Both the position numbers and the translations under genes were made by a program. A DNA stretch of 64,000 nucleotides from Chryseobacterium sp. 3008163 (lineage in GTDB: Bacteria; Bacteroidota; Bacteroidia; Flavobacteriales; Weeksellaceae), in contig NZ_CP033070.1 of NCBI RefSeq assembly GCF_003669035.1, positions 372,001-436,000 of the forward strand. The letters are read 5' to 3'. Of the stretch, positions 1 through 64,000 are shown in pieces (within the stretch, counting starts at the first letter, position 1; every line of letters starts with the position of its first letter). Under the pieces are notes generated by a model. The model searched no databases. It saw only the letters and a list, made by a program, of their open reading frames with translations, and had not been told where the DNA came from.

Positions 1-509
1 AAATGGACAAAACTACTGTCATTCATGATCCTTTCGAACTGATCGACGGATTCCATAAACCTGCTGACCACTTCTTTATCCCTGATCTCCTTTGGGATCA
101 GTTGACCTTTGCACAGCGAAGAAAAGTTACTTTGCATCCGCATTCTTTCTTTACTGGTCTTCGTGATGTACAAATAGCAGTAGTGATTGAGAAAAGGTCT
201 CTCGTTGAAATGTCTTTCAAAAGATTTTGACAGAAAGCTCTGGTCTTCCTTGGACAGATCAGGGTTATAGTTTTCTTTGATAAACCAATCCTGTTTGTGC
301 ACAATTGTAAAGTCAGGCAGGGTCTTGACCGCCTTGAACCATGCGGAGTGGATCGCTTCATATTCAGCCGATGCCACGGTAAACAATTCAGGAAGCCTGA
401 CCTTGAAACAGACCGTTACATCCGCATCTTTTGAAATGATACAATCGTTTTCTATCGCAAGCAGTGGAAATTTACTCTCCAGCGTTGCGGCTTTGGAGGT
501 ATTTCTCAT
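1..509 (-). CDS. traG: TraG conjugation ATPase, N-terminal part (cut by window edge)
   Basis: Reading the minus strand from the ATG at 509 gives an open frame of about 169 codons that runs out of the window. It begins MRNTSKAATLESKFPLLAIE and continues with SAEYEAIHSAW, HKQDWFIKENY, SFERHFNERPF and KERMRMQSNFSSLCKG, the recognisable N-terminal region of Bacteroidetes TraG. This family is the VirB4-like ATPase that powers the mating-pair apparatus at the inner membrane. The Walker motifs lie in the missing part. The start overlaps the traF stop (shared ATGA), so the two are translationally coupled. Identity is by recalled family resemblance. Confidence 0.88.
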   Translation of the reverse strand, partial: MRNTSKAATLESKFPLLAIENDCIISKDADVTVCFKVRLPELFTVASAEYEAIHSAWFKAVKTLPDFTIVHKQDWFIKENYNPDLSKEDQSFLSKSFERHFNERPFLNHYCYLYITKTSKERMRMQSNFSSLCKGQLIPKEIRDKEVVSRFMESVDQFERIMNDSSFVH

Positions 510-844
510 GCTGAATTTTTTTGACGGTTGGTTTTAAGGTAGCGGTAGATGCCTTTTCTGCTGATGATGTATTGGGGATGCTTTTTCTGAGAACCCAATT
601 TCATCAGTCCGTGTTCCCCATATTTAGCGTTCAATGAGAAAGTCTGCCAGATCAGGATTCCGCTGCTGGCTCCGCCAAGTGTGAGGCAGAGATAGGTATT
701 GACACCCGCGATATACATGATCATAATACAGATCAAGAGCCCTAACAGGCCACCTGCAAAAATAAACAGGTACTGTGCTTTGAGTCCTTTGAACTCTACC
801 GTTCTTCCGATGCCTTTGTTGATATGATAGGTATTCATCATCAT
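506..844 (-). CDS. traF: TraF conjugative transposon protein (DUF4133)
   Basis: This 112-aa protein begins MMMNTYHINKGIGRTVEFKG and has two adjacent hydrophobic segments (roughly residues 25-47 and 50-68), then a basic tail with GLMKLGSQKKHPQYI. Size, the INKGIGR N-terminus and the place between traE and traG match the DUF4133/TraF family of Bacteroides conjugative transposons, a VirB3-like inner-membrane component of the mating channel. It overlaps traG by 4 nt and lies 4 nt after traE, so all three belong to one leftward operon. The VirB3 analogy is family knowledge, not visible here. Confidence 0.9.
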   Translation of the reverse strand: MMMNTYHINKGIGRTVEFKGLKAQYLFIFAGGLLGLLICIMIMYIAGVNTYLCLTLGGASSGILIWQTFSLNAKYGEHGLMKLGSQKKHPQYIISRKGIYRYLKTNRQKNSA

Positions 845-848
845 CAGT

Positions 849-1154
849 TTAAAGGAAGAATGAACGAAGGATCGTTGCTGCGACGATCAGAAAGATACAC
901 GCCCCGAACCAGCTGGCAGCGGTCTTGCTGGTGTCGGGATCACCGCTGCTGAACTTGTTGTAGACCTTGACCCCACCGATCAGTCCCACGACCGCCCCGA
1001 TCGCATAGATAAGTTGGGTTGCAGGCTCGAAATAGGAGGTCACCATCTGGGTCGCCTCATTGATTCCTGCGGTACCATTGCCTTGGGCAAAAGCACCCGT
1101 TACTGCTAAAAAGGTCAGACCTAATAGCAATAATTTTTTTCTTTGTTTTTCCAT
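849..1154 (-). CDS. traE: TraE conjugative transposon protein (DUF4134)
   Basis: The 101-aa protein starts MEKQRKKLLLLGLTFLAVTG and has a signal peptide ending near AFAQ. It then has two membrane segments (about 47-65 and 80-100) around the motif GVKVYNKFSSGDPDTSKTAA, diagnostic of DUF4134/TraE, a VirB2-like small protein of Bacteroidetes conjugation systems. It heads the traE-traF-traG block. In related elements traD lies directly upstream, whereas here a plus-strand araC-monooxygenase pair separates them, so traE needs its own promoter or long read-through. I could not find a clear -7 box just upstream. Confidence 0.9.
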   Translation of the reverse strand: MEKQRKKLLLLGLTFLAVTGAFAQGNGTAGINEATQMVTSYFEPATQLIYAIGAVVGLIGGVKVYNKFSSGDPDTSKTAASWFGACIFLIVAATILRSFFL

Positions 1155-1350
1155 AATTGAAACACATTAATTATTACTTTACCCCACACCCTGTGGGTTG
1201 ATGAGGCAAAGGTGTTATGGAAACAGATGTGCTATTATTACTTGTCTTTCTACCGTATAGTTTGGCGAAAAATGGCTTTTGATGAGAAAATGAAACTGTA
1301 ATAATGATGATCTCGAGGGATTGCTTATTTAGATCAATTGAATTATTTTG

Positions 1351-1358
1351 TAGCTTTG
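1351..1358 (+). promoter_or_regulatory. Probable -7 box for the araC-monooxygenase pair
   Basis: TAGCTTTG fits the Bacteroidetes TAnnTTTG -7 consensus and lies 49 nt before the araC start. No good -33 TTTG is seen at the usual distance. The rest of the 253-nt gap from 1155 holds only a short GC-rich repeat (CCCACACCCTGTGGG, near 1183). Confidence 0.45.
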
Positions 1359-1407
1359 AATGGTTGCTTAAGCAATAAAACTACTTGTTAAATAACCGTA
1401 CATTTGA

Positions 1408-2253
1408 ATGCGTAAAAACGATCAGCACATTCCTGTTAATACAATGACTGAAAACTCTGGTCAGGGTATTTCTATCGATAAAATAAGTCTGGATAAACCT
1501 GATTTTAAACATTCACACCGGGACGACGGATATACTTTTCATATCATCGAAAAAGGCGTTATTCATATTGAAATTGATTTTCAGAAGTATGAGATCCACG
1601 CACCATCCGTTGTATATATGCATCCAAATCAAGTACACCGTATTTTGGATTTTGAAAAAATTACCGTCTGCTCATTGTCTGTAAAAGATGAAAACCTGAA
1701 TCCTGATTATCTTAAACTGCTGGAAGAGATTGCTCCTGCAAAGCCTTTGGAGCTTACTAATGAAACCAATTCAACACTCTCTGATATCTTTAGGCTTTGC
1801 TACAATTTTTCAATTCAAAAAAATAATAAACTCCATTATTCTTTACTGAAAGACAGTTGCAATACGCTGGTTGCATTTCTGATCTCACAATTTCTGGATC
1901 AAAATAAACCGGAATCCAATTTTTCAAGGTTTGAGATCGTGGCAAAATCCTTCAAACTATTATTGGAAAAGAATTACTGTAATTCAAAAAGTCCGAGCGG
2001 GTATGCAGATCAATTGAATATTTCTACCTCTTATCTGAATGAGTGCGTTAAGAATACGACAGGTTCTTCAGTTTCTCAACATATCAAGAACAGAGTTGTG
2101 TTGGAAGCAAAAAGAATGCTTTATCACAGCGAAAAATCAATTAAAGAAATTTCGTTTGAATTGGGATACGATGATCATTCCTATTTTTCAAGACTCTTTA
2201 CCAAAGCTGCAGGAATCTCTGCTTTAGCTTTCCAAAACAAAAACCACGAATAG
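1408..2253 (+). CDS. AraC family transcriptional regulator
   Basis: The 281-aa protein has an N-terminal cupin-like sensor (SHRDDGYTFHIIEKG, MHPNQVHRI, residues about 30-85) and a C-terminal double helix-turn-helix ending in a typical AraC signature (SIKEISFELGYDDHSYFSRL). It lies 79 nt before a FAD monooxygenase on the same strand, so the natural guess is that it senses a small molecule and controls that enzyme. The pair sits between traE and traD, facing against the tra operon, which marks it as a cargo insertion. The ligand is unknown. Confidence 0.88.
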   Translation: MRKNDQHIPVNTMTENSGQGISIDKISLDKPDFKHSHRDDGYTFHIIEKGVIHIEIDFQKYEIHAPSVVYMHPNQVHRILDFEKITVCSLSVKDENLNPDYLKLLEEIAPAKPLELTNETNSTLSDIFRLCYNFSIQKNNKLHYSLLKDSCNTLVAFLISQFLDQNKPESNFSRFEIVAKSFKLLLEKNYCNSKSPSGYADQLNISTSYLNECVKNTTGSSVSQHIKNRVVLEAKRMLYHSEKSIKEISFELGYDDHSYFSRLFTKAAGISALAFQNKNHE

Positions 2254-2332
2254 TCCTATCATTACTATTTTCTGTTATTGCCTGATGCGCTACTGTTTGA
2301 GAATTTTGCACCATAATTAAATCATTGATAAA

Positions 2333-3436
2333 ATGGAACACAATAAAAAAGTATTGGTATCCGGTGCAAGCTTCGCAGGACTTACAACTGCCTATTGGAT
2401 GAACAAAATGGGTTATAAAGTAACTGTAGTAGAAATTGGGAATCATCTTAAAATGGGAGGAACACCTGTGGATATTAAAGATGAAACTGTGAATATTGTA
2501 AAACGGATGGGAATTTTTGAACAGATAAAAGCCCAAAGGATAGGTCCTGAAAAATGGGAATTCAAAAATGCTGATGATGTGAGTGAAAAAACTGTTTTTT
2601 TAGAAAAGCAGCCAGACAATGAGTTTGAAATTGAAAGAGATATTCTGCTCAACATGCTTTTTGACCTTGTAAAAGAAGACGTCAATTTTATCTTTAATAA
2701 CAGCATCACTTCTTTAAATGAGAAAAAAGATTGCATAGAAGTTGCTTTCAAAGATGGTTCTCAAAGTCAATTTGAACTGGTGTTTGGCTGTGACGGAATC
2801 CATTCTGCGGTGCGGAGAATCTGCTTTGGAGAAGAATCAGAATATGCTCGTTTTCTGGGACAATATTTTTGTGTTGTGATCGCTAAAGGATCGTTGGTGG
2901 AAGCAGGCACTTATCATATGTACGCAGAACCGAACAAAGGTCTTGCGCTCTATGCTTATAACAACAAAACAGACATCATTTTTACCTTCCGTCCGGAAAA
3001 GGAAATCCTTTATGATTACCGTGATCAGGAGCAAATGAAACAGATTGTTCAAGAGCAAATAGAAAATATGAGCTGGAGAGCAACTGAGTTAAAAGAAGAA
3101 TTACTCAATTCCGAATCTTTTTACTTTGATAAATTCTGTCAGATCAAAATGTCCTCGTGGACGAAAGGTCGTGTTGCATTGGTTGGTGATGCAGGCTATT
3201 GTGCTTCACCCGCAGCAGGAATGGGAGGTTCGCTAGCTATCATTGGAGCGACAGCTTTGGCGGACGCCTTTGAAAAATACAATGGTAATTTTGAACTGGC
3301 TTTTGAAGGATACAATAGAGAGTTTAGACCTTTCACAGAAGAAGTTCAGGCTGACGCAGTAGAAATGCTGGACAAACTTTTACCGGCAACGCAGGAGGAA
3401 ATAGACTTGAGAAATAAAAATGGTTTTGAATTTTAA
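2333..3436 (+). CDS. FAD-dependent monooxygenase (PHBH/UbiH superfamily)
   Basis: The 367-aa protein has an N-terminal Rossmann FAD site (VSGASFAGLTTAYWMNKMGY), the mid-protein DG motif (VFGCDGIHSAVRR) and a C-terminal GD motif (GRVALVGDAGYCASPAAGMG), the three hallmarks of flavoprotein hydroxylases that use NAD(P)H and O2 to oxidise aromatic substrates. TetX belongs to the same superfamily and has similar length, but the sequence is clearly not TetX-like in its substrate region. The substrate is unknown. It is probably co-regulated with the AraC gene 79 nt upstream and is cargo within the tra region. Confidence 0.85.
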   Translation: MEHNKKVLVSGASFAGLTTAYWMNKMGYKVTVVEIGNHLKMGGTPVDIKDETVNIVKRMGIFEQIKAQRIGPEKWEFKNADDVSEKTVFLEKQPDNEFEIERDILLNMLFDLVKEDVNFIFNNSITSLNEKKDCIEVAFKDGSQSQFELVFGCDGIHSAVRRICFGEESEYARFLGQYFCVVIAKGSLVEAGTYHMYAEPNKGLALYAYNNKTDIIFTFRPEKEILYDYRDQEQMKQIVQEQIENMSWRATELKEELLNSESFYFDKFCQIKMSSWTKGRVALVGDAGYCASPAAGMGGSLAIIGATALADAFEKYNGNFELAFEGYNREFRPFTEEVQADAVEMLDKLLPATQEEIDLRNKNGFEF

Positions 3437-3582
3437 ATTTGTTTTGATGACAGTAAAATCAATTGAAAATCGTACCGAGTCTTAATAATTTGAGACTAGT
3501 TATGATTATTTACTCTATCCTTTCAATTCAATATACTGGTAAATCTTTTTTAACTTTATCAAAATATTAAAGGGGAATTTGT

Positions 3583-4206
3583 CTAAACAAACTCCCCAAT
3601 ATCGAAACCTTCTGCATCATCTTTACGCTTAAAAGCAATTCCATCATCTTCATTCGAAATATTCTGGCTCAGCAAATTAGCAACTCTCTTTGATGCATCA
3701 CCTAATGAATTTTCTAAAAGATCAAAAAGCTCGGTTCCCTGAATTTTTTGAATGATGTGAACTGCTTGTTGTTCTAAGTCAGGCTCCAGCACATCTCGCT
3801 GAAGCAGCTGTCCCGCAGTACTCAATTCCTGAAAGGTAACCCCTGTGGCGAAACCGCTTTCGATGATAGAATCATTCTGGTATTGCCAGTCTTCTTCCTC
3901 GTCTTCCTGATCATTATTTTTGATCAGTATCTCGTCCAGTTCTTTCTTTGAAGCCGTATTTTCAATTACTTTCTCTTTGGTTTCTGGATCAAAATTATTT
4001 GCATTAACTGTACTAGATTCATCGTGGCCTTGATCGGCGTCAGATGGCAGCGGATGTCTGTTTTCTTTCTTTGTTTCTCCCATAACAGAGGGTAATTCTG
4101 ACCTATTGTCGGTGTTTTTTTCCTGAGGATACTGGTTTGAAAACTTCCTGTCCCAAAGAATTAATATGATAATGACTAACAGTGCTATGATGATTAATTG
4201 TTCCAT
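3583..4206 (-). CDS. traD: TraD-like conjugative transposon protein
   Basis: The 207-aa protein has one N-terminal membrane segment (EQLIIIALLVIIILILWD), a long acidic low-complexity middle, and a conserved C-terminal region (GVTFQELSTAGQLLQ, IIQKIQGTELFDLLENS, ending FDIGEFV). This layout matches the TraD protein of Bacteroides-type conjugative transposons, whose function is unknown. It lies 11 nt after traB in the traA-traB-traD leftward operon. Before 3583 the operon meets the converging monooxygenase gene, and no clear terminator hairpin was seen in the 146-nt gap. Confidence 0.8.
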   Translation of the reverse strand: MEQLIIIALLVIIILILWDRKFSNQYPQEKNTDNRSELPSVMGETKKENRHPLPSDADQGHDESSTVNANNFDPETKEKVIENTASKKELDEILIKNNDQEDEEEDWQYQNDSIIESGFATGVTFQELSTAGQLLQRDVLEPDLEQQAVHIIQKIQGTELFDLLENSLGDASKRVANLLSQNISNEDDGIAFKRKDDAEGFDIGEFV

Positions 4207-4217
4207 AAGATGATATA

Positions 4218-4612
4218 TTAAAAAATTGGACGGTATTTGTTGTTGAAATCATCAGTGATCTCTTTTTCAAACGTTTCGAAGTGATGCGCTAACACATTGT
4301 CAAGATAAGCGTACAGAGGAATCTGGTCGTCGGCAATGATCTGGATGATACGCGATAAACGTTCATGATATTCAGGACGGATGTAGATGCTTTTATCACC
4401 ACGCTTGGTCATCGTATGATGGGTCAGAAACTGCTCAGCATAGGAGATCTCATTATTTTTTTGCCCTTTATTTTTTGCTTCGTCGCAAGTTTTTCCTGTG
4501 GGGAATCCGGTTCCTGGTTCGGAGGTTCTTTCTTTGCGCTGCCCGCCATAATGGACATCAGATATTGTTCATCGATACTGTTGTCTTCTTTGTTCTTTTT
4601 ATCAGTGTCCAT
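4218..4612 (-). pseudogene. traB: TraB-like DUF3408 protein, frame broken by one base
   Basis: Two minus-strand frames together make one DUF3408 protein. 4612-4424 encodes the N-terminus (SIDEQYLMSIMAGSAKK), and the frame reaching 4218 encodes the conserved C-terminus (SIYIRPEYHERLSRIIQII, YAYLDNVLAHHFETF). Adding one A to the 7-base run at 4456-4462 joins them (KNNEISYAEQFLTHH) into 131 aa, the usual family size. DUF3408 proteins sit between the ParA-like TraA and TraD in Bacteroidetes elements, as here. The break may be a homopolymer undercall. If real, only the N-terminal third is made, plus perhaps a 64-aa fragment from an internal ATG. Confidence 0.8.
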
Positions 4613-4616
4613 CTTT

Positions 4617-5384
4617 TTATAATTTTACAATACCTAAAAACTCATTCATAAACCGATCCAGCCTGCATAATGACATTAGTTTAGGATCTGCCGGCAGTAA
4701 GGTGGAACGAAAAACGGTTTTAGCAAAGGTCTCGCCTTCTTTTCGGAATCTCTTGCTGTCGGTGATGGAGGTTTCCATTAATTGAAGGCCAAGATCTTTG
4801 ATGACCTTTTCATAATTATTATACAAGGGGGTTTTTTCTCGGCCATCCACTTGGTTCCAAAAAAGATGAATACTTTTGATCTCGGTTTGCTTTTTCTTCA
4901 TTAATACATTGGTGAGTACGTCCGTAAAACTCAGGGTGCTTTCCAGGACAACCCTATCCGCGGTTATGGGTGAAAAGATGTAGTGTACACTGGCGAGTGT
5001 ACTCAAAATGCCAGCCGTATTGACCGTTCCGGGTAGATCCAGAAAAATAACGTCCGGAGATATTGCTGAATTGGCAACATACCCTTCAAGCTCTTCCAAA
5101 ACCGTATCGGTCTTGCTTTGAAAGACAGGATAAGCTTTTTTGTTGATGCTCGTAAACTGCTTATGGGCTATTTTTTTCAGTACCTCATTCTGCATCACTG
5201 TTTTCAGATCCCTTTCTCTCATCTGTACCAAACTGTACTGCGGGAAGTCACAGTCGAACACTGCGACATTATAACCCAGACGGTAATGAAGGATGCTGGC
5301 CATAAGTGCTGTGAAAGTGCTTTTGCCTACGCCTCCTTTTTGAGTCGAGAAGGCGATAATTGATGGTTGTTTTTTTGTTTCCAT
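4617..5384 (-). CDS. traA: ParA-family ATPase, TraA of conjugative transposon
   Basis: From ATG 5384 the protein is 255 aa. A start 13 codons upstream is possible, but METKKQ has AAAGAAA before it and fits the family. It has a deviant Walker A (KGGVGKST, residues 16-23), a DCDFPQ switch region and a hydrophobic Walker B (VIFLDLPG). ParA/MinD-type ATPases of this kind open the tra operon of Bacteroides elements and are thought to act in partitioning or positioning rather than DNA pumping. It leads the leftward traA-traB-traD block, 5 nt before traB. Confidence 0.88.
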   Translation of the reverse strand: METKKQPSIIAFSTQKGGVGKSTFTALMASILHYRLGYNVAVFDCDFPQYSLVQMRERDLKTVMQNEVLKKIAHKQFTSINKKAYPVFQSKTDTVLEELEGYVANSAISPDVIFLDLPGTVNTAGILSTLASVHYIFSPITADRVVLESTLSFTDVLTNVLMKKKQTEIKSIHLFWNQVDGREKTPLYNNYEKVIKDLGLQLMETSITDSKRFRKEGETFAKTVFRSTLLPADPKLMSLCRLDRFMNEFLGIVKL

Positions 5385-6028
5385 TTTCTTTGATTTTTTA
5401 ATTAAACATGGGTTGGTCAACATATATATATTGACAGCTGGCGGGCAGGCCTGACCTACATCCGGCTGTCCTGAAATCTTGGATATTTGAAAGCATTCCT
5501 GATTTCCGAAATGATGGCAGGTCTTTTAACCGTCAATCAATCTCCCGTCAGTGATTGCTGTCCTTTAGTCAGGGTGTAATTCCTGAAGGATTTACATCCG
5601 GACCTCAATCTGGCTGGCTATCTTGAAAGCCTGTATTGTTGCTTTCTGGATTTCAAGCGGTTTTGCCATCCAGCTCGCCTGCTGACATTCTTGTGCAAAT
5701 AAATAACATCGAGCTGTGGTCAGCTTCAGGGTGGTTGTCTTTGGCTAGCATTGGTGATGTTTGGCGCTATGTCCATCAAAGGATCTTTTAGACATTGTGG
5801 TTTTCTTTGTCAAAGGAGAATTGACCGGTTGATCAATCTTAAACTTTTAAGATGTAAAAGTGTCCTGAAAAGGACCCATTCTATTGTATGATAGGTTGAT
5901 CCTTTCACCCGAAAGGGGCAAGTTGTGTTTTGAGCATCTCGAAACGTTTTCGGATGCTCAAAACAACTTGCCCTTGCAGGGGGCAGAAACAATCTCCGAA
6001 GTCGATGTTTTAAAAATTAATTGGAAAG
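5385..6028 (+). other. Divergent traA/mobA spacer, candidate oriT region
   Basis: This 644-nt gap between leftward traA and rightward mobA has no convincing gene. Near traA is a dyad GTCAA-N10-TTGAC (5416-5435), a possible operator. Next to mobA are two hairpins described separately (5901-5973). In Bacteroides mobilisation systems oriT lies just upstream of mobA/mobB, so the nic site is probably here, but I cannot place it exactly. A 60-aa minus frame at 5810-5992 follows the hairpin arms and is not believable. Confidence 0.5.
5901..5973. repeat. Tandem hairpins, likely relaxosome/oriT structure
   Basis: A small hairpin (CCTTTC, 4-nt loop, GAAAGG, 5901-5916) is followed by a large one. Its left arm at 5916-5938 pairs with the right arm at 5953-5973 over about 21 bp with a 2-nt bulge, and the 14-nt loop itself contains a CGAAA/TTTTCG dyad. 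It lies about 55 nt before mobA and lacks a T tract, so a recombination or relaxase-recognition role is likelier than termination. This is inference from position and symmetry. Confidence 0.55.
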
Positions 6029-6469
6029 ATGATGAATGAACATAATGGCAAACCACAGAAAAAGACGGGACGCCGTCCGAAGGCCGATCCTGCCAAGATC
6101 CGATATACGATCTCATTCAATGAGGTGGAACATTCCCGCTTTCTTGAACTTTTTGACGAGTCAGGAATGAAAATAAAAGCCCATTTTATTACGTCCTGTA
6201 TTTTCGAAAAGACGATCAAAACGGTGAAGGTGGACAAAGGAACGACCGATTTTTATATGCGGTTGACCTCATTTCACAGCCAGTTTCGGGCTGTCGGGGT
6301 GAACTATAATCAGATCGTGAAGATCCTATACCATAATTTTTCTGAGAAAAAAGCAGCGGCTTTGCTCTATAAATTGGAAAAGAATACTGTTGAAATGGTG
6401 GACGTCTTCAAAAAAGTGATGCAGTTGACGGAAGAATTTGATCAAAAACATTTGAAAAATTCAGAATGA
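6029..6469 (+). CDS. mobA: MobA mobilisation (relaxosome accessory) protein
   Basis: This 146-aa basic protein begins MMNEHNGKPQKKTGRRPKAD and contains IRYTISFNEVEHSRFLELF (ribbon-helix-helix-like), VNYNQIVKIL and a helical tail. This pattern belongs to the small DNA-binding protein that precedes the relaxase in Bacteroidetes mobilisation modules and helps load it at oriT. The next gene starts 1 nt after its stop, so the two are coupled. The start may be either of the two tandem ATGs at 6029 or 6032. Confidence 0.85.
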   Translation: MMNEHNGKPQKKTGRRPKADPAKIRYTISFNEVEHSRFLELFDESGMKIKAHFITSCIFEKTIKTVKVDKGTTDFYMRLTSFHSQFRAVGVNYNQIVKILYHNFSEKKAAALLYKLEKNTVEMVDVFKKVMQLTEEFDQKHLKNSE

Positions 6470-6470
6470 G

Positions 6471-7754
6471 ATGATCGCAAAAATTGGAAGAAGCAGTAAT
6501 CTGTTTGGAACACTCTCCTACAACAATTTGAAAATGGAACAGGATAAGGGAGAGATCCTGTTGATCAACAAAATAATTGAAACGGCTGATGGGAAATATT
6601 CTGTGGCTCAATTGGCAAAATCATTTGAACCTTATTTGTTGGCAAACCGGAAGACTGAAAAACACACCTTGCATATTTCTTTAAATCCTGATCCTACTGA
6701 CAACGTCTCTGATGAACAATATCGAGAAATGGCCCAGCTTTATCTGGACGAAATGGGTTATGGCGATCAGCCATTCATTGTGTTCAAGCACACAGATATC
6801 GACAGAAGCCATATCCATATTGTTTCAGTTTGTGTAGATGAAGATGGAAAAAAGATCTCTGATCAATTTGAAAAGGTTCGTTCGATGAAAGTCTGCCGGG
6901 AGCTGGAGAAAAAATTTAGTTTAATATCAGCGCTTAAGAAACAACCTGCGAAAAACCAAATGGTATTTAGGCCGGTCAATTATATGGCTGGAGGTATTAA
7001 AAGCCAGATGGCCTCAGTGGTAAGATACCTTCCATCCCATTACCAATTTCAATCTTTAGGGGAATATAATGCGTTGCTGTCTCTCTTTAACATTACAGTG
7101 GACAAAGTGGAAGGAGAATTACAAGGTCAACTAAGAAGAGGATTGCTGTATTTTCCATTAGACAATCAGGGCGAAAAGGCAGGAAATCCTGTCAAGGCAT
7201 CTTTGTTTGGAAAAAATGCAGGGATCGATGCTCTCGAAAAGCACTTCACTGCTGGTAAAAACAAAAGCAATGATCAATTGGTCAAACAAAATTTGAGAAA
7301 AGCGATCACTGAAGCGCATCATTCTTCTACAAATGAGCAGGCATTTAAAAAGAAATTAAAAAAAATAGGAATTGATACCGTTGTCCGGAAAAACGACAAC
7401 GGCAGGATCTACGGTATCACTTTTATTGATCACCATTCAAAAACGGTTTGGAACGGGTCAAGATTGGGAAAGGAGTATTCTGCAAACACCTTCAATAATT
7501 ATTGGAACAATGACGTCAAACCTGAAATTAAAGGACCTGTTCGACAGCAATCAAAAATATCTCGGTCAAATGACATGAAAGACTTAACTACTGACCAACC
7601 CTGTCATTTTTTCGATCTTTTGAATATTGAAAAGCGTGACGATGGTTTGATAGAAGCGTTTGGTGGTTTACTTCCGGAAGCACAGGGCGAAGATTATGAA
7701 GAACAGGATTTTGCGAATAAAATGAACAAAAAGAAGAAACGAAGAAGGCAATAG
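6471..7754 (+). CDS. mobB: MobB relaxase/mobilisation nuclease
   Basis: This 427-aa protein starts MIAKIGRSSNLFGTLSYNNL and has the metal-binding histidine motif HTDIDRSHIHIV (H107, H114, H116) with the upstream strand TLHISLNP, which is the catalytic core of relaxase domains. A likely catalytic tyrosine is Y17. The enzyme nicks oriT and stays bound to the 5' end for transfer. The C-terminal 100 residues are polar and end in a basic run (KKKKRRRQ), probably DNA-binding. It lies between mobA and mobC, with one minus-strand gene inserted before mobC. Confidence 0.9.
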   Translation: MIAKIGRSSNLFGTLSYNNLKMEQDKGEILLINKIIETADGKYSVAQLAKSFEPYLLANRKTEKHTLHISLNPDPTDNVSDEQYREMAQLYLDEMGYGDQPFIVFKHTDIDRSHIHIVSVCVDEDGKKISDQFEKVRSMKVCRELEKKFSLISALKKQPAKNQMVFRPVNYMAGGIKSQMASVVRYLPSHYQFQSLGEYNALLSLFNITVDKVEGELQGQLRRGLLYFPLDNQGEKAGNPVKASLFGKNAGIDALEKHFTAGKNKSNDQLVKQNLRKAITEAHHSSTNEQAFKKKLKKIGIDTVVRKNDNGRIYGITFIDHHSKTVWNGSRLGKEYSANTFNNYWNNDVKPEIKGPVRQQSKISRSNDMKDLTTDQPCHFFDLLNIEKRDDGLIEAFGGLLPEAQGEDYEEQDFANKMNKKKKRRRQ

Positions 7755-7794
7755 GTCAACTATTTCTAAGGTATAATACCTATGTATTAACTTG

Positions 7795-8049
7795 TCATTT
7801 AACAACTCTATCAACAGTTATGATTCTGAAAGTATTAGAGTTAACGGTAATTCGAATATTCTTATCCACATTGGTTAAATAAAAGTTTTTTCCAACTTTT
7901 TGAAAAGATTTCTTATCTGTTTCTTGAATTAAATTGAAAAGCATAATCTCAATTTCAGATTTTGAAAAATTACTTTTAAGTTTCTTGTTTATTCTGCCGT
8001 AAACAAGCTCAGTGTAGCAAATGTTATTTAAAATTTCAGTTTTGTTCAT
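7795..8049 (-). CDS. DUF3781 small protein
   Basis: The 84-aa protein begins MNKTEILNNICYTELVYGRI and ends with NVDKNIRITVNSNTFRIITV. I recognise this as the DUF3781 family, single-domain proteins of unknown function found scattered in Firmicutes and Bacteroidetes. It is on the minus strand between mobB and mobC, breaking a block usually contiguous, so it is probably a separately acquired gene. No partner gene is adjacent. Confidence 0.75.
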   Translation of the reverse strand: MNKTEILNNICYTELVYGRINKKLKSNFSKSEIEIMLFNLIQETDKKSFQKVGKNFYLTNVDKNIRITVNSNTFRIITVDRVVK

Positions 8050-8197
8050 TGTTTCTTTTAATTAAATACTACCAAACAAAAATAACAAAAAAATTGCATC
8101 ATTTTTATTAAGCCAAACAGCGCCCATTGCGACCATCGACTAGCACTTTTCCAAAGCCATTCATTACAGCCATTACATTTACTCCCGAACATTAAAA

Positions 8198-10206
8198 ATG
8201 ATAATAATGCAGGGAGAAGACGATTTAAGAGGCTTAGCCAAAATAATGGCATTTATGAGGGCCGTAAGTATTCTTTTAATACTGATGCATCTTTATTGGT
8301 TCTGCTACCGTTTCTTTTAGAACGTGGTTGGACTTTAGAGATCCTCAATAGAATATTAAGCAATTTTCAGCGTACCGCCGGACTGTTTTCGCATACCTTT
8401 TATACCAAGCTGTTTGCTTTGGTATTATTGTCATTAAGTTGCTTAGGTACAAAAGGCGTCAAGAATGAAAAAATTACCTGGACTAAAATTTATGTGGCTT
8501 TGGGAATAGGATTTTGCCTATTTTTTCTGAACATACCATTATTAAAATCATCATTAAGTACCGCTACGTTTCTGTACATTATTACTACAGCCTTAGGTTA
8601 TATCTCTTTGATGGTAGCCGGTGTTTGGATGAGCCGTCTTCTGAAACATCACCTAATGGATGATGTCTTCAACAGTGAAAATGAAAGCTTTCAGCAGGAG
8701 ACGAAGCTTCTCTATAACGAGTATTCGGTCAATCTGCCAACTAAATTCTATTACCATGGGAAATGGCATCAAGGATGGATCAATGTCGTAAATCCCTTTC
8801 GAGCCACCATTGTTTTAGGCACGCCCGGATCTGGAAAATCATTTGCTGTGGTCAACAACTATATCAGACAGCATATCGAAAAGGGATTCTCGATGTACAT
8901 CTACGACTTTAAGTTCGATGACCTTTCAACCATTGCTTACAACCACCTGATAACTCATTCAGAGGGTTACAAAATAAAACCGAAATTTTACATCATCAAC
9001 TTCGATGATCCAAGAAGAAGCCACAGATGTAATCCGTTGAATCCTGATTTTATGACGGATATCTCTGATGCCTATGAAGCTGCATACACGATCATGTTGA
9101 ATTTGAACAGAAGCTGGATACAAAAGCAGGGAGACTTCTTCGTGGAGAGCCCGATCATCCTTTTGGCAGCGATCATCTGGTTCCTGAAGATCTACAAGGA
9201 TGGTCGATACTGTACATTTCCACACGCCATCGAACTTCTGAACAAAAAATACGAGGATGTTTTTACGATCCTGACGTCCTATTCTGAATTGGAGAATTAC
9301 CTCTCCCCTTTTATGGACGCCTGGCAGGGCGGAGCACAGGATCAGCTGCAGGGACAGATCGCTTCGGCAAAGATTCCCTTGTCACGAATGATCTCTCCGC
9401 AACTTTATTGGGTGATGACCGGGGATGATTTTTCGTTGGACATCAATAATACCAAAGAACCCAAGATCTTATGTGTCGGCAATAATCCGGATCGTCAGAA
9501 CATCTACTCTGCTGCCTTGGGGCTTTATAACTCGCGAATTGTCAAATTGATCAATAAAAAAGGCCAGCTGAAAAGTTCGGTCATCATTGATGAGCTTCCC
9601 ACCATTTATTTCAGAGGATTGGACAATCTGATCGCTACCGCCAGAAGCAATAAGGTTTCAGTCTGCCTTGGATTTCAGGATTTCTCACAGTTGACAAGGG
9701 ATTATGGGGATAAGGAAAGCAAAGTGATCCAGAACACCGTCGGCAATATATTCAGCGGACAGGTGGTTGGAGAAACCGCTAAATCACTGTCTGAAAGATT
9801 CGGTAAGGTGTTACAGAAAAGGCAGAGCATTTCCATCAACAGGAATGACACCTCCACCTCTATTTCAACGCAGCTGGATAGCCTGATCCCGGCCTCTAAG
9901 ATCTCAACATTGACACAGGGATTTTTCGTGGGTGCCGTTTCCGACAATTTTGATGAAAGAATAGAACAGAAAATATTCCATTCGGAGATCGTCGTGGATA
10001 CCGCTAAACTTTCTGAAGTGGAAAAGAATTACCAACCCATACCTCAGATCCGCTCATTTGTCGACGAGCAGGGAAAAGACAGCATGCAGGCAGAAATTAC
10101 ATCAAACTATAAAAGTGTCAAAGCAGATATCGTAATGATCATCGGTAACGAAATGGAACGGATTTCAAATGACCCCGATCTGCAGCACCTCATCAGTAAA
10201 AATTAA
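8198..10206 (+). pseudogene. mobC: MobC type IV coupling protein (TraG/VirD4 class), 5' frame broken
   Basis: The main frame encodes membrane segments (FALVLLSLSCLG, YVALGIGFCLFFLNI, FLYIITTALGYISLMV), a Walker A (VLGTPGSGKS, DNA near 8815) and a Walker B (SSVIIDELPTIYF), typical of the ATPase that brings the relaxase-DNA complex to the channel. It has no good start. The family N-terminus (MQGEDDLRGLAKIMAFM) lies in another frame from ATG 8207 and hits a stop at 8318. One extra T in 8315-8318 joins them (YRFFLERGW) into 666 aa, the normal size. Sequencing undercall is the likeliest reason. If real, the first membrane helix is lost. Confidence 0.85.
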
Positions 10207-10256
10207 AGCAAACCTCAAATGGAAGTTTTAAACCATTCGAGGTTTTCATAGGAGAG

Positions 10257-11102
10257 TTACTCTCCTTCTGAATTCTTGAAGTGCTGATCAAGATGATCAC
10301 AGACCAAATGCAAAAACTTCGTTGGACCTTGTTTTCGGTTTCGGATCTCAAATATCGTTTTGTGGAAGTTGCCTAAATCTGTGTCCAATGATTTTTCTAC
10401 AAATTTAATGACCTCACTGAGCTCGATATTACCTCCATTGAAACAACGCATCTGATAAAGGGCATAGATGAGTTCGATCAAACCAACCTTGGAGGCAGAC
10501 CATACCAGGGGTGACAAGGTTTTAGTGTTGTCATTATTACTTAATTTCTCGAGCTGCTTTTTCAGGTATTTGTCCATTTGCTGGCTGGCAATGAATCTCG
10601 CTACCAGATGATCGTGAGAAGTGGTAAAGCTGCTGTCAAAATTGTAGAAACCTGACGATAATTTCATTTTCAGGTCGTATGAATTTCTGATAAAGACCTT
10701 ATGGTCGAGATAGGTCGCCTCTCTTCGATGATAGCCATAAAATTCCGCATGTTCCATGTAAAAACTTTTGAGTTTTTCCTGTTCTGCCTCGTAGTATTTT
10801 TTCATTGCCTTATTCCCTGCATTCGGTTTATGGGATTCAAGTTCTAAAATTGCAGACAAATAGATAAACTTTGAGATAAATTGTGGTTTTAGTTTCTTGA
10901 AAAAGTAAACCTCTTCAGCGATATTCTCAAAATCGTGCGTTGAGATCATTTCTTTTAACTTTCTGATGGATTCATCGATCAGCAGTAAGGATTTCTCTGC
11001 GACTTTCACTATATCGTCATCGTCGTCATATACTTCATTGATCTTCAGCTCTAAATCGTCATGTAATTTTGTGATCTTTCTAAAAATTGCTTTTGTTACC
11101 AT
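10257..11102 (-). CDS. rteC: RteC-like regulator of element excision/transfer
   Basis: This 281-aa mostly helical protein carries FYMEHAEFYGYHRREATYLDHKVFIR and a C-terminal SKVGLIELIYALYQMRCFNGG, matching the RteC family. In CTnDOT, RteC turns on the excision genes in response to the RteA/RteB system. No rteA or rteB is seen here, but a TPR-AraC regulator gene follows on the same strand (upstream, 46 nt away). It converges with mobC, 50 nt apart. The match is by motif memory, without a search. Confidence 0.8.
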   Translation of the reverse strand: MVTKAIFRKITKLHDDLELKINEVYDDDDDIVKVAEKSLLLIDESIRKLKEMISTHDFENIAEEVYFFKKLKPQFISKFIYLSAILELESHKPNAGNKAMKKYYEAEQEKLKSFYMEHAEFYGYHRREATYLDHKVFIRNSYDLKMKLSSGFYNFDSSFTTSHDHLVARFIASQQMDKYLKKQLEKLSNNDNTKTLSPLVWSASKVGLIELIYALYQMRCFNGGNIELSEVIKFVEKSLDTDLGNFHKTIFEIRNRKQGPTKFLHLVCDHLDQHFKNSEGE

Positions 11103-11148
11103 GTCCTTTTTTCAGAAATTTACAAAAATTCGTGTATTCATGCGACAA

Positions 11149-12852
11149 TCAACTGATCCCAAGGTCCTTTTTTCGATTCTTGATGTAGTCTGTAGGTCGG
11201 ATTCCATTGATCTCGAAGAATAGGCTGGAAAAATTTTGCCTTGCTGCAATACCGCATTCTTCCGCTAATGCTTTGATGCTGTAATTAAGATATTTCGTAT
11301 CGGTATTCAGAAGGTGCGTGATATGGTTGATCCGCAGCTCGGCCATATATTTGTTGAAGTTCATCCCCTTGTTTTCGTTGATGTACACCGAGAGGTAATG
11401 TGAATTTGTTCCCAATTTGACAGCAACACTTTTTTCGGTCAGGCCTTTCTTGGTGAACATTAGGTCTTTCTCGAATTTATTAAGTTTCTGCCTGATTTCT
11501 TCGGTCATTGCTGCAGTAAGACTGGTCTTTCTTGAAGAAGCTTTTGGGGACATCTCGCCATCAACGTCAGCAATGACGTTGGGTTGGTTTTCTAATTTTT
11601 TCTGCAGTAGCTCATACTGCTTTCTGATCTTGCGTTCCCTGTAGTAATGGTAGATAAAAAATCCGAGTAGCATTGATCCGGATACAATTAAAATCTGTCC
11701 TATCATTATTTTCTTTCTGCTGGCTTTCTCAAGGCGTTGCTTCTCATCAAGTAAACTGCTCCGGTCATAATCCCTGTGAAGCTTCGATGACAGATAAGGA
11801 TAGTCATTGCTGATCAGACTGTCAGCTTTAAGCAACTGATCGGTGTAATACAGCTGTCTTTTGATATTTTTTTTCGACCTGTAGAAATCGATCAGAAAAT
11901 TATAGCTGGGTGAAACTTCGGGAATGACAAATCCTTGTTTGTTAAAGATCGAATCGACCTTATTAAAATACATTATACCCTGCTCCTGTTTCCTTTGTGC
12001 AATATCAATTCTGCCCAGATAAAAATAGACCACAGAGGCCCATGCGAAATCATTTCGCTTGACAATGGCAGGCAACGACCTTTTAAGATAAGCACTTGCT
12101 GAAGCATACGCTCCGTCGTTGTATTTTGATATCCCTATGCACTTCAGAAAATAACTGTTCTCCAGAACAAAGTCTTTGTTATTACGGGTAAGCTTATCCC
12201 CTAATAGGCTCAAACTGTCGCTTTTTTTAAAATTATTAAGATAGCGGTTGATGACCGTCAGTTGGTGAAGACTGTTGAAATAGGCCTTCTTGTAATTATA
12301 GGTCTCATTGTTGTGAAGGTCTTCGGCGATATGCTGACCGTAAAATCGTATGCATTTCTCAAAATGGGACAACGCATCTTCATAATACCCCAAATGACCT
12401 TTGACGATACCCAGATGATAGACCACTTTATATTTTTGGTATTGGTCGTCGGAACCTTTAGAATAGTTGTAAGCAAGAACATATTGATTAAGTGCCTGCC
12501 TGTAATTTTTTTGATAGAAATAGTAGATAATTCCTTTGCTGAGATGGTCCCTGCTCAGATCATCACTCGTTCCGTACTGACGACTTGCCAGTATTGCACT
12601 GTCCGCGTACTGCATTTTATGGGCATAGTCAAACTGACGTCCGTCGCGGTATCCTTGAATTAGCTTATTAAAACTGGACTCTGATTTTGCTTTCTGGATG
12701 TATCGTCGTACCTGTGGCATGGCACTGCTGTCGTCAATGTCTTTTTTCTCATATGAACTTCTTATCTCACTGAATGTTGTCTGATGACCCTGTGAAAACA
12801 GGAGCTGTGAAAAAACAGAAATGAATACAAGAAAGTATGCAACCCTTTCCAT
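11149..12852 (-). CDS. TPR-containing, membrane-anchored AraC family regulator
   Basis: This 567-aa protein has an N-terminal signal peptide (to about residue 22), TPR-like helical repeats (about 50-360, e.g. KVVYHLGIVKGHLGYYEDAL), one membrane helix (MIGQILIVSGSMLLGFFIYH, about 385-404), a coiled linker and a C-terminal AraC HTH (YSIKALAEECGIAARQNFSS). This architecture is a one-piece regulator that senses outside the cytoplasm, common in Flavobacteriia. It is transcribed away from the lipoprotein-MauE-DUF6520 cluster, whose first gene lies 277 nt away, and is the best candidate regulator for it. Confidence 0.85.
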   Translation of the reverse strand: MERVAYFLVFISVFSQLLFSQGHQTTFSEIRSSYEKKDIDDSSAMPQVRRYIQKAKSESSFNKLIQGYRDGRQFDYAHKMQYADSAILASRQYGTSDDLSRDHLSKGIIYYFYQKNYRQALNQYVLAYNYSKGSDDQYQKYKVVYHLGIVKGHLGYYEDALSHFEKCIRFYGQHIAEDLHNNETYNYKKAYFNSLHQLTVINRYLNNFKKSDSLSLLGDKLTRNNKDFVLENSYFLKCIGISKYNDGAYASASAYLKRSLPAIVKRNDFAWASVVYFYLGRIDIAQRKQEQGIMYFNKVDSIFNKQGFVIPEVSPSYNFLIDFYRSKKNIKRQLYYTDQLLKADSLISNDYPYLSSKLHRDYDRSSLLDEKQRLEKASRKKIMIGQILIVSGSMLLGFFIYHYYRERKIRKQYELLQKKLENQPNVIADVDGEMSPKASSRKTSLTAAMTEEIRQKLNKFEKDLMFTKKGLTEKSVAVKLGTNSHYLSVYINENKGMNFNKYMAELRINHITHLLNTDTKYLNYSIKALAEECGIAARQNFSSLFFEINGIRPTDYIKNRKKDLGIS

Positions 12853-13070
12853 ATCACTTATTTTAGAAACTCACCATATCAAATTTAGACATTTTTTTTA
12901 CTGAAAGTATGAGATCAAATAGATTTCATGCTATCAAAAAGCATAGGAGGCTTTATTCTATTGATAAACAACTACATAATCCCTAAAATCAATGGGATCA
13001 ATTTTAAAATTGTGACGTATTAATTTTAAAATCACGCCTAACAACACTTTTTTAAGACTTCTTGTCCGAT

Positions 13071-13078
13071 ACCTTTGG
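13071..13078 (+). promoter_or_regulatory. Promoter -7 box for the lipoprotein-MauE-DUF6520 cluster
   Basis: TACCTTTG matches TAnnTTTG and lies 52 nt before the lipoprotein ATG. The flanking 12853-13070 has no gene and no strong repeat. This is a probable start of a transcript covering 13130-15368. Confidence 0.5.
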
Positions 13079-13129
13079 CTTAGAATTCTATCATAATCCG
13101 GCCGGGATAACCCCATTAAAAAAATTAAA

Positions 13130-13351
13130 ATGAAAAAGTTTATCCCAATTTTTAGTATAGCGATAGCGTCAGTTTTATTACAAAACTGCACCGATCGAGA
13201 TGAAGATGTCAGTGCAGATCATAGTCGATTAAATGACACACAACCAGAGTTCATGATGCGTGGAGATTCCACCAGATCGTCAGGAGAAATTGTAGATCCC
13301 GATCCGCCGGTAAGAGATGGCGATAATTGGCGGTCTGTTCCAAAAAAGTAA
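13130..13351 (+). CDS. Small lipoprotein
   Basis: The 73-aa product starts MKKFIPIFSIAIASVLLQNC, giving a signal peptide with lipobox LLQNC (Cys20). The 53-residue mature part is short, charged and proline-rich (DPDPPVRDGDNWRSVPKK). It is probably attached to the outer membrane. It begins the plus-strand cluster with the short ORF, MauE and DUF6520 genes. I do not recognise a family. The clean signal peptide makes the gene believable despite its size. Confidence 0.7.
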   Translation: MKKFIPIFSIAIASVLLQNCTDRDEDVSADHSRLNDTQPEFMMRGDSTRSSGEIVDPDPPVRDGDNWRSVPKK

Positions 13352-13367
13352 TCACATCTTATGACCT

Positions 13368-13535
13368 ATGATTCCCCATACCTCCATATCAGTTGTCACA
13401 GGCTTACCATGTCCGGAAAGCGGCATCTGGGAAAGTATGGGGAATTTCAGAACGACAGTCACCCTGTTTAAAGGTGAGAAAATGCCTGACTATTGTGGAA
13501 AGAAGATCAAATGGAGATTAATTATAGCCTGTTAA
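13368..13535 (+). CDS. Short ORF with CPxSGxW and KGxxMP motifs
   Basis: From ATG 13368 this gives a 55-aa product containing LPCPESGIWESMG, LFKGEKMPDYCGKK and a C-terminal Cys. It fits exactly between the lipoprotein stop and the MauE start (18 nt). The spacing of CP-SG-W, KG-MP and GK-W resembles small Bacteroidetes proteins I have seen but cannot name. It has no signal peptide and three cysteines. A stretch of codons of this composition is unlikely by chance, but no search supports it. Confidence 0.5.
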   Translation: MIPHTSISVVTGLPCPESGIWESMGNFRTTVTLFKGEKMPDYCGKKIKWRLIIAC

Positions 13536-13553
13536 AATTTACAAATATTTACC

Positions 13554-15071
13554 ATGAGAAAGACATATTCTATAATCGTTAAAGTGATCACCTACTTTTT
13601 TATACTGCTTTTTTGCTATGCTGCAATCAGCAAAATACTGGATTTTGAAAACTTTCAGGTTCAGATTGGGCAGTCTCCTTTGTTAAGCGCTTATGCAGGA
13701 TTTATATCCTATGCAGTAATTATTGCAGAACTGCTCATCGTACTGATGCTGATTTTTCCAAAAACATTTCTCTGGGGATTATATTCATCAACTGCATTGA
13801 TGACAGCGTTTACGGTCTACATCTATTTAATTTTAAATCATAGTGATTTCGTACCCTGTGCATGCGGAGGGATCTTGGAAAAGATGGGATGGACAGAACA
13901 CCTGATTTTTAATATCAGTGCCGTAGTGCTGGGAATTGTAGCTGTCTTTTTATATACAAAGAAAGAATATCCACGTAAAACTGTTGTTCTATCACTCGTC
14001 ATTTCCAATATTCTAAGTGCTGTCTTTATTCTTTTCTTATTTTTAAGATCAGACTATGTGATTAAGCAGGAAAATAATTTTACACGAAGGTTTTTAATGC
14101 ATCCTGTTCTAAAAACAAAAAGTATTGCTCTCGAAAACAACACATACTATTTTGCAGGATCTGATAATCAAAAGGTATATCTTGGAAATAGGACAATGCC
14201 ACAAAATCTGTTAACTGTTGACTCAATGCTTCAAAAACGTCTCAATTTAAAAATGGATTTGGATCTTAAAAAATATCCATATAGAAAGATTGAGGTTAAA
14301 GTCTATGATAATAGTTATTTTATCTATGACGGTACAGTGCCTGTAATATCTAAAGGACAGCTAGGTCGTTCTGAAACGGAGGTCATCAGTTATAAGGATG
14401 CTTTTTTCAGCCAGATAGAAATTATCAACAGTAACAGAATGGCCATTAGAGCACTGTCATCAACAACTAAAAATCTGACACTTGGTATATTGAAGATTGG
14501 AAGCAATGGGAAAAATGAGGTGCAGTTATTTCCGCAACTTCTGGAAAAACAATCTGATGGGGTATTTGATTCGGACGGTTATCTTTCTTCAAATCCAAAA
14601 TCAGCTCAAGTGACTTACATCCATGCTTACCGTAATCAGTTTCTTGTGATGGATTCAACAATGAAACTTCAACGGAGATTATCAACCATTGATACAACAA
14701 CTATTGCACAAATACAGGTAACTCCCTTATCCGACGGAAGATTTAAAATGTCTAAGCCTGCGTTACATGTTAATGGCCATGCGAAAGTTTTCAGCGGACT
14801 TTTATTTAATCCCGCCTACTTAAGAGGCCAGCATGAACCCGTCAAAAGATGGAAGGAAAGCAGAACAATTGATGTTTACAATATCAATAAGCAGGAATAT
14901 ATCGGAAGTATTTACATTGATCATTACAAAGATTCAGAGATGTCAGATTTTACAGTTACCGATAAGCACTTGTACGTCATTGCAGGAAATCAGCTCATTC
15001 AGTACCGCCTGACAAATTCTCTGACAAAATATTTTAAAAACGGGGTAGCCGAAAACCGTATCCAAGAGTAG
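13554..15071 (+). CDS. MauE/DoxX-like membrane protein with C-terminal extracytoplasmic domain
   Basis: The 505-aa protein has four membrane helices in the first 145 residues plus one near 150-168. The motif PCACGGILEKMGWTEHLIFN (about 101-120) is the paired-cysteine signature of MauE-like proteins, which are linked to disulfide formation in periplasmic partners. The remaining 330 residues are soluble, strand-rich and repeat-like (e.g. KSIALENNTYYFAGS), possibly a propeller. It is followed 21 nt later by a cysteine-containing secreted DUF6520 peptide, a plausible redox client. Substrate and propeller fold are inference. Confidence 0.8.
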   Translation: MRKTYSIIVKVITYFFILLFCYAAISKILDFENFQVQIGQSPLLSAYAGFISYAVIIAELLIVLMLIFPKTFLWGLYSSTALMTAFTVYIYLILNHSDFVPCACGGILEKMGWTEHLIFNISAVVLGIVAVFLYTKKEYPRKTVVLSLVISNILSAVFILFLFLRSDYVIKQENNFTRRFLMHPVLKTKSIALENNTYYFAGSDNQKVYLGNRTMPQNLLTVDSMLQKRLNLKMDLDLKKYPYRKIEVKVYDNSYFIYDGTVPVISKGQLGRSETEVISYKDAFFSQIEIINSNRMAIRALSSTTKNLTLGILKIGSNGKNEVQLFPQLLEKQSDGVFDSDGYLSSNPKSAQVTYIHAYRNQFLVMDSTMKLQRRLSTIDTTTIAQIQVTPLSDGRFKMSKPALHVNGHAKVFSGLLFNPAYLRGQHEPVKRWKESRTIDVYNINKQEYIGSIYIDHYKDSEMSDFTVTDKHLYVIAGNQLIQYRLTNSLTKYFKNGVAENRIQE

Positions 15072-15092
15072 GCACAATCAAATTTCTTTATT

Positions 15093-15368
15093 ATGAAAAA
15101 ATTTCTTTTTCCTGTTGTCCTTGTATTAGTGGGCACAGGGTCAGCACTTGCTACCAATGTAGCAAAAAAGAGTAACAAAGCTTTAGTACCTGCGTACAGA
15201 ATTGTGAGCGTAGGAGGAGGACAGTTCCAATGTCAAAATGCTGAGCAACAGTGTAGTGATGTTAATAATGGTATTGTCTGTAAATGGGAAGTTGACGGCA
15301 CTACTGATCTTCATAATGAAGGCTCAGGAACCATGTGTGGAAGTGAACTCTTTGAGATTCCTAATTAG
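15093..15368 (+). CDS. DUF6520 family secreted peptide
   Basis: The 91-aa protein starts MKKFLFPVVLVLVGTGSALA, a signal peptide typical of DUF6520, followed by ALVPAYRIVS and a tail with four cysteines (FQCQNAEQQCSDVNNG, VCKWEVD, TMCGSEL). DUF6520 peptides are abundant in Chryseobacterium and of unknown function. The cysteines and the MauE-like gene just upstream suggest that it is disulfide-bonded outside the cytoplasm. A clear terminator follows, so it ends the transcript. Confidence 0.8.
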   Translation: MKKFLFPVVLVLVGTGSALATNVAKKSNKALVPAYRIVSVGGGQFQCQNAEQQCSDVNNGIVCKWEVDGTTDLHNEGSGTMCGSELFEIPN

Positions 15369-15376
15369 AAAGATGA

Positions 15377-15400
15377 GGGACGCTATTGAGCGTCCCTTTT
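15377..15400 (+). terminator. Rho-independent terminator after DUF6520
   Basis: GGGACGCT, a 4-nt loop and AGCGTCCC form a perfect 8-bp stem followed by TTTT, 8 nt after the DUF6520 stop. It also separates this unit from the converging S9 peptidase gene. Confidence 0.85.
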
Positions 15401-15437
15401 CATTTCCTGACTAATCCAGTCAATATTTTCCTCTTTT

Positions 15438-17869
15438 TTAAAAATAATTCCACCAATCCATTACCTTATTATTAAAGTCTTTGATTTCCTCAGAATCATC
15501 CTTTAAAGAGTGCTCCTGATTGTCATACAGTAAAGCCACAGCCTTCTTATCATTTCGCAACAATCCCATAAAGAAACTCATAGGCTGATCCAAAGGAGTA
15601 TTAGTATCTTTTTTTCCTGCCCATATCAAGACCGGTGCACTCACATTTTCCACATAATTGATTGGATTATTACGAAAATACAGGTCTTTATTTTCAGCGT
15701 ATGGAACTGCCATTTCAAACTGACCGTTTTCAAACCGCATATAGTTGGCAACATTAAAAAAATCGCTGAACGAAAAGTAAAAGTGAGGAACATCCCCCAA
15801 CGAGGCACCTGAAACGTATGCTGCAAAGCGTTTGGAATGTGTTGCGATGAAATTGGTCTCATATCCTCCTAAAGAATGACCAGTCAACCCTAAACGGGAT
15901 GCATCCACATTAGAATGATTTATAATTTCATCTAAACCGCTGTTCACGCAATCCAGAGCAGATATACCTGTTCCTCTCTTATCGAATAGTATATCCGGTT
16001 GGAAAACAAAATAGCCATTCTCTATAAGCGTACGTTTGTTAAAACCAGTATTACCCCAGTCAGGGTAAAGGTACTTATCTGCACTTCCGGAAAGTAAACT
16101 GTATATATAAACTACGACAGGATATTTTTTCGAGGGATCAAAATCTACAGGATAAGTAAGAATTCCTTTTAAAGGAGTTCCTTTGCTATTTTCATAAGAT
16201 AGAATATCCTGTTTCATAAACTTTGCTTTTTGATCGTGCAAATTTGTACGGTATAATAATTTTTTTCTGGATCACCTTTTTCACTTAAATACAAACTAGC
16301 GGGTACATTAAAATTTTCCTCTACAATAAATATTTTGTTTTTCTTTTGTCGTATTTAAAATCCTTGATTCTGTTGGGAGTATAAGGAATTATATTCTTTA
16401 TCATTCCGTTCAGAAATGTGAAATAGCCGTTATCATTATGATCTGTTCTTTTTACATTTATTATTAGAGGTTTCTTTGTATCGGCACTTCTTTCGACAAA
16501 TTTAAAATTACTTAAATGATAGATCATGTTTCGGAGTAAATTATGAAAGGTTACTTTTGAATTTTCTGAAACAACAATTTTTTTTGAACTGCCTTTTATC
16601 AGATCATATCTGAACAACCCGTCTGCACATTCAAATAAGGCTGCCTGATCAGACATCATCACAGGATTGGTAAGCTTTTCGGTAGTCTCAATATCTTTTA
16701 TCGTGTTGAGAAAATGGTCATATAATATCCACATTTTTTTGTCAATACGGTATGCAAGGGTAAATCTGCGGTTCTCACTCATGACCAATTCTTCGACATT
16801 TTCAAAGATACGTTCAGCCTTATCTTTGTGTGTATCATATCTGAATACATTAAAACTGCGATAGCCAGTATAATTGAATTCTTCGTCCGTATGATATGCC
16901 CAAAGATAGCGGGCATCGTTCATCCCGATAAAATCTGAAAAATGATCTGTCGGTATTTCTATCATCTCATCTTTTGTAATGTTCCAGTGTAAGTACCGAT
17001 GATGCTTTGTTCCGTCTTTTTGTCCCGCAGGCGTTTATCACCACTATACCATACCTCTACCATTTTATTTTTCTGTGGCTGCTGGACATGCTGAAAATCA
17101 ATCAGGAACGTATCTGAATCATGAATCTCAGATATTTTAACGGATTCAAACCCACCGGAACTTATTTCCTTCTTCTTAAATAAATAATTATCGGATGTTC
17201 GGATTAAAGAAACACTTAATTCTAAATCATCTTTTTTCCGGTATTCTTCTATCAATGAAATGAACTTTTTGATGGCAGGTACTTTATTGATTTAATACCA
17301 TTGCTCGTTGTATGTATCGTTTTTACAGTTTTACCATTCCATACAGCAATTTCAGAGGTGCTACCATTTTTATAAACCAGATATACTCTGCAGTCTTCAT
17401 CCGAAATAAAATCCTGCACTCCTTTTGAAGAATGCAGAAGTTTCCCTTTATAGTCATAGATATTAATATTCTTAGCATGATCAAGGAGAACCACCTGTTT
17501 TGACACTGACAGAATTTCTCCACTAATTATTTGATCAAACTTCTTGCTCTTTTTTGAGGGCAGATCTATCAGTTCTGCTGTACTGTTACCCACTGCAAAT
17601 ACAAGATTGTTATTCAGGAATGTTACTTTGCTTTTTTTGACTAAAGTATCTAAAATTATGTTCTCCGATTTCGTATCAAAAATCAAAATTGTATCTGAAT
17701 TCTTTCTGTAATATTTCGTTACTGAGGCAAACCGTTGATCATCTGTTACCTGCAAGCCACCTATTGCTGTTGAAAAACGAGACATCCATTGATCCATTTC
17801 GGCATCAGTTTTCTGTGCTTTAATCAGGATACCTGAGCAAAGCCATAATAAAAGACAAACGGTTCTCAT
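15438..17869 (-). pseudogene. S9 prolyl-oligopeptidase-like serine peptidase, four frame breaks
   Basis: Five minus-strand pieces read in order form one 811-aa protein. They are a signal peptide (MRTVCLLLWLCSGILIKAQ), a beta-rich N-terminal domain, and an alpha/beta-hydrolase domain with nucleophile motif GHSLGGYE, the acid in GKKDTNTP and His in NQEHSL. One added base mends each break (T runs at 17266-17270, 16972-16975 and 16338-16342; A run at 16240-16242), and conserved text continues across each, e.g. TVQILHDQKAKF. The family cleaves short peptides after signal-directed export. The start overlaps the susD stop (TAATG). Four breaks in one gene could mean true decay, but all are one-base losses, as elsewhere here. 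Confidence 0.75.
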
Positions 17870-19245
17870 TAGTATCCTGAATTTTGAGGGTTCATATTGG
17901 GGTTCATTAACAGTTCCTTCTGCGGCAGAGGCCAAACTTTATGAAAGTCTTTCCAATTTGGCTTAGTCGTTTGTAAGGTATTCAACTGCCCTGCTCTTTT
18001 CAGATCTATAAAGCGGTGACCCATTTCCGTAAAAAACTCTTTTCTATTTTCTTTCAGAATTTCATCCAAAAGAGTGTTCTGTGAAACTGAACTTGCCAAA
18101 AGGGGTTGAGCTGCCCTCTGTCTTATAGGATTGATGTAAGGAAGCGCTTCCGCAGTCTTATTTTGTTTAGCCAAAGATTCAGCTAAAAGAAGATAAGCCT
18201 CTTCCAGTCGGAAAACGATAGAGTTTTCCGTTGTATTAGCAGATCTTGCTTTATATTTTTCTGCACGGTACCAGGTCGTTCCTGCTACGGTAACAGCCGC
18301 CATCCAATGTTGTTTACGGAGATCACCGGTCTGGAATGAACTGACAAGAGCCGGAGACAGGGACATAGATGAAGGTGCTACATTGGCGAAATAATAGAGG
18401 GTAGCTTCTCTGACAGGATCACCACTGTTCTTTGGTTTAAGTTGCCAGATAATATGCGTTCCTGATTTTAGAAAAACTTTTGTAATATCATTCTGAAATT
18501 GGTACAGAGGACTTTGAATGACGGCTTTTAAAGTGCTTTCAGCTTCAGCATATTTTGATCTTTGCATCTGAACTTTTGCCAGCATCAGTTGAGCCGTTTT
18601 TTTGTTAATGAAAATCCTTTCTGCAGAACGGTATTGATCCGGTAACAATTCCACTGCCTCTGTAAGATCTGATTCAATTCGCTGTAAAACCTCCTCAGCA
18701 TTTGTCTTGGCAATGGATTGATTGATCTGATAATTAGTGGTAACGGGATATGGTATATCACCATAGATTTGCTGCAGATAAAAAAAGAGCAAAGAACGAA
18801 TGGTCAAAGCTTCCCCTGTCATTCTGTTTTTTTCAGCAGCTGATATAGAACTTGAGCTATTCAGTCCTTCAATTATTGAATTGCTGACATATATTTTCTG
18901 ATAGGCTGCAGACCATACTGAACTTACAAATTGATTGGTGTCTATCAAAGTATTATTGGAAATCTCGGGAAGCCCGTTGGTAGCGTTGACTGGGTAGTAC
19001 GTCAAATCATCGGTGTAAAGACTCAGAATTCTGCCACTCTGATCTCCTGCAATCGGCGAAGCTTCCCAAAGTCCGGCGTATAAACCCGAAAGTACCGAAT
19101 TAGCAGTTTGGGCATCCTGAAACACTGTTTCAGACAGCATCTGATTTTCCGGAAGATCTACTTCCAGCATTTTTTCGCACGATATCAGTGTAGTCAGAAT
19201 GCAAAGCACTGCTATTGCTGTTATTTTATTAATATTTGTTGCCAT
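17869..19245 (-). CDS. SusD/RagB-like outer-membrane lipoprotein
   Basis: This 458-aa protein has a lipobox (CILTTLISCEKMLEVDLP, Cys about 23), the SusD helical core (VLSGLYAGLWEAS, GEALTIRSLLFFYLQQIYGD) and the C-terminal RagB-type end (FFTEMGHRFIDLKRAGQL, KVWPLPQKELLMNPNMNPQN). SusD proteins cap a SusC channel and bind the ligand at the cell surface. It lies 40 nt after susC and overlaps the peptidase start, so the three form one operon. The peptidase partner suggests a peptide rather than a glycan ligand. Confidence 0.92.
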   Translation of the reverse strand: MATNINKITAIAVLCILTTLISCEKMLEVDLPENQMLSETVFQDAQTANSVLSGLYAGLWEASPIAGDQSGRILSLYTDDLTYYPVNATNGLPEISNNTLIDTNQFVSSVWSAAYQKIYVSNSIIEGLNSSSSISAAEKNRMTGEALTIRSLLFFYLQQIYGDIPYPVTTNYQINQSIAKTNAEEVLQRIESDLTEAVELLPDQYRSAERIFINKKTAQLMLAKVQMQRSKYAEAESTLKAVIQSPLYQFQNDITKVFLKSGTHIIWQLKPKNSGDPVREATLYYFANVAPSSMSLSPALVSSFQTGDLRKQHWMAAVTVAGTTWYRAEKYKARSANTTENSIVFRLEEAYLLLAESLAKQNKTAEALPYINPIRQRAAQPLLASSVSQNTLLDEILKENRKEFFTEMGHRFIDLKRAGQLNTLQTTKPNWKDFHKVWPLPQKELLMNPNMNPQNSGY

Positions 19246-19285
19246 TTTCTTTTTGTTTTAATAATTCAAATTCAAAATCATTTAA

Positions 19286-22279
19286 TTAAAGGGTCAGCTG
19301 TACTCCCAATGAGTAAGTCCGTAAAGGGGGTAAGAAACCTACGGATGTAAATTCAGGATCAATTCCGAAATATTTCGTCCATGTCAGAAGATTCTGTCCC
19401 TGAAAGTAGACTTTAGCTTCCCGAAATACTGATGAGCGCATCGGAATGGTATAATTGATCTGAACATTTTTCAAGCGTATAAACGATCCGTCAGACACAC
19501 TGGCTGTACTGGTCTGAAAAAGACTGTTAGAAGATGAATTCACAGATCGGTACGGCATATAAAGTCCGTTTGGATTTTGAGGAGACCAGACATTGAGCGC
19601 TTCCACCGGAAGATTGGTCATAATGCCCGGTGAGGTTATAATTGAGTTGTAATTTCGGCTCTGTTGTTTTACAAACTGTAAAAGGAAAGATAAGTTCCAG
19701 TTTTTGTATCTCAGCTCATTGCTTAATCCTCCAAAAAACCGTTGCCCTATATTTTCCACAATCTGGCGGTCGTCCGGTGATGAGATTCTTCCGTCACCGT
19801 TGAAATCCGTAAAGCTGTATAATCCGGTAGCGAGATTTACGCCCGTTAACTGATACAGTTTAATGATTGAAATGGGTTCTCCAACAATATAGTTGTTCGC
19901 ATAGGTAGAACCTTCAAGACCCGGAAATGAAATCAGTTTGTTCTGAGGAAATGTTATATTAAAAGAACTGTTCCATGAGAAGTTTTCAGATTTCAGAACA
20001 TCTGCTCTCAATTCAAATTCAAAGCCTGTATTCTGAATAACTGCATCCAAGTTCGCTAAAACCGAACTGAACCCTGTTACTGCTGGAAGCTGATAGCCTA
20101 CCAACTGATTTCCGGAGCGGTTTCTGTAATATGCTGCCGTCATGTTCAGTCTGTTTTTGAACAATCCCAGTTCAAGAGCCGCCTCCATTTTCACTGTTCT
20201 TTCCCAACTGAAATCAGGATTGAATAATTTGGTTGGGCTGAGTCCTGATGTCCCATTATAAATCAGCGTTGATGTTGCGAATGTATTCAGATACTGATAA
20301 TCTCCGATATTATCACTACCTGAGGAACCAAAACTTCCTCGCAGTTTTCCGAAACTCAACCATGAACTATCTTTCAAGAAATTCTCTTCCGAAAACAGCC
20401 ATGCTGCTCCTACCGCACCGAAATTGGCAAACTTGTTATTGCTTCCGAATCTGCTGCTTCCATCCCGTCTACCGGTAATGTTGACAATATATTTTTTATC
20501 AAACTGATAATTAACCCTTCCGAAAAATGCTGCATATCGGTATTCTGTGGTGATATGATCCAGAATGACCTTGGTCTGTGCCGCTCCGATATTATTAATA
20601 AAGGCATTGCTTTCATAACCGGTTCCCTGAATAGCACCTGATCCGTTGGTATCTCTCTGATAAGTTCCTCCCACCAAAATATCCAGCTGATGTTTTCCTT
20701 TTTTAAACAGCCAGGTGATCTGTGGTTCGACGACCATAGAAAAACGGTTCATATTACTTTTGGAAGACTGTGAATTAAGCGAAGTTGCTCCGGTGGAAGG
20801 ATTAAAAGCTGTACTTGGGCGTAAAGACCATTCTTCAAGGGTATTATAGTTAAATCCTCCGTTAACCTTAATTCTGAAATTCTCAAATGCTTCATATTCT
20901 GCACTCATATTATTCATGAACTGAAGATTATCGTTGGAATATGAATTCTCATAAGCGGCAACAGGATTGGTAAACGTGTTATTTTCCCAATTCAGATTTC
21001 CGTTAGCATCATATAAAGCGGGTGCATTAGGAGAAAGACTGTACGCATTCCTTGTGATATCAGAATTGATCAGATTATTATCTAATGATGAAAATAAACT
21101 GGATGAGTTAAAACTGAATTTCCTGTCCTGAGAGCGGTGGCTGATATTTCCGGAAACCGTATTCGTTCTATACCTGAAATCATGCCCGAATACCGTGGTC
21201 TGTTCCATATGTCCCAGACTTACCAGAAAACTGGTGGTTTCACTTCCTCCGCTTAATGAAAGCTGTGTGTTGGACAAAGTGGCAAAATTCCCGATCAGTT
21301 CTTTCCTCCAGTCCGTATAACGGTTGCTGTCCCAAACACCGTTCACATCATAGGCATTGGCAGGATACACAGAAATATTGTCATTGGCAAAAGCCTGTTT
21401 TCTCATGGCTATATACTGTTCTGTGTTCATCATCTTGAGGTTGGATAAAGTCTCACTCAGAGCATAAGAAGAATTAAGGGAAAGTTTGACATTTCCTTTC
21501 TTTCCTCTTTTGGTGGTAATGAGCACTACCCCATTCGCTCCACGCGAACCGTAAATGGCAGTGGCATCGGCATCCTTGAGAATTTCAAAGCTTTCAATAT
21601 CGTTGGGGCTGATTGCATTTAAAGGATTGATATCGGCATTCGGTAAAATTCCGGCTCCGTATCTTGAAGTAACGCTCCCTCCGATAGGAACACCATCCAC
21701 TATATATAGGGGTTGGTTTCCGTCGGTATCCGAAGTCAAACGGGTGCGGAGACTGTTTCGCCCACGAATCTGAATATCAAAACCTGCTCCGGGAGTTCCT
21801 GAGTTTTGGGTAATGCTTACTCCTGCCATTCTACCCTGCGCACTGGCAAGTACATTGGTCACGGGTTGATTTTCTATGTCTTTTGCTGAAACTTTGGCGA
21901 TGCTACCGGTTCTTTCTCTGTCTCTTACCTTGTAGTAGCCGGCGTTGAGAATAACTTCTTCGATTCCCTTTACTTTTTGTTCTAAGCTGATATTGACGAC
22001 GGTCTGATTATTAGTTGAAACTTTTTCTTCAGCATAATCAGGATGTCTGAACAATAGGATGGGATTTTCTGCTGAAACCTGTAATGTGTAGGTTCCGTTT
22101 TCGCTTGTAGTTGTTACCTGATCGCTGCCCTCTTGGGAGATACTAACTCCCGAAAGTGGTTTCTTGGATGCGGTAACGGTACCTGAAATGGTGCGTGTTT
22201 GGGCTTTTGTGTTGGTGCTGACAGCGGTCAGCATAAGGCCAAAGAAAATACCTCCTATCTTGTAATAGGAATTTTTCAT
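19286..22279 (-). CDS. SusC/RagA-like TonB-dependent outer-membrane channel
   Basis: This 997-aa protein is intact. It has a signal peptide (to TKAQ), a carboxypeptidase-like domain (RTISGTVTASKKPLSGVSIS), a plug with QPVTNVLASAQGRMAGV and IQIRGRNSLR, then a 22-strand barrel ending YSLGVQLTL. It imports a ligand delivered by SusD using TonB energy. Length is usual for the family. The 525-nt leader before the start is unusually long and structured (see 22280-22804). No sigma/anti-sigma pair is adjacent, so control may come from the leader or the TPR-AraC regulator. Confidence 0.93.
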   Translation of the reverse strand: MKNSYYKIGGIFFGLMLTAVSTNTKAQTRTISGTVTASKKPLSGVSISQEGSDQVTTTSENGTYTLQVSAENPILLFRHPDYAEEKVSTNNQTVVNISLEQKVKGIEEVILNAGYYKVRDRERTGSIAKVSAKDIENQPVTNVLASAQGRMAGVSITQNSGTPGAGFDIQIRGRNSLRTRLTSDTDGNQPLYIVDGVPIGGSVTSRYGAGILPNADINPLNAISPNDIESFEILKDADATAIYGSRGANGVVLITTKRGKKGNVKLSLNSSYALSETLSNLKMMNTEQYIAMRKQAFANDNISVYPANAYDVNGVWDSNRYTDWRKELIGNFATLSNTQLSLSGGSETTSFLVSLGHMEQTTVFGHDFRYRTNTVSGNISHRSQDRKFSFNSSSLFSSLDNNLINSDITRNAYSLSPNAPALYDANGNLNWENNTFTNPVAAYENSYSNDNLQFMNNMSAEYEAFENFRIKVNGGFNYNTLEEWSLRPSTAFNPSTGATSLNSQSSKSNMNRFSMVVEPQITWLFKKGKHQLDILVGGTYQRDTNGSGAIQGTGYESNAFINNIGAAQTKVILDHITTEYRYAAFFGRVNYQFDKKYIVNITGRRDGSSRFGSNNKFANFGAVGAAWLFSEENFLKDSSWLSFGKLRGSFGSSGSDNIGDYQYLNTFATSTLIYNGTSGLSPTKLFNPDFSWERTVKMEAALELGLFKNRLNMTAAYYRNRSGNQLVGYQLPAVTGFSSVLANLDAVIQNTGFEFELRADVLKSENFSWNSSFNITFPQNKLISFPGLEGSTYANNYIVGEPISIIKLYQLTGVNLATGLYSFTDFNGDGRISSPDDRQIVENIGQRFFGGLSNELRYKNWNLSFLLQFVKQQSRNYNSIITSPGIMTNLPVEALNVWSPQNPNGLYMPYRSVNSSSNSLFQTSTASVSDGSFIRLKNVQINYTIPMRSSVFREAKVYFQGQNLLTWTKYFGIDPEFTSVGFLPPLRTYSLGVQLTL

Positions 22280-22804
22280 AGATTTGTAAAAGGTTTTTAA
22301 TCGTTAAATTAATTACTGATCTGCTCTTTCCCTAGGTCGTCAAACTGTATGGGAAGGGGCTTTTTTGTTTTTTGTAATTGTAGTAGTGGATCCATTGATG
22401 ATAAAAACTTTCCTGATGCCCTTTGGTATGAAAAAGGACTGGTGAGGATCTAAAGCAGTGACCGCAAGGCACCGGAAAGAATTTAATATGAATGAAATCT
22501 GTGTCCCGTGTGAGCTATTGAAAGCCGCAATAGGTTGTACCCTCCTATTGTATCCTGTAATCTGATACTGTATTTTAGGAAGCGGGCTTAGATTTTAATG
22601 TAGAGGTTAGGCGAACAGCATTGAAAAAAGACGGCATGGGAAACTCTACAATATCTGCTATTGAGGCACTGGTATACCATACACACAGACAAGAGAGAAA
22701 ACCCACGCCTAGGTCGTGAGCTTCAATACTTATTGTCTCGTGTGTTAAAAAGTACCAGTTTTCAATAGCGAGATTCTAAGCAATAGCTTCTATAATTCTT
22801 TGAA
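22280..22804 (-). ncRNA. Long structured 5' leader of the susC operon
   Basis: From the promoter at 22811-22842 the minus-strand transcript runs about 525 nt before the susC ATG with no convincing ORF. Inside it, 22657-22769 folds as one long nested hairpin. GCTATTGA/TCAATAGC pair at its base (22762-22769 with 22657-22664), then ACTGGT/ACCAGT, then a 12-bp arm with one mismatch (22733-22745 with 22681-22692), then CACG/CGTG around the tip (22704-22718). No riboswitch class I know fits. It could be a regulatory leader or an independent small RNA that reads into susC. Confidence 0.55.
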
Positions 22805-22810
22805 GTATCG

Positions 22811-22842
22811 CAAAGTTACATTTCTATAACTTATTTTACAAA
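22811..22842 (-). promoter_or_regulatory. susC operon promoter
   Basis: On the minus strand TTTG (22842-22839), exactly 20 nt, then TAACTTTG (22818-22811) is a full match to the Bacteroidetes consensus. The start point should be near 22804. Confidence 0.75.
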
Positions 22843-22911
22843 TATAATAAAAATAATATTGGTATACAAAAGCGTACCGAATAAAATTTTGATTATTTCG
22901 TAATTGCGTGT

Positions 22912-23244
22912 ATGTATAAGGAATCTGAAAAAATCATCATGTTAAAGGTAGCAATTACGTTACGCCTTTTACTTAGTCGTAATAAAAGCTATATTGAGTT
23001 AAATACAGAAAAAGATGACTTAGTTAATAGCTATGAAAAGATTGCTGCGAATTCAAGTGCAGATATTAGAAAAGCTACAGTTACAAATGCTTTTAGTGGC
23101 ACAAAAAAATCTACAATGGTTACAATAATATTAATTGTTGAATCAATGGGCTTTGACATGAAAGATTTTGGTGATCAATATGATAAAATTACAGAAAAGG
23201 ATATTGAAGAATTTAAAGAGTTTATCATAAAAAATAAATCATGA
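22912..23244 (+). CDS. Small HTH-like protein
   Basis: The 110-aa frame (or 101 aa from the in-frame ATG at 22939, MLKVAITLRLLLSRNKSY) contains IAANSSADIRKATVTNAFSG, which reads like a recognition-helix region of a divergent XRE-type HTH, then a hydrophobic helix (MVTIILIVESMGFDMKDF) and an acidic tail. Similar short proteins occur alone in Flavobacteriia. It starts the AT-rich island and converges with the next gene across a shared hairpin. DNA-binding is a guess from the helix pattern. Confidence 0.6.
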   Translation: MYKESEKIIMLKVAITLRLLLSRNKSYIELNTEKDDLVNSYEKIAANSSADIRKATVTNAFSGTKKSTMVTIILIVESMGFDMKDFGDQYDKITEKDIEEFKEFIIKNKS

Positions 23245-23262
23245 CAATGTCATGATTTATTT
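23232..23262. terminator. Bidirectional terminator hairpin
   Basis: AAATAAATCATGACA and its perfect complement TGTCATGATTTATTT flank one base, with T-rich tails both ways. It overlaps the ends of both converging genes (stops at 23242-23244 and 23257-23259). Confidence 0.75.
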
Positions 23263-24176
23263 TTTATCATCTCGTAACGCTTTTACAATATCTTTCATGT
23301 TTTTAATAGCAGATTTCTCTTCATTGATCCTAATAATAACAAATTCAAGTAGATTTTTAATGTTATCAGCTCTTTCTAAAGCTTCTTCTTCCGTATATTT
23401 ATGCAGACCTTCAGATGTTTGATTGTATAGCAACATAATTGGATTACAATTTAAGTCTTTCAAAGATTCAGGAAGATATTGAAAGATATTTTCATAGATA
23501 GTGTAAACTTTCTCTGTTTTTTCGTATTTGTCTAAAAGTGATTGAATTTCTGCGCTATCTGAGTTTGGTAGATTTTTAATTTCATTTACAATATGTAAAA
23601 GCTCTTTCTCTATAATTCTTCGAAAATAACCTAAAGCTCCAACTCCAAGGTTTTGATGTAATGCTTTTAAACCTTTAAAATAAAAACATTACTTTCCTTA
23701 TCAAGAAATTTTTTGACATTTTTATTAATTATAAATTTTTGTTCAGGATTAATTCCTACTTTTTCTATGAACAAATTTGATACGACACCTGGTATAGCAG
23801 ATTGAGAAGATAAGGTTATGTTTCTTTCGTTTTTAAGAATATCTGATATAGGATTATCACTATAAACATGTAGTAAAAAATCGATCTTATATTTTCTGCA
23901 AGATTGACACAAACCTTCAGTTAAAAATGTGTAATCTAATTTATTGTTTTTAAATAAAAAATCTGCAATCCTGTTCTCGTAAGAATATGTATTGAAGTGA
24001 TTACCACGGTCTAATGATAGATTAAAAACTGTTTCTTCTTCCTCATATTCACAAAAATACTTGAATGTAATATCTTTAAACTCTGATGGGTCATAATAAT
24101 GCTCATTACCAAGTTTAAAATCTTCGACAAGTAGGTAGTTACGATATAGCGGATATTCACTTAAAAACTCTTTCAT
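23257..24176 (-). pseudogene. Unknown 306-aa protein, frame broken by one base
   Basis: The N-terminal frame (24176-23667, MKEFLSEYPLYRNYLLVEDF, with CQSC near residue 95) and the C-terminal frame ending at 23257 join when one T is added to the run at 23677-23680. The joined text (NVFIFKGLKALHQNLGVGAL, then GYFRRIIEKELLHIVNEIK) reads without a stop for 306 aa. I recall uncharacterised Bacteroidetes proteins with this CxxC plus GALxYFRRIIE pattern, but no function. The CQSC pair may bind zinc with the earlier CEYE region. It lies next to a retron in an island of defence genes, which is suggestive only. Confidence 0.6.
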
Positions 24177-24523
24177 GTTTATTTTTGATTAAATATAGTT
24201 ATAAAACCTGCAAATATTTCTTAAAACTTGAATTTTGCACAATAACCGGATTAGCAATTACAAAATTTCGCCACCATAAATAATTCTCGGCATTGTATTT
24301 ATGATCTTTTTCCCGGATATCCGGACTGCAAAAAGAATTAGGAAAAACATTCCATTATTACATTAACAAAAAAATTACTACTAAAAGCGATTTCCAATTT
24401 ACAGGATATTTAGAATATTTCGTACTTTAACAACATTAAAAACTATATCGCTGATTATCAATCATATAAATTATATTTTAAAATATTTACTGTAAATATA
24501 TTAACTGGTAGCAATTTTTTTTG
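24177..24523. other. Gene-free AT-rich spacer before the retron
   Basis: These 347 nt hold no convincing ORF on either strand. They should contain the promoter of the leftward 23257-24176 gene, but I see only a weak match (AATATTTG near 24210, minus). Confidence 0.4.
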
Positions 24524-24531
24524 TACATTTG
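24524..24531 (+). promoter_or_regulatory. Retron promoter -7 box
   Basis: TACATTTG fits TAnnTTTG, so the transcript should start near 24538, about 24 nt before the a1 repeat. The -33 position has no clear TTTG. Confidence 0.55.
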
Positions 24532-24537
24532 CAATGA

Positions 24538-24770
24538 GTTCTTTGATAAAACGTTTCTAAGATAACTGAATAGAGTTTATTTTTATTTAATGCTAAATTA
24601 AATACCTCCTCAAGAGGCTTTCAGGACAAACCTTCTAACCCCCTACAACTGTTAGAGATGTTAGATAATTGTTCGATTTGCTTTTCCCAGATTGTTGTGA
24701 GAAGCAGGATTTTAAAGGTAGTGCATAGAGAACATTGCTTACGTATTCAGTTATTAATATTTATTGTAAT
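24538..24770 (+). ncRNA. Retron non-coding RNA (msr-msd)
   Basis: Upstream of the reverse transcriptase an 11-nt perfect inverted repeat (ATAACTGAATA at 24562-24572, TATTCAGTTAT at 24744-24754) encloses about 171 nt, the a1/a2 layout of retron ncRNAs. A G follows a1 at 24573 and could be the branching guanosine. Inside are a short hairpin CCTC-CTCAA-GAGG (24605-24617, msr-like) and a 7-bp hairpin 24680-24705 (GCTTTTC/GAGAAGC, one G-T pair, msd-like). The RNA would be copied into covalently linked msDNA. End points are approximate. Confidence 0.7.
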
Positions 24771-24815
24771 AAGCAGGAGCAATAATGCCCAATAATAACT
24801 TAAAACAATATTTTT

Positions 24816-25040
24816 ATGTCAAGATTAAAAAGACTTAGAAACATTAATGGTCTAAACGAAGTTTTAGATACCATAATCAAAAACCAATGTTCTCTTTCGG
24901 AGATTGAGTTGAATCTATTAAATGAAGCGATAGCCAAATTAAATGGATTGAAAAGTAAAAAAGGTTTAACAAATAAACAATACTTGGTAGAGATATCAGA
25001 TATTATTAACCTAATAACGCTTTTTTTAACTAAATATTAA
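24816..25040 (+). CDS. Small retron-associated protein
   Basis: This 74-aa helical protein (MSRLKRLRNINGLNEVLDTI, ending ITLFLTKY) lies between the ncRNA and the XRE gene. I do not recognise a family. Its place in the retron transcript, 68 nt before the XRE start, suggests an effector or accessory role. Some HTH-type retrons carry an unknown small ORF of this kind. Confidence 0.6.
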   Translation: MSRLKRLRNINGLNEVLDTIIKNQCSLSEIELNLLNEAIAKLNGLKSKKGLTNKQYLVEISDIINLITLFLTKY

Positions 25041-25108
25041 ATTTATATATTATGGTTACAATTATTAACAATCAAAGACACTTCTTTAAATTTTTAAAAA
25101 AAATCATC

Positions 25109-25399
25109 ATGGATTTAGGTACTGCAATACGTAACTTTAGAAAACAAAAAGGGCAAACTCAAAACGAGTTTGCTGAATCTTGTGGAATCTCACAAACTTA
25201 TTTATCACAAATCGAAAACAACAGCAAGGATCCTAATTTATCAACCCTAAAAGAAATTAGTTTATCTTTAGATGTACCATTACCAATTTTATTTTTCCTT
25301 TCGCTTAGCAATGAAGATGTTAAGCCTGATAAAAGAGAGGCTTTTAATTTAGTAAGTCCTTCTATAAAATCGTTAGTGAATGAATTCTTCAGAAGCTAA
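25109..25399 (+). CDS. XRE-family HTH protein of the retron
   Basis: From ATG 25109 (MDLGTAIRNFRKQKGQTQNE) the protein is 96 aa with a canonical HTH_3 domain (FAESCGISQTYLSQIENNSK, residues about 20-39) and a short hydrophobic C-terminal helix. A longer frame starts at 25052 but adds only unconserved residues. The stop lies 20 nt inside the RT gene, so the two are coupled. In retron classification HTH proteins are associated components of one type. Here it may repress the operon or serve as the toxin. Confidence 0.8.
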   Translation: MDLGTAIRNFRKQKGQTQNEFAESCGISQTYLSQIENNSKDPNLSTLKEISLSLDVPLPILFFLSLSNEDVKPDKREAFNLVSPSIKSLVNEFFRS

Positions 25400-26234
25400 A
25401 AATAAATTATACTTCCCTTCGATTGTAGGTTTTTCTCTTGGTGATTTGCAAGAAATGATATCGTCTATCGACGATTTCTACAAAGAATGGGAAATAATTA
25501 AGAATGACAAAACGACAGGTCAACCCAAAACATATTTAGATGGTACGATAAAAAAGAGATTTATTCGTCCTTCTTTGAGACAATTAAATACCTTACAAAG
25601 CCGAATTAAATCAAGAATTCTTGAAAAAGTTCAATTACCAGAAAATATTCATGGAGGTATTAAAAAGAAAAGTAATATCACAAATGCCAAGGCACACCAA
25701 GGTAAGAAATATGTACTAGCGACTGATTTGCAGGAATTCTATCCGTCTGTAAAACCATTACTGATTAAAGAAACCTTTATAGAATTAGGTTTCAATCCTC
25801 AATTCGCTTTTTTTATCTCTAGATTTACAACTTGGAAAGGACAGTTACCTCAAGGTGCACCATCAAGTACACATATAGCGAATATTGTATTTTTAAAAAT
25901 CGATTTTTTGTTAATTGACTTTTGCAAAAGACATAATATTACGTATACTAGATATGTGGATGATTTAACATTTTCTTCTCAGCAAGATTTTCATTTTTTA
26001 ATCGATGAGATATTAGAATTAATTAAAAGCTCTGGATTTAGAATAAGTAGAAGAAAAACTAAATATGCTAAAAATCAAACAATTACTGGCATTAAAGTTT
26101 TCAATCATAAAATTGATGTTCCAGAAAAAATAATTCAAAAGATAAATGCAGAAAGTTTATTGCAAGATAATAGGCAAAAATATTTAACAAAATATCGGGA
26201 GCGAGTACTTAAAACTAATCTCCGTAAAAAATAA
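25380..26234 (+). CDS. Retron reverse transcriptase
   Basis: This 284-aa protein has the retron RT signatures: NAKAHQGKKY (the NAxxH motif), VLATDLQEFYPS (catalytic motif A), LPQGAPSSTHIAN (motif B), RYVDDLTFSS (YVDD catalytic core) and TITGIKV (VTG-like motif that contacts the msr). It reverse-transcribes its own ncRNA into msDNA, usually as part of an anti-phage toxin/antitoxin unit. It overlaps the XRE gene and ends in a 19-bp terminator. Group II intron maturase is excluded by the short length and absence of maturase/HNH domains. Confidence 0.92.
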   Translation: MNSSEAKNKLYFPSIVGFSLGDLQEMISSIDDFYKEWEIIKNDKTTGQPKTYLDGTIKKRFIRPSLRQLNTLQSRIKSRILEKVQLPENIHGGIKKKSNITNAKAHQGKKYVLATDLQEFYPSVKPLLIKETFIELGFNPQFAFFISRFTTWKGQLPQGAPSSTHIANIVFLKIDFLLIDFCKRHNITYTRYVDDLTFSSQQDFHFLIDEILELIKSSGFRISRRKTKYAKNQTITGIKVFNHKIDVPEKIIQKINAESLLQDNRQKYLTKYRERVLKTNLRKK

Positions 26235-26257
26235 TTTTACGGAGATTAGTTTTTTTA
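26211..26257 (+). terminator. Strong terminator after the retron
   Basis: A perfect 19-bp inverted repeat (26211-26229 with 26235-26253) around a 5-nt loop is followed by more T residues. It includes the RT stop codon and sets off the retron from abiH. Confidence 0.9.
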
Positions 26258-26276
26258 TTAACCTTAACTAATTAAA

Positions 26277-27403
26277 ATGAATAAACTTATAATTGTCGGA
26301 AATGGCTTTGATTTAGCACATGGTCTCAAAACGAAATATTCAGATTTAATCAATTTTTTTTGGGAGTCACTTTTATTAGAATGTGATAAACTTAATTCAA
26401 ACATGCATAAGAACAATACAACTATAGGTGATAAATTACCTATAGGGTTTTCAAATGAAGTTTACAGTGTTCAGATAAGTAATGTTTTTGCTTTGTCAGA
26501 AGATCATTATATCAACACCAAAATCAACAAAGGTTTAGAAAAAGCTTTGGAAGAAGTAAATGAAAATTTCATAGTAGATATCAAAAATTCATTATTTGAA
26601 TTTCTTCTAAAACAAATTGAAGTACAAAATTGGGTTGATATCGAAAATGAGTATTACGAATTTTTACTTGAACAGCTTAATTTTGAGAAGAAAAAAAAGG
26701 AAGTTCTGGTATTATTAAATTGAATTATGAATTAGATTTAATTAAAAATCTTTTAGCTAGTCATTTACGAACTGAACAATCAATGAAAATTGAAAAAATA
26801 GAATCTATTCATGAAAAAGTTATAACAAATAATGAATGGCAACCTGTTATATCTGTTGGAAGAAGACACTTTCCTATTTTAAGAACTTTAGTTGTTAATT
26901 TTAATTATACAAATACCTTTGAAAAGCTATATTTAAATAATTTGAGAGACTATAACAAGAAATTTTCTAATCGGTCAATGGAGCATATACATATTCATGG
27001 TGATATCAATGATTTGCAGAATAATCCTATGATATTTGGATATGGTGATGAGTTAGATAAAAATAGCAAAGATTTAGCTGAAATTAAAGGTTCTGAGTTT
27101 TTTAAAAATATAAAATCTTTAAATTATCAATCTACAAGTTACTATAAAAATATTCTAAAATTTATTGATGAAAATAAATTTGAAGTAATAATATTGGGGC
27201 ATTCTTGCGGGAACTCAGATAGGACTTTACTTAATACAATTTTTGAACATGAAAATTGTACTACTATACAGCCTTATTATCATAAATGGGAAGGTGGCGA
27301 TAATTATTTTGATATAGTCTGCAACATATATCGAAACTTCACAAAAAACGCCTCATTCAGAGAAAAAGTAGTAGAAAAAAATCTTTGTGAAACATTGACA
27401 TAA
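26277..27403 (+). pseudogene. abiH: AbiH-family abortive infection protein, frame broken by one base
   Basis: The first frame (26277-26723) starts MNKLIIVGNGFDLAHGLKTK with the AbiH nucleotide-binding-like motif and NWVDIENEYYEFL. The second (to 27403) carries VVNFNYTNTFEKLY, HIHGD and FEVIILGHSCGNSDRTLL, the C-terminal AbiH motifs. Adding one A to the 8-A run 26691-26698 joins them (KKGSSGIIKLNYELDLIK) into 375 aa, the family size. AbiH stops phage by an unknown mechanism. It starts only 23 nt after the retron terminator. If the break is real, it is inactive. Confidence 0.82.
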
Positions 27404-27437
27404 TATTTCTAAATTTGAATATTAATTTTAGCCACAA

Positions 27438-27905
27438 GTGAAAAAAATATTATTCTTTTTAATACTTCCTGTATTCGTATTCTCACAGCATACCGCTAAA
27501 GTTATAGGAATTAAAGACGGCGATACAGTCGTTATTTTAGATAGCCTAAAAAATCAAGTTACTTTGAGATTAGCAGATGTTGATTGCCCTGAAAATAATC
27601 AGCCTTTCGGAAAAAATGCAAAACAATTTACTAGTGATCAAATATTTGGTAAAACTGTAAAATACTACATTACGACTACCGACAGATACAATAGAAGCAT
27701 TTCGAAAATTTATTACGATAACGGTAAATATTTATCTGAAGAAATTATTAAAAATGGTTTAGGATGGTGGTATTATAAATATTCAAAAGATAAAAATCTC
27801 GGTAAATTAGAAAACCAAGCTAGTTCTAAAAAATTAGGTTTATTTCAGGACCCAAACGCAATACCTCCTTGGATTTACAGAGAAGAAAGAAGAAATTCAA
27901 ACTAA
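27438..27905 (+). CDS. Secreted thermonuclease (SNase-like)
   Basis: The 155-aa protein starts at a GTG and has a signal peptide (MKKILFFLILPVFVFSQ), then the staphylococcal nuclease fold: VIGIKDGDTVVIL, VTLRLADVDCPE, QPFGKNAKQFTSD, TDRYNRSISKIY and ISEEIIKNGLGWWYYKYS-like text. The Arg and Asp catalytic positions (RLADVD, DRYNR) are present. It degrades DNA or RNA outside the cytoplasm with Ca2+. It is 34 nt after abiH and ends in its own terminator. Confidence 0.88.
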   Translation: MKKILFFLILPVFVFSQHTAKVIGIKDGDTVVILDSLKNQVTLRLADVDCPENNQPFGKNAKQFTSDQIFGKTVKYYITTTDRYNRSISKIYYDNGKYLSEEIIKNGLGWWYYKYSKDKNLGKLENQASSKKLGLFQDPNAIPPWIYREERRNSN

Positions 27906-27950
27906 ATATATCATTTCGGAATTTTTAAATTCATATAATTTTATTTCACT

Positions 27951-27979
27951 AAAGCTTAGCATTTTTATTAAGCTTTTTT
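27951..27979 (+). terminator. Terminator after the nuclease gene
   Basis: AAAGCTTA, a 10-nt loop and TAAGCTTT followed by Ts, 45 nt after the stop. Confidence 0.65.
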
Positions 27980-28109
27980 ACTTGCCTAAACCTCCCTACA
28001 CCTTAGCCACGCATAACAGTATTCCATCACTATTGCCAGCTTTGATACAGCTATTGATTCCAGTGATTGATGACTGTCTTCTACACATAATCACCTAAAG
28101 TAATATTTT

Positions 28110-28140
28110 AAAAAAGCGATGCTATCTGCATCGCTTTTTT
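28110..28140 (-). terminator. Terminator hairpin at the 28139-28375 gene
   Basis: AAAAAAGCGATGC, loop TATCT, GCATCGCTTTTTT is a perfect 13-bp stem that ends the leftward 78-aa gene (stop at 28139) and can also work rightward. The 130 nt before it hold nothing recognisable. Confidence 0.8.
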
Positions 28141-28375
28141 AATCAGCGTTGTAATAAAAAGTATTATTATCATCGAGATTTATTTTTCTCAAAATTTCTT
28201 TACCTACTTCAGGGTTGAATTCAATATAATTAGAATATTTATCTCCATCATTGCTTTCATCAACTCCGTGAGTAAACTCTAGTTCAAATAATTCTTCATA
28301 CGTGATTCCTAATAAATCTGCTAATTGTCTGTTAGCCTGCTCCTCATTGATGTCGTCTAATTGTTGATTGCTCAT
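28139..28375 (-). CDS. Small acidic hypothetical protein
   Basis: The 78-aa protein starts MSNQQLDDINEEQANRQLAD and is strongly acidic (about 19 Asp/Glu), with a short helix LLGITYEELFELEF and a Tyr/Asn-rich end. I do not recognise it. Acidic small proteins near defence genes can be DNA mimics or inhibitors, but nothing here proves that. It has its own strong terminator. Confidence 0.55.
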   Translation of the reverse strand: MSNQQLDDINEEQANRQLADLLGITYEELFELEFTHGVDESNDGDKYSNYIEFNPEVGKEILRKINLDDNNTFYYNAD

Positions 28376-28473
28376 AAATTAATTTTCTAGTTGGTTAGAC
28401 AACATAGATAAGAATATTTCTTTTAAGTACAAAATGTTAACGAAAATATAAATGTATAGTGTAGCTTTACAAC

Positions 28474-28507
28474 TTTGCAACATATAAACAAAATTTATTT
28501 ATATTTG
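28474..28507 (+). promoter_or_regulatory. Promoter of an orphan structured RNA
   Basis: TTTG (28474-28477), 22 nt and TATATTTG (28500-28507) fit the Bacteroidetes promoter pattern. No gene of normal length follows before the terminator at 28770-28817. Confidence 0.6.
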
Positions 28508-28513
28508 TACAAC

Positions 28514-28817
28514 AATTACAACAAAAAAATGAAATCCCAACAGCGTCAACTGTCAGGATTTCAAACCTTTCATTATTTTTCTTTCTTTGTAAACGCTGCT
28601 AAAACGTTGTATAAAAGATAGGATAATGAAACTAAATTGCGCAGCGCAGTAAATTCATCGCTGCACAAAATTTTAATTATGTCGTCCATTATTAAAATTT
28701 TTGTTAGAGTATTTATGTAACCACCTCACTGTCCAATCAGCAAACAGGTTACTTATCTACTGATTAAATAAAATATCCTTCATGAGTATCGCCAAATATT
28801 CCGAAGGATATTTTTCT
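28514..28817 (+). ncRNA. Candidate orphan structured ncRNA
   Basis: Between a clear promoter and a 12-bp terminator lie 300 nt with no long ORF but several hairpins. One has GAAATCC/GGATTTC (28531-28537, 28556-28562) with a symmetric CA/CA internal loop and ACAG/CTGT stem. GCAGCG/CGCTGC (28641-28646, 28659-28664) is extended by TTG/CAA, and GTAACC/GGTTAC pair at 28717-28722 and 28747-28752. AATCAG (28735-28740) could pair with CTGATT (28760-28765), crossing the third stem. A 30-codon ORF starts at 28529 (MKSQQRQLSGFQTF). It may be a regulatory RNA, a type I toxin system or a degraded retron RNA. Confidence 0.5.
28770..28817 (+). terminator. Terminator of the orphan RNA
   Basis: AAAATATCCTTC and GAAGGATATTTT pair perfectly over 12 bp with a 21-nt loop and a T tail. 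The stretch from here to 29010 holds no feature. Confidence 0.7.
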
Positions 28818-29010
28818 ATTTTTATTCTCATTTCTTCTTTAAACCAATATCAATCTTTTAAATAATAAAACATTAATTTTTTAAAAAGTTAAATCATAAT
28901 ATATTTTCTCTATCCTACAGTACAAAAATAACCTAAATTGTTATAACATTATTTTTTTAAGATTTTTTAAGATTTATTGATTTTAAAAAAAATTATATAT
29001 CGTAGCGAAA

Positions 29011-29042
29011 TTTGTAATGTAACTAAAATTTAGTTACATTTG
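29011..29042 (+). promoter_or_regulatory. hicAB promoter with embedded operator palindrome
   Basis: TTTG (29011-29014), 20 nt, TACATTTG (29035-29042) is a full promoter. The spacer and half of the -7 box are covered by a 25-nt palindrome (29016-29040, arms AATGTAACTAAA/TTTAGTTACATT in reading order, one centre base). A repressor bound there would block RNA polymerase, as expected for HicB autoregulation. Confidence 0.75.
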
Positions 29043-29058
29043 TGTAAAGGAAAATTGG

Positions 29059-29316
29059 ATGTCGAAAAAAGATAAACTTATTGCAAGACTAAAAAATAAT
29101 CCAAAGGATTTTGAATATAGTGAATTAAGAACTTTGTTAATATCTTTAGGTTACGATGAAGATAATAAAGGTGGTACATCAGGAAGTGGAGTTATGTTTT
29201 TAAATAAAACAGTAAGTAGCACGATAAATATGCATAAACCTCATAATCCAGATATTTTAAAAGGATACCAAATAAAAAAAATTATACAAGAATTAGAAAA
29301 CAACAACTTAATTTAA
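29059..29316 (+). CDS. hicA: HicA-like mRNA interferase toxin
   Basis: This 85-aa protein has the HicA fold pattern: a basic first helix (KDKLIARLKNNPKDFEYSEL), LLISLGY, a strand with GSGVMFLN and the catalytic-His region INMHKPHNPDILKGYQIKKI. HicA cleaves mRNA and is held in check by HicB. It starts 17 nt after the -7 box and lies 4 nt before hicB, so toxin comes first, the usual HicAB order. Confidence 0.88.
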   Translation: MSKKDKLIARLKNNPKDFEYSELRTLLISLGYDEDNKGGTSGSGVMFLNKTVSSTINMHKPHNPDILKGYQIKKIIQELENNNLI

Positions 29317-29320
29317 GATT

Positions 29321-29967
29321 ATGCTTAAACATAGGGACATAAAAGGAACAGTAGAATTTGATCAAGAAACAAAAATGTTTTTTGGGGAATTAGTAGGAAT
29401 CAACGGTCTTGTTATGTATGAAGCTGATAATGGAGATGATTTTGAGAAAAATTTCATTTCAGCTGTTGATGAGTATATAAAGATGTGTGAAGATAATGAA
29501 ATGTCTATAAAAAAGAATTTAAAGGCGTTTTTAATGTGAGAACTTCACCTGAGATGCATGAAAAACTTTTTATGGCATCAGTTGAGAGTAAAACAAAACT
29601 TAATGCTATTATCAATGACGCTTTTGATGTATATTTTTCAACTGAAAAAAAGAAAGAATCTACATTTGATATGGCGACACCACCAGACAGATGGTCTGTA
29701 ATTGGAAATAATAAACATGCTTGGCTCAAAAGTGATAGCTCAAAAATTCCAACTGAAAAAGTTTATGTCGTATTCGACGCTAGAGATGATAATTCTTACA
29801 CAGTACTATCAACAGGTGATTTAGATATTCATAAAAGAAACGAATTTGACATACCTAGTTGGAAGTCGATTATGGATAAAATGAGAAAAGATAGGATGGA
29901 GAAAAAAAATAGAAAGATTTTAATGCTCCTTCCTAAAAATCCGATACAAATTATAGGTCAAAAATAA
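29321..29967 (+). pseudogene. hicB: HicB-like antitoxin with long C-terminal extension, frame broken by one base
   Basis: The first frame encodes the HicB fold (GTVEFDQETKMFFGELVGIN, FEKNFISAVDEYIKMCED). The second gives the RHH-type DNA-binding part (VRTSPEMHEKLFMASVESKT). One extra T at 29518-29520 joins them (KKNFKGVFNVRTSPEM) into 215 aa. A typical HicB is about 110-140 aa. Here about 100 more residues follow (WSVIGNNKHAWLKSDSSK, VYVVFDARDDNSYTVLSTG), unrecognised. The antitoxin should be functional if the toxin is carried, which argues that the break is a sequencing error. Confidence 0.75.
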
Positions 29968-29973
29968 TTAATT

Positions 29974-30008
29974 AAACCAAAGCAGAAACCTTTTTGCTTT
30001 GGTTTTTT
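29974..30008 (+). terminator. Terminator after hicB
   Basis: AAACCAAAGCA, a 10-nt loop and TGCTTTGGTTT with a T tail, a perfect 11-bp stem right after the hicB stop. Confidence 0.85.
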
Positions 30009-30028
30009 GTTTTATAGGTTTTTATTTT

Positions 30029-30501
30029 CTATTCTGACAGCTTGTGCATTTGATTTTGAGTGATATAATTGTTTAGTAAATGTGGATGCCATTCATTGTA
30101 GATTTGTATTGATTCGTCCACAATTTTTCTTCTTAATTTTGTTTCAATATCATATTCCTGCTTCAAAATTCCGTTTATTTTCGCAGCCACGCATTTTCGT
30201 AAGGATCCGAGTTCTGTGTCATACTGCATTTGACATGGTGCTTTTTCAAAATTCTCTTATATTCATTCGAACAGTATTGCAAACCTCTGTCTGAGTGATG
30301 TATTAGAGATTCTATACCGCGTTGATGATTCTTAAATACCTTCCTAAGTGCCTTTAACCTACTTTCCGTATTAACATTATTTGCAACACAATGCCCAAAG
30401 ATTTTCTTGGAATAAGCATCAGTGCTCAAACTTAAATAACTCTGATCCTTAATTTCAACTACAGGAAGTGGGGAGAAAGAGAGGTTGATTAGCAAACTCA
30501 A
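30029..30501 (-). mobile_element. IS3-family transposase remnant (3' part of orfB)
   Basis: Two minus frames form the end of an IS150-type integrase: YLSLSTDAYSKKIFGHCVAN, LIHHSDRGLQYCSNEY (second catalytic Asp), SDPYENA and INGILKQEYDIETKLRRK ending at 30029. The first Asp region and all of orfA are missing, so it is 5'-truncated. The two frames are joined by one extra G near 30188. No intact terminal inverted repeat is seen. It marks past insertion between hicAB and the DUF4236 gene. The rest of 30502-30605 is empty. Confidence 0.85.
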
Positions 30502-30605
30502 TGAAATAGGGGAAGAATAATTCTTGATAAGATTACGGTTTTCCGTAAATATTTCTGCCTGTAGTAGTTTAGATTTGTGACTACAATTATCTTAAAAACT
30601 ATATC

Positions 30606-31727
30606 ATGGCTTGGTCATACAGAAAGAGAATCAAAATAATTCCCAGTGTACATTTGAATTTCAGCAAAAGAGGAATTTCAACTAGTATTGGGGTTAAAGG
30701 TATGAGTTTAAATTTGAGTTCGTCAGGTACGAGACTTAATACCAATTTTTCAGGTTTTTCAAATTCATACAGGCTTTCAGGTTCTTCATCACCAAAGGCT
30801 CCCTCTCAATCTTATCCTGAACCACAACCATTTTACACTGAGTTATCAGATAACATTTTTAGTGCCGATGTTCATGAGATAACATCCCAAAATATGGCAG
30901 GTATCAAAGAATCTATCTTAATGGCTCAACAGCAAAAAGCGGAATTGAAGACGGATCTGAAGAAGATAAAAAAAACGCTAACCTTTACGAAAACCAAGAA
31001 AATTGCGAGTTATATCTTTATATATGGATTGGTAAACAAAAATATTGTTCAACAGATAAATGAAGATATTAGTGCACAAAAAGAAGCGCTTAAAGAAACC
31101 CAGATTGTAATTGATAACTCGGCTGTTAAGGTTGATATACAGTTCGATGATCCTTCTAAGAGAAAGTATGAACAATTACAGCATTGTTTTAAAAATCTAA
31201 CCACAGCGCATAAAATATGGGATATTACAGGAGCGCATTTTCAGGATCGTGTGGCTGCCCGATCTAGTGCCAGCACATTGGTCAACAGAAAAGATGCAAG
31301 AATTGGTTTTAAATCACTTCCCATCATCACATCAAACTATGAAGCAATATATTTTCAAAATGTGAACGGAGCAGATTTATATTTTTATCCAACATTTGTA
31401 CTGATGTATAAAAATGATCAGAGCTTTGCCATTATTGGGTTTGATGAACTTAATGTTACATTTTCTTCTGTAAGTTTTACCGAAACCAGCAGTGTTCCTC
31501 GTGATTCAAAAGTTATTAGAAAAACATGGGCGAAAGTCAATAAAAACGGAACTCCTGACAAAAGATTCAAGAGTAATTATCAGATACCAGTCGTTCAATA
31601 TGCAAGGCTGAGGTTTTCTTCCAGTAACGGTGTTAATGAGGAATATCAAATAAGTAATTTTGAGTTCGCCCAAGAGTTTGCAAATTCATTTCAGGAGTAT
31701 AAAAGTTTGTGCAAGGAATTAGCTTAA
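30606..31727 (+). CDS. DUF4236 domain protein
   Basis: The 373-aa protein starts MAWSYRKRIKIIPSVHLNFS and continues KRGISTSIGVKGMSLNLSSS, the DUF4236 domain (first 55 residues). A long helical middle (QQQKAELKTDLKKIKKTL, about 95-190) and a strand-rich C-terminal domain follow (YFYPTFVLMYKNDQSFAIIG). DUF4236 proteins are widespread on mobile elements and of unknown function. No signal peptide is present. It converges with topB and is 48 nt from it. Confidence 0.78.
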   Translation: MAWSYRKRIKIIPSVHLNFSKRGISTSIGVKGMSLNLSSSGTRLNTNFSGFSNSYRLSGSSSPKAPSQSYPEPQPFYTELSDNIFSADVHEITSQNMAGIKESILMAQQQKAELKTDLKKIKKTLTFTKTKKIASYIFIYGLVNKNIVQQINEDISAQKEALKETQIVIDNSAVKVDIQFDDPSKRKYEQLQHCFKNLTTAHKIWDITGAHFQDRVAARSSASTLVNRKDARIGFKSLPIITSNYEAIYFQNVNGADLYFYPTFVLMYKNDQSFAIIGFDELNVTFSSVSFTETSSVPRDSKVIRKTWAKVNKNGTPDKRFKSNYQIPVVQYARLRFSSSNGVNEEYQISNFEFAQEFANSFQEYKSLCKELA

Positions 31728-31774
31728 AATCGATTTCAGAAAGCAATAAGATTGAAAATCTTATCTTTAATAAT

Positions 31775-33889
31775 CTAAGAAAATTTAAAAATCAAATTTA
31801 CTTTATCATCTAAAGTTAAATAAGCATCAAACTTTTTACCGTTTTTGCTTTTCATGTTTTTGATTAATGATGTTTTGTTTTGAGTTAATAGTAAAGTAAG
31901 ATCTTTAATACTGAGTTGTACTCCGCATATAGTTCTGAAGAGAATCCAGTTGCACTGCTCATCGGGACATTTTACGATTTTATCTTTGATAATAAGATGA
32001 TGCTGTTGGCATTTGGGGCATTTGAGTTCGGGAATATTTTCTTGAGGAATATGAAGTGATAAAAGTTCATTGGTGATTTCCACTGTGTAGTGTTGGATGT
32101 CGTTGATGAATTGTTTTGAGCTGAGCTCGCCTTTTTCGATCTTGTCCAATGCCATCTCCCACTCTGCGGTCATTTGTACGTTGGCGATCTTTTGCTCTTT
32201 GACAAGGTGATAAACTTTCAGTCCTTTTTCAGTTGGTACTAGAGCCTTGCTTTTTCGGTTGATGTAGTTTCTGCTGAGCAGGGTTTCAATGATGGAAGCT
32301 CTGGTGGCTGGTGTACCGATACCAATATTTGAAATGGCTTTCTGTGCTTCTTTATCTTCGATCGATCTTCCTGCATTTTCCATCGCCGACAACAGATCTG
32401 CTTCACTGTATAATTTAGGAGGCTGGGTGGTCTTTTCCTGTAGTTCCGTTTGGGAGATTTTCAGTTCATCCCCGATCTTCATTTCTGGGAGGTCAATAAG
32501 TGTTTCTTCAACATTATGGTTATTGGAAGTGCTGTCGTTATTTTTGTTATTATCGTTATGTTCTGAGAGTATCCCTTTGATGGCTCGCCAGCCTTTGGTT
32601 AGTATTTTTGATCCTTTGATGTTGAATTCATAGTGGTGTACTTTGAGTGTAATGTGGCTGACCTGTTTGCTGCAATGTTCTGACAAGGATTCCAGTAAAC
32701 GGTAGGCGATCATATCGTAAATGGCCTTTTCAGTTGCTGTCAATGCAGATGGTATTTTTGTTGTGATCAGTAATCCGTGATGATCAGTTACTTTCAGATC
32801 ATTGACTATCCGCTTGTTGAAGTTGCCGAATTTGAGTGTTGAAATGGCGGGTTTGAATTGATCGACCGTATTGAGGATTCTAACCAGTTCCGGGATCTCT
32901 GCCCAGAGGTCTTCGGGTATATATTTACTGCCGGTTCTTGGATACGTGATGAATCTCTTTTCATAAAGTGCCTGTGCCGTCTGCAAAACCTCATCGGCTG
33001 ACAGCCCCAGTTTTCTATTGGCTTCCTTCTGAAGTTCGGTCAGGTCAAAAAGTAAGGGAGATGGTTCTTTTACAGTTTGGATTGAGACATTCTCAACAGT
33101 GGCCCTGCCCTCTCTTTCTATGGATCTTAGGATCTGCTCTGCCTGTTTTTTGTCTTCCCATTGTTCAGTTGACCGGCTCGTGAAATCCAGATATTCTTTA
33201 CGGTGCTTCAACTGGATCTGCCAGTATTTTTTCTGCGTGAAATTGTGATGGTCTTCAAATCTTTTGCAGATCAAAGCCAATGTCGGGGTCTGTACCCTAC
33301 CTAATGAATAGACATCCTGGTTGGCGGCAATGCTTAATGCCTGAGTCGCATTGATCCCGACCAGCCAGTCGGCTTCGCTTCTGGACTTTGCAGCCTGATA
33401 CAAACCTTCGAACGCTGAACCCGGCTGAAGCTTTTTGAAACCGCCTTGTATGGCTTTTTCAGTAAGGGAACTGATCCACAATCGTTCAAATGGTTTGGTG
33501 CATTTGAGATAGTCGTAGATATATCGGAAGATGAGCTCTCCTTCCCTTCCTGCATCGGTGGCTACAATGATGCTGTCGCATCTGTCGATGACGTTTCTTA
33601 TTGTTTTTAATTGTTTGAGGGCGGAAGGATCAGGCTGATAGCCTTTGTGGTTTTGCTTTTTGATAGGTCTTGGGATCAATAAGAACGGATCTGGAAAGAT
33701 AGGCAAAGAGGCTTTGTCAAAGCCTCTTATACCATGATCTTCCGGCATTCCCAAAGACACCAAATGGCCTAATGCCCAGGTTATGCAGTAACCGTTGCCC
33801 TCCAGGTAACCGTCTTTTCTTTGGTTGGCATTTAACAATTGGGCGATCTCTCTTGCAACACTGGGCTTTTCTGCGATGATGGCTTTCAT
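31775..33889 (-). CDS. topB: Type IA DNA topoisomerase III
   Basis: The intact 704-aa enzyme starts MKAIIAEKPSVAREIAQLLN, with TOPRIM residues Glu7 and DAGREGE (112-118), the active-site region RFITYPRTGSKYI (Tyr316) and a C-terminal zinc ribbon (CPKCQQHHLII, CPDEQCNWIL). Topoisomerase III decatenates DNA. The CTnDOT excision locus carries a TopB-like protein (Exc) beside the same companions. It lies 57 nt after the DUF3945 gene in a leftward block. Confidence 0.93.
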   Translation of the reverse strand: MKAIIAEKPSVAREIAQLLNANQRKDGYLEGNGYCITWALGHLVSLGMPEDHGIRGFDKASLPIFPDPFLLIPRPIKKQNHKGYQPDPSALKQLKTIRNVIDRCDSIIVATDAGREGELIFRYIYDYLKCTKPFERLWISSLTEKAIQGGFKKLQPGSAFEGLYQAAKSRSEADWLVGINATQALSIAANQDVYSLGRVQTPTLALICKRFEDHHNFTQKKYWQIQLKHRKEYLDFTSRSTEQWEDKKQAEQILRSIEREGRATVENVSIQTVKEPSPLLFDLTELQKEANRKLGLSADEVLQTAQALYEKRFITYPRTGSKYIPEDLWAEIPELVRILNTVDQFKPAISTLKFGNFNKRIVNDLKVTDHHGLLITTKIPSALTATEKAIYDMIAYRLLESLSEHCSKQVSHITLKVHHYEFNIKGSKILTKGWRAIKGILSEHNDNNKNNDSTSNNHNVEETLIDLPEMKIGDELKISQTELQEKTTQPPKLYSEADLLSAMENAGRSIEDKEAQKAISNIGIGTPATRASIIETLLSRNYINRKSKALVPTEKGLKVYHLVKEQKIANVQMTAEWEMALDKIEKGELSSKQFINDIQHYTVEITNELLSLHIPQENIPELKCPKCQQHHLIIKDKIVKCPDEQCNWILFRTICGVQLSIKDLTLLLTQNKTSLIKNMKSKNGKKFDAYLTLDDKVNLIFKFS

Positions 33890-33946
33890 AGGATTGGATT
33901 TATTGTGATTAGAATTGTTTTTGTGATTGTAATTGTAAGTCTTGGA

Positions 33947-35398
33947 TTACATCTTGCGCCCTTTGGATCTGACCGGTTTCTTTTGCTGGACTTCCTGCTG
34001 TTTGTTGGCAGGTTGCTGCTGTTTGGACTCTAAAGGTTCTTTGAGATTCTTGGTGGCTTCATTGGTCTTGCCATCGGAATTGACTGCCTTTTGAGTCTTG
34101 TGGTCCTCTGATGGTTGGGCTTTTTCCTTCAGCTTGTTGGGGTTGGTAAAGGAAAATTCCGTTTTGGACGTTTCCTTATCGAAGGTGATGTAGCCTTGAT
34201 AGGCTTTTCCTTTGCCGTCCACCAATCCGTCAACATACACCGTCTGCCCTGCTTTGAACTTTTCATATTGTGCAACATCAAGCTCCTTACCTCGGAATAC
34301 TTTCGGGGCTTCCCCGGCTTTGGATTGATTTTGCTGACTGGATGGGTTCTGCTGTTGTGATTGTTGCTGGTTCTGGTTGTTGTTGAAGATGAATTCGACA
34401 TAGCGCTTGTCTGCATTGAACTGAACGGTTGCTTCAAACAATTCTCCTTTTTTGGAGGTCATCCCTTCAAGATAAAGAGGCTTGCCTTCCAGCAATGTTT
34501 GTTTTTGATGGTCATCCAGCTTGATGCTCTTGATCTCATCCGGGATCTTCATATATTCTGCTCTGTAGGCGACCAGCTCGTTGGTCAGCCGGTCTCGGCT
34601 GATCACGGAAGGAATGATCTCATCGGTCTTGGGATTGACGAGGTCCACGACCCTGCCCATATTTCCGCTTTCTTTAAGATTTTTCTTGTCCTCATCGGTG
34701 AACTCGTGACCGAGGAACTTGAGGTTGTAGTTGGGCTCTTTGCGGATGCCGTGCAGATTCACGGCAACCTCTCCGTTGTCTGCGGTCTGGAGTGATAGAC
34801 GGACATCCATCTTGCTGACCGCTGTTCCCAGATTGATGGTAATGGGAATTAAATTATTGGTTTTGAAGCCTCTAAGCAGAGGATCCATAGCATTTAGCTT
34901 TTCAAGCTTTTCCTGGTTAAGCCCGAATTTTTCCATGGTTTTCCAGTCGATCTGTTCAGGCTGGAAACGGTATTCCTGAGTTTCTGTGTTGTTTTCCATT
35001 GTATTCTGATTTTTTAATGGGTTTGTATTTTTTGGTAAGAGTTCATATTCCTTAAGCTTTTCCTTTTCTTCAGGGGATGCCTGATCGACATACTGCTGAA
35101 GGTCTTTTGCTGTATTGACCGCATCGTATTCCGAGACCTTGAAGAAATTGAAATGCGAGGGGTTTTTAAGCTGCCTGTAGAAATTAGAAAAGAAGTTGGA
35201 GAACAGGTCGCCGTGCTTGTCAACCCGGATCAACTGGTCGTTGTCTTTCTTTTCATCAGGTGATAACTTTTGAAGATTTCCATCTTTGTCAACCCCTTTG
35301 ACCATCTCAATTTGATTGGTATTGATATTCAGGACAAGCAGTGTATCTGAAATTGGCTTGATCTGATTCGTTTTATTTTGTGCTATGTCTTCCATCAC
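33947..35398 (-). CDS. DUF4099/DUF3945 conjugative-element protein
   Basis: The 483-aa protein has an N-terminal region (DTLLVLNINTNQIEMVKGVD), a central DUF4099-like part (IDWKTMEKFGLNQEKLEKL) and two DUF3945-like repeats (YLEGMTSKKGELFEATVQFN, and YVDGLVDGKGKAYQGYITFD), with Gln-rich linkers and a basic end (KKPVRSKGRKM). Such proteins accompany topB in Bacteroidetes ICEs and have no known function. The gene overlaps nothing. A stop-free start codon pair MM is at 35398. Confidence 0.85.
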   Translation of the reverse strand: MMEDIAQNKTNQIKPISDTLLVLNINTNQIEMVKGVDKDGNLQKLSPDEKKDNDQLIRVDKHGDLFSNFFSNFYRQLKNPSHFNFFKVSEYDAVNTAKDLQQYVDQASPEEKEKLKEYELLPKNTNPLKNQNTMENNTETQEYRFQPEQIDWKTMEKFGLNQEKLEKLNAMDPLLRGFKTNNLIPITINLGTAVSKMDVRLSLQTADNGEVAVNLHGIRKEPNYNLKFLGHEFTDEDKKNLKESGNMGRVVDLVNPKTDEIIPSVISRDRLTNELVAYRAEYMKIPDEIKSIKLDDHQKQTLLEGKPLYLEGMTSKKGELFEATVQFNADKRYVEFIFNNNQNQQQSQQQNPSSQQNQSKAGEAPKVFRGKELDVAQYEKFKAGQTVYVDGLVDGKGKAYQGYITFDKETSKTEFSFTNPNKLKEKAQPSEDHKTQKAVNSDGKTNEATKNLKEPLESKQQQPANKQQEVQQKKPVRSKGRKM

Positions 35399-35492
35399 AA
35401 TATTTTTAATGAGACGAAAGTAAACACCCCTGCTGTCAGTCTTTAGGAAATGGTATTGGAGATGCTTCTTTGGCTGTTAATGTCTTGTTCTA

Positions 35493-35774
35493 TTATGAAC
35501 TTAAACATTCCCTGATCAGCTGATGGACATCGGACAGCTTGTAGTACAACTTACCACTGATGGTATAGTATGGCAGTTTCTTATCGGTGCGGTAGCGTTG
35601 CAGGGATCTTGAACTGATCTTTAGGAGCTGTAATACATCCTGATTGTCAAGAAGCACCTCGCCGTCGATCTCTATGAATCTGGACTGGCTGGATGACACT
35701 TGTTCTTTCAGGATGTCAAATCGTTCCATGATTCTTTCCATCCATGCGATAAATTCTGTTCTTTCAGTATTCAT
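35493..35774 (-). CDS. HTH (excisionase-like) protein
   Basis: This 93-aa protein has a C-terminal MerR-type/HTH_17 helix-turn-helix (LLDNQDVLQLLKISSRSLQR, then YRTDKKLPYYTISGKLYYK). Small proteins of this kind precede topB in Bacteroidetes conjugative transposons and act as recombination directionality factors or regulators. No integrase is present in the window to pair with it. It starts the HTH-DUF3945-topB leftward block, 95 nt before DUF3945. Confidence 0.82.
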   Translation of the reverse strand: MNTERTEFIAWMERIMERFDILKEQVSSSQSRFIEIDGEVLLDNQDVLQLLKISSRSLQRYRTDKKLPYYTISGKLYYKLSDVHQLIRECLSS

Positions 35775-35866
35775 AACGGTGATTTTTTGATGTTAAATGG
35801 TCTGAACAGTTGATCAACTTTTTATTGGGGTAAAGTTGAAAATTGAACATCACATAAAATCACTAC

Positions 35867-35886
35867 CTTTTCGTAGTACCGAAAAG
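35867..35886. repeat. 20-nt dyad before the 35952 gene
   Basis: CTTTTCG, a 6-nt centre and CGAAAAG, arms of 7 bp, lies between two divergent genes (35774 minus, 35952 plus). It is probably an operator for one of them. No T tract. Confidence 0.4.
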
Positions 35887-35951
35887 ATTTTAAGTTTTTG
35901 AAATGAATATTTTTGGTAAAAGATCGATATTTACTATAAAATAAAAATAAG

Positions 35952-36218
35952 ATGGGATTGACAGAACAACTTTTTGGAAGTGCTGCTGAGAAATTTACAG
36001 AATGTGTTGAAATTAAAATTGCGGAACTCAATGAGAAGCATAAAAATTTTCTTTCTGAACAAAATATTGATCTGAATGATTCCTATATAATCACATTTGG
36101 ACAAAGCGGGACAGGCAGAATTGGATTCAGTAGGACGAGTGATATTTCAAATGAGATTGATATCGAGATTGATAAAATTCTACATGATTGTTCGGAAAAG
36201 CATCTTAAGAAATTGTAG
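35952..36218 (+). CDS. Hypothetical protein
   Basis: The 88-aa product starts MGLTEQLFGSAAEKFTECVE. It has a helix, a strand (SYIITFGQSGTGRIGFSR) and an acidic helix (NEIDIEIDKILHDCSEKHLK). No family is recognised. A start codon with good upstream AAAATAAG supports translation. Confidence 0.5.
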   Translation: MGLTEQLFGSAAEKFTECVEIKIAELNEKHKNFLSEQNIDLNDSYIITFGQSGTGRIGFSRTSDISNEIDIEIDKILHDCSEKHLKKL

Positions 36219-36327
36219 TATCTCATTAGAATTTGTACATCTATCCGTTTCAGGTAATGGAATGATTTAGTTGACAACAATAAATTTGTTAACGTCTTGA
36301 AATTCCTAAAAATAGGGTTCAATAAAA

Positions 36328-36352
36328 GATCCCCGCAAAATTTGCAGGGATC
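36328..36352 (-). terminator. Terminator of the histone-like gene
   Basis: GATCCCCGCAAA and TTTGCAGGGATC pair with one mismatch around one base, 16 nt past the histone-like stop (minus strand), with TTTT following. Confidence 0.6.
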
Positions 36353-36367
36353 AGTATCGTAACATTC

Positions 36368-36544
36368 TTATTTCTTTGATTCCTCAACAGAAACTTTTCT
36401 GAAGTCTTTAAATAATTTGCTTAGTTCAAGGGCAGATTTTCTTGCTCTTGTCCCGGCAGCCTTGTTCCCTTTTTCAGATTGTTGATTAGCTTCAGCAGAA
36501 AATGCTTCAAATTCTGCGTTGATCTTTTCGATTAGTTCTTTCAT
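36368..36544 (-). CDS. Histone H1-like DNA-binding protein
   Basis: The ORF from ATG 36544 encodes 58 aa beginning MKELIEKINAEFEAFSAEAN and containing GNKAAGTRARKSALELSKLF, ending RKVSVEESKK. This is the small histone H1-like (Hc1-related) protein found once or more in most Flavobacteriia. It binds DNA or RNA without sequence choice. It is too short for a 60-codon filter and easy to miss. A terminator follows. I recognise it by the AAGTRARKSALELSKLF core. Confidence 0.85.
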   Translation of the reverse strand: MKELIEKINAEFEAFSAEANQQSEKGNKAAGTRARKSALELSKLFKDFRKVSVEESKK

Positions 36545-36654
36545 AATGTGATAATTTAAAATTAATTGGACGGCAAATATAATGGTTATGGGGCTTTTAT
36601 TGAATATTTTTAAATCATATTTAGATGATTTTTTCTATTTTTATTGAAAAACCG

Positions 36655-37467
36655 ATGAATTACCAAATATTTGAGCCTGATAAGGAATTGGAGGTACTTG
36701 TCAAATGCTATTGGACACTGGAAAGTTCAGTAGATGAACAACGGGAAAAGCAATCCGTCGTTCCAGATGGATGTATGGAGATGATCTTTCATTATGGTGA
36801 TCTTTATAAGCAGTACACCGGCAGAGGAAAAAGTATAATTCAACCCAGATGCTTTGTCATCGGTCAGCTGACAAGACCACTTGAAATAGAACCTACCGGA
36901 AGGACGGGTATTTTCTCTGTCCGCTTTCATCCCTATGGTTTTTTACCTTTTGCTTTCCTACCCATAAAGGAAATGGAAAACACTGCTATTCCATTGGAAA
37001 AACTCTTCGGACGGAAAGGGAAAGATCTGGAGGAGAAAATATTAAATGTGGATTCGGTGCAGGAAAGGATCAAGTTGGTCGAAATATTTTTACTGAACAG
37101 TCTGAGCCGCTTAGAAACTATAGATCATATTGTGAGATCGACTGTTGAGATCATTTTAACAGGCAACGGACAACTTTCCATTAATGAACTTTCCAGCCAG
37201 ATCCATATCAACCGCAGGCAATTGGAGCGTAAATTTTATCTGGCCATAGGTTTAAGCCCAAAACAACTGTCAAAGACCATTCGTCTGCAGGCTGCACTTA
37301 AGATGCTGTTGACGAAGGAACCTGCTAACCTTACGGCTCTGGCCCATGAGAATAATTATTATGATCAGGCTCACTTCATCAAAGATTTCAAAGAACTTGT
37401 TGGCATTACCCCAAAAGAATTCTACGGAAAGAATCTGAAAATGACCTCTTTTTTTATCGTAGATTGA
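36655..37467 (+). CDS. AraC-type regulator (DUF6597 plus HTH_18)
   Basis: From ATG 36655 (MNYQIFEPDKELEVLVKCYW) the protein is 270 aa. A start at 36625 would add ten unconserved residues. The N-terminal domain is DUF6597-like (VVPDGCMEMIFHYGD, SVRFHPYGFLPFA) and the C-terminal part carries the HTH (INELSSQIHINRRQLERKFY, EFYG end). The gene lies 110 nt before the DUF6265 lipoprotein, with which this regulator type is often paired. Confidence 0.85.
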   Translation: MNYQIFEPDKELEVLVKCYWTLESSVDEQREKQSVVPDGCMEMIFHYGDLYKQYTGRGKSIIQPRCFVIGQLTRPLEIEPTGRTGIFSVRFHPYGFLPFAFLPIKEMENTAIPLEKLFGRKGKDLEEKILNVDSVQERIKLVEIFLLNSLSRLETIDHIVRSTVEIILTGNGQLSINELSSQIHINRRQLERKFYLAIGLSPKQLSKTIRLQAALKMLLTKEPANLTALAHENNYYDQAHFIKDFKELVGITPKEFYGKNLKMTSFFIVD

Positions 37468-37577
37468 TCGTGTCGCGTTTTTACAATTTTGTTTACAGGG
37501 GATATTGCAACTTCGCATCGTGATCTGATGACAAGGCAAAGAGAATTGTAGTAAACGCCATCAATAAAACAAAAACG

Positions 37578-38054
37578 ATGACAAAAAGAATATTTTTTTC
37601 TATGGTTGCTGCACTGCTAACGCTTTGTACCTGTACCGTAAAAAATCCAAGCAATATCAAAAAAATAGAATGGCTGGTCGGAACCTGGGAACATAAAACT
37701 TCGAAAGGTAATATTTATGAAACCTGGAAAAAAGGCGATGGAAATGAACTTGTCGGTAAAAGTTATGTGATCAAGAATAAGGATACTATCTTATTTGAGA
37801 GCATACGATTGGTTCACGAGCAAGGCAAACTTTTTTATATTCCGGCTGTTAAGGATCAGAATGAAGGTACTCCGATCCGTTTTGAGGGAAAGAGAATTTC
37901 TGAAACCCATTTGGTGTTTGAAAATAAAATGCACGATTTCCCACAGGTCATCTCTTACAAAAAGATTAGTGAAGACTCTTTGAAAGCTGAGATTTCAGGA
38001 CTTAGGAATGGAAAGGAAGAACGGCGTTACTTCCCAATGAGACGTATTAAATAG
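37578..38054 (+). CDS. DUF6265 family lipoprotein
   Basis: This 158-aa protein has a signal peptide with candidate lipobox (LLTLCTC, Cys about 19), then the DUF6265 pattern: IEWLVGTWEHKTSKGNIYET, LVGKSYVIKNKDTILFES, and MHDFPQVISYKKI near the end. The fold is lipocalin-like and binds an unknown ligand. It follows the AraC/DUF6597 gene on the same strand. Confidence 0.82.
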   Translation: MTKRIFFSMVAALLTLCTCTVKNPSNIKKIEWLVGTWEHKTSKGNIYETWKKGDGNELVGKSYVIKNKDTILFESIRLVHEQGKLFYIPAVKDQNEGTPIRFEGKRISETHLVFENKMHDFPQVISYKKISEDSLKAEISGLRNGKEERRYFPMRRIK

Positions 38055-38102
38055 AGTCTCATATATTAATCCGCAGAACAGGTTAAAACCTGCTCTTTTA
38101 TG

Positions 38103-39446
38103 CTATATAAATTTTGCAAGAATAAATCCTATAACCAAAGCCACTAGAAATGCAATGATAATCTTCGTATGATCGGTTTTACTGCTTTGCACTTCCTGAT
38201 TAAGCCTGACATTTTCCTTTTCCAGAGTTTCCATATTGACCTTTAAAGAAGCTGTACTTTCATTGATGGCAGACTGCACGTTCTTCTCGTGCAGAACAGC
38301 GATCTCCTTTTTGTAGCTTTCCATTTCAGCCTGGCGCTGTTTCTGCTGCTCCTGGAAATTCTTCTGAAGATCTTCCAACTGTTTACCGGATGATAACTGA
38401 AGTTTCTGAAACTCCTCGTTTCTGATTTTCAGTTGGTCTGTAAAGGTTTTGTTATGGTTCTCTACTTGCTCTTTATATATTTTCTGGGCTTCGGTGAATT
38501 CTTCATTTTTCTTCTTCAGCTGCTTTTCCAAAGTTTCTACCTGTTCCGAAAACTGCTTGGTAACATCTTTTTTGACCTCATCGATGAGCAAAGCTCTTGA
38601 ATTTGATCTTTCGTGGGATAGCTTCTCTGCAATGGCATGCAATCCAGCGCCGTAATCGTGCGGTAAGTGAAAACGCTTGTCAGCCAGCTTATCCAATAAT
38701 GTTTCATCGACCGTATGACCGATAGCCGTAACAGTAACCGGTTTCATTGTGATGAATAATTCGGATAGGCTCAGGTCATTAAAAGTCTCCATACTCTGCC
38801 GGTCACCTCCTCCCCTGACCAAGGCAACAATGTCATAATCCAAAGCTGAAATTTCATTCAGTTTGGAAATGATCGCCGTGGAGGAAGTGATATTGCAGCT
38901 GTGATCTGAAATATCAAAATATTTTCGGGAAACATCCAATCCTTCAAAAAAATCCTTCTGGACAATGGCGTTGTTCCCATAGATGTTAGCCACCCTGACC
39001 TTTTCATCTTTGAGCATCTTATCCCTGATAAGGGTTTCAAGGTCTTTTGATCCTGTCTCCAGTTTTTTCTGGATCAGCCCATACCTTTCCAGTTCTTCTT
39101 CGGAGATGGATCTCTCTTCCTGCTGAACGATCTCGTCCACAACAAAGCGCAGTTCAATCGAAGAATTTTTAATGCTTTTCTCAATAAATCCTCTGAGTGT
39201 GTAGACCTCATTATTGGTGATCTTGCTCCTGAGCAATGAAGAAATACGAATCCCTATCGAAGTGTGATCACCTTCTGAGAACAGAAGGTCATAATAATAG
39301 TTTCCATATGATTTACCGCCACCAAAAGCATATCTGCCTTTAAGATAGATCAGATTGACCGTGGCATTGAGCTTCAAGGCATTGCTGAAGATCCCAATGA
39401 CTGAGGCTGGTGAATAGACCGGATATGTGACATCTTGATCGTCCAT
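38103..39446 (-). CDS. XseA-like protein with coiled coil and C-terminal membrane anchor
   Basis: This 447-aa protein has an N-terminal OB-like region (YPVYSPASVIGIFSNALKLN), then the exonuclease VII large-subunit core: STAIISKLNEISALDYDIVA, VRGGGDRQSMETFND and VTVTAIGHTVDETLLDKLAD. It then departs from XseA. Residues about 290-420 form a long coiled coil rich in Glu/Lys/Gln, and the end is a membrane helix (IIIAFLVALVIGFILAKFI). No xseB is adjacent. The catalytic-like RGGG and GH.vDe parts remain. It probably acts on DNA at the membrane, perhaps during transfer. Confidence 0.75.
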   Translation of the reverse strand: MDDQDVTYPVYSPASVIGIFSNALKLNATVNLIYLKGRYAFGGGKSYGNYYYDLLFSEGDHTSIGIRISSLLRSKITNNEVYTLRGFIEKSIKNSSIELRFVVDEIVQQEERSISEEELERYGLIQKKLETGSKDLETLIRDKMLKDEKVRVANIYGNNAIVQKDFFEGLDVSRKYFDISDHSCNITSSTAIISKLNEISALDYDIVALVRGGGDRQSMETFNDLSLSELFITMKPVTVTAIGHTVDETLLDKLADKRFHLPHDYGAGLHAIAEKLSHERSNSRALLIDEVKKDVTKQFSEQVETLEKQLKKKNEEFTEAQKIYKEQVENHNKTFTDQLKIRNEEFQKLQLSSGKQLEDLQKNFQEQQKQRQAEMESYKKEIAVLHEKNVQSAINESTASLKVNMETLEKENVRLNQEVQSSKTDHTKIIIAFLVALVIGFILAKFI

Positions 39447-39876
39447 GTGATTGACTGTCGTTTTAAAAAAGCTTGAGAAGCAAAGGTATTGCTAATTGCA
39501 CTTAAATAAAATAGCCGTGATTACATATCCTGAAAAGGTGAGCTTTTAAATTGAATGCAACAATTACCTATACTTTAAAAGAATATAGAACGTATGTCAC
39601 TTTCTAACTTTTGGCTTCAACTATTACAACATTTTAGTTGCTTTAGAAATAAAAAAATCCCCAAATAATATGGGGATAAAAACTAATAACCATGAAAACC
39701 TTTTTACAAGTATTTCCTTTGCAAAATTATGGAAACTAAATACATTTGAAGATGATCAATGGTGTTAATTGTATTTTAAAAAAGACCTGATTATCTTAAT
39801 GTTTCCTAAAAAGCAATCATTTTTATCGTCATCAATTGATCTTTGATGACAAGATCTATTTCTGAATGAAAATGGT
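39447..39876. other. Gene-poor spacer with short hairpins
   Basis: These 430 nt contain a hairpin ATCCCC/GGGGAT (39657-39677), a 15-codon ORF (39692-39739, MKTFLQVFPL), an isolated TACATTTG (39741-39748) and a hairpin GTCATCA/TGATGAC (39828-39850) that may terminate the DJ-1 gene. I can assign no function to the short ORF. Confidence 0.35.
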
Positions 39877-40553
39877 CTATATTAATTTCAATAATTCCTC
39901 TGCAACTTTCTCAGATGATGCAGGATTCTGTCCTGTGATCAGTCTTCCGTCAACAATCGCATAAGGAGCCCAGTCTTCGACTTTACTGTATGATCCGCCA
40001 TTCTTTTTCAGCATATCTTCTACCAGAAAAGGGACAACATCAGTCAATTGTACTGCCTCTTCCTCAGTATTGGTAAATCCAGTGACATTTTTACCTTTTA
40101 CCAGATACTCACCGTCAATTTTCACATCCTTCAGAACTCCGGGTGCATGGCAAACGAATGCTACAGGTTTATCATTGCTGTAAAAATCAACAATTAAGTC
40201 CTGAGAAACCTTGTCTTCAGCCAGATCCCATAAAGGACCGTGACCACCAGGATAAAATACCGCTTCAAAGTCTTCACTTTTGACTTCGGATAACTTGTGG
40301 GTGTTTTTTAATTTATCCTTTAAAACCTCATCCTTGTCCATTCTGCGTGTAGCATCCGTTTGAGACGAGGGATCTTCACTTTTAGGATCGATCGGCGGTT
40401 GCCCCCCTTTTGGAGATGCCAATGTAATTTCAACCCCTTTATCAGACAATGCATAATATGGCGCTGCTAATTCTTCAGTCCAGAATCCGGTCTTCTGACC
40501 TGTATTTCCTAATTCGTCGTGACTCGTAAGCACAAATAAAACTTTTTGCTCAT
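39877..40553 (-). pseudogene. DJ-1/PfpI-type class I glutamine amidotransferase-like protein, 5' frame broken
   Basis: The main frame contains TSHDELGNTGQKTGFWTEEL, VFYPGGHGPLWDLAED and the nucleophile elbow VAFVCHAPGVL (Cys), as in Hsp31/YajL-like chaperone-deglycases that repair glyoxal-damaged proteins. It lacks a normal start. Adding one A to the run 40543-40547 gives MSKKVLFVLTSHDELG from ATG 40553, 225 aa in all. A CRP-type palindrome lies 79 nt upstream. A second, larger DJ-1 relative is at 48101. Confidence 0.82.
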
Positions 40554-40578
40554 TTTTATATTTATTTAGTTAATACTA

Positions 40579-40647
40579 CAAAGTTGGAATTTATCTGTGT
40601 TTTGAACACAGGATCTAAGTCACAATTTTCATGTGATCCAGATCACA
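40579..40647 (-). promoter_or_regulatory. Promoter region of the DJ-1 gene with CRP/FNR-type site
   Basis: TGTGATCCAGATCACA (40632-40647) is a perfect TGTGA-N6-TCACA palindrome, the E. coli CRP-type recognition core. On the minus strand a near -7 box CAACTTTG (40586-40579) puts the site at about -60 to -66. A second dyad TGTGTT/AACACA is at 40596-40610. Bacteroidota have CRP/FNR proteins, but their exact motif here is not known. Confidence 0.5.
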
Positions 40648-40686
40648 CTTTTTTGAGACGCAGGCAAATGAAAATTATTAAATGTG

Positions 40687-40899
40687 TCATAGAGTTCCTT
40701 TATTCTGAAAGACGCTAAGACCTTCTATCTTGTTATTGATGGTCTTATATACGATCTCAACTGAAAAACTTGACAGCTCATATAATACAAACTTTAGTCC
40801 ATCCTTCGAGGTTTCACTGATGACCCTTCCTTCGGCCAAAGCCAATTCGTATTGAGATTGCGTGGGCAGATTTTTAAAATCGTAGTACGAAATAGACAT
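40687..40899 (-). CDS. Small hypothetical protein of Bacteroidetes elements
   Basis: The 70-aa product starts MSISYYDFKNLPTQSQYELA and contains SETSKDGLKFVLYELSSFSV. I recall similar ~70-aa proteins on Bacteroidetes conjugative elements, with no function. It lies 32 nt after the repaired alkB stop in the same direction, so it is probably in one transcript with alkB and perhaps the repressor. Confidence 0.6.
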   Translation of the reverse strand: MSISYYDFKNLPTQSQYELALAEGRVISETSKDGLKFVLYELSSFSVEIVYKTINNKIEGLSVFQNKGTL

Positions 40900-40931
40900 A
40901 TAACTAATTTTTAATTTTATTTTTTATGATA

Positions 40932-41542
40932 TTATAGTTCACTGATCAATCGGAACGTTAGGTTTATACGTTCTTTCATGGGTATTACAGATTTGGCGAT
41001 CCGGTGTTCCCAGTTTTCCTGAAGATCTCCCTTCATAATCAGTAGTGAACCGTTCGGAAGCGGCAGACTGTATTTGCTCTGATGGTGGTCTTTTTTCTAA
41101 AATCAAAGTTTCTTGTTTCGCCTAAACTAATGGATGCAATAACAGGACGCTTTCCATACCTGCTTTCCTTATCCCTGTGCCAGGCTACTGAATCCTTATT
41201 GTCCCGATAGAGGTTTAATAGAACCCCGTTGAACTTATAACCGAATTCTTGTTCAATTCTTTCTTTTAATGCCAGCAACTCCGGAGTCCAGGGATTGGTA
41301 CCGGATGTATTATTATCAGCCGATTCGTAAGATCTTTTGTCATCACCATACCAAGCGGTCAGTCGTGGGGTTATGACTGTCTTATCATACATCTTCTGAG
41401 TTCGCTGTTCCCATGGCGCTGTTTGAAGCAGATGATCTTTTAACCGATCTGCCTCTTCCTTGTTCAGGAAATTCTCCCTGTATTCCAAAAGGTCTTTTGG
41501 AAACTCGTAAAATTCTTCTGTATCAAATAAACTAAGCTGCAT
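40932..41542 (-). pseudogene. alkB: AlkB-like 2OG-Fe(II) DNA/RNA demethylase, 3' frame broken
   Basis: The long frame has RLTAWYGDDKRSYESAD, FNGVLLNLYRDNKDSVAWHR and HRDKESRYGKRPVIASISLG, with the iron ligand pair HxD (HRD). One extra A in the run 41091-41096 continues it as FDFRKKDHHQSKYSLPLPNG and WEHRIAKS with the distal iron-ligand His, then ERINLTFRL, giving 203 aa. It removes alkyl groups from DNA bases by oxidation. It is transcribed just after the LexA-like repressor, a DNA-damage setting. Without the repair the distal His and Arg are lost. Confidence 0.85.
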
Positions 41543-41563
41543 GGGAATATTGATTGAAAAAAA

Positions 41564-42336
41564 TTATTTAATGGATGAAACCTTATCATCCAATTCTTTG
41601 ATACTGGTTTTAAGTTCCTGCAACACTGTATTGATATAGGTCTCATTTGTCTTTCCAGGTTTATAATTTTCCGGAAGGATCCCACGCACATATTTCCATA
41701 CCTCAAAAACATTTTCAAGAGGGATCTCATAAGGCTCATAAAATGTATTGTCTGCCGAGACGATAACCGACTTTTTCGTCTGCTTGACCAATGTCTTGTA
41801 GGTGATGCCTTCTGAAGTGACGAAAATATATTCCTTGCCGGGTTTCAGGTCGGTCAATTGTTCTATGTATTCGCCTATAATATAGGAGCCGTCTGCAAAA
41901 GGAGGCATCGAATCACCATCCGCCAGAAAAGCCCTGTATTTTCCATTCTTCAAAAGGGAAGTTTCATTCGGGAAAGCTTATCAATATAATCTGCATCACT
42001 GAAACCTTTCAGATAACCCATCGATGCTTTCTGAGGTACGATCTCGATAAAATTCTCCCCTTCAGAATCTACGGTGATCGGCAATACCACCCTGTTCTCC
42101 GGTAGCTTCATCATATTGTCCACCGGGTATTTGCTGATATCCAAGGTCAGCAGCAGATCGATGCTCACATTGAAGAATTTGGAGATCCGGATCAGGATCT
42201 CGTAAGGTGCCTCTGAACGCCCGTCTTCGTATTTTGAATACCGCACTCTACTCATCCCTAGACTTTCTGCAAAGCTCTGCTGAGATAAATTTTTCTTATG
42301 CCTTAGAAGCCTGATGTTTTCTGAAAATATCGACAT
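41564..42336 (-). pseudogene. LexA-like repressor (XRE HTH plus S24 domain), frame broken by one base
   Basis: From ATG 42336 the protein starts MSIFSENIRLLRHKKNLSQQ with an XRE HTH (FAESLGMSRVRYSKYEDGRS). The second frame has an S24-type C-terminus (FLADGDSMPPFADGSYIIGE, with the DSMPPF nucleophile-Ser region). One added base at 41952-41955 joins them (MKLPFLKNGKYRAF) into 257 aa. It probably represses the divergent dinB-dnaE genes and relieves repression after DNA damage by self-cleavage. The Ser is visible. The distal Lys is not certain. Confidence 0.82.
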
Positions 42337-42337
42337 T

Positions 42338-42385
42338 GATACAATTTGTATCTGCAAATATAATAAAAAAGATACATAATGTATC
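42338..42385. promoter_or_regulatory. Twin operators between repressor and dinB
   Basis: Two 15-nt palindromes with arms GATACAA/TTGTATC (42338-42352) and GATACAT/ATGTATC (42371-42385) share the half-site GATACAw. The minus-strand -7 box TATATTTG (42361-42354) lies between them, and dinB begins 13 nt after the second. A dimeric repressor bound to both sites would shut off both directions. Confidence 0.75.
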
Positions 42386-42397
42386 TAATTTTATCAA

Positions 42398-43540
42398 ATG
42401 GAAAGAGCAATTGCACATATGGATCTGGACACGTTCTTTGTTTCCTGTGAAAGACTGAAAAACTCCGAATTGGAGAAACAGCCGATAATCATTGGAGGTG
42501 GTGATCGTGGTGTGGTTGCGTCATGCTCATATGAAGTTCGGAAGTTTGGAGTACGCTCAGCGATGCCGATAAAAATGGCTTTGAGGTTATGTCCTGAAGC
42601 AAAAGTGATCAAGGGCGATATGGAATACTATTCAAATATGTCGCATCTGGTGACAGAGGTAATTCAGGAAAGAGTACCGGTGTTGGAAAAGGCAAGCATT
42701 GATGAATTTTATCTTGACCTTTCGGGAATGGACAAGTTCTTCGGCTGCTTTCAGTGGACCAATGATATCGTCGACGCCGTAACAAAAAATACCGGTTTGC
42801 CGATCAGCTTTGCTTTGTCTACTAATAAGACGGTCTCCAAGATCGGAACCGGTGAATCCAAACCCACCGGAAGATTTGAAGTGAAAGAACAGAATATCCA
42901 GCATTTCCTAAATCCTTTATCGATAAAAAAGATACCGATGGTCGGACCTGAAACATTCAACCTGTTTTCACGATTGGGTGTCAAGACCATAAAGACCCTT
43001 TCTGAAATGCCGATTGACGTACTACAAGAACTGGTCGGTAAGAATGGGACAACCTTGTGGAAAAAAGCCCATGGAATAGATGAAACACCGGTTATCCCCT
43101 ACTCAGAAAGGAAATCAATCTCCACTGAGGATACATTTGCTCAGGATACCATCGATATACTGAAGATCAGAAGCATTCTATCGGGAATGGTTGAAAAGCT
43201 TTGTTATCAGCTAAGACATGAAAAATGGCTGACCTCAACGGTATCCGTAAAGATCAGGTATTCCAATTTCGATACTGAGATCAAGCAATGCAGAATTCCT
43301 TACACCTCAGCTGACCATACTTTGCTCAAGTATGTTTTGGAACTTTTCAAAAAAGTCTACACCAGAAGAATGAGGATCCGATTGATCGGTGTCAGATTTA
43401 CCGGACTGGTACACGGACTTCATCAGATGGATCTTTTCGAAGACACTGAAGAAATGATCTCCCTATATCAGACAATGGATCATATTAAAAACCGATTTGG
43501 AAGCTCAAGTGTAGGAAGGGCATCGGGGTTTTTAAAATAA
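42398..43540 (+). CDS. dinB: DNA polymerase IV-like Y-family polymerase
   Basis: This intact 380-aa protein starts MERAIAHMDLDTFFVSCERL with catalytic Asp9 and Asp102-Glu103 (SIDEFYLDLSG), a palm/fingers core (VASCSYEVRKFGVRSAMPIK), an HhH thumb (KKIPMVGPETFNLFSRLGVK) and a little-finger domain. It makes error-prone bypass past lesions. dnaE follows 10 nt later. With the LexA-like repressor and AlkB it forms a damage-inducible unit. No beta-clamp motif was identified with certainty at the C-terminus. Confidence 0.92.
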   Translation: MERAIAHMDLDTFFVSCERLKNSELEKQPIIIGGGDRGVVASCSYEVRKFGVRSAMPIKMALRLCPEAKVIKGDMEYYSNMSHLVTEVIQERVPVLEKASIDEFYLDLSGMDKFFGCFQWTNDIVDAVTKNTGLPISFALSTNKTVSKIGTGESKPTGRFEVKEQNIQHFLNPLSIKKIPMVGPETFNLFSRLGVKTIKTLSEMPIDVLQELVGKNGTTLWKKAHGIDETPVIPYSERKSISTEDTFAQDTIDILKIRSILSGMVEKLCYQLRHEKWLTSTVSVKIRYSNFDTEIKQCRIPYTSADHTLLKYVLELFKKVYTRRMRIRLIGVRFTGLVHGLHQMDLFEDTEEMISLYQTMDHIKNRFGSSSVGRASGFLK

Positions 43541-43550
43541 ATTTTTATCT

Positions 43551-46500
43551 ATGTTTCTTAATTGCCATACTTATCACAGTTTACGCTATGGAACCATCCC
43601 TGTTGAAGATCTGGTTCAGCTGGCTGTTGATTATCAACTAAAAGTGTTGGCATTGACGGATATCAATACGGTTACGGGTATCTATCAGTTTTACAAACTT
43701 TGTCAGGAAAAAGGAATCAGACCGATTGTCGGTATGGATATTAGGATTGAAAATGAACAATACTACATCTGTCTTGCCAAAAACCCAAAAGGCATAGCAG
43801 AGGTCAACAGGCTTTTGACCAACTATAATTGTGACGGAATTGAAATACCTAAAGCTAATCCTGACCTGAAAGATAGTTTTGTGATCTATCCCTTAACAAA
43901 TATTCCTGAAAAATTGCTTCAACATGAATTTATCGGGATAAGACAGGATGAGCTCAATCGGTTGTTCGATCCTGAATTGAAAGCTTTGACCCATAAAATG
44001 GTCATCCTGCATCCGGTAACCTTTAAGACAGACGAAGAATATGAATTGCATAAAGTATTAAGAGCAATAGATGGCAACACCTTATTTACTAAACTCACAG
44101 AGGATGATTATTGTAAAAGCAATGAGACCTTTATCGGTAAAAGAGGACTGTTAGAGAAGTATTCCCAATATCCGGAGATCATTGAAAACACAAAATATAT
44201 CGTTGATGAATGCAGTTTTGACTTTGACTTCAAGACACCGAAAAACAAAAAATATTATACCGAAAATAAGGAAAATGATTTTAAATTATTGAAAAAACTG
44301 GCTTATGAGGGCTTAGACAAAAGATATCCTGATGATAACATACAGGCAAAGGCAAGAGTTGATAAAGAACTGGCGGTGATCGATCAACTTAATTTTTGTG
44401 GCTACTTTTTGATCACCTGGGATATTGTCCAGTACAGTAATCGGATGGACTTTATGCACGTCGGTCGGGGAAGCGGTGCCAACTCCATTGTCAGCTACTG
44501 TATCGGGATCACCGATATTTGCCCCTTGGAACTGGATCTTTATTTTGAAAGGTTTTTAAATCTTAACAGGAAGACACCACCAGATTTTGACTTGGATTGG
44601 AGTTGGAAGAACCGGGATACTATTTTGGAATATATCTTTAAAAAATATGGAAAGGATCACGTTGCCTTTTGTGGAACCAATGTCGAGTTCAAGAGCAGAT
44701 CAAGATTCAGGGAATTGGGGAAAGTTTTCGGACTGCCCAAAGATGAGCTGGATCTTCTATCTAAAAAACCGAAAGATCAGCATGATCAGAATTCTATTGT
44801 ACAGGAAATTTATAAATATGAAAAACTATTGGTCGGCTTTCCCAATCAGAGAAGCATGCATTCCTGCGGCATCCTGATCTCCGAGGAACCGATCACGAAT
44901 TATTCTGCCTTGGAATTTCCTCCAAAAGAATTCCCGATCGTACAATTTGATATGCATACGGCAGAAGATATTGGCTTGGAAAAGTTTGACATTCTATCTC
45001 AGAGAGGACTGGGAACGATAAAAGACACGGTCAAACTGATCGAAGAAAAAAGAGGGATCATTGTAGACATCGAGGATACAAGGATTTCGAAGAATGAGGC
45101 CAAGTGCAACGAGTTCCTGAGTATTGGAAAGACCATCGGCTGTTTTTATATTGAATCGCCTGCGATGCGGGGATTATTAAGAAGGCTGAAATGTGATAAC
45201 TACAAGGTATTGGTTGCAGCCTCCTCCATCATTCGTCCCGGAGTTGCACAGAGCGGTATGATGCGGGAATATATATTCCGGCATAATCATCCCGACCAGT
45301 TTGAATATTTTCACGAGGTCTTCGAAAAAGAACTGGGCGAGACATATGGTATTATGGTCTATCAGGAGGATGTCATTAAGATCGCCATGCATTTCGGCGG
45401 CGTTTCTGCAGAAAATGGGGATGTACTAAGAAGAGCCATGAGCGGCAAGGGCCGTTCATTATCCGCCCTGCAAAAATTAAAAGATGATTTTTTTGAATCG
45501 TGCAAGAAAAAGGGTCATCCTGAACAATTGTCCCAGGAAGTGTACAGACAGATCGAATCCTTTGCAGGATACTCTTTCTGCAAGGCACACTCTGCTTCCT
45601 ATGCGGTGGAAAGTTATCAGAGTCTTTATCTGAAAGCCTACTACCCTATTGAATTTATGGTTTCGGCCATCAACAACGGCGGTGGATTTTATAGGACGGA
45701 AGTTTATGTGCACGAAGCTAAAATGGCAGGAGCGACCATTCATAATCCTTGTGTCAACCTCAGTGAATTTCAGACCACGGTCTATGTAACAGACGTATAC
45801 CTAGGTCTAATGCACATCGAAAAATTAGAGGCTACGGTCAAGCTGTTCATCCCTGAAGAGAGAAAGAACAATGGAGATTACAGATCGCTTGAGGATTTTG
45901 TAAAAAGAGTTTCTATAGGTATCGAAACATTGCAGACCCTTATTTTCATCGGAGCTTTCAGGTTCACAGGAAAGCAAAAACATGAACTGCTGATCGAGGC
46001 CAGATTCCTGTTCTCTAAAGGTCAGTACAGAACTAAAATTATTTCTTTATTTGACGAGCCTCAGAAGGATTATAAGTTACCGGTTATTCAGAGAGACCGG
46101 TTTGAAGATGCTTTCGACGAAATTGAAATACTGGGTTTTCCAGTCTCCTATTCCATATTTGATATGCTGAAAACAAAGTACAGAGGTCACGTATTAGTAA
46201 AGGATCTTCTGAAATATCATAAGAAACAGGTCAAAATGCTGGCCTATCTGATATCAAGAAAGCATGTGCCTATCAAAAAGAAAGATCATCCCGGCAAGAA
46301 AGACGACATGTACTTCGGGACCTGGATCGATGCTGATGGTCAGTATTTTGACACAGCGCATTTTCCCGATAGTCTTAGAAAATTTCCTTTCAAAGAAGGG
46401 GGATTTATTTGTTGTTGGGAACGGTGGAAGTTGATTATCATTTTCCGACGGTCACCATTACCAAGATGGCAAAGATGCCGCTTATTGCCGATCCCCGATA

Positions 46501-46621
46501 TTCAATGGATCAGGAGAAAGCTAATGAAATTGAGAGAGGACTTCGGGAAGATGTTAGCATGACATCCAGGCAGCCCTATCCACAGCCACATGAGATCAGA
46601 CTTCCCAGACAGAAAATGTGA
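43551..46621 (+). pseudogene. dnaE: DnaE-like C-family polymerase, 3' frame broken
   Basis: The gene starts with a PHP domain (MFLNCHTYHSLRYGTIPVED), then the Pol III alpha palm: MHVGRGSGANSIVSYCIGIT, PPDFDLDWSWKNRD (catalytic DxD) and MVYQEDVIKIAMHFGGVSAE. It has an OB-fold end. One extra G in the run 46398-46402 continues it as KEGGIYLLLGTVEVDYHFPT and on to the stop at 46621, 1023 aa in all, the DnaE2/ImuC size. It presumably extends from lesions together with the Y-family polymerase. The unrepaired 1003-aa frame ends in nonsense text after Gly-Gly. Confidence 0.87.
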
Positions 46622-46920
46622 TTGTAAATACCACTAATCGATGAAGTGGATGAGCGTTATTATTCCTTAAGGGTTGAGAGACCTTTTCGCAGCACGCCTG
46701 AACTTGCTTGTCTGAATTGCCAGATATCATAAACTAAAAATATCGTTCTTTTCAATAATGCAAGGACTTGCTTCCACTATTTATTTCATATCCTTGGAAT
46801 CAATCCAAGGATCTCTTTTTAATTAGGTTTCTTTCATATTTATTGATCCTTTATCCTATATGATTTTGTTTGATATCAAAAATATGATTTATTACAGAAG
46901 AAGTTGTAATAATGCCCTAC
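46622..46920. other. Gene-free spacer after dnaE
   Basis: No ORF or clear hairpin is seen in this AT-rich stretch. The regulatory sites of the next gene begin at 46921. Confidence 0.5.
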
Positions 46921-46988
46921 TGACATTTTAAACAAAGAATAATTGACATTCTAAGCAAAATTATTTTACTGCGTTCAAGATAACTTTG
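46921..46988 (+). promoter_or_regulatory. Promoter of first quinone-reductase gene with paired 17-mer operator
   Basis: Two direct 17-mers, TGACATTTTAAACAAAG (46921-46937) and TGACATTCTAAGCAAAA (46944-46960), have a 6-nt spacer (23-nt period, about two helix turns). After 20 nt comes TAACTTTG (46981-46988), a -7 box. Direct pairs just upstream of the -33 region are typical for AraC-type activators. The same arrangement occurs twice at 50448-50607. Confidence 0.75.
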
Positions 46989-47008
46989 CAATAGTTAAAT
47001 TATTACAT

Positions 47009-47983
47009 ATGAAAGCAGTTGTTTTAAAGGAGTTTGGACCGGCACAGAATCTACATGTTGCGGATGTCCCAATTCCATCAATATCAGATGATGAAGTCCT
47101 TGTGAATGTAAAATCATTCAGTATCAATCCCGTAGAGGCGCATGTACGTGAAGTAGAACACTGGTGGAACCTGGTCAGTGCCTCTACAACCGCAGATCCA
47201 CATATTATATTGGGTTGGGACGTTTCAGGTATCATCACTGAAACAGGAAAGAATGTCACCAAATTTAAAAAAGGCGATGAGGTTTTCGGAATGATCAATT
47301 TCCTCGGATATGGAGCAGCATACGCAGAATATGTCAGTGCTCCAGTTACTGATTTGGCTTTGAAGCCATCCAACATCAGTTTTGAGGAGGCGGCAGGTGC
47401 AACCATGGCAGCACAGACAGCCTGGGTTTCACTTGTTAGATATGGAAAGGTCAAAAAAGGTGATAAAGTTGTTATAACAGGGGCATCCGGAGGTGTTGGA
47501 CATTTTGCCGTACAGATTGCAAAACATTTTGGTGCCCATGTAATTGGAGTGGCATCTGAAGAAAACAGAGATTTTGTACTGTCATTGGGCGCAGATGAAT
47601 TCGTAGACTATAAGACGCAAAATTTTGAAGAGCTTATTACGGACGCTGATCTAGTTCACGATGCAGTTTGGAGAAATGACGAATCACATATCCTTCGTTC
47701 ACTCAATGCGATTAAACCAGGAGGAACACTTCTCAGCCTGATGGTATATCCTAGTGTTGATTTCATAGAGATGGCAATGAAAGAGAGAAAGGTTTCCGTT
47801 GTAAGGATGAATGTGACTGATTCTTCTGACCATATCGGAGATGTGGAAGCCATCAGGTCACTCTTGGATATGGGTAAAATGAAAACCCACATCTCTCAGG
47901 AATTTGCAATAGAGGAAACCCAAAAGGCACATCAGCAGATAGAAACACACACTACTAAAGGAAAGATAGTTATCAAACTATAA
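47009..47983 (+). CDS. NADPH:quinone reductase-like oxidoreductase (MDR family)
   Basis: The 324-aa protein starts MKAVVLKEFGPAQNLHVADV, with VFGMINFLGYGAAYAEYVSA and the nucleotide site KVVITGASGGVGHFAVQIAK (about 150-170). There are no zinc-binding cysteines, so it is a QOR-type medium-chain reductase that passes two electrons from NADPH to quinones or enones. It opens the qor-DJ-1-araC transcript. It resembles the 50635 gene closely in layout and has the same operator pair, so they look like paralogues. Confidence 0.85.
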   Translation: MKAVVLKEFGPAQNLHVADVPIPSISDDEVLVNVKSFSINPVEAHVREVEHWWNLVSASTTADPHIILGWDVSGIITETGKNVTKFKKGDEVFGMINFLGYGAAYAEYVSAPVTDLALKPSNISFEEAAGATMAAQTAWVSLVRYGKVKKGDKVVITGASGGVGHFAVQIAKHFGAHVIGVASEENRDFVLSLGADEFVDYKTQNFEELITDADLVHDAVWRNDESHILRSLNAIKPGGTLLSLMVYPSVDFIEMAMKERKVSVVRMNVTDSSDHIGDVEAIRSLLDMGKMKTHISQEFAIEETQKAHQQIETHTTKGKIVIKL

Positions 47984-48100
47984 AGATAACAGGGCTTCGA
48001 TAACTATTGTGCTTACTCTATTATGAAGCCCTGATCTATCGAAGCTATCATCCTTTTATGCATCTTAAGAGATGCAGCTCATTTACAAAATTAAATATCA

Positions 48101-49126
48101 ATGACTATGGATTCAACTAAAAAGAAAAAGGCACTTATCGTGATCTCTTCAGCGAAAATACTGCCTCTTTCAAAACCCGTTGGTCACGGAGGCATATCGA
48201 CCGGATTTTTTCTCATAGAATTAGCCAAAGTACTGCATGCATTCGAAGACACACATGATTTTATTTTTGCTACACCGGACGGAAAAGTACCGCAGTTGGA
48301 TATCAACGGTTTAGCATTAAGCATGCATGCAGCTGATAAGACCGGGAGCATTACAATGGGTACGATAATAGATCAGATGTTTAAATTTAATGCTGACAGT
48401 TTTCGAAAAAAGTATTCAGAATTGGCTTCCAGAAGAGAATCAGAATTGAATACGGCATTCAAACATTTGGGTAAGATTCATATATCAAAGCTACTTCCGA
48501 ATACAGACAAGGAGGTAAGAAGTATCATTCCAGACATAGAAAGCAGAATGAGCACCTTGACTGAAAAGTATTTTTTCTCTCTTGAAGAGCTGCTCGAAAA
48601 AGATGTACGATCTACAGACGTGTTCAAGCTTAAAGATTTGGATTTCGTACATCTTCCGGGTGGGCATGCCCCTATGGTCGATTTTTACGACAATCCCCAC
48701 CTTGGTGAACTGATGAACAGATTGAGAGAGGAAAATATCTTGATATCTATGATCTGTCATGGACCTGTAGCTTTGACCTCTGCCAAATACAGAATTCTTA
48801 CCAATGGAAAGCCCGTCCTTACTGACAATAAGAATTTTAAAGGTGCGAATATAACCGTATCTTCGAAACTTGCAGAAATGATTGCGGTAAAAATGGCCTA
48901 TCCAAAAATTCCAGGAAAAAAGACCAGACTTGAGTATATTGTTGAAGATGTTCTTAAACAAGATGGTTACCATATTGTTAACAGTTATAATCCTGTTGCT
49001 ATCCAGGTAGTTTATGATCAAAAGTTTAAACTCCTGACAGGCAATGGTCCACAGGCAATGGATGCCCTGACGCAAAAATTACAAGAAATAGTGGGTGTAA
49101 TAAATAAAAAATCTCATATTGATTAA
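48101..49126 (+). CDS. Large DJ-1/PfpI-type protein
   Basis: The 341-aa protein carries the Hsp31-like core: GHGGISTGFFLIELAKVLHA, LDFVHLPGGHAPMVDFYDN and ISMICHGPVALTSAKY (nucleophile Cys), then TLTEKYFFSL-like and C-terminal DGYHIVNSYNPVAIQ text. It is about 110 residues longer than usual because of a charged helical insert around residues 95-155 (KKYSELASRRESELNTAFKH). The likely role is repair or removal of reactive carbonyls. It is third-party to nothing else, lying 117 nt after the quinone reductase and 59 nt before araC. Confidence 0.78.
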   Translation: MTMDSTKKKKALIVISSAKILPLSKPVGHGGISTGFFLIELAKVLHAFEDTHDFIFATPDGKVPQLDINGLALSMHAADKTGSITMGTIIDQMFKFNADSFRKKYSELASRRESELNTAFKHLGKIHISKLLPNTDKEVRSIIPDIESRMSTLTEKYFFSLEELLEKDVRSTDVFKLKDLDFVHLPGGHAPMVDFYDNPHLGELMNRLREENILISMICHGPVALTSAKYRILTNGKPVLTDNKNFKGANITVSSKLAEMIAVKMAYPKIPGKKTRLEYIVEDVLKQDGYHIVNSYNPVAIQVVYDQKFKLLTGNGPQAMDALTQKLQEIVGVINKKSHID

Positions 49127-49185
49127 GCAGAAAAATCTGTAATTTAATCTCTTTTTTTACAACAGACTAAACACATAATCGAAAG

Positions 49186-49985
49186 ATGGCAAAACAAAAC
49201 TTCAATAAATTCACAGATCTTGTCTGGACTGTCACTGAGGAAGGGATTTATAAAGACGATCTGAGTCTCGACTTTCATTCTTTTGTACTCATCATTTCCG
49301 GAGAAATGAAGATCATTCAGGCAGATAAATCCTATACATTTGGTGCGGACAGTATGCTGCTTTTTCCGAGAAATCAAATATCTGCGGTCATAAAGCAGCC
49401 TAAAGACGGGAGACCATACAAGGCTATAGTATTCGGTTTGACGGTGGAAAGGCTGAAAGCATTTTACACCAAAGAAAGTCCAAATCCTGATGTTTCACCA
49501 GATCTTTCTGTTCGGATCTTAAGTGAGCAGCCATTATTGAAAAGTTTTTTTTCTTCCATCCTTCCTTATTTTGAATTGGAGCAAAAACTTCCTGAAAATA
49601 TTGAAAAACTGAAGTTCGAAGAAGCTATTTCTATTCTCCGGTACATTGAGCCCGGTATAGATGGTATTCTCTCTGATTTCTCTGAACCAGGGAAAATCAA
49701 TCTGGTTGATTTTATGGAAAAGCATTACAAATTCAATATGCCAATCGAAAAATTCGCATATCTCACAGGGCGCAGCCTTTCTACGTTTATAAGGGATTTT
49801 AAGAAAGCTTTTAAAATAACTCCTCAACGCTGGCTAACAAAAAAGCGCCTGGAATTGGCACATTTTCAATTAGCAAAAAAGACAAAAAAGCGAGAGACAT
49901 TTATCTTGAGATCGGGTTTGAAAATCTCTCCCATTTTTCTTTTGCCTTTAAGAAACAGTTCGGGTATTCACCCTCAGAATTATGA
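49186..49985 (+). pseudogene. AraC family regulator, 3' frame broken by one base
   Basis: The N-terminus is a cupin-like sensor (FHSFVLIISGEMKIIQADKS) and the end an AraC HTH (MPIEKFAYLTGRSLSTFIRD). The frame goes wrong after AKKTKK. One extra A in 49884-49889 restores ARDIYLEIGFENLSHFSFAF, KKQFGYSPSEL and a stop at 49985, 266 aa. It sits between units that carry the paired 17-mers, and is the best candidate for the protein that binds them. Unrepaired, its second HTH is destroyed. Confidence 0.82.
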
Positions 49986-50005
49986 TTGGTTTTAGAGTTA
50001 GAGTA

Positions 50006-50054
50006 ATTTAAAAATAAATAGTAATCCGTTAAGGATTACTATTTATTTTTAAAT
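50006..50054. terminator. 22-bp bidirectional terminator
   Basis: A perfect 22-bp inverted repeat (50006-50027, 50033-50054) with loop GTTAA and A/T-rich flanks separates the araC gene from the converging ABM gene. Confidence 0.9.
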
Positions 50055-50410
50055 ACATTGCTGTAAAGATTTACTGTTGCACCACCTGCCATTCCTTTCA
50101 TCATAGCAAAAATATCGTCAGAATAGTTGCCAAGCAGGTCGATTCGATTGATTTTCCAATCAACTTTGTGCTCATTCATTACCGGACCAAATGCCTGTGC
50201 GTGCTTTATCAATTCATTTTCATCAGCATAAGACTCAAGAAAAATAATTTCCAAAGTATCCGGATTGTAATGGCATTCATGGATCAAGACCCCATCCCCT
50301 TCTTTAGGTATAGATATTCTTGCAGCTGCCATCAATTGTTCTAATTTTTCCCATTCACTGGGCTCCACTGTTGCAGACATTGTAAGTCGTAAAATTGATT
50401 GTTCTGACAT
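50039..50410 (-). CDS. ABM-type small monooxygenase-like protein
   Basis: The 123-aa protein has the dimeric ferredoxin-like ABM pattern: LRLTMSATVEPSEWEKLEQL, GVLIHECHYNPDTLEIIFLE, then YADENELIKHAQAFGPVMNE. Such proteins oxidise quinol-like compounds or bind aromatics without cofactors. It is transcribed leftward from a promoter with the paired 17-mer operator, so it shares control with two quinone reductases, a fitting metabolic partner. Confidence 0.75.
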   Translation of the reverse strand: MSEQSILRLTMSATVEPSEWEKLEQLMAAARISIPKEGDGVLIHECHYNPDTLEIIFLESYADENELIKHAQAFGPVMNEHKVDWKINRIDLLGNYSDDIFAMMKGMAGGATVNLYSNVFKNK

Positions 50411-50447
50411 TTTAAATGTTTTTAATTATTGCTTGATTAATTAAATA

Positions 50448-50515
50448 CAAAATTAGCTTCAAACCGACAATTATTCTTTGTTCATAATGTCAAAAAAACA
50501 TTGTTCAAAATGTCA
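50448..50515 (-). promoter_or_regulatory. Promoter of ABM gene with paired 17-mer operator
   Basis: On the minus strand, TGACATTTTGAACAATG (50515-50499), 6 nt, TGACATTATGAACAAAG (50492-50476), 20 nt, then TAATTTTG (50455-50448) as -7 box. Geometry is identical to the 46921 site. Confidence 0.75.
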
Positions 50516-50540
50516 TTTGAAATTACTGCCAACTGCTTTT

Positions 50541-50607
50541 TGACAATCTCAGCAAAGTAAATTTGACATTATGAACAAAAAAAAAGCAGATTATTGAATC
50601 TACCTTT
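50541..50607 (+). promoter_or_regulatory. Promoter of second quinone-reductase gene with paired 17-mer operator
   Basis: TGACAATCTCAGCAAAG (50541-50557), 6 nt, TGACATTATGAACAAAA (50564-50580), 19 nt, then TACCTTTG (50600-50607). The distal copy is the weakest of the six. Confidence 0.72.
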
Positions 50608-50634
50608 GACCAATCATTTTAAATACAATAAATA

Positions 50635-51627
50635 ATGAAAGCAATAATCTTAAAAGAAGTAGGCGGTCCTGAAAACTTAATTTTAGCAGACGTTCCTGTA
50701 CCATCCATCAAAGAAAACGAAGTTCTGGTTCAAGTAAAGGCAGTAGCCATTAATCCGGTAGATGCTTTTGTCCGTAGAAATCAGGCTGCATTGGAAATGA
50801 TCTATGCGCTTAAGGGTAATGAAGAAAATATCATTCTGGGATGGGACGTGGCTGGTATTGTAACTCAAGTTGGAAGTACTGTGACCAGATTTCAGGTCGG
50901 AGACGAAGTTTTTGGGAATTTCAACTTTATCGGTCAGGCAAATGCATACGCAGAATTTGTTGCCGCACCGGAACATGAATTGGTCATCAAACCTGAAAAT
51001 GTCAGTTTCGAAGAAGCAGCAGGTGCAACAATGGCTGCTTTGACCGCTTGGGCTTCAGTGGTGAAGTTTGCAGAGGTTAAGAAAGGCGATAAGGTCATTG
51101 TTTACGGTGCCTCAGGTGGTGTTGGTCATTATGCTGTACAGATCGCAAAGCATTTCGGTGCATATGTTGTTGGAGTAGCATCTGGTGATAACAAAGATTT
51201 TGTTCTAGGTCTCGGCGCTGACGAGTTCTTTGATTATAAAACCCAGGCGGTTGAAGATTTTATCAACGATGCCGACATCGTCCACGATGCCGTTTGGGTT
51301 GAAGCAGACGTCAACAGTACTGAAGAGACCCATTTGGCCCGTTCATTGAAAACACTCAAGGAAGGTGGAATTTTATCAAGTATTGTGGTTTACCCTGACC
51401 AACAATTTATTGACAAGGCAAAGACAGAGAGGAACATAACTGTTCAGCGGGTGAATGTGACGCCCAATGATACCTATCTTAAAGATATGGAAACTATCGC
51501 TCAACTTTTATCTGAAGGAGAAATCAAAACCTATACCTCACATGTGTTCCCGTTGGCAGAAATGGCTAAAGCACATGAAATCATTCAAACCAAAAATGCT
51601 GTGGGCAAAATAATCCTTGTTCCGTAA
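50635..51627 (+). CDS. NADPH:quinone reductase-like oxidoreductase (paralogue)
   Basis: This 330-aa protein starts MKAIILKEVGGPENLILADV, with VFGNFNFIGQANAYAEFVAA and KVIVYGASGGVGHYAVQIAK as nucleotide site. It is a QOR-type reductase without zinc ligands. It diverges from the ABM gene and is a close relative of the 47009 gene, with the same order of motifs. The terminator at 51651-51681 makes it a single-gene transcript. Confidence 0.86.
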   Translation: MKAIILKEVGGPENLILADVPVPSIKENEVLVQVKAVAINPVDAFVRRNQAALEMIYALKGNEENIILGWDVAGIVTQVGSTVTRFQVGDEVFGNFNFIGQANAYAEFVAAPEHELVIKPENVSFEEAAGATMAALTAWASVVKFAEVKKGDKVIVYGASGGVGHYAVQIAKHFGAYVVGVASGDNKDFVLGLGADEFFDYKTQAVEDFINDADIVHDAVWVEADVNSTEETHLARSLKTLKEGGILSSIVVYPDQQFIDKAKTERNITVQRVNVTPNDTYLKDMETIAQLLSEGEIKTYTSHVFPLAEMAKAHEIIQTKNAVGKIILVP

Positions 51628-51650
51628 TCTGATCATTTGAAATAAAACAA

Positions 51651-51681
51651 AGGGACTTCTATTCGTGGAAGTCTCTTTTTT
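51651..51681 (+). terminator. Terminator after the quinone-reductase gene
   Basis: GGGACTTC, an 8-nt loop and GAAGTCTC (one G-T pair) followed by TTTTTT. Confidence 0.75.
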
Positions 51682-51749
51682 ATTTGAAGTTTTCTTATTG
51701 ATTTTGTTTGTTGATTCTTTACATTTTTATCAACCAAAAAAAACCTAAA

Positions 51750-52136
51750 TTACTTTTCAGCGGACATTTCAGCCTTTACCTTCTCACGATGCTGCATTCC
51801 CCATTTTGTCATGGCAGCGACTACCTCTTCCAGAGTGTAACTATAAGGAAGCAGTTCATACTCGATCGTTACCGGATATCCATTTTCTACTTTTTTGATG
51901 ATGAAACCGTTCATTTCAAGTTCCTTCAATTCACTTGAAAGAACACGCGCAGAAATTCCCGCTACCTGCCTTTGGATCTCTGTAAATCTTTTGTTACCTC
52001 TTCCCATAGCAATGATGATCATCAGTTTCCACTTGCCTCCGATCGCGTACAAAGCATCTGACATGGCCATTAAAACCTTATGGCATTCTTCTGTAAATGC
52101 TTTGTTATCTATTTGATTTTCCTGTGTATCTGCCAT
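51750..52136 (-). CDS. HxlR-family regulator
   Basis: The 128-aa winged-helix protein carries the HxlR signature: SDALYAIGGKWKLMIIIAMG, RFTEIQRQVAGISARVLSSE, LKELEMNGFIIKKVENGYPV and YELLPYSYTLEEVV. HxlR proteins sense electrophiles or quinones, often by one Cys. Here Cys is near residue 18 (FTEECHKVL). It diverges from the SnoaL-like gene and its own leader contains the conserved operator (52151-52189), so it probably represses itself. Confidence 0.9.
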   Translation of the reverse strand: MADTQENQIDNKAFTEECHKVLMAMSDALYAIGGKWKLMIIIAMGRGNKRFTEIQRQVAGISARVLSSELKELEMNGFIIKKVENGYPVTIEYELLPYSYTLEEVVAAMTKWGMQHREKVKAEMSAEK

Positions 52137-52150
52137 AGCTTTATTTTTGA

Positions 52151-52209
52151 TTAGCTCATAACCTTTAGGTAACGACTAATAAATTGTAAGCAAATATAGT
52201 ATAATTTTG
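52151..52209. promoter_or_regulatory. hxlR/snoaL divergent promoters with conserved operator
   Basis: A block at 52151-52189 recurs, in inverted orientation, at 54563-54601 with 34 of 38 positions equal. It contains the dyad TTAG-N21-CTAA and TTAGTCGTTA. The -7 boxes are TATATTTG (52198-52191, minus, for hxlR) and TAATTTTG (52202-52209, plus). The block covers the hxlR start point. Confidence 0.75.
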
Positions 52210-52260
52210 TCAACATTAATTACAGAAAGTAATTTTCAGTATTCATTAAACAACAAAATT

Positions 52261-52698
52261 ATGACACTAGAAATTTTAAAGACAAAGGAAGACCTGAGAA
52301 ACCTGATCGATGACTATGCTTACTTAAGTGATGAATGGAAGATCTCCGAAGTAATGGATCTGTTCACACCAGATGTGAGCTATAAGGTCCATATGAATGG
52401 TGCTTTGGTAGCAGACGTTTCAGGAAGGGAAAATATGGAACGGGATTTCAATCTTCACGCTTCACAAGTGAAAACGTATTTTACGCTCAACGGGCAGCAT
52501 ACTGTAAAGATTGAAAACGAAACTGCCACCGGCATTTCCTTCGCCCAGATCAAAATGATCAGGGAAGCTGAAGGAAAAGATATCTTGACCGACTATAGTG
52601 TAAAATATGACGACCTCTATGTGAAGCAAAATGAAAAATGGCTGATCAAAGACCGTGTGGCCCATTTCCTGATTATCGAATCAAGGTCAATTTCTTGA
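52261..52698 (+). CDS. SnoaL/NTF2-like protein
   Basis: From ATG 52261 (MTLEILKTKEDLRNLIDDYA) the protein is 145 aa. The 52207 start lies inside the promoter and is unlikely. It has the cone-shaped NTF2 fold pattern (DEWKISEVMDLFTPDVSYKV, YSVKYDDLYVKQNEKWLIKD). Members bind or convert small hydrophobic molecules. It diverges from hxlR, its probable regulator. Confidence 0.8.
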   Translation: MTLEILKTKEDLRNLIDDYAYLSDEWKISEVMDLFTPDVSYKVHMNGALVADVSGRENMERDFNLHASQVKTYFTLNGQHTVKIENETATGISFAQIKMIREAEGKDILTDYSVKYDDLYVKQNEKWLIKDRVAHFLIIESRSIS

Positions 52699-52719
52699 TC
52701 TTCTGTGCGCATTTAAACA

Positions 52720-52756
52720 GTAAAGCCTTGCAACACATTTTGTTACAAGGCTTTAC
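52720..52756 (+). terminator. Hairpin after snoaL-like gene
   Basis: GTAAAGCCTTG and CAAGGCTTTAC pair perfectly, extended inward by AACA/TGTT, 22 nt after the stop. There is no long T tract. Confidence 0.6.
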
Positions 52757-52828
52757 GCTTTCCAAAAATCAATTTTAATTTGGCAGCCTCCCTCAGGAAA
52801 AAGCTTTAACTTATGAAGGTCAGGCAAT

Positions 52829-53290
52829 CTATCTGAACAATAGAACCTCTTTTAAAGTACCATTTTCAATTTTTATTGATTCTTCAAAAAGGTGAAGGTT
52901 AGCGGGACATACCTCTTCATAAGCTCTGCGAGAATTTTTAATTTCAAACAGAGCAATTCCCAAAGCAATATACATTTGCTTGTTTTTCCAATCATTGAAT
53001 TGTTCTCCATCTTCAAATTTAGATAACTGCTGAAGCATATAATCGATACGCTTATCCTCATTGGTGAGATTGAAGTATTCTTTGCTGTGTATGAGATAAT
53101 CGTGAAAATCATCCCTAGTATAAAATTCAGAGATAAAAAAAGCAATTCCTTGAGTATATTCTTTGAGATGCCGTTGAGGAATATATTCTTTAATATTGCC
53201 ATCAACTTTAAAAGGTTTGAGAATATAAGGAAGAGTTCCCGTTGAGATAGAAAGCTCATCCAACCTGTTTTTTATGTTGTCAAATATCAT
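52829..53290 (-). CDS. Unknown 153-aa protein
   Basis: The protein is helical and soluble, starting MIFDNIKNRLDELSISTGTL, with QRHLKEYTQGIAFFISEFYT and WKNKQMYIALGIALFEIKNS. No family recognised. It lacks a signal peptide. It stands alone between the hairpin after snoaL and the aldo/keto reductase. The overlapping 128-aa frame is a shadow. Confidence 0.5.
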   Translation of the reverse strand: MIFDNIKNRLDELSISTGTLPYILKPFKVDGNIKEYIPQRHLKEYTQGIAFFISEFYTRDDFHDYLIHSKEYFNLTNEDKRIDYMLQQLSKFEDGEQFNDWKNKQMYIALGIALFEIKNSRRAYEEVCPANLHLFEESIKIENGTLKEVLLFR

Positions 53291-53461
53291 AGATCATTTT
53301 TAACTCTGTTAAACATTGGTGTCGTACCCATTGGTTTTGAACAAAACACACAGTCCGGTCATCATTTATTGTAAAGTAAAAGCCATACTTTCATTTATAC
53401 AATTCAATGCTGTCCCATAAAGCAATGAAACAGCATTAAAAATGGTCACTATCAGTAGAAT

Positions 53462-54505
53462 TTAGAGAACAGTGATCGTTGGCTTCTTGATAAGATCCAC
53501 CTTATTTCCGGTAAGAGTTGACCTATTTTCCGGTGCTCTGTTAAAATCGTGGGGATATCCCATCTTTATCGAACTTGCCTCATCCAAACTTTCAACCTGT
53601 TCATCGGTAAGATGAAGATCTGCCGCCTTCAAATTATACTCGAGCTGTTCAAACGTGCGTGGTCCAAGGATTGGAATGACATTTTTAGCTTTAAGCCAGG
53701 CAAGTGCCACCAATGCGGGTTCACTTTCAAGAAACTCAGCGATAGCAAATAGCCTGTCAAGAACTGCTTCTGCAATCTCACCACCCTGGTAAGGATTACT
53801 CCCTGCAAATACAGTAGCCCTGCCGCTTTCACCTTTCCTGTATTTTCCGGTCAACAGTCCGCCAGCCAATGGTGACCAGGCCAATACACCCAATCCCATT
53901 GCTTCTGCCATTGGTAAAAGATCTCGTTCTGTCTCACGTTGAAGAAGACTGTACTCTACTTCGATAGCGCTGACGCCAGACCATCCCCGAAGGTCAGCGA
54001 TTGTTGCAGCAGCAGAGATACGCCAGGCCGGGAAGTTGGAAATACCGCCGTACACAATTTTTCCGGCTCGGACAAGATCGTCCAATCCACGGACTATTTC
54101 CTCGATAGGCGTGAAAAAATCATCCTGATGGACAAAGTAAAGATCGATCCTGTCGGTTTTTAATCTTCTTAAGCTATCTTCCACCGCCTGAACCATACTT
54201 TTACGATGATTTCCCAATGTTCCCAACGCCTGACCCGGAAAAACACCTCTGGTATATTTGGTGCTGATGACAAGATCATTTCTCTTGGCAGCGATTGCCT
54301 TTCCAAGAATCTCCTCTGATTCACCGCATTGATAAGTATCTGCCGTATCGATCAGATTACCGCCATGTTCCGTATAAAGTGAAATGATCCTTTCTGCTTC
54401 TTTGGCTTCTGCACCATAGCCCCACGCCTGTCCGAAATTTCCTGCTCCCAAAGCAAGATCGCTTACAGGAAGACCTGTTCTTTTACCTAACAATTTATAA
54501 TTCAT
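53462..54505 (-). CDS. Aldo/keto reductase
   Basis: This 347-aa TIM-barrel enzyme has GGNLIDTADTYQCGESEEIL (catalytic Asp and Tyr), LVISTKYTRG (Lys), IDLYFVHQDD (His), and the NADPH-binding end VALAWLKAKNVIPILGPRTF. It reduces aldehydes and ketones. Its promoter (TAATTTTG, 54550-54543, minus) lies next to the conserved operator at 54563-54601, so it probably belongs to the HxlR regulon. Confidence 0.9.
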   Translation of the reverse strand: MNYKLLGKRTGLPVSDLALGAGNFGQAWGYGAEAKEAERIISLYTEHGGNLIDTADTYQCGESEEILGKAIAAKRNDLVISTKYTRGVFPGQALGTLGNHRKSMVQAVEDSLRRLKTDRIDLYFVHQDDFFTPIEEIVRGLDDLVRAGKIVYGGISNFPAWRISAAATIADLRGWSGVSAIEVEYSLLQRETERDLLPMAEAMGLGVLAWSPLAGGLLTGKYRKGESGRATVFAGSNPYQGGEIAEAVLDRLFAIAEFLESEPALVALAWLKAKNVIPILGPRTFEQLEYNLKAADLHLTDEQVESLDEASSIKMGYPHDFNRAPENRSTLTGNKVDLIKKPTITVL

Positions 54506-54542
54506 TTTTCTTAATTTTAAGATTAATTGTAATTCTTATGGG

Positions 54543-54601
54543 CAAAATTACCTCATATTTGATTACAATTTATTAGTCGTTACTAAAAGGTTATCAACTA
54601 C
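54543..54601. promoter_or_regulatory. AKR/araC divergent promoter region with conserved operator
   Basis: The 38-nt block at 54563-54601 repeats that at hxlR/snoaL in the other orientation. The 21-nt part 54563-54583 is identical. It sits upstream of the AKR -7 box, over its -33 area. The araC -7 box is TATATTTG at 54648-54655. Confidence 0.75.
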
Positions 54602-54674
54602 GATTTTGGAATTGCTTATTATAATATTTGTTATTATTTACATGATCTATATTTGAATTTCTTACTTTTGTAAA

Positions 54675-55550
54675 ATGGAAAAGATTGTTAGAGTCGTGTC
54701 GGAGTTTAATAATGAATTGAAGCTTCAAGGTTTTAAAGCATTTCAGATTGAACAAGACAGTGGTGATACGAGAACTTATAGCCGGAAAGAATTCTATAAA
54801 ATATGCCTCACCACCGGCAATAGCAAAATTCACTATTCTGATAAAACGTATGAACAGGAAGGAACAATTCTCTTCTTTGGAAATCCGCATATTCCTTACT
54901 CCTGGGAAACGATTTCTACAACTTACGTGGGTTATACTATTCTTTTCTCTGAAGATTTTTTTAAAAATTCCGAACGTTCGGAGAGCTTGCAACAGTCATC
55001 ATTCTTTAAGATTGGTGGAACACCTGTCCTGAAAATTACTGAAGAGCAAAGAATTTTTCTCAATACCCTATTTCAGAAAATGATCGCCGAACAGGAAAGT
55101 GGGTATATATTTAAAGATGAATTGATTCGCAATTATATCAGCCTGATCATCCACGAGTCGTTGAAGATGGAGCCATCGGAAAATTACGAACAGAACAAGA
55201 ATGCCTCTTCGAGACTAACTTCTGTGTTCTTGGAGTTATTAGAGAGACAATTCCCAATTGAAACCACTGCAAATCCACTTCAGTTAAAAACTGCGCAACA
55301 TTATGCGCAGCATCTTAATGTGCATATCAACTATCTCAACCGTGCCTTGAAGGAAATCACAGATAAATCTACAACTACACATATTACAGAGCGAATTATC
55401 ACGGAAGCAAAAGCGTTACTGCAACATACAGATTGGAGTATTTCCGAAATTGCCTACGCCCTAGGGTTTGAATATCCAACCTACTTCAATAATTTCTTTA
55501 AAAAACAAACCGGCACCAATCCAAAAGCATTTCGTTTGACGGAAGTTTGA
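54675..55550 (+). CDS. AraC family regulator
   Basis: The intact 291-aa protein has an N-terminal cupin-type sensor (YKICLTTGNSKIHYSDKTYE, GNPHIPYSWETIS) and a C-terminal HTH (HLNVHINYLNRALKEITDKS, WSISEIAYALGFEYPTYFNN). The MFS gene starts 92 nt later and aldo/keto reductase diverges, so either or both could be targets. It begins 5 nt after TACTTTTG, but TATATTTG at 54648 is a better promoter. Confidence 0.88.
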   Translation: MEKIVRVVSEFNNELKLQGFKAFQIEQDSGDTRTYSRKEFYKICLTTGNSKIHYSDKTYEQEGTILFFGNPHIPYSWETISTTYVGYTILFSEDFFKNSERSESLQQSSFFKIGGTPVLKITEEQRIFLNTLFQKMIAEQESGYIFKDELIRNYISLIIHESLKMEPSENYEQNKNASSRLTSVFLELLERQFPIETTANPLQLKTAQHYAQHLNVHINYLNRALKEITDKSTTTHITERIITEAKALLQHTDWSISEIAYALGFEYPTYFNNFFKKQTGTNPKAFRLTEV

Positions 55551-55577
55551 ATTTCTTAATCTTTAGTTTGAATATTG

Positions 55578-55610
55578 TTAGTCGTTATTGACTATCCAAA
55601 AGTACCTTTG
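55578..55610 (+). promoter_or_regulatory. MFS promoter with operator core
   Basis: TTAGTCGTTA (55578-55587), the core of the hxlR/AKR operator, forms an inverted repeat TAGTC/GACTA with the following bases (to 55594), and TACCTTTG (55603-55610) is the -7 box. Confidence 0.6.
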
Positions 55611-55642
55611 TTCCATAATTTAATTAGAGATAGCAAAGATTA

Positions 55643-56839
55643 ATGGATAGTAAAAATAGCGGAACAGGAATAAAGAAAATAGCTTATACAGGTTGTCTGG
55701 GAGCACTCAGCATCATTAGTACAGAATTTGGTATTATTGGCGTTCTACCACAGGTAGCTTCTCATTATAATATTGGAATTGACGAAGCCGGTTCATTACT
55801 CAGTGCATTTGCCCTGACTATTTTCATTATAGGACCATTTCTTGTTCTTTTGACGTCTGGGATTGATAGAAAAAAGATGATGCTTTGGGCCATTTCATTT
55901 TTCCTGATATCCAACATAGGTTCTGCTTTTGCTCCGCCTTTTTGGTTGTTGATTCTGTTGAGAATTTTACCCGCAATCCTGCAACCTGTATTCTTTTCGG
56001 CGGCTGTAGGCACGATCATCCGTACAGCTTCAAAAAGAGATCAACACAAGTTGATGGGAATCGTTATCGGAGGTATTGCGCTGGCACAGGTAACCGTTAT
56101 TCCACTTACTACATATATGTCTAGCCTTTACGGATGGCAAATCAGTTTTGTCATTCAGGGAATTATTTCGCTGATTGCTTTGGCTGGAATTTTCACATTC
56201 ATTCCAACGATGCCTGTAAAAGAGAAATTGTCCTATGGGAGTCAATTGTTGATTCTGAAAAAACCACGATTTATTATCAGTATTATATTCAATGTACTGT
56301 TGATTTCAGCTTGGTTTTCAACGTATAGCTATTTCGCCGACTATCTGGGAAAAGTCAAAATGATGACAGGGCAAGAGATAAGCTATATGTTACTGCTTTT
56401 TGGAATAACCGGAGTTATCGCTAATTGGTTAACCGGAAGGTTATTATCAAGAAATATTGTTTTAACAACCGCATTTTTCTTGTTGGGAACTATATTGCTT
56501 CCCATTATTTTGCAGTTCTCAGGCGAAAACTTCTATGTACAAATTCTAGTGATAAGTTTCTGGGGCATCATGTACGGACCTGCATTTTTAACAGCCATAT
56601 CCTATATGATCGATGCTGCTCCGGAAGCACCCGAATTTGCCAATAGCCTACAGTCATCATTTGGAAACCTTGGTGTTTTTACCGGAACATTAGTCGGCGG
56701 ATGGTTCATTGTTAATGTGGGGATCAATTCCATCGCATGGGTTGGAGCCGGCTTTGGAATATTAGCGTTCTTGACAATGATAAGCCGAGAGATTTTGGAT
56801 AGACAAGTTAAATTAAAATTGAAAGAGACTGGCATTTAA
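55643..56839 (+). CDS. MFS transporter (DHA1-type exporter)
   Basis: The 398-aa protein has twelve hydrophobic segments and motif-A text in loop 2-3 (GIDRKKMMLWAI). It begins with the small-molecule exporter type sequence FGIIGVLPQVASHYNIGIDE, as in AraJ/Bcr-like carriers, which pump drugs or sugars out with protons. It follows an AraC regulator and carries the operator core, so it probably exports the inducer or its product. Confidence 0.88.
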   Translation: MDSKNSGTGIKKIAYTGCLGALSIISTEFGIIGVLPQVASHYNIGIDEAGSLLSAFALTIFIIGPFLVLLTSGIDRKKMMLWAISFFLISNIGSAFAPPFWLLILLRILPAILQPVFFSAAVGTIIRTASKRDQHKLMGIVIGGIALAQVTVIPLTTYMSSLYGWQISFVIQGIISLIALAGIFTFIPTMPVKEKLSYGSQLLILKKPRFIISIIFNVLLISAWFSTYSYFADYLGKVKMMTGQEISYMLLLFGITGVIANWLTGRLLSRNIVLTTAFFLLGTILLPIILQFSGENFYVQILVISFWGIMYGPAFLTAISYMIDAAPEAPEFANSLQSSFGNLGVFTGTLVGGWFIVNVGINSIAWVGAGFGILAFLTMISREILDRQVKLKLKETGI

Positions 56840-56867
56840 CTATAAGTTCAAAAAAGAAATTATAAGC

Positions 56868-57043
56868 ATGAAAAATTTTAAAAATGCAATAGCAATCGCT
56901 GTAATGCGATCAATAACTTCAAGTTGCAACACTTATGATAAAATATAGAAACAATGGACAATGAAAATACAACATCTCTTTTCCCAAAAGGAGAGAAATC
57001 AGTTACAGATGAAGAATTTTATAATGCTAATCAACAACATTAA
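56868..57043 (+). pseudogene. Remnant of a secreted cupin/CMD-like protein
   Basis: A 26-codon piece (56868-56948, MKNFKNAIAIAVMRSITSSC, lipobox-like) is followed in another frame by a 29-codon piece (56954-57043, TSLFPKGEKSVTDEEFYNAN). The FPKGEK text is familiar from the N-terminus of carboxymuconolactone/cupin proteins, but the rest of the domain is missing. It is best seen as a truncated gene. The hydrolase starts 1 nt after it. Confidence 0.5.
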
Positions 57044-57044
57044 T

Positions 57045-58106
57045 ATGAGGGTACTAACTTTAATTATGGCTGCTATGCTGATGTCTTTAGGGCAATTAAC
57101 AGCACAAAGCAAAAAAAAATCATCAGATAAAAATTCAGAAAAAATGGATACAACAAAAGAACATTACACATTCCAGTTAAGCGATAAAGTGACCCGCCAG
57201 AAAGTAACGTTTAAAAACCGTTATGGCATTACATTAAGTGGAGATCTGTATCTTCCAAAAAATGCAGGAAATGAAAAATTATCTGCCTTAGCCATCAGTG
57301 GACCTTTCGGAGCTGTGAAACAACAATCATCAGGCTTGTATGCCAATCAGATGGCAGAAAGAGGTTTTGCAGCAATTGCATTTGACCCTTCTTACACTGG
57401 CGAAAGCGGTGGGGAACCTAGAAATATGGCTTCGCCGGAGATCAATACTGAAGATTTCAGTGCTGCAGTTGATTTTTTAGGTTTACAGGATAAAGTAGAC
57501 AGAAACAAAATCGGCATCATCGGAATATGTGGTTTTGGTGGTTTTGCTTTAAACGCAACTGCGGTGGACAAACGTGTCAAAGCTGTTGCTACGACAAGCT
57601 TGTATGATATGACCAGAGTCATGTCAAAAGGTTACAATGATTCTGTTACACCTGAACAGCGCACCAAAACACTAGAAGATCTAGGTCAGCAACGCTGGAA
57701 AGATGCCGAAACAGGGAAACCCGCAGACGGGTCTAGAAATTTACCCGAGACATTAAAGGGCGATGAACCTCAATTTGTAAAAGAATATTTTGATTATTAC
57801 AGAACACCGCGTGGCTTTCATGTCAATTCTGTAAACTCGAACGGAGCGTGGCTCATTACAAATCCAATCTCCTTTATGAATATGCCGATTTTGAATTATG
57901 TGAAAGAAATTTCACCGAGACCAATGCTTTTGATTGCGGGTGAAAATGCACATTCAAGATATTTCAGCGAGGACATTATCAAGACTGCTAATGAACCGAA
58001 AGAATTGATGATCATTCCAAACGCCGTTCACGTTGACCTGTATGACAAAATTGATGTGATTCCTTTTGATAAGTTAGATACTTTCTTCAGAAAAAGCTTA
58101 AAATAG
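57045..58106 (+). CDS. Exported alpha/beta hydrolase (dienelactone-hydrolase-like)
   Basis: The start at 57045 (MRVLTLIMAAMLMSLGQLTA, signal peptide) is chosen over 56961, whose first 28 codons overlap the remnant. The 353-aa protein has KNRYGITLSGDLYLPKNAGN, FAAIAFDPSYTGESGGEPRN and nucleophile elbow GICGFGGFA, in which the usual Ser is Cys, as in dienelactone hydrolase, then DLYDKIDVIPFDKLDTFF. The His is in NAVHVDLY. The substrate is unknown. Confidence 0.82.
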   Translation: MRVLTLIMAAMLMSLGQLTAQSKKKSSDKNSEKMDTTKEHYTFQLSDKVTRQKVTFKNRYGITLSGDLYLPKNAGNEKLSALAISGPFGAVKQQSSGLYANQMAERGFAAIAFDPSYTGESGGEPRNMASPEINTEDFSAAVDFLGLQDKVDRNKIGIIGICGFGGFALNATAVDKRVKAVATTSLYDMTRVMSKGYNDSVTPEQRTKTLEDLGQQRWKDAETGKPADGSRNLPETLKGDEPQFVKEYFDYYRTPRGFHVNSVNSNGAWLITNPISFMNMPILNYVKEISPRPMLLIAGENAHSRYFSEDIIKTANEPKELMIIPNAVHVDLYDKIDVIPFDKLDTFFRKSLK

Positions 58107-58204
58107 TTATCCGTTAACTGTTATATACATTTAATAATGTGGATATGGATCAATACAGTACTTATATACTACTGACGATTAAATATAATTTAATATTTTC
58201 AATA

Positions 58205-58243
58205 AAAAAAAGGTGAAATACAAATGTATTTTACCTTTTTTTT
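58205..58243 (+). terminator. Terminator after the hydrolase
   Basis: GGTGAAATACA and TGTATTTTACC (one G-T pair) flanked by A and T tracts, a strong two-way terminator. Confidence 0.85.
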
Positions 58244-58379
58244 ATTGAAAACCTTTCTATACATCAAAACATTGATGTAAATTTTAATTATCTTTCATTG
58301 GAAATTCAGACACTACAAACAATGGCAAATAATGATCACATATAGCTTGACAATAACGCAACAACAAAGACAGATACAA

Positions 58380-58709
58380 AGGTATTAGCAACTGAAGCTT
58401 AAAATTTAGGCCTCAAAGGACTTGAAAACCCACATAGGAAAAAGATCACCATATTTACCACGAAAAACCGCTTTGGACACCTGTCAACATATGGAAATTA
58501 AAGGTTTTAAAGTGGTATATCTTCCAATGCAAGTTGATTGCATTTATCGCTTTCGTGGAAAAGATATAACAACCTACATCCAAGAATGCCTCTTTTCTAT
58601 GTTTGTAAATGACCGCAAACTTTTTGATAGCCATTACACTCAGGTCTCAAAATCACTTGTTGATACGGAAATATTTTTATACTGTGATTTTATTGTATCT
58701 GCTATTTGA
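58380..58709 (+). pseudogene. Decayed cysteine-desulfurase (NifS-like) fragment
   Basis: Two frames carry RKKITIFTT and then ALDTCQHMEIKGFKVVYLPM, which together echo the NifS text between the PLP lysine-distal TEHKAVLDTC and GFEVTYLP. The rest of the 95-aa frame is not recognisable, and there is no PLP lysine. It is a genomic scar. The remaining parts of 58107-58903 hold only terminators. Confidence 0.5.
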
Positions 58710-58811
58710 AAGGAAAGGTAATTCAGACAAAGTATTATAGTTCTATCAATAGAAGGTCGCTAAAAATTGTATTTTTTATCTTTCTTTATAAAGTTATAGA
58801 ATACTAAAAGT

Positions 58812-58838
58812 CCCCCACAACAAATTTGGTTGTGAGGG
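58812..58838 (-). terminator. Terminator of the OYE operon
   Basis: CCCCCACAAC and GTTGTGAGGG pair with one mismatch around CAAATTT, with TTTT after it on the minus strand. It ends the operon that finishes at 58904. Confidence 0.65.
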
Positions 58839-58903
58839 TAGATATAGAAAATTTATTTTCTATATCTTAAAGATAAATTACTTGATAGAACTGTGATTGG
58901 AGG

Positions 58904-59983
58904 TCAATCATTCAGGAAAGGGTAATCAGTATAACCATGTGCTCCGCCGCCATACATCGTTGCCTGATCAGCTTGATTAAATTCAGCATCCAGTTCAAAT
59001 CTTTTTGCAAGGTCAGGATTGGCAAGGAACAATGAGCCATAAGAGATCATCTTTGCGATCCCTTTTTCCAATTCTGCTTCCCCGCTCGCTTTATCATATC
59101 CTGCATTTGCAATGACCAAATGCTTGCTTACACTACCAAAAGTCCCCATAATATCCGTTGGATAGTGCGGATGATTATCCAGCGGAAACATTGCGTTCAT
59201 CAAATGAACGTAGGCCAACGGCAATTCATTCAACGATTCGATCAAAGGCTTGAATTGCGCTTCAGGATCACTGTTCTCTATATTGTTGTAATAAATAGTT
59301 GGTGACAACTTGATTCCTACTTTGTCGCTGCCGGCCGCATCTACCAATTCCTTCATCACTTCCAGTACAAAACGGTTTCTGTTTTCTACACTGCCACCAT
59401 ATTCATCCGTTCTAAGATTAGCACTTTCCGACAAAAACTGGTTAGGCAGATATCCGAATGCCGCATGCAGTTCAACCCCGTCAAAACCAGCTTCGATTGC
59501 ATTTTTGGCCGCCGTACCATAATCCTTTACGATCTGCATGATCTCTTCAGTGGTCAGCTCGTGGGGCACTTCGTAATCCTTCATTCCCTCAGCGGTAAAA
59601 TGCTGCTGTCCTTTAATTGCAACTGCCGACGGCGCAACAGGAAGTTTCCCATTTCTATCCACAGAATGCCCTACTCGACCCGTATGCCAAAGCTGGGCAT
59701 AGATCACGCCCCCATTTTCGTGTACAGACTTAGTTACTTTTTTCCAGGCCTCGATCTGATCATTGGTATAGATGCCAGGTGTGTATGGACTTCCCAGAGC
59801 CTGTTCCGAAATATTGATGCCCTCCGTTATCAGCAGTCCCGCACTAGCCCGCTGTGTGTAGTACAAGGTCGTAATGTCTGATATCACGCCTTCGATGTCT
59901 GCACGGCTTCTTGTCATTGGCGCCATCGCCAAGGCATTTTGAAGCGTTTGTTTTCCTAATGTTACTTTTTCTAATAATTTCAT
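58904..59983 (-). CDS. Old Yellow Enzyme (alkene reductase)
   Basis: The 359-aa FMN barrel starts MKLLEKVTLGKQTLQNALAM, with APMTRSRAD, ITEGINISEQALGSPYTPGI and AFGYLPNQFLSESANLRTDE, then NRNRFVLEVMKELVDAAGSD, and SYGSLFLANPDLAKRF near the end. HTGRVGH carries the His, and the FMN contacts are typical. The HAAFGYL form replaces the common HGANGYL. It reduces C=C bonds of enones and nitro compounds with NADPH. It is the last gene of the operon. Confidence 0.9.
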   Translation of the reverse strand: MKLLEKVTLGKQTLQNALAMAPMTRSRADIEGVISDITTLYYTQRASAGLLITEGINISEQALGSPYTPGIYTNDQIEAWKKVTKSVHENGGVIYAQLWHTGRVGHSVDRNGKLPVAPSAVAIKGQQHFTAEGMKDYEVPHELTTEEIMQIVKDYGTAAKNAIEAGFDGVELHAAFGYLPNQFLSESANLRTDEYGGSVENRNRFVLEVMKELVDAAGSDKVGIKLSPTIYYNNIENSDPEAQFKPLIESLNELPLAYVHLMNAMFPLDNHPHYPTDIMGTFGSVSKHLVIANAGYDKASGEAELEKGIAKMISYGSLFLANPDLAKRFELDAEFNQADQATMYGGGAHGYTDYPFLND

Positions 59984-60047
59984 AATGTCGTTTTTTTTAT
60001 GTTAATGATATATTTATTGTAATTTTTTATATAAAATCTATGTATCT

Positions 60048-60965
60048 CTAGATCAGCCCTCGATCGGTGCAATATTGCTTCACACTTTCTTCCACAGTCG
60101 GCAATTCTCCGAAAAGTTCTTTTTGTCTCATTGGATCTTTGCTGATATAAACTCCGGTATCGATCCATTTGATCATCTGGTACATATCGGCCATATTCTC
60201 GCTAAACTTTGAGATGACAGGTAAAACATATTTAAGGACGAACGATGGAAAGACCGGCTTGATTTCAAGGTCCTTTCTCAGTACTTTTGAAAATGCCGAA
60301 GCCAGTATCGTCTCATTCACCGGTTTATTCCAGCCTATGTCGATGGAAGTGTTCAGTTCAGTATCAGGTAATACAACTGCTGCCATCGCAGTATATTTTG
60401 CCAATTGTGGCGTGTAGATGATGCCGTAGGTTCCTGTCAGGAATGTAGGGAAGATTCCTTTCCTTACTTTATCAACTATAAAATCAGGTGTCTGATCTAG
60501 AAATGCTCCCGGTCTGAGCGCAATATAAGGTTGCTTTTTCTCTTTCAAATATTGCTCGATGAGGTATTTGTTGTAAAAATGAGGAACCGACTTTGCTTTG
60601 TCTGATTCTAAGATAGAGATCAAAACAAACCTTGGAATTCCTGCTTCTTTGGTAGCATCCACCAGATTTTTGTAACCTATTGTATCCGTTGCTGCGCTGT
60701 CTCCTTTTTTACGACGTGTATATCCTGCTGCACTGGCAACGATCACATCGAAACCGTGTTTGGGAGACAAGGCCTTCTTTAAAGAAGCGGGGTCCATCAT
60801 ATCACCAACCACAAAATTTTTGACCCCTAATTTGACAAGCGCATCCGTGTTGCTGCTTGATCTGACCATAGCGGTCACTTCTGCACCTTGTCCAAGCAGT
60901 TCTTCCACGATCTGGCTGCCAAGCATTCCTGTGGCTCCGGCAACGACCACTTTTTTATTTTTCAT
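60048..60965 (-). CDS. NAD(P)-binding NmrA/SDR-type protein
   Basis: The 305-aa protein begins MKNKKVVVAGATGMLGSQIV with a GxxGxxG dinucleotide site, then VEELLGQGAEVTAMVRSSSN, FVVGDMMDPASLKKALSPKH and NKYLIEQYLKEKKQPYIALR (YxxxK-like). It is an atypical extended SDR, perhaps a redox sensor or reductase. It lies 17 nt after the QOR gene and 64 nt before the last OYE. Confidence 0.85.
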   Translation of the reverse strand: MKNKKVVVAGATGMLGSQIVEELLGQGAEVTAMVRSSSNTDALVKLGVKNFVVGDMMDPASLKKALSPKHGFDVIVASAAGYTRRKKGDSAATDTIGYKNLVDATKEAGIPRFVLISILESDKAKSVPHFYNKYLIEQYLKEKKQPYIALRPGAFLDQTPDFIVDKVRKGIFPTFLTGTYGIIYTPQLAKYTAMAAVVLPDTELNTSIDIGWNKPVNETILASAFSKVLRKDLEIKPVFPSFVLKYVLPVISKFSENMADMYQMIKWIDTGVYISKDPMRQKELFGELPTVEESVKQYCTDRGLI

Positions 60966-60982
60966 ATTATAATTTTATTTTA

Positions 60983-61912
60983 TCAATTTTCTTCCATTGT
61001 AAGGACAATTTTACCATTCACACCACCGGCAGATAGAAAGTCCTGGGCTATGGCGGCATCCTCAAGTCTGAATGTTTTGGAGACCACCGTTCTGAATTTT
61101 CCGGCATTTATAAGGTCAATTCCATTTTGTAGGGTCTTTGCCGATATATCGGATGCTACAAAACCTGCTCTGACCTTGTATTGCTGTGCCAGTTCCTGTG
61201 ATGGTGGTACGACAATGCTCAATAATGTCCCGCCTGGTTTTAATACTTGGAAAAGCTTTGCCTGTGCTTCTCCACCTGCGGTATCTGCTACGAGATCGAT
61301 ATTGTTCACCATATCGACAACATCATCTATTTTATAGTCTATAATCTCGTCCGCTCCCAAACTTTTTGCCAATGCCACACCATTTCCCGATGCCGTAGCG
61401 ATGACATAAGCACCAGAAGCTTTTGCCATCTGGACCATGGCGGCACCAACAGCTCCGCCACTGCCCTGAATCAGAACCGTTTGTCCTTTCTCCAATTTCC
61501 CCTCGGTAAATAAAACCGATTGTGCAGTTCCTATGGTGACACTTATTGACGCCGCCTCTTCGAAGGAAAGGCTTTCAGGTTTTAGCACGACCAGATCTTC
61601 ATTGGCCAATACATATTCTGCGTAAGCGTGTTTTCTTGTAAGGGCAACGACCTCATCGCCCACCTTGAACTTGGACACCTTTGCGCCAACTTCTACAATG
61701 AAGCCTGAGGCCTCGCCGCCGGGTATGAACGGCATCTCCACTGGGCGGGTCGCCTTCATAAATCCCATTCGTATCTTCATATCGATCGGGTTGATACCTG
61801 CGGCCTTTACCTTAATTAAAATATCATTTTCACCTTGTATAAGTGGTTTTGGAACTTCAACATATTCGATGACATTTGATCTTCCATACTCTTTGTACTG
61901 TATTGCTTTCAT
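60983..61912 (-). CDS. NADP-dependent oxidoreductase (QOR family)
   Basis: From ATG 61912 (MKAIQYKEYGRSNVIEYVEV) the protein is 309 aa. The longer frame runs into the preceding OYE gene and is not real. It has MPFIPGGEASGFIVEVGAKV, VVALTRKHAYAEYVLANEDL, and nucleotide site TVLIQGSGGAVGAAMVQMAK. It is a third QOR-type enzyme, less like the two at 47009 and 50635. It lies between the two OYE/SDR genes of one operon. Confidence 0.87.
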   Translation of the reverse strand: MKAIQYKEYGRSNVIEYVEVPKPLIQGENDILIKVKAAGINPIDMKIRMGFMKATRPVEMPFIPGGEASGFIVEVGAKVSKFKVGDEVVALTRKHAYAEYVLANEDLVVLKPESLSFEEAASISVTIGTAQSVLFTEGKLEKGQTVLIQGSGGAVGAAMVQMAKASGAYVIATASGNGVALAKSLGADEIIDYKIDDVVDMVNNIDLVADTAGGEAQAKLFQVLKPGGTLLSIVVPPSQELAQQYKVRAGFVASDISAKTLQNGIDLINAGKFRTVVSKTFRLEDAAIAQDFLSAGGVNGKIVLTMEEN

Positions 61913-61934
61913 TATTTTTTTATTTAATGTCATT

Positions 61935-63011
61935 TTATTCGGTTTTATTATCACGTGAATATTTGCTATTATCGGATTCTTTGCTGATACATATGATATT
62001 GTCTCCCAAATCGTCAAGGGGAATATTTTTTTTAAGACGGTTGACAAAATCAGGGTTCGCAAGAAATCCCCGCCCGAATGCCACAAGGTCCGCTTCATTA
62101 TTCTGGAGTACTTTCTCTGCTGAGTCTGCATTGAGCCCATTGCAGTAAATGATGGTGTGATCAAATACAGCCCGTATGATCCTGTACGTTTTCTCCGGAA
62201 TGTCAGGATTCGTTGAAAGATGGATGTAGGCGATCCCGATTTGGTTCATTTCACTGCTTAGGTAAGTATATGTTTGGTTTACTTCAGATTCTCCGTATGG
62301 CTTCTGATCGCCCATACGGGACAATGGAGAAAAGCGGATGCCTATCTTTTCCGGTCCGATAGCATCGGCAATAGCTTTTACAATGTCAACTATGAGGCGG
62401 CTCCTGTTGATAATGCTGCCCCCATATTGATCATCTCTGGTGTTAACATTAGGATTAAGAAACTGCTCGAACAGATAACCACTGGCCGCGTGAATTTCTA
62501 CACCGTCAAAACCAGCACGAATGGCATTTTTAGATGCACGGACGAAATTTTCAATAAGTTTGGTAATATCCTCTAGAGCAAGTGCCTCAGGAACAGAATA
62601 TGGCTGCATACCATGATCATCTGTAAATATTTCTCCAGACGCTCGTATGTCTGAAGCACCGACCGGTTTCGATTCTGAAGGCAGATTGGAAAGATGTGAA
62701 ATACGACCTGTATGCATAAGCTGTAAAAAGATCTTTGATCCGTTTTTGTGTACAGCATCAGTGACCAGCTTCCAGCCTTCCACCTGTGACTGGGAATAGA
62801 TTCCTGGAACTCTCGGATAGCCTAGCCCTTCGGGACTTGGTGCGGTACCTTCCGTAATGATGAGTCCAGCGCCCGTGCGCTGTGAATAATAGCTGACCAT
62901 CATTTCATTGGGTAGATTGCCGATCGCTCTGCTTCTTGTCATCGGGGCCATCACCAAATGGTTTTTCAGCTTCAATGTTCCCTTCTCAAATGGCGTGAAT
63001 AACTTTTTCAT
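61935..63011 (-). CDS. Old Yellow Enzyme (alkene reductase), second copy
   Basis: The 358-aa protein starts MKKLFTPFEKGTLKLKNHLV, with MAPMTRSRAIGN, IITEGTAPSPEGLGYPRVPG, HTGRISH and EIHAASGYLFEQFLNPNVNT, and ends GFLANPDFVNRLKKN. A typical FMN-dependent ene-reductase and first gene of the operon. The last 20 residues (SKESDNSKYSRDN) are unusually polar. -7 box TACATTTG lies at 63039-63032 (minus). Confidence 0.9.
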   Translation of the reverse strand: MKKLFTPFEKGTLKLKNHLVMAPMTRSRAIGNLPNEMMVSYYSQRTGAGLIITEGTAPSPEGLGYPRVPGIYSQSQVEGWKLVTDAVHKNGSKIFLQLMHTGRISHLSNLPSESKPVGASDIRASGEIFTDDHGMQPYSVPEALALEDITKLIENFVRASKNAIRAGFDGVEIHAASGYLFEQFLNPNVNTRDDQYGGSIINRSRLIVDIVKAIADAIGPEKIGIRFSPLSRMGDQKPYGESEVNQTYTYLSSEMNQIGIAYIHLSTNPDIPEKTYRIIRAVFDHTIIYCNGLNADSAEKVLQNNEADLVAFGRGFLANPDFVNRLKKNIPLDDLGDNIICISKESDNSKYSRDNKTE

Positions 63012-63031
63012 TGTCCCATTATTTATATGAG

Positions 63032-63094
63032 CAAATGTATAAGTTATCCGATGGGCAAAATAACCGGAATAGACACAAGAATAGTTCTATCCGA
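63032..63094 (-). promoter_or_regulatory. Promoter of OYE operon with direct repeat
   Basis: On the minus strand TCGGATA appears at 63094-63088 and 63051-63045, 43 nt apart (about four turns), and TACATTTG (63039-63032) is the -7 box. The araC gene at 63123 is just upstream and likely binds here. Confidence 0.5.
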
Positions 63095-63122
63095 CGGATT
63101 TATTTAATCGAAAACATGTTTG

Positions 63123-64000
63123 TTATGATTTAGAAGTAGAAAACTTCTTGGGTGTGATGCCGTAGTGTTTCTCAAATAGCCTGCTGAAATGGCTGAGATT
63201 CGAAAATCCTAACTCATAACCCACTTCAGAAACAGAATGCCTGGCCTGCTTCAAAAGAAATGCAGCCTCCTCCATCCTGGCCTTCTGGTAGTAGTTGTAG
63301 ATAGAATCTCCAAAGGTCTGCTTGAAAAGCTGTTTGAGCTTTGTCTCACTCATGGATGCGATGTGGGACAGATCACTTAAGACAGGTGGCGTGCTTAGAT
63401 CATTTAATATCTCATTCCTGGTCTGCAAAATCTTTTCAGCATCCATACTGTTGATATTTTTAAATGCTGTATTCTCACGTAATGATAATTTACTGAAAAG
63501 CAAATACATAAGCTCCAGAACTTTGATCTGTACATAAAAATAATTGAGAGAGTTGTTCATATCGACAACCACAATATTCTTGAGGATCAGCTGCATCTCT
63601 GCATCAAAGTTCTCAAAGAAAAGAAAGGAGGCATTCTCGGCAGCAATGGTCTTAATAGTATTATTGGGTCTCTCGATCGATAAGATCGACTGAAGGCGAT
63701 CACTGGTAATACCAACCACCACGTAATGGATATTGCTATTTGCAGGAAAGCGGATCTCTGTTCTAAGGTCGTTTGTTGACAAAAGAACGAATGCATCATT
63801 CTGTTGTCCGAACGGATTATTTTCTTCGTTCTGGTATTTGAGTTCCCGTTCTTCAGTATTGTTGTAAAAGAATATGGTCCGAACATTATTTGGTGTTTCT
63901 GCAGGATTTCGTTTTACAATAAGGTCTTCCTTCAGCTTGTACCTGTGGATGGTCAACTTGAAATCATCTCCAAAACTGATCCTACGTACATACCCCTCGC
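63123..64000 (-). CDS. AraC family regulator (start beyond window edge)
   Basis: The minus frame stays open to the window edge (EGYVRRISFGDDFKLTIHRY), so the true start lies beyond 64000. A TTG at 63956 is not a likely start. The sensor half is followed by an AraC HTH (LSHIASMSETKLKQLFKQTF, HSVSEVGYELGFSNLSHFSR) and the end KKFSTSKS. It is in the same direction as the OYE operon, 111 nt before it, and probably regulates that operon. Confidence 0.88.
   Translation of the reverse strand, partial: EGYVRRISFGDDFKLTIHRYKLKEDLIVKRNPAETPNNVRTIFFYNNTEERELKYQNEENNPFGQQNDAFVLLSTNDLRTEIRFPANSNIHYVVVGITSDRLQSILSIERPNNTIKTIAAENASFLFFENFDAEMQLILKNIVVVDMNNSLNYFYVQIKVLELMYLLFSKLSLRENTAFKNINSMDAEKILQTRNEILNDLSTPPVLSDLSHIASMSETKLKQLFKQTFGDSIYNYYQKARMEEAAFLLKQARHSVSEVGYELGFSNLSHFSRLFEKHYGITPKKFSTSKS

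Follow-up and report, generated by a model that had tools for sequence, protein, structure and literature searches.

The window analysed here, a 64,000-nt stretch at 372001–436000 of a host genome that forms a single contig of 4.56 Mb, holds a unit with full retron anatomy: an ncRNA, a small open reading frame (ORF), an XRE gene and a reverse transcriptase (RT). This agrees with a preliminary description made from the sequence letters, which had called the retron complete, and the parts it named are all present: the small ORF of 74 aa, the XRE protein of 96 aa (assuming the start ATG 25109; the longest ORF, from 25052, encodes 115 aa), the RT, an 11-nt perfect a1/a2 inverted repeat around 171 nt, a promoter element TACATTTG and a 19-bp terminator. 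The promoter element is of the TAnnTT[TC]G -7 type, which we take to be the promoter type of Bacteroidota. The features are as follows.

24524–24531, + strand: -7-like promoter element TACATTTG of Bacteroidota type, from sequence
24538–24546, + strand: boxA-like motif GTTCTTTGA, where the transcript's 5' end is expected, from motif counts
24562–24572, + strand: a1 arm, 100% complementary to a2, from arm search and covariation
24573, + strand: candidate branching G, from sequence; the alternative is the G at 24575
24584–24604, + strand: msr hairpin 1, from inverted-repeat search and single-sequence fold
24605–24617, + strand: msr hairpin 2 (CCTC/GAGG), with two of four pairs changed on both sides among relatives
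24680–24707, + strand: msd-side hairpin with approximate limits, from single-sequence fold
24702–24709, + strand: direct repeat copy 1, AAGCAGGA, from repeat search; in the window alone 23/100 shuffles reach the same length
24744–24754, + strand: a2 arm, from arm search and covariation
24749–24756, + strand: 5' strand AGTTATTA of the alternative helix a2:a3, overlapping a2, from a complementarity test
24771–24778, + strand: direct repeat copy 2, AAGCAGGA, from repeat search
24779–24788, + strand: small hairpin GCA/TGC located 3' of a2 and 5' of the small gene; over its 3 pairs, 96.3% of cells are paired
24793–24800, + strand: a3 arm TAATAACT, which complements the a2 region and ends 15 nt 5' of the small-protein start codon, from permutation test
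24816–25040, + strand: SP_VI small protein (SP), 74 aa, with a hydrophobic C-terminal segment, probable effector, from PADLOC and hydropathy
25109–25399, + strand: HTH_VI, XRE-family protein, 96 aa, from PADLOC HTH_VI and Pfam HTH_3
25380–26234, + strand: retron reverse transcriptase, 284 aa, from PADLOC RT_VI and Pfam RVT_1
26211–26253, + strand: intrinsic-terminator-like 19-bp hairpin overlapping the RT gene end, with arms 26211–26229 and 26235–26253 that are 100% complementary

The motifs of retron RTs go by the names NAxxH, YxDD and VTG-like. As the preliminary description had it, the window RT carries all three, reading NAKAH, YVDD and ITG, the last in place of VTG; across 10 aligned RTs the columns N102, A103, H106, D194, D195 and T236 are invariant and G237 nearly so. 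Judging by profile matches, the locus is almost certainly a type VI retron in a Chryseobacterium-group genome. The RT matches PADLOC RT_VI at 1.6e-71, the best among 62 families (Pfam RVT_1, 1.5e-16), and at E <= 0.001 the genome gives no second match of this kind. The XRE protein matches HTH_VI at 2.5e-30 (Pfam HTH_3, 6.6e-15), and the 74-aa protein matches SP_VI at 1.1e-23, with residues 1–71 aligned to positions 1–67 of a 68-position profile. The 74-aa protein had been put down as unrecognised and the locus as a possible new retron subtype; the matches of all three proteins to PADLOC type VI models rule out a new subtype with an unknown protein. The protein looked unrecognised because neither Pfam nor NCBIfam has a model for it above cut-off. 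In PADLOC, type VI retrons have the same three proteins, encoded 3' of the ncRNA in the order SP-HTH-RT. The locus itself is one more type VI retron, and its gene set shows nothing different from the class. The class is reportedly attributed to Mestre et al. 2020. By profile, the closest solved RT is that of the Ec86 retron (7v9u, 4.6e-43), a similarity that spans RT residues 52–258 only; the Ec86 effector is described as a ribosyltransferase in a filament, unlike what is found here (PMC12948488).

To place the locus among its kin, we built a quick tree from 74 RTs of retron type, in which 28 RTs, including that of the window, form one clade with an SH-aLRT of 94. Excluded from the tree and the counts were three rows for the window itself (L001, L002 and L014), one on the contig of L008 (L040), and the repeats of L010 and L022 (L042 and L045) and of L004, L003 and L007 (L125–L127); two short RT rows cut by start choice or frame, L003 (198 aa) and L052 (125 aa), were kept. 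The order SP-HTH-RT is common to the close relatives within the genus, L039 (68% RT identity), L008 (66%; Chryseobacterium antibioticum RP-3-3) and L041 (61%), and to L004, L003, L015, L017, L007 and a Riemerella plasmid copy, L058. Among PADLOC models, RT_VI also scores best for L010, L011, L018, L021 and L059, the five deep or HTH-less members that were classified. An HTH gene is found in 23 of the 28 clade members, being absent from L010, L011, L016, L059 and L123, and an iterated SP profile matches 24 of the 28 at E < 0.01, with the other four carrying an ORF of 70–76 aa at the corresponding position. A single pattern-based scan of viral contigs returned four distant RT relatives, three of which adjoin the type VI clade in the quick tree as its sister group, and no type VI member.

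The single-sequence fold of the ncRNA is unremarkable (z -1.62, with 12/200 shuffles at least as stable), and no Rfam retron family matched, either at gathering threshold across the whole window or at E <= 5 in 24450–24850. Since that fold is unimpressive, the reality of the a1/a2 arms was decided by comparison. RNAalifold, applied to the window and eight relatives, recovered a1:a2 with compensatory changes. In this 9-sequence alignment, from which the structure itself was derived (a bias in its favour), the arms and two short hairpins have 93.7% of cells paired, compared with 80.7% in shuffles and 24.8–41.4% when the structure is slid; 20 cells show changes on both sides against 7.3 in shuffles, and the covariation score of 0.516 against 0.272 was reached by 0/500 shuffles. 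The number of further pair types is not outstanding (18 against 15.6, reached by 51/500 shuffles). Extending the comparison to 26 loci, the mean stem score between a locus's own a1 and a2 was 11.13, against 7.64 for cross-locus pairings, a difference found in 0/20000 permutations; a duplex-energy version, less strict in that it permits long loops, likewise gave 0/20000. These permutations, like those for a2:a3 below, treat loci as independent and some are close kin; L058 and L011, without an anchor, were left out of the stem, duplex-energy and helix-overlap tests, and doubtful stems (5–10 bp, with at least 6/50 cross pairings equally good) were kept in the mean, these being at L039, L003, L007, L009, L013, L018, L019, L021, L059 and L123. 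The relatives thus keep the a1/a2 arms by compensatory change, and half of what the preliminary description had staked its reading on stands, because homologous RT loci conserve a1/a2 at this position. The G that it had placed directly 3' of a1 is there in the window, at 24573; in two of the nine aligned sequences (L003 and L007) that base is A, and the G two nucleotides beyond, at 24575, is invariant and an alternative candidate for the branch point.

Just 3' of the promoter element lies a motif common to the class. GTTC[TA][TC]TGA, counted within 1500 nt upstream of the RT or in the available stretch if shorter, was found in 26/28 type VI loci and 3/66 other retron RTs, and exact GTTCTTTGA in 25/28. 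Reversed and reverse-complement controls gave 1/28 and 0/66, and 2/28 and 1/66, respectively, and a looser form, G[AT]TC[AT]TT[GA]A, gave 25/28 against 5/66; misses among the 66 say little where the upstream stretch is short, as for L201 (127 nt), L139 (406 nt) and L203 (702 nt). In type VI loci the motif lies 266–505 nt before the SP start codon, and in 21 of 26 it is preceded at 5–12 nt by TAnnTT[TC]G. The two misses are L011, where a copy with one mismatch sits at the expected position, and L058, in which the 5' half of the RNA is absent and an IS30-family transposase gene lies upstream. The three carriers outside type VI (L192, L195 and L199) look like one lineage, with the same 9-mer ~278 nt before the RT; the two members classified from that lineage, L195 and L194, match RT-Protease_XI best in PADLOC, and L194 carries GTTCTTTAA.

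An initial count of 26/28 against 0/46 had suggested that the motif was exclusive to type VI, a view dropped after the 3/66. The 20 further RT hits (16 of the 17 rows earlier lacking a locus, plus four other hits) were added because a retron-independent pattern search had matched beside two other RTs; L161, L162, L175 and L176, which came from that search, were left out of the 66. The pattern TTTG-N4-14-AGTTCTTTGAAA matches in 49/247 genomes, with a retron-type RT in 4/30 fetched loci, and the motif after TTTG is therefore not special to retrons. As a general promoter element of the window's own genome the motif is unsupported, with 11 matches to a similar pattern, two of which fall at the site of the retron itself, compared with 7 for the reversed pattern. 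A first guess at the motif, AGTTCTTTGANNNNNTTG with one mismatch allowed, had given 29 matches against 21 reversed.

The same motif recurs in ribosomal RNA leaders. G[AT]TC[AT]TTGA is present in 20/30 Bacteroidota 16S leader loci and exact GTTCTTTGA in 12/30, compared with 0/30 for the reversed control, and 18 of the 20 motifs sit 82–146 nt before the 16S gene. These 30 loci include four with <130 nt upstream, five belonging to the window's genome and some further ones from genomes already represented; the class motif is absent from six of the 26 having >400 nt upstream. The window genome's own five 16S leaders, which are among the 20, read GATCATTGAAAA, two mismatches from GTTCTTTGAAAA, so that the retron motif is not identical to the rRNA-leader motif of its own genome and differs from it at two positions. 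We consider it rather likely that the motif in the retron leader functions as a boxA. For gamma-proteobacteria, the boxA consensus is given as GYTCTTTAANA (PMC5725501). CRISPR arrays are reported to be preceded by boxA elements, and in Legionella boxA constructs raised pre-crRNA ~10-fold on average (PMC7862264); there, as here, the element precedes a long untranslated RNA. What differs from both rRNA and CRISPR boxA is that the motif here, boxA-like from sequence alone, precedes a retron ncRNA together with a protein operon. On the protein side, a likeness is seen in Citrobacter koseri, of another phylum, where boxA is reported upstream of a ParE-type toxin gene, one partner of a toxin-antitoxin pair; there is no retron there, and the gene follows boxA within 50 bp (PMC5725501). 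A literature search returned no paper joining retron and boxA, which does not prove absence from print, and a search on retrons and antitermination had none on retron leaders among the matches listed, judged by titles and the starts of abstracts.

Three other readings of the motif were weighed. It could be an ncRNA sequence recognised by the type VI RT, a view favoured by its presence in nearly all members of the type VI clade and its rarity elsewhere; we hold this to be unlikely because a distant RT lineage (L192, L195 and L199) has the same 9-mer, and the motif of the window is not part of the RNA that a1/a2 close and equals the Bacteroidota 16S leader motif. XRE proteins usually autoregulate, and with an XRE gene in 23/28 loci, the operator of that protein could be GTTCTTTGA or the palindrome GGCAATATTGCC that precedes SP. 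Such an operator is quite improbable, given that the HTH-less members L010, L016, L059 and L123 retain the boxA-like motif; L010 and L059 also keep, by eye, such a hairpin before SP. Finally, GUUCUU is complementary to GAGAAC, and GAACAT is invariant in the nine aligned sequences, which would fit a pseudoknot between GTTCTTTGA and the GAGAAC loop upstream of a2 in place of a protein site; divergent members such as L009 and L012 keep GTTCTTTGA with no GAGAAC before a2 (by eye), making this the most far-fetched of the readings considered.

Further 3' in the leader, two stretches counted back from the SP start complement each other, the a2 region at 95–45 nt and a stretch at 42–5 nt. Across 28 loci, the a2:a3 score of a locus with itself was 9.60, compared with 7.06 across loci (0/20000 permutations, as also with the 24 loci that are non-redundant) and 6.91, maximum 7.68, for mononucleotide-shuffled a3. 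In 13 of 26 loci (L012 by 1 nt only) a2:a3 shares nucleotides with a1:a2, so that both helices cannot fully form there; the window's overlap is 7 nt. This sharing is what would make a2:a3 a regulatory switch, which we propose tentatively. Another possibility of real weight is that a2:a3 is a 3' processing or stability hairpin and no switch: a1:a2 prevails in the free fold of the window (by 4.0 kcal/mol, -55.3 against -51.3, with an a2:a3 probability of 0.00) and of most loci that show overlap, and 13/26 loci have no overlap, although a hairpin of that kind sits less easily with the 13 loci in which the two helices compete for nucleotides.

The leader also carries a direct repeat, with copies 98–131 and 26–63 nt before the SP start. 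Within the final 150 nt it exceeds every other repeat in length in 24/28 loci (in L011, L018, L021 and L060 a different repeat is longest) and is weak in each, its length being reached by at least 9/100 shuffles in 17/28 loci and amounting to just 6 nt in L019. The case for it comes from its constant position and from the parallel change of its copies, which read GCAAGG in L007, GGCGGGC in L012 and L013, TAGGCACGTG in L059 and L123, TAACAGG in L010 and GGGACAGG in L016. Like the boxA-like leader and the a3 arm, the repeat is a feature of the class and not of this locus, since all three are common to the type VI loci compared.

Retrons are typically described as comprising an RT, an ncRNA that gives msDNA, and a toxic effector restrained until infection (PMC12548924, PMC12948488). 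SP is probably the effector of this one, as the preliminary description had thought possible: in a comparison that set aside genes downstream of the RT, an ORF stands in its position in 28/28 loci (profile match in 24), compared with just 23 for the HTH gene. SPs have a hydrophobic or amphipathic C-terminal segment (28 scored) and share an NRCSLS-like stretch (17 aligned). The 15-residue hydropathy maximum of the C-terminal segment, 1.88 in the window and 0.72–2.56 over the 28 loci, is borderline, being low (0.72–1.03) in L003, L060, L039 and L008. The hydrophobic end suggests action through the membrane, an idea that we regard as nearly, if not quite, evenly balanced. SP is tiny, and its net charge (+4 in the window) runs from -6 to +15 over the 28 loci, as might be expected if it were an antitoxin or structural partner, with killing done by HTH-RT-msDNA or by another gene. 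Against such a role stand the ORF found at its position in every locus and the reported composition of retrons, in which a toxic effector is typical (PMC12548924), and we consider it rather doubtful.

Putting these elements together, we lean slightly towards a reading in which the locus would be an anti-phage retron whose leader is transcribed with Nus antitermination and possibly switches between msDNA template and SP messenger. The primary transcript would start a few nucleotides 5' of the boxA-like motif. NusB/S10 would load on the motif, and RNA polymerase would be carried through ~280 nt of untranslated structured leader, which might otherwise invite Rho; under the boxA reading, it is because of boxA that so long an untranslated leader could be tolerated ahead of a protein operon with no Rho-dependent loss. 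With a1:a2 closed, the RNA would serve as RT substrate and give msDNA; with a2:a3 closed instead, it would be the leader of the SP messenger. The RT, msDNA and XRE protein would keep SP inactive or the SP gene repressed until a phage disturbs the complex, upon which SP would act on the cell, most likely at the membrane, and growth would stop.

If this is true, an rRNA-type boxA would tie retron immunity to Nus antitermination, as reported for CRISPR arrays (PMC7862264). The a2:a3 helix, for its part, offers an idea of how one transcript could serve as both msDNA template and effector messenger. The furthest extension, which we think unlikely as a whole, is that type VI retrons and one other lineage would be antitermination-controlled, with a three-arm a1-a2-a3 switch splitting transcripts between msDNA template and effector messenger and with phage attack on the transcription machinery being sensed; a phage seizing or disturbing Nus factors or Rho would then directly shift the balance of SP and msDNA. 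For tool building with type VI retrons, trimming of the leader could remove the boxA-like motif and the a2:a3 helix. The sole literature match for the type VI retron was a Shewanella phage study.

Three viral-contig RTs (those of L144, L145 and L146), two of which are identical, group as sister to the type VI clade (SH-aLRT 98), and an XRE-like ORF lies immediately 5' of the RT of L146. The boxA-like motif of the leader, GTTC[TA][TC]TGA, was absent from all three loci (0/3); among them, the looser pattern G[AT]TC[AT]TT[GA]A was matched by L146 only.

We also observed GTTCTTTGA, as in type VI leaders, near the promoter of a second retron lineage (L192, L195 and L199, also L162 and L176). There it sits ~260–278 nt 5' of an RT of ~400–430 aa, the RT of L195 scoring highest with the RT-Protease_XI model, and by eye it extends into the a1 arm. 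Two further loci are likely kin of this lineage: L194 has GTTCTTTAA, and no such motif was seen in L197.

Within the type VI clade, the XRE gene is absent from L010, L011, L016, L059 and L123. The small proteins encoded at the position of SP, the probable effector, have diverged in these members with the exception of L011, and those of L010, L059 and L123 are strongly cationic, with a net charge of +13 to +15. The leader of the window retron contains a repeat:

24702-24709 and 24771-24778, direct repeat

Across the window and its relatives, both copies vary in parallel in several lineages, the variants being GCAGG, GCAAGG, GGCGGGC, TAGGCACGTG, TAACAGG and GGGACAGG.

A type VI retron on a Riemerella plasmid (L058) has an ncRNA without its 5' half; an IS30-family transposase and floR lie 5' of this retron. 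Elsewhere in the window we found:

26277-26723 and 26720-27403, + strand, AbiH-like protein in two reading frames (Pfam PF14253)
30175-35398, integrase-core fragment, topoisomerase gene and DUF3945/DUF4099 protein
15039-15074, DUF805b RNA (Rfam match scoring above gathering)

The AbiH-like gene lies directly 3' of the retron and, with its coding split between two frames, is probably a broken second defence gene. The 30175-35398 stretch, near the retron, looks like the remains of a mobile element.
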